Origin: Clostridia bacterium
GTDB lineage: Bacteria > Bacillota_A > Clostridia > Oscillospirales > Acutalibacteraceae
Length of the DNA stretch: 8,526 bases
Reading direction: 5' to 3'
NCBI GenBank assembly: GCA_024699005.1
Contig: JAILQN010000261.1
Coordinates: forward strand, 1-8,526
Below, in pieces: positions 1 to 8,526 of this stretch. Position 1 is the first letter of the stretch. Each line of letters begins with the position of its first letter. The translations under genes and the position numbers were made by a program. A model generated the notes under the pieces. The model was given only the letters and a program-made list of their open reading frames with translations. It did not search any database and was not told the origin of the DNA.

Positions 1-62
1 TTGGTGTTTACTTTCGCGAGTTCGTCACAGAATACGGCGAAACTGATCTGCTTGTTGTTCAT
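1..62 (-). CDS. Possible 5' end of a divergent gene, cut by the window edge
   Basis: An ATG at 62 reading leftward opens an uninterrupted frame to the window edge. It begins MNNKQISFAVFCDELAKVNT. The look of this N-terminus (KQISFAVFC) is faintly like small DUF3791-type proteins, but about 20 residues are too few to decide. No clear ribosome binding site lies upstream; a TATAAT box (reverse strand, 69-74) is only a few bases from the ATG, so if it is used the message would be nearly leaderless or the true start lies further left. The gene would be divergent from the ceramidase-like operon. Confidence is low because the frame could be open by chance. Confidence 0.3.
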   Translation of the reverse strand, partial: MNNKQISFAVFCDELAKVNT

Positions 63-175
63 ATGTTTATTATACTACATTATCGCTGATAATACCAGCT
101 TTATCACAAAAATAATAAAACCGTTTTTGTGCGGTGTTGCCCTAAAAGAAAAAAATAAAGAAAAAGAGGAACGGT
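63..175. promoter_or_regulatory. AT-rich divergent intergenic region, likely holding the operon promoter
   Basis: This AT-rich stretch separates a possible leftward gene from the four-gene rightward operon and is the natural place for the operon promoter. Candidate -10 boxes are TATACT (71-76) or GATAAT (88-93) on the + strand and TATAAT on the - strand (69-74). No convincing -35 box at standard spacing accompanies any of them, so no single promoter is called. AGAGGA at 165-170 is the ribosome binding site of the first operon gene. Confidence 0.3.
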
Positions 176-1795
176 ATGATGCGTAATCTAAAAAAAGTGT
201 TCGTTGTTCTGCTCGCAGTCTTGCTCATGACGACTGTCATCAGCGTGCCGGTTACTGCGGCTAACAGCGAATCGAAGGAGAGCTATACATTCTCCGAGCA
301 AGTTGAGCATAAGTTTTATCAGTTTGTTGATAAGCTGATATTTATGATCGGGAAGGTCCTGAATCTGCTTATTCCCGGCAAGGACTGGGCAGGGAAGATA
401 CCGAGCATAAAAAAATATGTTTCTGAACACTTTTACCCCGGTAAAGCGAAATTTGATACAGAGCCCAAGGAAGGCGCCGCATGGAGTATGGGCTTCGGCA
501 AAGAATCGTTCCTTACGAATATCGATCCGTATGACGGAAGCTATTATCTTGCCGGATCATTGGAGCCGTTTGACGGCAGAGTTCCGGCGGGCGTACTTGA
601 CGATCAGGGCGTGAACACTGTTGCGATCAGCGACGGTGACGTGACGATGACCTATTCCGCCATAGACGGTTTCGGCATAACCCGCGGCGACGTTATGGAG
701 ATCCGCAGCCGTCTTGAGAAGTTTGCAGAGGAAAACGGTATTATTTCTGTCAACGTTTCCGCGCTTCATCAGCACTCCTGTATCGATACTCTCGGTCTCG
801 GCGCTCCGATAGTCCCTGCGGTGCTGGTCAATCCTTTCGCGACCGTGTTCAAGGAAGACGCGATGATCAGGGGCCGCAACCCTGTCTTTATGGAGGAACT
901 TTACAAGGCCGTTGTAAATTCCGTAACAGAAGCTGTGGAGTCCATGTCGGCAGGATCGCTTTATTACGGCAAAGCAGACGTGAGCGATTATATCACCGAT
1001 AAACGCGATCCTCAGGCTTTCGACGGCAACATAGAGCGTCTTCGCTTCGTTCCGGATGACGGCGGGAATGAGATATGGGTCTGCGAAGCCGGCATACATC
1101 CCGTATCAGTCAGCTCATCATCCAGACTGCTTTCCTCGGATTTCCCGCATTACGTGGAGGAATACGTTAAAAATGAAACCGGCGCTGATCTGGTTTATAT
1201 CCAGGGCGCTGAGCTTGCCATAACGCGGAATACCGATCCCATGCATATAGATCCGGATGCGGACGATAAGGGCAGACTTGAAGCGATGGGCGCCGCTTAC
1301 GGATCCCGTCTGACCGGTATCGAAGAAGAGACCGAGCTTCAGCCTCTGCTTAACGTGACTCACCGCGAAATAACGGTGAAAGCCGAAAACCCGATACATA
1401 TCCTTGCGGGACGTGAAGGGCTTCTCGGCAGCGTTCTGGCGCGTGACGGACTCGATTACTGCGTCATTACGGAGCTTGGATACGTTGAACTCGGCGGTAA
1501 GCTCGGAATCGTGCTTGTGCCGGGAGAGATCGATCCCGCCATCCTCTGGGGCGGCGCCGTTTCCGCAAGCGCGAGCTGGAAAAATGAAAGCTGGGATTAC
1601 ACGCCCTGGGCCGAGACATGCGGTGCGGATACACTCATTTGTTTCGGTCTTTGCAACGACCAGATCGGATATATCCTCTGCGATAACGACGTGCGTTCCA
1701 TGCTGACTGAGAACGAAGAGGTCAATGCCGTTTCTACCAAATCCGGCAGCATACTCACAGAAGCGTTTGAGCAGCTTATCTCTGAGATCAAATGA
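176..1795 (+). CDS. Secreted neutral/alkaline ceramidase-like hydrolase
   Basis: This is a 539-residue exported protein resembling the N-terminal catalytic domain of neutral/alkaline (non-lysosomal) ceramidases, zinc amidases that split ceramide into sphingosine and fatty acid. A signal peptide is clear: basic MMRNLKK, a hydrophobic core, and a likely cut after VTA (residue 28). Likely metal-site motifs are H198-Q-H200-S, H308 in GIHPVS, E451 in VPGE, and Y499 in CNDQIGY, matching the His/His/Glu/Tyr zinc ligands known in the family. The usual GNxSPN-type nucleophile motif is not recognisable: the aligned stretch reads GAELAITRN (344-352), with Thr350 where the catalytic Ser is expected. The C-terminal Ig-like domain of full ceramidases is absent. 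ATG at 179 is an alternative start with 8 rather than 5 bases to the AGAGGA site. It is the first gene of the operon and overlaps the next by 4 bp. The fold assignment is fairly secure; the substrate is unknown and may not be ceramide. Confidence 0.8.
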   Translation: MMRNLKKVFVVLLAVLLMTTVISVPVTAANSESKESYTFSEQVEHKFYQFVDKLIFMIGKVLNLLIPGKDWAGKIPSIKKYVSEHFYPGKAKFDTEPKEGAAWSMGFGKESFLTNIDPYDGSYYLAGSLEPFDGRVPAGVLDDQGVNTVAISDGDVTMTYSAIDGFGITRGDVMEIRSRLEKFAEENGIISVNVSALHQHSCIDTLGLGAPIVPAVLVNPFATVFKEDAMIRGRNPVFMEELYKAVVNSVTEAVESMSAGSLYYGKADVSDYITDKRDPQAFDGNIERLRFVPDDGGNEIWVCEAGIHPVSVSSSSRLLSSDFPHYVEEYVKNETGADLVYIQGAELAITRNTDPMHIDPDADDKGRLEAMGAAYGSRLTGIEEETELQPLLNVTHREITVKAENPIHILAGREGLLGSVLARDGLDYCVITELGYVELGGKLGIVLVPGEIDPAILWGGAVSASASWKNESWDYTPWAETCGADTLICFGLCNDQIGYILCDNDVRSMLTENEEVNAVSTKSGSILTEAFEQLISEIK

Positions 1796-2361
1796 CCATA
1801 ATGAGAATCAGACCATACGAACCGAGAGACAGGGACGGTGTGCGCTTTGCATGTCTGAACAGTGAAGGCCCCTGTACCATGACTCCCGCCGAACAGCATT
1901 TTATACTCACCACATATTGCGATTACTATATTGAGCGTGAGCCGGAAAACTGTTTTGTCGCCGCAAACGAGGCAGACGAAGCGGTAGGTTATGTGATCTG
2001 TGCTGAAAATTATGACATCTTCTGGCAGGTATTCCGTAAGGAGTACCTGCCGCGTATCAGTGAATCTGAAAAGCATTTCCGTCAATCTGCGTCTTTGTCG
2101 ACAGTTCTGCAGGATAAGTATAAAGAATTCTATCCCGCACATCTGCATATCGATCTGCTTCCTGAATATCAGCGGCAGGGGGTCGGAAGCAAACTGGTCG
2201 ATGCACTTGCCTCGCATCTTCGTGATAAAGGCGTGCCCGGAGTAATGCTCACGGTGGGTTCTTCTAACTACGTGGGGCAAGGCTTTTACAATAAATACGG
2301 CTTCAATCTTCTGGAAAAGACGTCCGGCGACGTTGCATACGGGCTGAAGCTTACGGAATAA
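1792..2361 (+). CDS. GNAT-family acetyltransferase, similar to the O-GlcNAcase HAT-like domain
   Basis: This 189-residue protein belongs to the GNAT fold, which moves acetyl from acetyl-CoA to amines. The acetyl-CoA loop is visible as QRQGVGSKL (127-135), preceded by the strand HLHIDLLPEY (117-126). A typical GNAT C-terminal GFYNKYGF motif lies at 164-171. The long central insert and the HIDLLPEYQRQG signature are characteristic of bacterial proteins related to the C-terminal acetyltransferase-like domain of animal O-GlcNAcase; this link is from memory of the family and is supported by the GH84 gene two genes downstream. Unlike the human domain, the CoA loop looks intact, so catalysis is plausible. 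The start overlaps the preceding stop (ATGA), with no strong ribosome binding site, pointing to translational coupling; ATG at 1801 is an alternative start. The acetyl acceptor is unknown; glucosamine or an amino sugar would fit the neighbours. Confidence 0.85.
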   Translation: MTIMRIRPYEPRDRDGVRFACLNSEGPCTMTPAEQHFILTTYCDYYIEREPENCFVAANEADEAVGYVICAENYDIFWQVFRKEYLPRISESEKHFRQSASLSTVLQDKYKEFYPAHLHIDLLPEYQRQGVGSKLVDALASHLRDKGVPGVMLTVGSSNYVGQGFYNKYGFNLLEKTSGDVAYGLKLTE

Positions 2362-2366
2362 AGGAG
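2361..2366 (+). promoter_or_regulatory. Ribosome binding site of the kinase gene
   Basis: AAGGAG lies 6 bases before the ATG at 2373 and overlaps the last base of the GNAT stop codon. It fixes the kinase start and shows independent initiation within the operon. Confidence 0.85.
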
Positions 2367-2372
2367 TCTCTT

Positions 2373-3290
2373 ATGCGCTGTTATCTGGGTATAGACGGCG
2401 GCGGAAGCAAAACTTCCGCCGTTCTTTGCAGCGATTCATTGCAGGAATTATCTCGCTTTACCGGGAAAGATCTTAATTACAACGCAATCGGCATGGAAGC
2501 TGCGCGTGATAATCTGAGGGAGATCATCGACGGAATTCTGACTGAAACCGGTTTGCAGCCTGATGCTGTCTGCATTGGTCTGTCGGCGCTTTCCGACAGA
2601 GCTGATGAGATGCTTGTGCGGGAGTTCTGCGGCGGGATAGTCAGGTGTGATAAGATCCTGCTCGACAGCGACGTATTCATCGCTCTGGAGGCAATGGACA
2701 GCGACGGTCCCGCGGCTGTAGCTATCGCGGGTACCGGCTCCATGGCAGCCGGCAGACTTGCCGACGGCACAGTGCTCCATACGGGAGGATGGGGCCATCT
2801 TCTGGGTGACGAAGGATCGGGCTATGCTCTTGCGTCGGAGGCTGTCAAGGCTGCTGTACGCGGCGCTGAGGGAAGCGCACCGTATACCATGCTCACGGAA
2901 GCAATGCTTTCACATTTCGGAGCAAAGTCATTGGACGATCTGATCGGGATCTTTTACGATCCGCCGATAGAGCGCAGCCGGTTCGCATCCTTTGCTCCTT
3001 TCTTATTTGACTGTTATAGAAAAGGAGATGAAATGTCTGCCGGTATCGTCTCGCAACAGGCTTCAATGTTCGCCGACACAGTTCGCGCGCTGCTCAGGAA
3101 AATGCCCGTCGGAACGCCTCTTGGACTCTGGGGAGGCGTTTTTGAACATCAGGAATGTTATGCTGCCCTCTTTTCCGATGCGATCAGTTCGGAATTTCCG
3201 GAAACGAAGACGGGGCTGCTCAGAATGTCGCCTGTCCTGGGCGCCGTCCGCGCTGCGATGAAGTTTTATGAAGGAGAAGTGGCAGACTGA
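2373..3290 (+). CDS. N-acetylglucosamine kinase-like BadF/BadG family ATPase
   Basis: This 305-residue protein is an ASKHA-fold sugar kinase of the BadF/BadG/BcrA/BcrD family, closest in its motifs to eukaryotic-type N-acetylglucosamine kinase (ATP + GlcNAc to GlcNAc-6-phosphate). Motifs in order are phosphate-1 loop GIDGGGSKT (6-14), catalytic-region Asp in DSDVF (98-102), phosphate-2 loop IAGTGS (118-123), the sugar-site signature GGWGHLLGDEGSGY (138-151), and adenosine loop GLWGGVF (251-257). WGHxxGDEGS is shared with GlcNAc kinases. No signal peptide is present, so it is cytoplasmic. Length is slightly below that of human NAGK (about 340 residues). It follows the GNAT gene by 11 bases and its TGA overlaps the GH84 ATG by one base. 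Placement next to a GlcNAc-releasing glycosidase strongly favours GlcNAc as substrate; glucosamine or MurNAc remain possible. Confidence 0.88.
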   Translation: MRCYLGIDGGGSKTSAVLCSDSLQELSRFTGKDLNYNAIGMEAARDNLREIIDGILTETGLQPDAVCIGLSALSDRADEMLVREFCGGIVRCDKILLDSDVFIALEAMDSDGPAAVAIAGTGSMAAGRLADGTVLHTGGWGHLLGDEGSGYALASEAVKAAVRGAEGSAPYTMLTEAMLSHFGAKSLDDLIGIFYDPPIERSRFASFAPFLFDCYRKGDEMSAGIVSQQASMFADTVRALLRKMPVGTPLGLWGGVFEHQECYAALFSDAISSEFPETKTGLLRMSPVLGAVRAAMKFYEGEVAD

Positions 3291-4888
3291 TGATAATACC
3301 GAATGAAAACATTCCTTCCGGCGTTGAACTGTTTCCGGAGCTAATCGGGGAGGAAACCCCTGAAATCGAAATCTTTCGGGAGGACTCGTACAGAGTTTGT
3401 TATGACGAAACCGCTCACCGTGTTACGGACGAGCAGTTTATCCTTCAAGTAAGCAAAAACAACGGTAAACCGTTTGTTCGCGTCGTTTGTTCCGGTGAAA
3501 AAAGCGCGTTTTATGCGCTTGCAGAGACTTCATTGCGCGTCGAAGAGAACCGCCTTGAACCGGGTGAGTATACAGTCGCTCCGCGGTTTGCAGTTCGCGG
3601 TTATATAGAGGGCTTTTACGGGCCGCCCTGGACACATGAAAACAGGCTCTCCGTCCTTTCTCTTATGGCGTCATGCAGAATGAACACGGTTTATTACGCC
3701 CCGAAAGACGACGCTTATCATCGTGAAAAGTGGCGTGAACTTTATCCCGTTGATTCTTTACAGAGGCTCACAGAGTATGCAAAAGCCGCAGCTGAATATC
3801 ATATGGATTTCGTCTGGTGCGTCGCGCCCGGGCTATCGATTCGTTACAGCGATCCGGAAGATTTTCAGGTCCTTACAACAAAAACAAAACAGTTATATGA
3901 CGCCGGAATCCGTTCGTTCGGATTGCTGCTGGACGACATAAGCGACAGATTGACTGATCCGGAAGACATAAAGCGTTTCGGAGAACCTGTCAATGCTCAT
4001 ATCGATCTTATATGCAGATATCACGATGAACTTGAGTCGATGGCGCCGGGGTCAAAGCTCACTGTTTGTCCGACTCTCTATCATGGGACAGGAAACGAAT
4101 ACTATATCTCAAAACTCGGCAGAGAAATCCCGCCCGGTGTGAGTCTGTTCTGGACAGGCAGAGATATCTGCTCACGCGAGCTCACGTGCCGGGAAGCCAC
4201 GCAGTTTTTCGATGGCACACGCCATAAACCGCTGTACTGGGATAATTATCCTGTCAACGATATGGCTATGCGCCGTGAAATGCACTTGGGTCCGCTGATC
4301 GGACGCGATCCCGAGCTATGGCGATACGCGGAAGGTATCATAGTCAACTGTATGGAATATGCAGAATGTTCCAAGATACCGCTTATCACCGCGGCGGAGT
4401 ATATGTGGCAGGGTGAGAAATACGATGCGGAATCTTCCTGGAGCCGTGCTGTCCGTCAGGTGATCGGTGAAGAGTATGCTGATGCGTTTATTACCTTTGC
4501 TGAACATATGCGTGTTTCATGTCTTATGGATGATAATTCTCCGCTGTTGAAAAAGACGTTCGCCTATATCGGGCGTGCGCTTGACGGTGGGAGAGAAGAA
4601 GAAGCAGAATCGCTTGCCGTCGATTATCTTGAAAGAATGGAATACGCCCTGACTTTTTTGAAACGCGATCTGCCCATATGCCGGGAACTTGCGCCGTGGT
4701 CATGCAAATTTGAGCTGCTGTGCGGACTTATGCCTTTGGTGTTCGGCGATATGCGCTCTCCGGACGAAAGCCGTGCAAAAGAGTTACAGGAAAAAGCGGA
4801 AGCTTACGCATCCGTACCGTGGCGGCTTGCTGAGGAAATGGATCTTTTAGAAGCTGCGGAAGGCGGCTACAGGGTATACAAACCCTGA
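3290..4888 (+). CDS. GH84 beta-N-acetylglucosaminidase (O-GlcNAcase family)
   Basis: This 532-residue glycosidase of family GH84 removes terminal beta-linked GlcNAc by substrate-assisted catalysis through an oxazoline intermediate. Residues 1-95 form the family's N-terminal alpha/beta domain. The barrel starts with RGYIEGFYGPPW (103-114), followed by YYAPKDD (135-141) and the catalytic Asp pair in GLLLDDI (D215, D216). Sugar-site motifs FWTGRDICS (287-295) and WDNYPVND (317-324) follow. Residues from about 380 are predicted helical, like the stalk region after the barrel in other GH84 enzymes. There is no signal peptide, carbohydrate module or sorting signal, unlike the large secreted clostridial GH84 proteins, so it should act in the cytoplasm. 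It starts one base into the kinase stop (TGATG); AAGGAG at 3271-3276 is rather distant (13 bases), so coupling is likely. It is the last gene of the operon. Family assignment is very secure; the natural substrate is unknown. Confidence 0.95.
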   Translation: MIIPNENIPSGVELFPELIGEETPEIEIFREDSYRVCYDETAHRVTDEQFILQVSKNNGKPFVRVVCSGEKSAFYALAETSLRVEENRLEPGEYTVAPRFAVRGYIEGFYGPPWTHENRLSVLSLMASCRMNTVYYAPKDDAYHREKWRELYPVDSLQRLTEYAKAAAEYHMDFVWCVAPGLSIRYSDPEDFQVLTTKTKQLYDAGIRSFGLLLDDISDRLTDPEDIKRFGEPVNAHIDLICRYHDELESMAPGSKLTVCPTLYHGTGNEYYISKLGREIPPGVSLFWTGRDICSRELTCREATQFFDGTRHKPLYWDNYPVNDMAMRREMHLGPLIGRDPELWRYAEGIIVNCMEYAECSKIPLITAAEYMWQGEKYDAESSWSRAVRQVIGEEYADAFITFAEHMRVSCLMDDNSPLLKKTFAYIGRALDGGREEEAESLAVDYLERMEYALTFLKRDLPICRELAPWSCKFELLCGLMPLVFGDMRSPDESRAKELQEKAEAYASVPWRLAEEMDLLEAAEGGYRVYKP

Positions 4889-4900
4889 TAAACACAGAAT

Positions 4901-4944
4901 AAAAAGCCGAAGACCCTTTATGATCCGGGATCTTCGGCTTTTTT
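4901..4944. terminator. Bidirectional intrinsic terminator between convergent genes
   Basis: A 13-bp stem, AAAAAGCCGAAGA (4901-4913) with TCTTCGGCTTTTT (4931-4943), encloses a 17-base loop that can pair further at CC/GG. The right side runs into a T tract for + strand transcripts, and the left A tract gives a T tract for - strand transcripts. It ends the operon 12 bases past the GH84 stop and also serves the convergent phosphatase gene. Confidence 0.9.
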
Positions 4945-4985
4945 GTATGATCAATACTACATTAATAAACGGATTATTTCCGATG

Positions 4986-6173
4986 TTACGCGGCTTCAGA
5001 AAGAGAACTTTCGGTGCCGGGCAAACCGGTTTTCTGCACGCCTTCTCCGTAGATAGTCTTCCAGTCTTTTGCCATGGAGATCGCAGTCCACGACTGCTTT
5101 TCGACTTCTTCATAAAACTCGGAAGCCTTTTCCTCGCTGCCGTATTCACGCTCGGTATCGTCGCATACTATAAAAAAGCCCATGCCTGCGTGATCCGGAT
5201 TGCCTTCGGCATAGTTGAGCATTGAGAAATCTCCCGAGCTGTTCCCGAAAGCCAGAACGGGTCTTTTGCCGATCTCGCGGGCAATAGCGGCGGATTTTCC
5301 GGATTTTGCGCATTCCACTTCGTCCAGAGGCGCTCCGAGGAGTATGCTTTCGTCGCTGTCCATGTTATAATTGTCGGCGATATCATCGCCCAGTTCGGAC
5401 GTATAATATGGTACGTCCGTAGCTATCACATGGTCGTAAGGGATATCAAAGCGTTCCACAAGCGCGCGGACGACCTCGCGTTCACACGCGGAAACCATCC
5501 ATACGTCGAAGTCATTGGCGCGAAGGTAATCGATGACCTCGATCATAGGTTTATAGAACGACTGGCCGTAGGTCATTCCGGAAAAGCCCACAACTTCGTT
5601 GTTATCGGCAAAGTTTACCGTATACGCGCGGAACTCCTCGGGAGTCATACCGGCAAACGCGGATGCCACGAGGTCGTCTTTAGTGATACCTTCCGGTTTG
5701 AACGTTTCACCGTATGTATACGCGTGATCCCGTACCTGCTGCATGGCGCTGCGTTCTTCATCGGTCGCTTCGTATGACGGATCATCAAGCACTCTGTACA
5801 TTGTCAAACAGTAATCTATATAGACAGGCGCTTTTTCACAGAGGATAGTACCGTCCATGTCAAAGACCGCAATACGGTCGGCCGGCTCTAAATAGCCGCT
5901 GCTTTTTTTATCCGTGGTATCCGATACGAACGATACAAGTTCACGGAGCGATTCACTGTCCGGATTCCATGAGGGGTAGGTCTCGGTATAGTTCAATTCT
6001 TCGCCCGAACCTGAAGATAACTGAGTTGACTCTGCTGTCTTTTTTGTCGAATCTTCGCGTGATTTACGGAACGACAGATTCCCTTTAATTGCAAAGATTA
6101 TTACCACAGTTATCACTACGCCTGCCAGGAACGCCAGGACCGTAAATAATCTGTTTTTTGCTTTTTCATTCAT
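4986..6173 (-). CDS. Membrane-anchored HAD-superfamily phosphatase
   Basis: This 395-residue protein has one N-terminal membrane segment (about residues 9-29), then a polar Ser/Thr-rich linker to about residue 65, and a HAD phosphatase domain. HAD motifs are motif I FDMDGT (D105 nucleophile, D107 acid/base), motif II VSAC (S228), a candidate motif III Lys at 290 or 293, and motif IV AFGNSSGDFSML (D315). The pattern FDxDGTxxxExP followed by KPMIEVIDYLRAN resembles exported phosphoserine-phosphatase-like HAD enzymes such as phosphorylcholine phosphatase. The anchor and linker put the catalytic domain outside the membrane if the N-terminus is inside, as MNEKAKNR suggests. The start is well set by CCTCCT (6183-6188; AGGAGG on the coding strand), 9 bases from the ATG. 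It converges on the operon, so co-transcription is excluded. The fold is secure; the substrate is not known. Confidence 0.9.
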   Translation of the reverse strand: MNEKAKNRLFTVLAFLAGVVITVVIIFAIKGNLSFRKSREDSTKKTAESTQLSSGSGEELNYTETYPSWNPDSESLRELVSFVSDTTDKKSSGYLEPADRIAVFDMDGTILCEKAPVYIDYCLTMYRVLDDPSYEATDEERSAMQQVRDHAYTYGETFKPEGITKDDLVASAFAGMTPEEFRAYTVNFADNNEVVGFSGMTYGQSFYKPMIEVIDYLRANDFDVWMVSACEREVVRALVERFDIPYDHVIATDVPYYTSELGDDIADNYNMDSDESILLGAPLDEVECAKSGKSAAIAREIGKRPVLAFGNSSGDFSMLNYAEGNPDHAGMGFFIVCDDTEREYGSEEKASEFYEEVEKQSWTAISMAKDWKTIYGEGVQKTGLPGTESSLSEAA

Positions 6174-6182
6174 TGAGTATGT

Positions 6183-6188
6183 CCTCCT
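6183..6188 (-). promoter_or_regulatory. Ribosome binding site of the HAD phosphatase gene
   Basis: A perfect AGGAGG on the coding strand lies 9 bases before the ATG at 6173. It favours this start over a nearby out-of-frame ATG and implies efficient translation. Confidence 0.85.
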
Positions 6189-6210
6189 GCATTAATGCTT
6201 ATAAATGGTT

Positions 6211-6310
6211 TTATCGGTTCTTGGTTAGTAAACAGACTGTTTCGACATGCCTTAGGACAATAGCGTGAATAAAATGCCGTTATCAACGCTGTTGTCACGA
6301 TCACCCTTGT
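6211..6310 (-). repeat. Repeat copy A (RlmD/TrmA tail-like, frameshifted)
   Basis: This copy of the window's dispersed repeat lies between the TPR-like gene and the phosphatase. On the - strand it reads GATAACGGCATTTTATTCAC, then the segment encoding HVETVCLLTKNR and a TAA (6211-6213). Copies B and C have one more T in the T run; without it the frame here breaks before HVET, so A is a decayed copy. AGCGT (6262-6266) and ACGCT (6286-6290) can pair. It resembles the C-terminus of RlmD/TrmA-type RNA uracil methyltransferases; no methyltransferase body is present. Confidence 0.7.
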
Positions 6311-6362
6311 GGCTTAGTTCTCATCATCTAAAACGGTCGAGGCAACAGCATTGATGATTCCT

Positions 6363-7037
6363 TTACAGTTTTACTGTTTTCAAAAAAGCAGCGCACTCGG
6401 GTGTGTTTTTCAAACTGTCTTTGACTTTGTGCGTGTCCAGGATTCCTTGAATCCTGCTTACAATATTTGGCGTACTTAAGCGAATTGCTTTTTCATATGC
6501 TGCTGCCGCTTCATTTCGCATCCCTTTCCACGAAAAAATCACGAACTCCGCGACAGCAATACGAAATTCGTTGTTGATGAAGGCTTTTTCAAAATCATCA
6601 ATTTCTGAGAATAACGCATAATACTTCTCAAGTTGTTCGGAGTATTTGAAGTCATCTACATGCAAGAGCATCCACATCAAAATTCCTGATATTGTACGTT
6701 GATACGAGATTTGATCTTTGTTCAAAATATCTGCTGCCTTCCGATACACTTCATATGCAGCAGGGTAATTTTTGCAGCGCTCGTGGATCATGCCTATGTT
6801 GTAATAGGCAGAATAAGTCGGAAACCAAGTATCAGGGAATTTCTCTAAAGCCCATTGTATCAGGTCGATTCCTTCTTGTGACCGCTTGATCGGAAACTGA
6901 ACGGCAGTGGTGTAGCAGTGTTGAAGACGAAGGAAATTACCCCGGACTCGTTTTAAGAGTGTTTCATACTCAGCGTAGGCCTCTTTGGGCATTCCTTCTT
7001 TGATGAGTTTCTTCTCATATGCTTCAATCTTCGTCAC
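6363..7037 (-). CDS. TPR-like helical protein of unknown function
   Basis: This 224-residue soluble, mostly helical protein has no signal peptide or membrane segment. One canonical tetratricopeptide repeat is visible at about 71-104 (YYNIGMIHERCKNYPAAYEV lies inside it), with a weaker unit around 53-70 (GIDLIQWALEKFPDTW) and a TPR-like end at 178-190 (AAAAYEKAIRL). Such repeats mediate protein-protein contacts. The start is GTG at 7037, preceded by an excellent ribosome binding site (GGGAGGTGA) 7 bases away. It is more AT-rich than the operon genes and is flanked by repeat copies A and B, which suggests an acquired accessory gene. It could be an immunity or adaptor protein, but nothing in the sequence proves this. 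The family was not recognised. Confidence 0.8.
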   Translation of the reverse strand: MTKIEAYEKKLIKEGMPKEAYAEYETLLKRVRGNFLRLQHCYTTAVQFPIKRSQEGIDLIQWALEKFPDTWFPTYSAYYNIGMIHERCKNYPAAYEVYRKAADILNKDQISYQRTISGILMWMLLHVDDFKYSEQLEKYYALFSEIDDFEKAFINNEFRIAVAEFVIFSWKGMRNEAAAAYEKAIRLSTPNIVSRIQGILDTHKVKDSLKNTPECAAFLKTVKL

Positions 7038-7041
7038 AGTT

Positions 7042-7050
7042 TCACCTCCC
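7042..7050 (-). promoter_or_regulatory. Ribosome binding site deciding the GTG start of the TPR-like gene
   Basis: TCACCTCCC on the + strand reads GGGAGGTGA on the coding strand, a near-perfect anti-16S match with 7 bases from GGAGG to the GTG at 7037. There is no competing in-frame ATG nearby, so the GTG start is well supported. Confidence 0.85.
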
Positions 7051-7065
7051 TCATTTACATCTAAT

Positions 7066-7168
7066 CTGTAGTCACGACCCGGCTCGAGACATCAATACGA
7101 CTGATTCGACGTGCATTGAGACGATGGCGTGAATAAAAAAGCACATATTCACGCTGTAGTCACGACCC
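7066..7168. repeat. 15-bp direct repeat flanking repeat copy B
   Basis: CTGTAGTCACGACCC occurs exactly at 7066-7080 and 7154-7168, 88 bp apart. The right-hand copy is an internal part of repeat B. The left-hand copy sits beyond the stop codon of B's peptide frame, just before the ribosome binding site of the TPR-like gene. An exact repeat of an internal repeat segment at a gene junction looks like a trace of recombination between repeat copies. Confidence 0.85.
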
Positions 7169-7194
7169 TCGACGTAAGGAATATGCCGTTGACC
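7072..7194 (-). repeat. Repeat copy B (RlmD/TrmA tail-like)
   Basis: This is a well-kept repeat copy in the gap between the SF0329-like and TPR-like genes. On the - strand it starts GGTCAACGGCATATTCCT, as copy C does, and stays in frame through FIHAIVSMHVESVVLMSR to a TGA at 7074-7072. It carries a perfect 9-bp hairpin, GCGTGAATA (7127-7135) with TATTCACGC (7146-7154), loop 10 bases. No start codon with a ribosome binding site is seen, so it is annotated as a repeat rather than a gene. Confidence 0.8.
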
Positions 7195-7201
7195 GGTTGC
7201 G

Positions 7202-7261
7202 TCAGGGCACCCGGATCGGTTTCACAACTGATTCAACGCGCACTGGACAACGGGATTGATC
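7202..7261 (-). repeat. Partial, diverged repeat copy B'
   Basis: The + strand segment from 7225 (CAACTGATTCAACGCGCA) matches copy B from 7098 (CGACTGATTCGACGTGCA) at a 127-bp offset. On the - strand it encodes CPVRVESVVKPIRVP before a TGA (7204-7202), aligning with HVESVV of copy B. It ends 7 bases before copy B begins, so the two are tandem. The upstream half of the repeat is not recognisable here. The remaining 75 bases to the SF0329-like stop hold nothing identified. Confidence 0.55.
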
Positions 7262-7336
7262 AGCTATCCGTAAAGCCGGAACCGCCGTATTGCCGGTCTG
7301 AAGGAAAAAAGTCACTCAACAAATCGGGAATTATCT

Positions 7337-7855
7337 TCAATTTATCTTTTCTCCGATGCACCGGATCTTATAAATTTGCTGAAGCCAATCCGGTTGATTT
7401 AAAAATGCATCCTTGAGAGAAGCAAGTTTCCTTTTTCCCAAGCGTCTGTCCATTAATGCAAACATTCTCTCCAGCGGATTATCAGAAATGACACTATCGC
7501 CGATACTTTGATTTCTGTATCCGGCGAGAGCTTCGCAGAATTCGACATCCGTATATTCCGTCCTGGCGGAAATGGGAAAGTGATCAAGAGTTTCCAAATA
7601 CCCCGTCCAATACTCAGCGATTCCGTACGGGTTATCGTTGTCTTTGTAACCGTTTTTCAAGAAATAAGTATTGACCGTTTCATGAGAAAAACGCTTTATG
7701 AGATGATCGTCAATATGCAGTTCAAAGACGCGATCTCCATCCATACCTACATATGCAGTACAGTTATAACGAACCCGACCGCGGAGACAGTCAGCCAGCA
7801 TTTCTTTTTCAAGATATCTTCTCATACCGCTCCATGAGCCCATAATACTACTCAT
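7337..7855 (-). CDS. SF0329-family-like protein of unknown function
   Basis: This 172-residue soluble protein resembles the uncharacterised SF0329 family. Supporting features are the N-terminal SWSGMRRYLEKEMLADCL (7-24), GRVRYNCTAY (26-35), and the C-terminal block NPLERMFALMDRRLGKRKL (126-144) followed by QPDWLQQIYKIR (154-165), which are the conserved stretches I associate with this family. There is no signal peptide or membrane segment. The ATG at 7855 overlaps the stop of a 20-residue upstream ORF (ATGA), with only a weak GAGG nearby, so its translation is probably coupled to that ORF. ATG at 7843 (MGSWSGM) is an alternative start. It sits between repeat copies B/B' and C, like the other accessory genes. 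No biochemical role is known to me; the family name is from memory, not a search. Confidence 0.8.
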   Translation of the reverse strand: MSSIMGSWSGMRRYLEKEMLADCLRGRVRYNCTAYVGMDGDRVFELHIDDHLIKRFSHETVNTYFLKNGYKDNDNPYGIAEYWTGYLETLDHFPISARTEYTDVEFCEALAGYRNQSIGDSVISDNPLERMFALMDRRLGKRKLASLKDAFLNQPDWLQQIYKIRCIGEKIN

Positions 7856-7914
7856 TCAGCTGCCTCGTCGATTACTGTTTTTCCATTTGCCTTTTTTATT
7901 GACTTTTCATTCAT
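7852..7914 (-). CDS. 20-residue leader ORF coupled to the SF0329-like gene
   Basis: The ORF reads MNEKSIKKANGKTVIDEAAE and stops in a TGA that overlaps the next gene's ATG by 4 bp (ATGA). It has a better ribosome binding site (AAAGGA, 6 bases from its ATG) than the gene it precedes. It is lysine-rich at the start and acidic at the end. It may be a true leader that delivers ribosomes to the downstream gene, or the cut-off end of an older gene left by cassette exchange. It does not resemble a family I recognise. Confidence 0.5.
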   Translation of the reverse strand: MNEKSIKKANGKTVIDEAAE

Positions 7915-7920
7915 ACTTTA

Positions 7921-7926
7921 TCCTTT
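7921..7926 (-). promoter_or_regulatory. Ribosome binding site of the leader ORF
   Basis: AAAGGA on the coding strand lies 6 bases before the leader ATG at 7914 and directly beside the outer arm of the palindromic element (7929). RNA folding of that element could therefore affect access to this site. Confidence 0.6.
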
Positions 7927-7928
7927 AT

Positions 7929-8024
7929 GCGATATGTTTTCGCTTCGCTCATACGCGATATGATATGAATTCCTTACTCGTCCCGCAGGGACATATCGCG
8001 AATTCCGTCAGAAATTCATATCGC
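7929..8024. repeat. Nested palindromic element, possibly a small mobile (MITE- or REP-like) repeat
   Basis: Four copies of one 8-mer form nested inverted repeats: GCGATATG at 7929-7936 and 7955-7962, and its complement CATATCGC at 7992-7999 and 8017-8024. The inner pair extends to 9 bp (7954-7962 with 7992-8000). An alternative 10-bp stem pairs GATATGAATT (7962-7971) with AATTCATATC (8013-8022). In the centre lies a tight hairpin, GTCCC-gca-GGGAC (7980-7992), and GAATTC occurs twice (7967-7972, 8000-8005). It lies in the 5' region of the leader ORF and SF0329-like gene, directly after copy C in the sense of transcription. There is no coding frame of note apart from the last codons of copy C's frame. 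It may be a non-autonomous mobile element or an RNA structure that controls the downstream gene. Confidence 0.75.
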
Positions 8025-8136
8025 TTCGAGACAGCAGAACGACCGTCTCGACATGCCTCGGGACAATGGCGTGAATAAAAACGCCGTTATCTACGCTGCC
8101 CACACAACCCTCGGCGTCAGGAATATGCCGTTGACC
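8025..8136 (-). repeat. Repeat copy C (RlmD/TrmA tail-like, open frame)
   Basis: On the - strand this copy starts GGTCAACGGCATATTCCT just 11 bases after the DUF5071-like stop. It stays in frame through FIHAIVPRHVETVVLLSR; the frame runs on into the palindromic element, adding SDMNF and a TGA (8010-8008). The open frame can be traced back to a TTG at 8154, giving 48 residues, but there is no convincing start signal. GGCGT (8068-8072) and ACGCC (8081-8085) form a hairpin. The HVETVVLLSR ending is what RlmD/TrmA-type methyltransferases commonly carry at their C-terminus. Confidence 0.8.
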
Positions 8137-8147
8137 AATCTTCCTAA

Positions 8148-8526
8148 TCAGCAATTATAGTTTGCTTGTCTGCTTTCAAATTCTTTCAACCACACAAGCC
8201 ACATTTCGTCCTGATCCTTTTCCGCTCTGAACTTACTGTATTTCAACGTTTCCTCGGTCAGAGCCTTTGGCATTTTAGCAAGACGGTCGAGTATAATCTC
8301 AGACACGGGCCAATTCAAATCCTGCAGCCACTCAAAAAGTGAATAAAGATATGGCGTCAATTCCTCGTCGGATCTGTCCGCAATGACTTTTGCACATGGC
8401 TCCCACACAGACTTGCTTTTCCCGTTTGGAAGAATCGGCTGCAAGAACGGAAATAAGTATTTCACTCCTTTTGCAAGCTCAAGTCCTTGCTGTTCCCGCT
8501 GACTGTATTCTTCTGGAGTATAGGTG
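8148..8526 (-). CDS. DUF5071-like protein, 5' end outside the window
   Basis: The frame is open from the right window edge to a TGA at 8150-8148, so at least 125 residues are encoded and the start is missing. The core LFEWLQDLNWPVSEIILDRL matches the pattern I associate with DUF5071 proteins (a WLQDxNWPV signature followed by helices). Near the C-terminus EDMW-like residues appear as DEMWLVWLKEF. GTG at 8465 is not a convincing start: the purine-rich AAAAGGAG overlaps it, leaving no spacing, and the frame continues upstream through TPEEYSQREQQGLELAKG. No signal peptide or membrane segment is visible in the part seen. Function is unknown; small helical proteins of this sort often occur in accessory gene arrays. 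It is followed closely by repeat copy C. Confidence 0.75.
   Translation of the reverse strand, partial: TYTPEEYSQREQQGLELAKGVKYLFPFLQPILPNGKSKSVWEPCAKVIADRSDEELTPYLYSLFEWLQDLNWPVSEIILDRLAKMPKALTEETLKYSKFRAEKDQDEMWLVWLKEFESRQANYNC

Follow-up and report, generated by a model that had tools for sequence, protein, structure and literature searches.

The repeats in this window (the whole stretch of 8,526 nucleotides analysed, from a Clostridia bacterium) very probably mark an array of tandem mobile cassettes, mostly of a single gene each, anchored at the 3' end of rumA/rlmD. This gene encodes a 23S rRNA m5U methyltransferase. It lies outside the window and is expected beyond position 8526 of the contig. 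The case, read from sequence, is made by the anatomy of the sites with their in-frame tails, by their position behind rumA and a displaced C-terminal domain, and by related loci in which one place holds different cassettes and distant hosts hold the same ones. We judge the whole to be a cassette system that resembles integrons without being one and has rumA as its anchor.

Genes and repeat copies in the window

Three minus-strand genes with same-orientation repeat copies between them are present as the original prediction described, and a 40-nt core occurs three times at spacings of 864 and 942 bp. Copies A (6211-6345), B (7072-7198) and C (8008-8140) each lie directly 3' of a minus-strand gene. 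The prediction had missed that each repeat closes with the 3' end of rumA and that the sites are located behind genes.

Site A consists of a displaced rumA-like 3' end (6211..6249, minus strand) that translates as HVETVCLLTKNR plus a stop codon, and a cassette-borne half of type 2 (6250..6345, minus strand) with the hairpin GACAATAGCGT/ACGCTGTTGTC. Its gene encodes a TPR protein of 224 aa (6363..7037, minus strand; Pfam TPR_2). Beyond site A, a HAD phosphatase gene (4986..6173, minus strand; Pfam HAD, 52.5 bits) probably belongs to the chromosomal side of the array. Site B, also on the minus strand, has a rumA-like 3' end at 7072..7113 (HVESVVLMSRAGS plus stop in translation) and a type 1 cassette-borne half with a hairpin at 7114..7198. 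It adjoins B' (7202..7330, minus strand), a decayed fourth copy delimited from alignment rows, whose tail was read by eye as RVESVVKPIRVP plus stop; the interval between B' and B contains no gene. The next gene (7337..7855, minus strand) encodes a 172 aa member of the SF0329 family (PF25753, 118.9 bits; NF049912, 112.4 bits against a cut-off of 60). Site C follows the same plan on the minus strand, with a rumA-like 3' end at 8008..8055 (translated as HVETVVLLSRSDMNF plus stop) and a type 1 half at 8056..8140, and is 78% identical to B over 111 nt. Its gene, for a DUF5071 protein (8148..8525, minus strand; PF16804, 49.1 bits), is open at the window end.

The proposal that such genes might be orphan immunity or defence genes found no backing. 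None of the three window genes was matched by PADLOC, which found matches for 2 of the 10 proteins tried (476 aa in locus L128 and 273 aa in L036). Related arrays likewise consist of tandem small cassettes in one orientation, and their cargo is mixed.

Anatomy and distribution of the sites

A site comprises 85-100 bp with a hairpin, followed by an in-frame copy of the final rumA/rlmD codons (for example, HVETVVLLSR...stop). The block TTTTTATTCACGCTATTGTCCCAAGG occurs in the cassette-borne half of most sites, and the part copied from rumA begins at CAYGT, the codons for His-Val. Among 61 anchored sites (6 of the 67 could not be anchored and were excluded from this scoring), the rumA-like tail is in frame in 49 and one codon further on in 5 more, with 0 of 61 in each of the other two frames; by the same scoring, 7 of the 61 have no recognizable tail. 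Neighbouring sites are 0.64-3.05 kb apart. An open reading frame on the same strand ends no more than 400 bp upstream of 59 of the 67 sites, with a median gap of 58 bp, compared with 1590 of the 4600 positions drawn at random from these loci. Rfam yielded two weak matches, both below the gathering score.

Folding was analysed in 54 sites, which remained from 66 after removal of 10 lacking the site-picking regular expression (which itself fixes columns 0-2 and 7-8) and 2 near-duplicates. The hairpin is supported by a palindrome centre at -26: its score is 0.516, and the average across all centres is 0.254 (sd 0.066). GCAYGT has a further, less strong centre at its CA (0.395). Doubly changed paired cells in the hairpin number 36, against a mean of 21.5 and a maximum of 33 in 1000 shuffles and 6-25 in slid controls, a count that may reflect few events because the sites are related.

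The repeats are not confined to this window. The 67 sites occupy 46 loci, in 35 genomes and the window, and are scattered patchily across Clostridia and their relatives; of 12 named records, 7 give a ruminant gut as the source. A degenerate 28-nt core pattern with 21 fixed bases matched 12 contigs from 12 different genomes in a collection covering 84,980 species, where by our own arithmetic about 0.1 matches are expected by chance. The same pattern had 0 matches in viral contigs, and site C had none in plasmid and phage collections at an E value of 0.01. In the order of genome G005, 11 of 392 genomes matched, one of them G005 itself and the rest weakly. Of these genomes, three were retrieved; nhmmer detected no site in two of them, and the third fell under a later cut-off. 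It likewise detected none in L253, a locus of genome G722. When a single site was used as a BLAST query against 200 genomes of the family of G003, the matches were G003 itself and four short ones covering the core only.

Evidence for insertion at the 3' end of rumA

A locus was considered judgeable for rumA if it had at least 2.5 kb of upstream sequence, and 18 of the 46 were not because the contig ends. In 19 of the 28 judgeable loci, the first site has rumA 0.4-3.4 kb upstream of it; the identity of the gene was checked in one of the loci (L034; TIGR00479, 423 bits against a cut-off of 183.55). The motif test found no rumA in the other 9, two of which have a serine-recombinase element there.

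Three lines of evidence bear on the insertion point. In the sister species G287 and G340, the right flank is near-identical from GGCATGTTGAGAC onward, and to the left lie a different cassette and site type. The last 1000 bases of the two rumA bodies agree at about 90% of positions, and the ends differ (HVEVVTLITRA and HVETVVLMSRAGS). In G722, the C-terminal ASCH domain of rumA has been displaced and lies behind the site. The displaced segment aligns to a rumA-ASCH fusion of a distant relative (locus L183) from residue 443, the His of HVET, with 60.6% identity over 132 aa, and the G722 rumA body covers that fusion up to the same HVET motif. Finally, six pairs of shared cassettes have DNA identities of 86.7-96.0%, with 37-43% identity between the rumA proteins of their hosts. 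Together, the sister-species flanks, the displaced domain and the shared cassettes in hosts with divergent rumA show, at the level of sequence comparison, that insertion is site-specific and takes place at the HV codons in rumA.

The window's own units recur elsewhere. The B-TPR-A unit is found again in G287 and the DUF5071-C unit in G794, each beside other genes; the TPR gene and DUF5071 with its site are also in the G754 array, where no recognized site separates the TPR and DUF5071 genes. In G598, a GNAT gene is followed by another gene and then a site. Neighbours differ among relatives, instead of keeping the same genes in the same order, and the prediction of a cassette array with exchanged genes and no integrase visible in the window is supported. 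It had also attributed gene exchange to recombination between repeats. The exchange stands, and the simple mechanism gives way to another, since the unit inserts at the rumA 3' end and the repeat contains that target.

In the model proposed here, a cassette is a gene followed by a recombination site, which joins a cassette-borne half to a copy of the rumA 3' end. The site of a circular cassette, a presumed intermediate, would recombine with the CAYGT of rumA through a site-specific recombinase acting in trans. The body of rumA would be retained with its C-terminus now supplied by the cassette copy, so that rumA stays in frame, and the earlier C-terminus would end up beyond the newly inserted cassette. 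Repeated insertion would produce the order rumA-cassette-site-cassette-site, in which the tail that rumA first had in that host follows the final site; growth would presumably be at the rumA end.

Recombinases, alternatives and known systems

No recombinase that accompanies the sites was found in the genomes and loci examined, and the window has no serine integrase. Tyrosine recombinases were recovered from 22 of 28 loci tried (at least 30 loci are among the matches listed); two Xer-like clusters, taken to be housekeeping enzymes, hold 20 of the 22. In G702, a phage-type integrase lies close to a truncated site (L255), which is a single case. A motif scan of array loci revealed two large serine recombinases (L031 and L247), located on the upstream side of sites and with a rumA tail as their own 3' end. 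Their genes look like separate insertions.

These two genes are one reason to consider whether the cassettes are minimal cis-mobilizable remnants, mobilized in trans by the large serine recombinases that rumA-specific ICEs or IMEs encode, a reading that we regard as unlikely. The excerpts consulted of PMC4701971 and PMC5704250 report that rumA is targeted by such elements, which are long, carry their own serine integrase and swap the 3' part of the integrase gene with that of rumA. However, by eye, the joint of the serine elements lies inside GAGACRGT, a few bases 3' of the CAYGT at which cassettes join, and the half-site of these elements is unlike the cassette half. Recombination of a cassette with rumA is also unlike attP x attB, because cassette sites have a rumA-like right half. 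The L031 recombinase had no match at an E value of 1e-10 in 7 of the first 12 carrier genomes, which are incomplete MAGs.

A scheme with no dedicated recombinase, in which repeats as well as rumA genes recombine homologously once DNA has been taken up, is improbable. Long near-identical stretches common to site copies would permit shuffling within an array, but a cassette entering an unrelated rumA for the first time has only about 25 bp in common with it, yet the joints fall at the same codons.

Very improbable is a true integron or an integron remnant (CALIN), with attC sites recombined by IntI. The layout is the same, in that hairpin sites follow short genes in arrays with mixed cargo. Inverted matches to the core are also in slight excess: over 54 sites, the best one covers on average 5.37 of 8 positions against a null of 5.05 (single-site sd 0.71), and it reaches 6 or more in 20 of the 54 compared with about 22% expected. 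However, this excess is carried by types 2 and 3, in which 12 of 16 sites have the inverted copy at -93 to -98, whereas the 33 type 1 sites average 5.15. Neither strand folds better, and the platform is the coding end of rumA. The integron integrase model TIGR02249 exceeded its cut-off in 0 of 22 carriers among the matches listed, and also in 0 of 14 control genomes, so that this search of possibly incomplete MAGs has no positive control.

A hairpin 3' of genes would also be expected if ordinary repeats dispersed between genes, or transcription terminators (REP, MITE-like), were involved, but in-frame rumA tails, linkage to rumA, the displaced ASCH domain and cassette exchange at one locus make this reading barely tenable. 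REP or MITE elements would have copies at unrelated genomic positions, whereas 19 of the 28 judgeable loci lie behind rumA.

There is an even chance that the arrays represent an integron-independent capture system with its own site-specific recombinase. In such a system, cassettes would enter a conserved rumA codon pair, a spare gene end would repair the target and leave it reusable, and the gene pool would be common to gut Clostridia of different families and orders.

Integrons are the textbook case of bacteria gathering genes singly; their units pair a small gene with a hairpin site, and their mixed cargo includes acetyltransferases and uncharacterized proteins. The arrays described here would be a comparable structure built in gut Clostridia on a different platform, with the target repaired at each insertion. 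No description of such arrays was seen in the portion of the open-access PMC literature consulted. They suggest a search rule, in that the mobile gene pool may be read out by looking behind hairpins, at places other than rumA itself, for an in-frame RumA C-terminal peptide, and the missing recombinase becomes a defined, testable target.

Among known systems, the dif (pdif) modules of Acinetobacter, as far as the excerpts available describe them, also have genes flanked by recombination sites with the recombinase encoded elsewhere. Their sites serve XerC/XerD, whereas the cassette core is, by eye, unlike the dif consensus. CIMEs are defined in the excerpt of PMC5704250 as ICEs or IMEs without integration and transfer genes that keep attL and attR, and tandem accretion is similar in that integrase-less units accumulate at one attachment site. 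None of the loci fetched contained an element with both an integrase and a cassette-type half-site. Unlike CIMEs as described there, the present units are as compact as the site spacing indicates and are found again in unrelated hosts. The rumA-specific ICEs and IMEs, to judge from the same partial sources, share the target gene with the related arrays and have their joint only a few bases away, but the units here are small, contain no recombinase and use another half-site. Integrons and CALINs share one hairpin site per small gene, placed 3' of the gene, as well as tandem arrays and mixed cargo. They differ in their integrase, which was not over the cut-off in the 22 carriers (matches listed, no positive control), and in a single preferred folded strand, which is unsupported here. 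They also differ in their platform, which in these arrays is the 3' coding end of rumA, its C-terminus restored by each site.

Repeat sites and the genes they follow

Read along the minus strand from high to low coordinates, the window carries a DUF5071 gene, site C (8008-8140), an SF0329 gene, the decayed site B' (7202-7330), site B (7072-7198), a gene for a TPR protein, site A (6211-6345) and a HAD phosphatase gene. The original observation of an array of small genes with a repeat copy in each gap is borne out, and it extends further than first described. By profile match, a stop codon lies 14 bp before the start of site C and 43 bp before that of site A, while 145 bp separate the SF0329 stop codon from site B, with B' lying between. 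Each site, read on the gene strand, comprises a conserved hairpin block followed by a short open tail with its own stop codon. Translation gives HVETVVLLSRSDMNF for site C, HVESVVLMSRAGS for site B and HVETVCLLTKNR for site A, each ending at a stop codon, and the tail of B' reads by eye as RVESVVKPIRVP.

Among 67 sites at 46 loci, 59 are preceded on the same strand by an ORF (60 aa or longer) that ends no more than 400 bp upstream (median gap 58 bp); the same criterion holds at 1590 of 4600 random positions. Neighbouring sites are 641 to 3048 bp apart, with a median of 1004 bp for 21 spacings. The cassette-borne half of the site exists in at least three types, to which sorting of 54 usable sites assigned 33, 8 and 8, leaving 5 in no type. 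Most sites carry the block TTTTTATTCACGCTATTGTCCCAAGG ahead of CAYGT, the His-Val codons with which the tail begins, and type 3 sites have a different hairpin stem at this position. Truncated sites at L247 8959-9031 and L255 9505-9552 (both turned in orientation) and at L129 5338-5400 keep mainly the CAYGT-adjacent block, a hint that a site can do without the distal arm of its hairpin.

Elsewhere in the window, on the plus strand, GNAT, BadF-type kinase and NAGidase genes form an operon-like row (1792-4888), possibly for amino-sugar salvage. A 539-aa ORF (176-1795, plus strand) has no Pfam match at E 0.1, and its product is perhaps secreted.

Probable anchoring at the 3' end of rumA

In related loci, peptides of the site-tail type form the C-terminus of the 23S rRNA m5U methyltransferase RumA/RlmD, and the arrays begin behind its gene. 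An example is HVETVVLMTKK in L034, whose rumA scores 423 bits against TIGR00479 (cut-off 183.55). A tail profile, derived from the 18 distinct C-terminal peptides at 27 other rumA loci in the family of G230, was scored on the 61 of 67 sites that could be anchored by the hairpin block; 6 could not. The tail exceeds 5 bits in the predicted frame at 49 of the 61 anchored sites and in each other frame at none. Five further sites have the tail peptide one codon later, and in 7 profile scoring finds no tail.

Upstream rumA is present in 19 of the 46 loci, and no rumA is seen in 9 others whose upstream sequence is long enough. The remaining 18 are not judgeable because of contig ends: the contig leaves less than 2.5 kb ahead of the first site, and no rumA is seen there. 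Such breaks perhaps stem from arrays that vary within the sampled populations. At L197 (G473), the rumA C-terminus is unusual and a second rumA-like tail lies 475 bases downstream, but the profile finds no site.

The joint falls in or adjoining CAYGT, with the host or a cassette half on its left and the tail on its right. Since the right halves of the cassette site and of rumA are alike, each insertion would recreate an intact rumA end together with a new cassette site, and with both recreated the reaction could recur. Insertion at the HV codons predicts a split arrangement found in G722 (L250). In some genomes rumA is fused at its C-terminus with an ASCH domain, identified by Pfam in L182 and by alignment in L183. 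In G722, the rumA body ends HVETVVLMTKE and is followed by ORFs of 573 and 149 aa, and an ASCH domain beginning HVEPVALLRRE lies 3.4 kb further on, behind a site. The alignment of this ASCH segment with L183 starts at residue 443, which is the His of the L183 HVET motif (60.6% over 132 aa). The rumA bodies of G722 and L183 are 36% identical, so the two are distant relatives.

Cassette exchange, distribution and cargo

The window's unit of site B, TPR gene and site A matches two contig ends of G287 (90% and 81%), and its TPR-gene portion matches G754 (88%); the neighbours differ in both genomes. The DUF5071 gene with site C is 89% identical to G794 and 81% to G754, with other neighbours in each. 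A 129-aa cassette is shared by G001 and G340 at 95.3% DNA identity (rumA proteins, 37%), a GNAT cassette by G003 and three genomes at 94.7-96.0% (rumA, 39-43%), and a DUF2716 cassette in two pairs at 92.0% and 86.7% (rumA, 41% and 39%); two of the six rumA comparisons, in pairs with G006 and G010, set a 450-aa against a 380-aa paralogue and therefore understate the kinship of those hosts. Cassette homology mostly starts and stops at or near sites; one exception is G598, where another gene lies between GNAT and the site. A search with the TPR protein gave 97 matching proteins at E 1e-20, itself among them, and some 40 of these were at least 78% identical to it.

Different cassettes can occupy the same locus. 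G287 and G340, two genomes of one genus, share a flanking gene at 99% identity and match in their right flanks from GGCATGTTGAGAC onward (tail HVETVVLLRRKTHQN), with one difference in roughly 240 aligned bases. To the left of this shared flank the two diverge: one has a type 2 site and a TPR cassette, the other a type 1 site and a GNAT cassette. Their rumA genes are about 90% identical over the 1000 bases that precede the tail, but the C-termini differ. In G456, a third genome of this genus, no site occurs in the 315 bases available behind rumA, and the gene ends in HVETVVLMAKKYTHLNLRR, somewhat like the displaced tail.

A core pattern matched 12 contigs in 12 genomes, with record titles naming Clostridia, Lachnospiraceae, Oscillospiraceae, Ruminococcaceae and one Solobacterium; seven of these records state a ruminant gut site. 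A wider search with a covariance model, centre genomes counted throughout, located sites in 12 of 245 genomes in the order of G012, 17 of 396 in that of G009 (part of them weak) and 11 of 392 in that of G005 (strong only in G005 itself). Across the phylum it located them in 2 of 398, the centre genome and one other. These uneven counts indicate that sites are patchy and concentrated in certain groups. Misbinned scraps do not account for them, since several array loci are internal to contigs longer than 100 kb.

A scan of 30 ORFs from cassettes or arrays gave Pfam matches at E 0.001 for 15, some under the Pfam cut-off, and none for the other 15. Matched cargo includes GNAT acetyltransferases, a nucleotidyltransferase, a kinase resembling chloramphenicol phosphotransferase, a methyltransferase, a LigT-like protein, 23S_rRNA_IVP, DUF2716, DUF4304 and others. 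Likenesses to drug-modifying enzymes stayed below NCBIfam cut-offs in the four cargo proteins scanned. The defence or immunity role first suggested for the window genes is not indicated. Between rumA and a site, L128 6884-9706 encodes a SUKH protein, another that contains a GHH-type nuclease domain, and one of 476 aa that weakly matches PADLOC HEC-07.

Candidate recombinases and known systems

A search for integron integrases, run without a positive control, gave none over the cut-off in 22 genomes that carry sites. A phage-type tyrosine integrase is encoded at L255 1407-2753, close to a GNAT gene and a truncated site. Large serine recombinase genes whose 3' ends encode a rumA tail lie beside cassette sites at L031 10597-12336 and L247 11087-12817, and in G001 the rumA body continues into a foreign C-terminal part. 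Such recombinases are described for rumA-targeting ICEs (PMC4701971). Judged by eye, however, the L031 and L247 enzymes join a few bases away from the cassette joint, and their half-site is unlike that of the cassettes. Our best guess is a putative recombinase that acts in trans, from another element or from the host. The array works like an integron array, but the integrase by which membership is judged did not reach its cut-off in those 22 carriers. There is a real chance that rumA-anchored arrays are a kind of their own.
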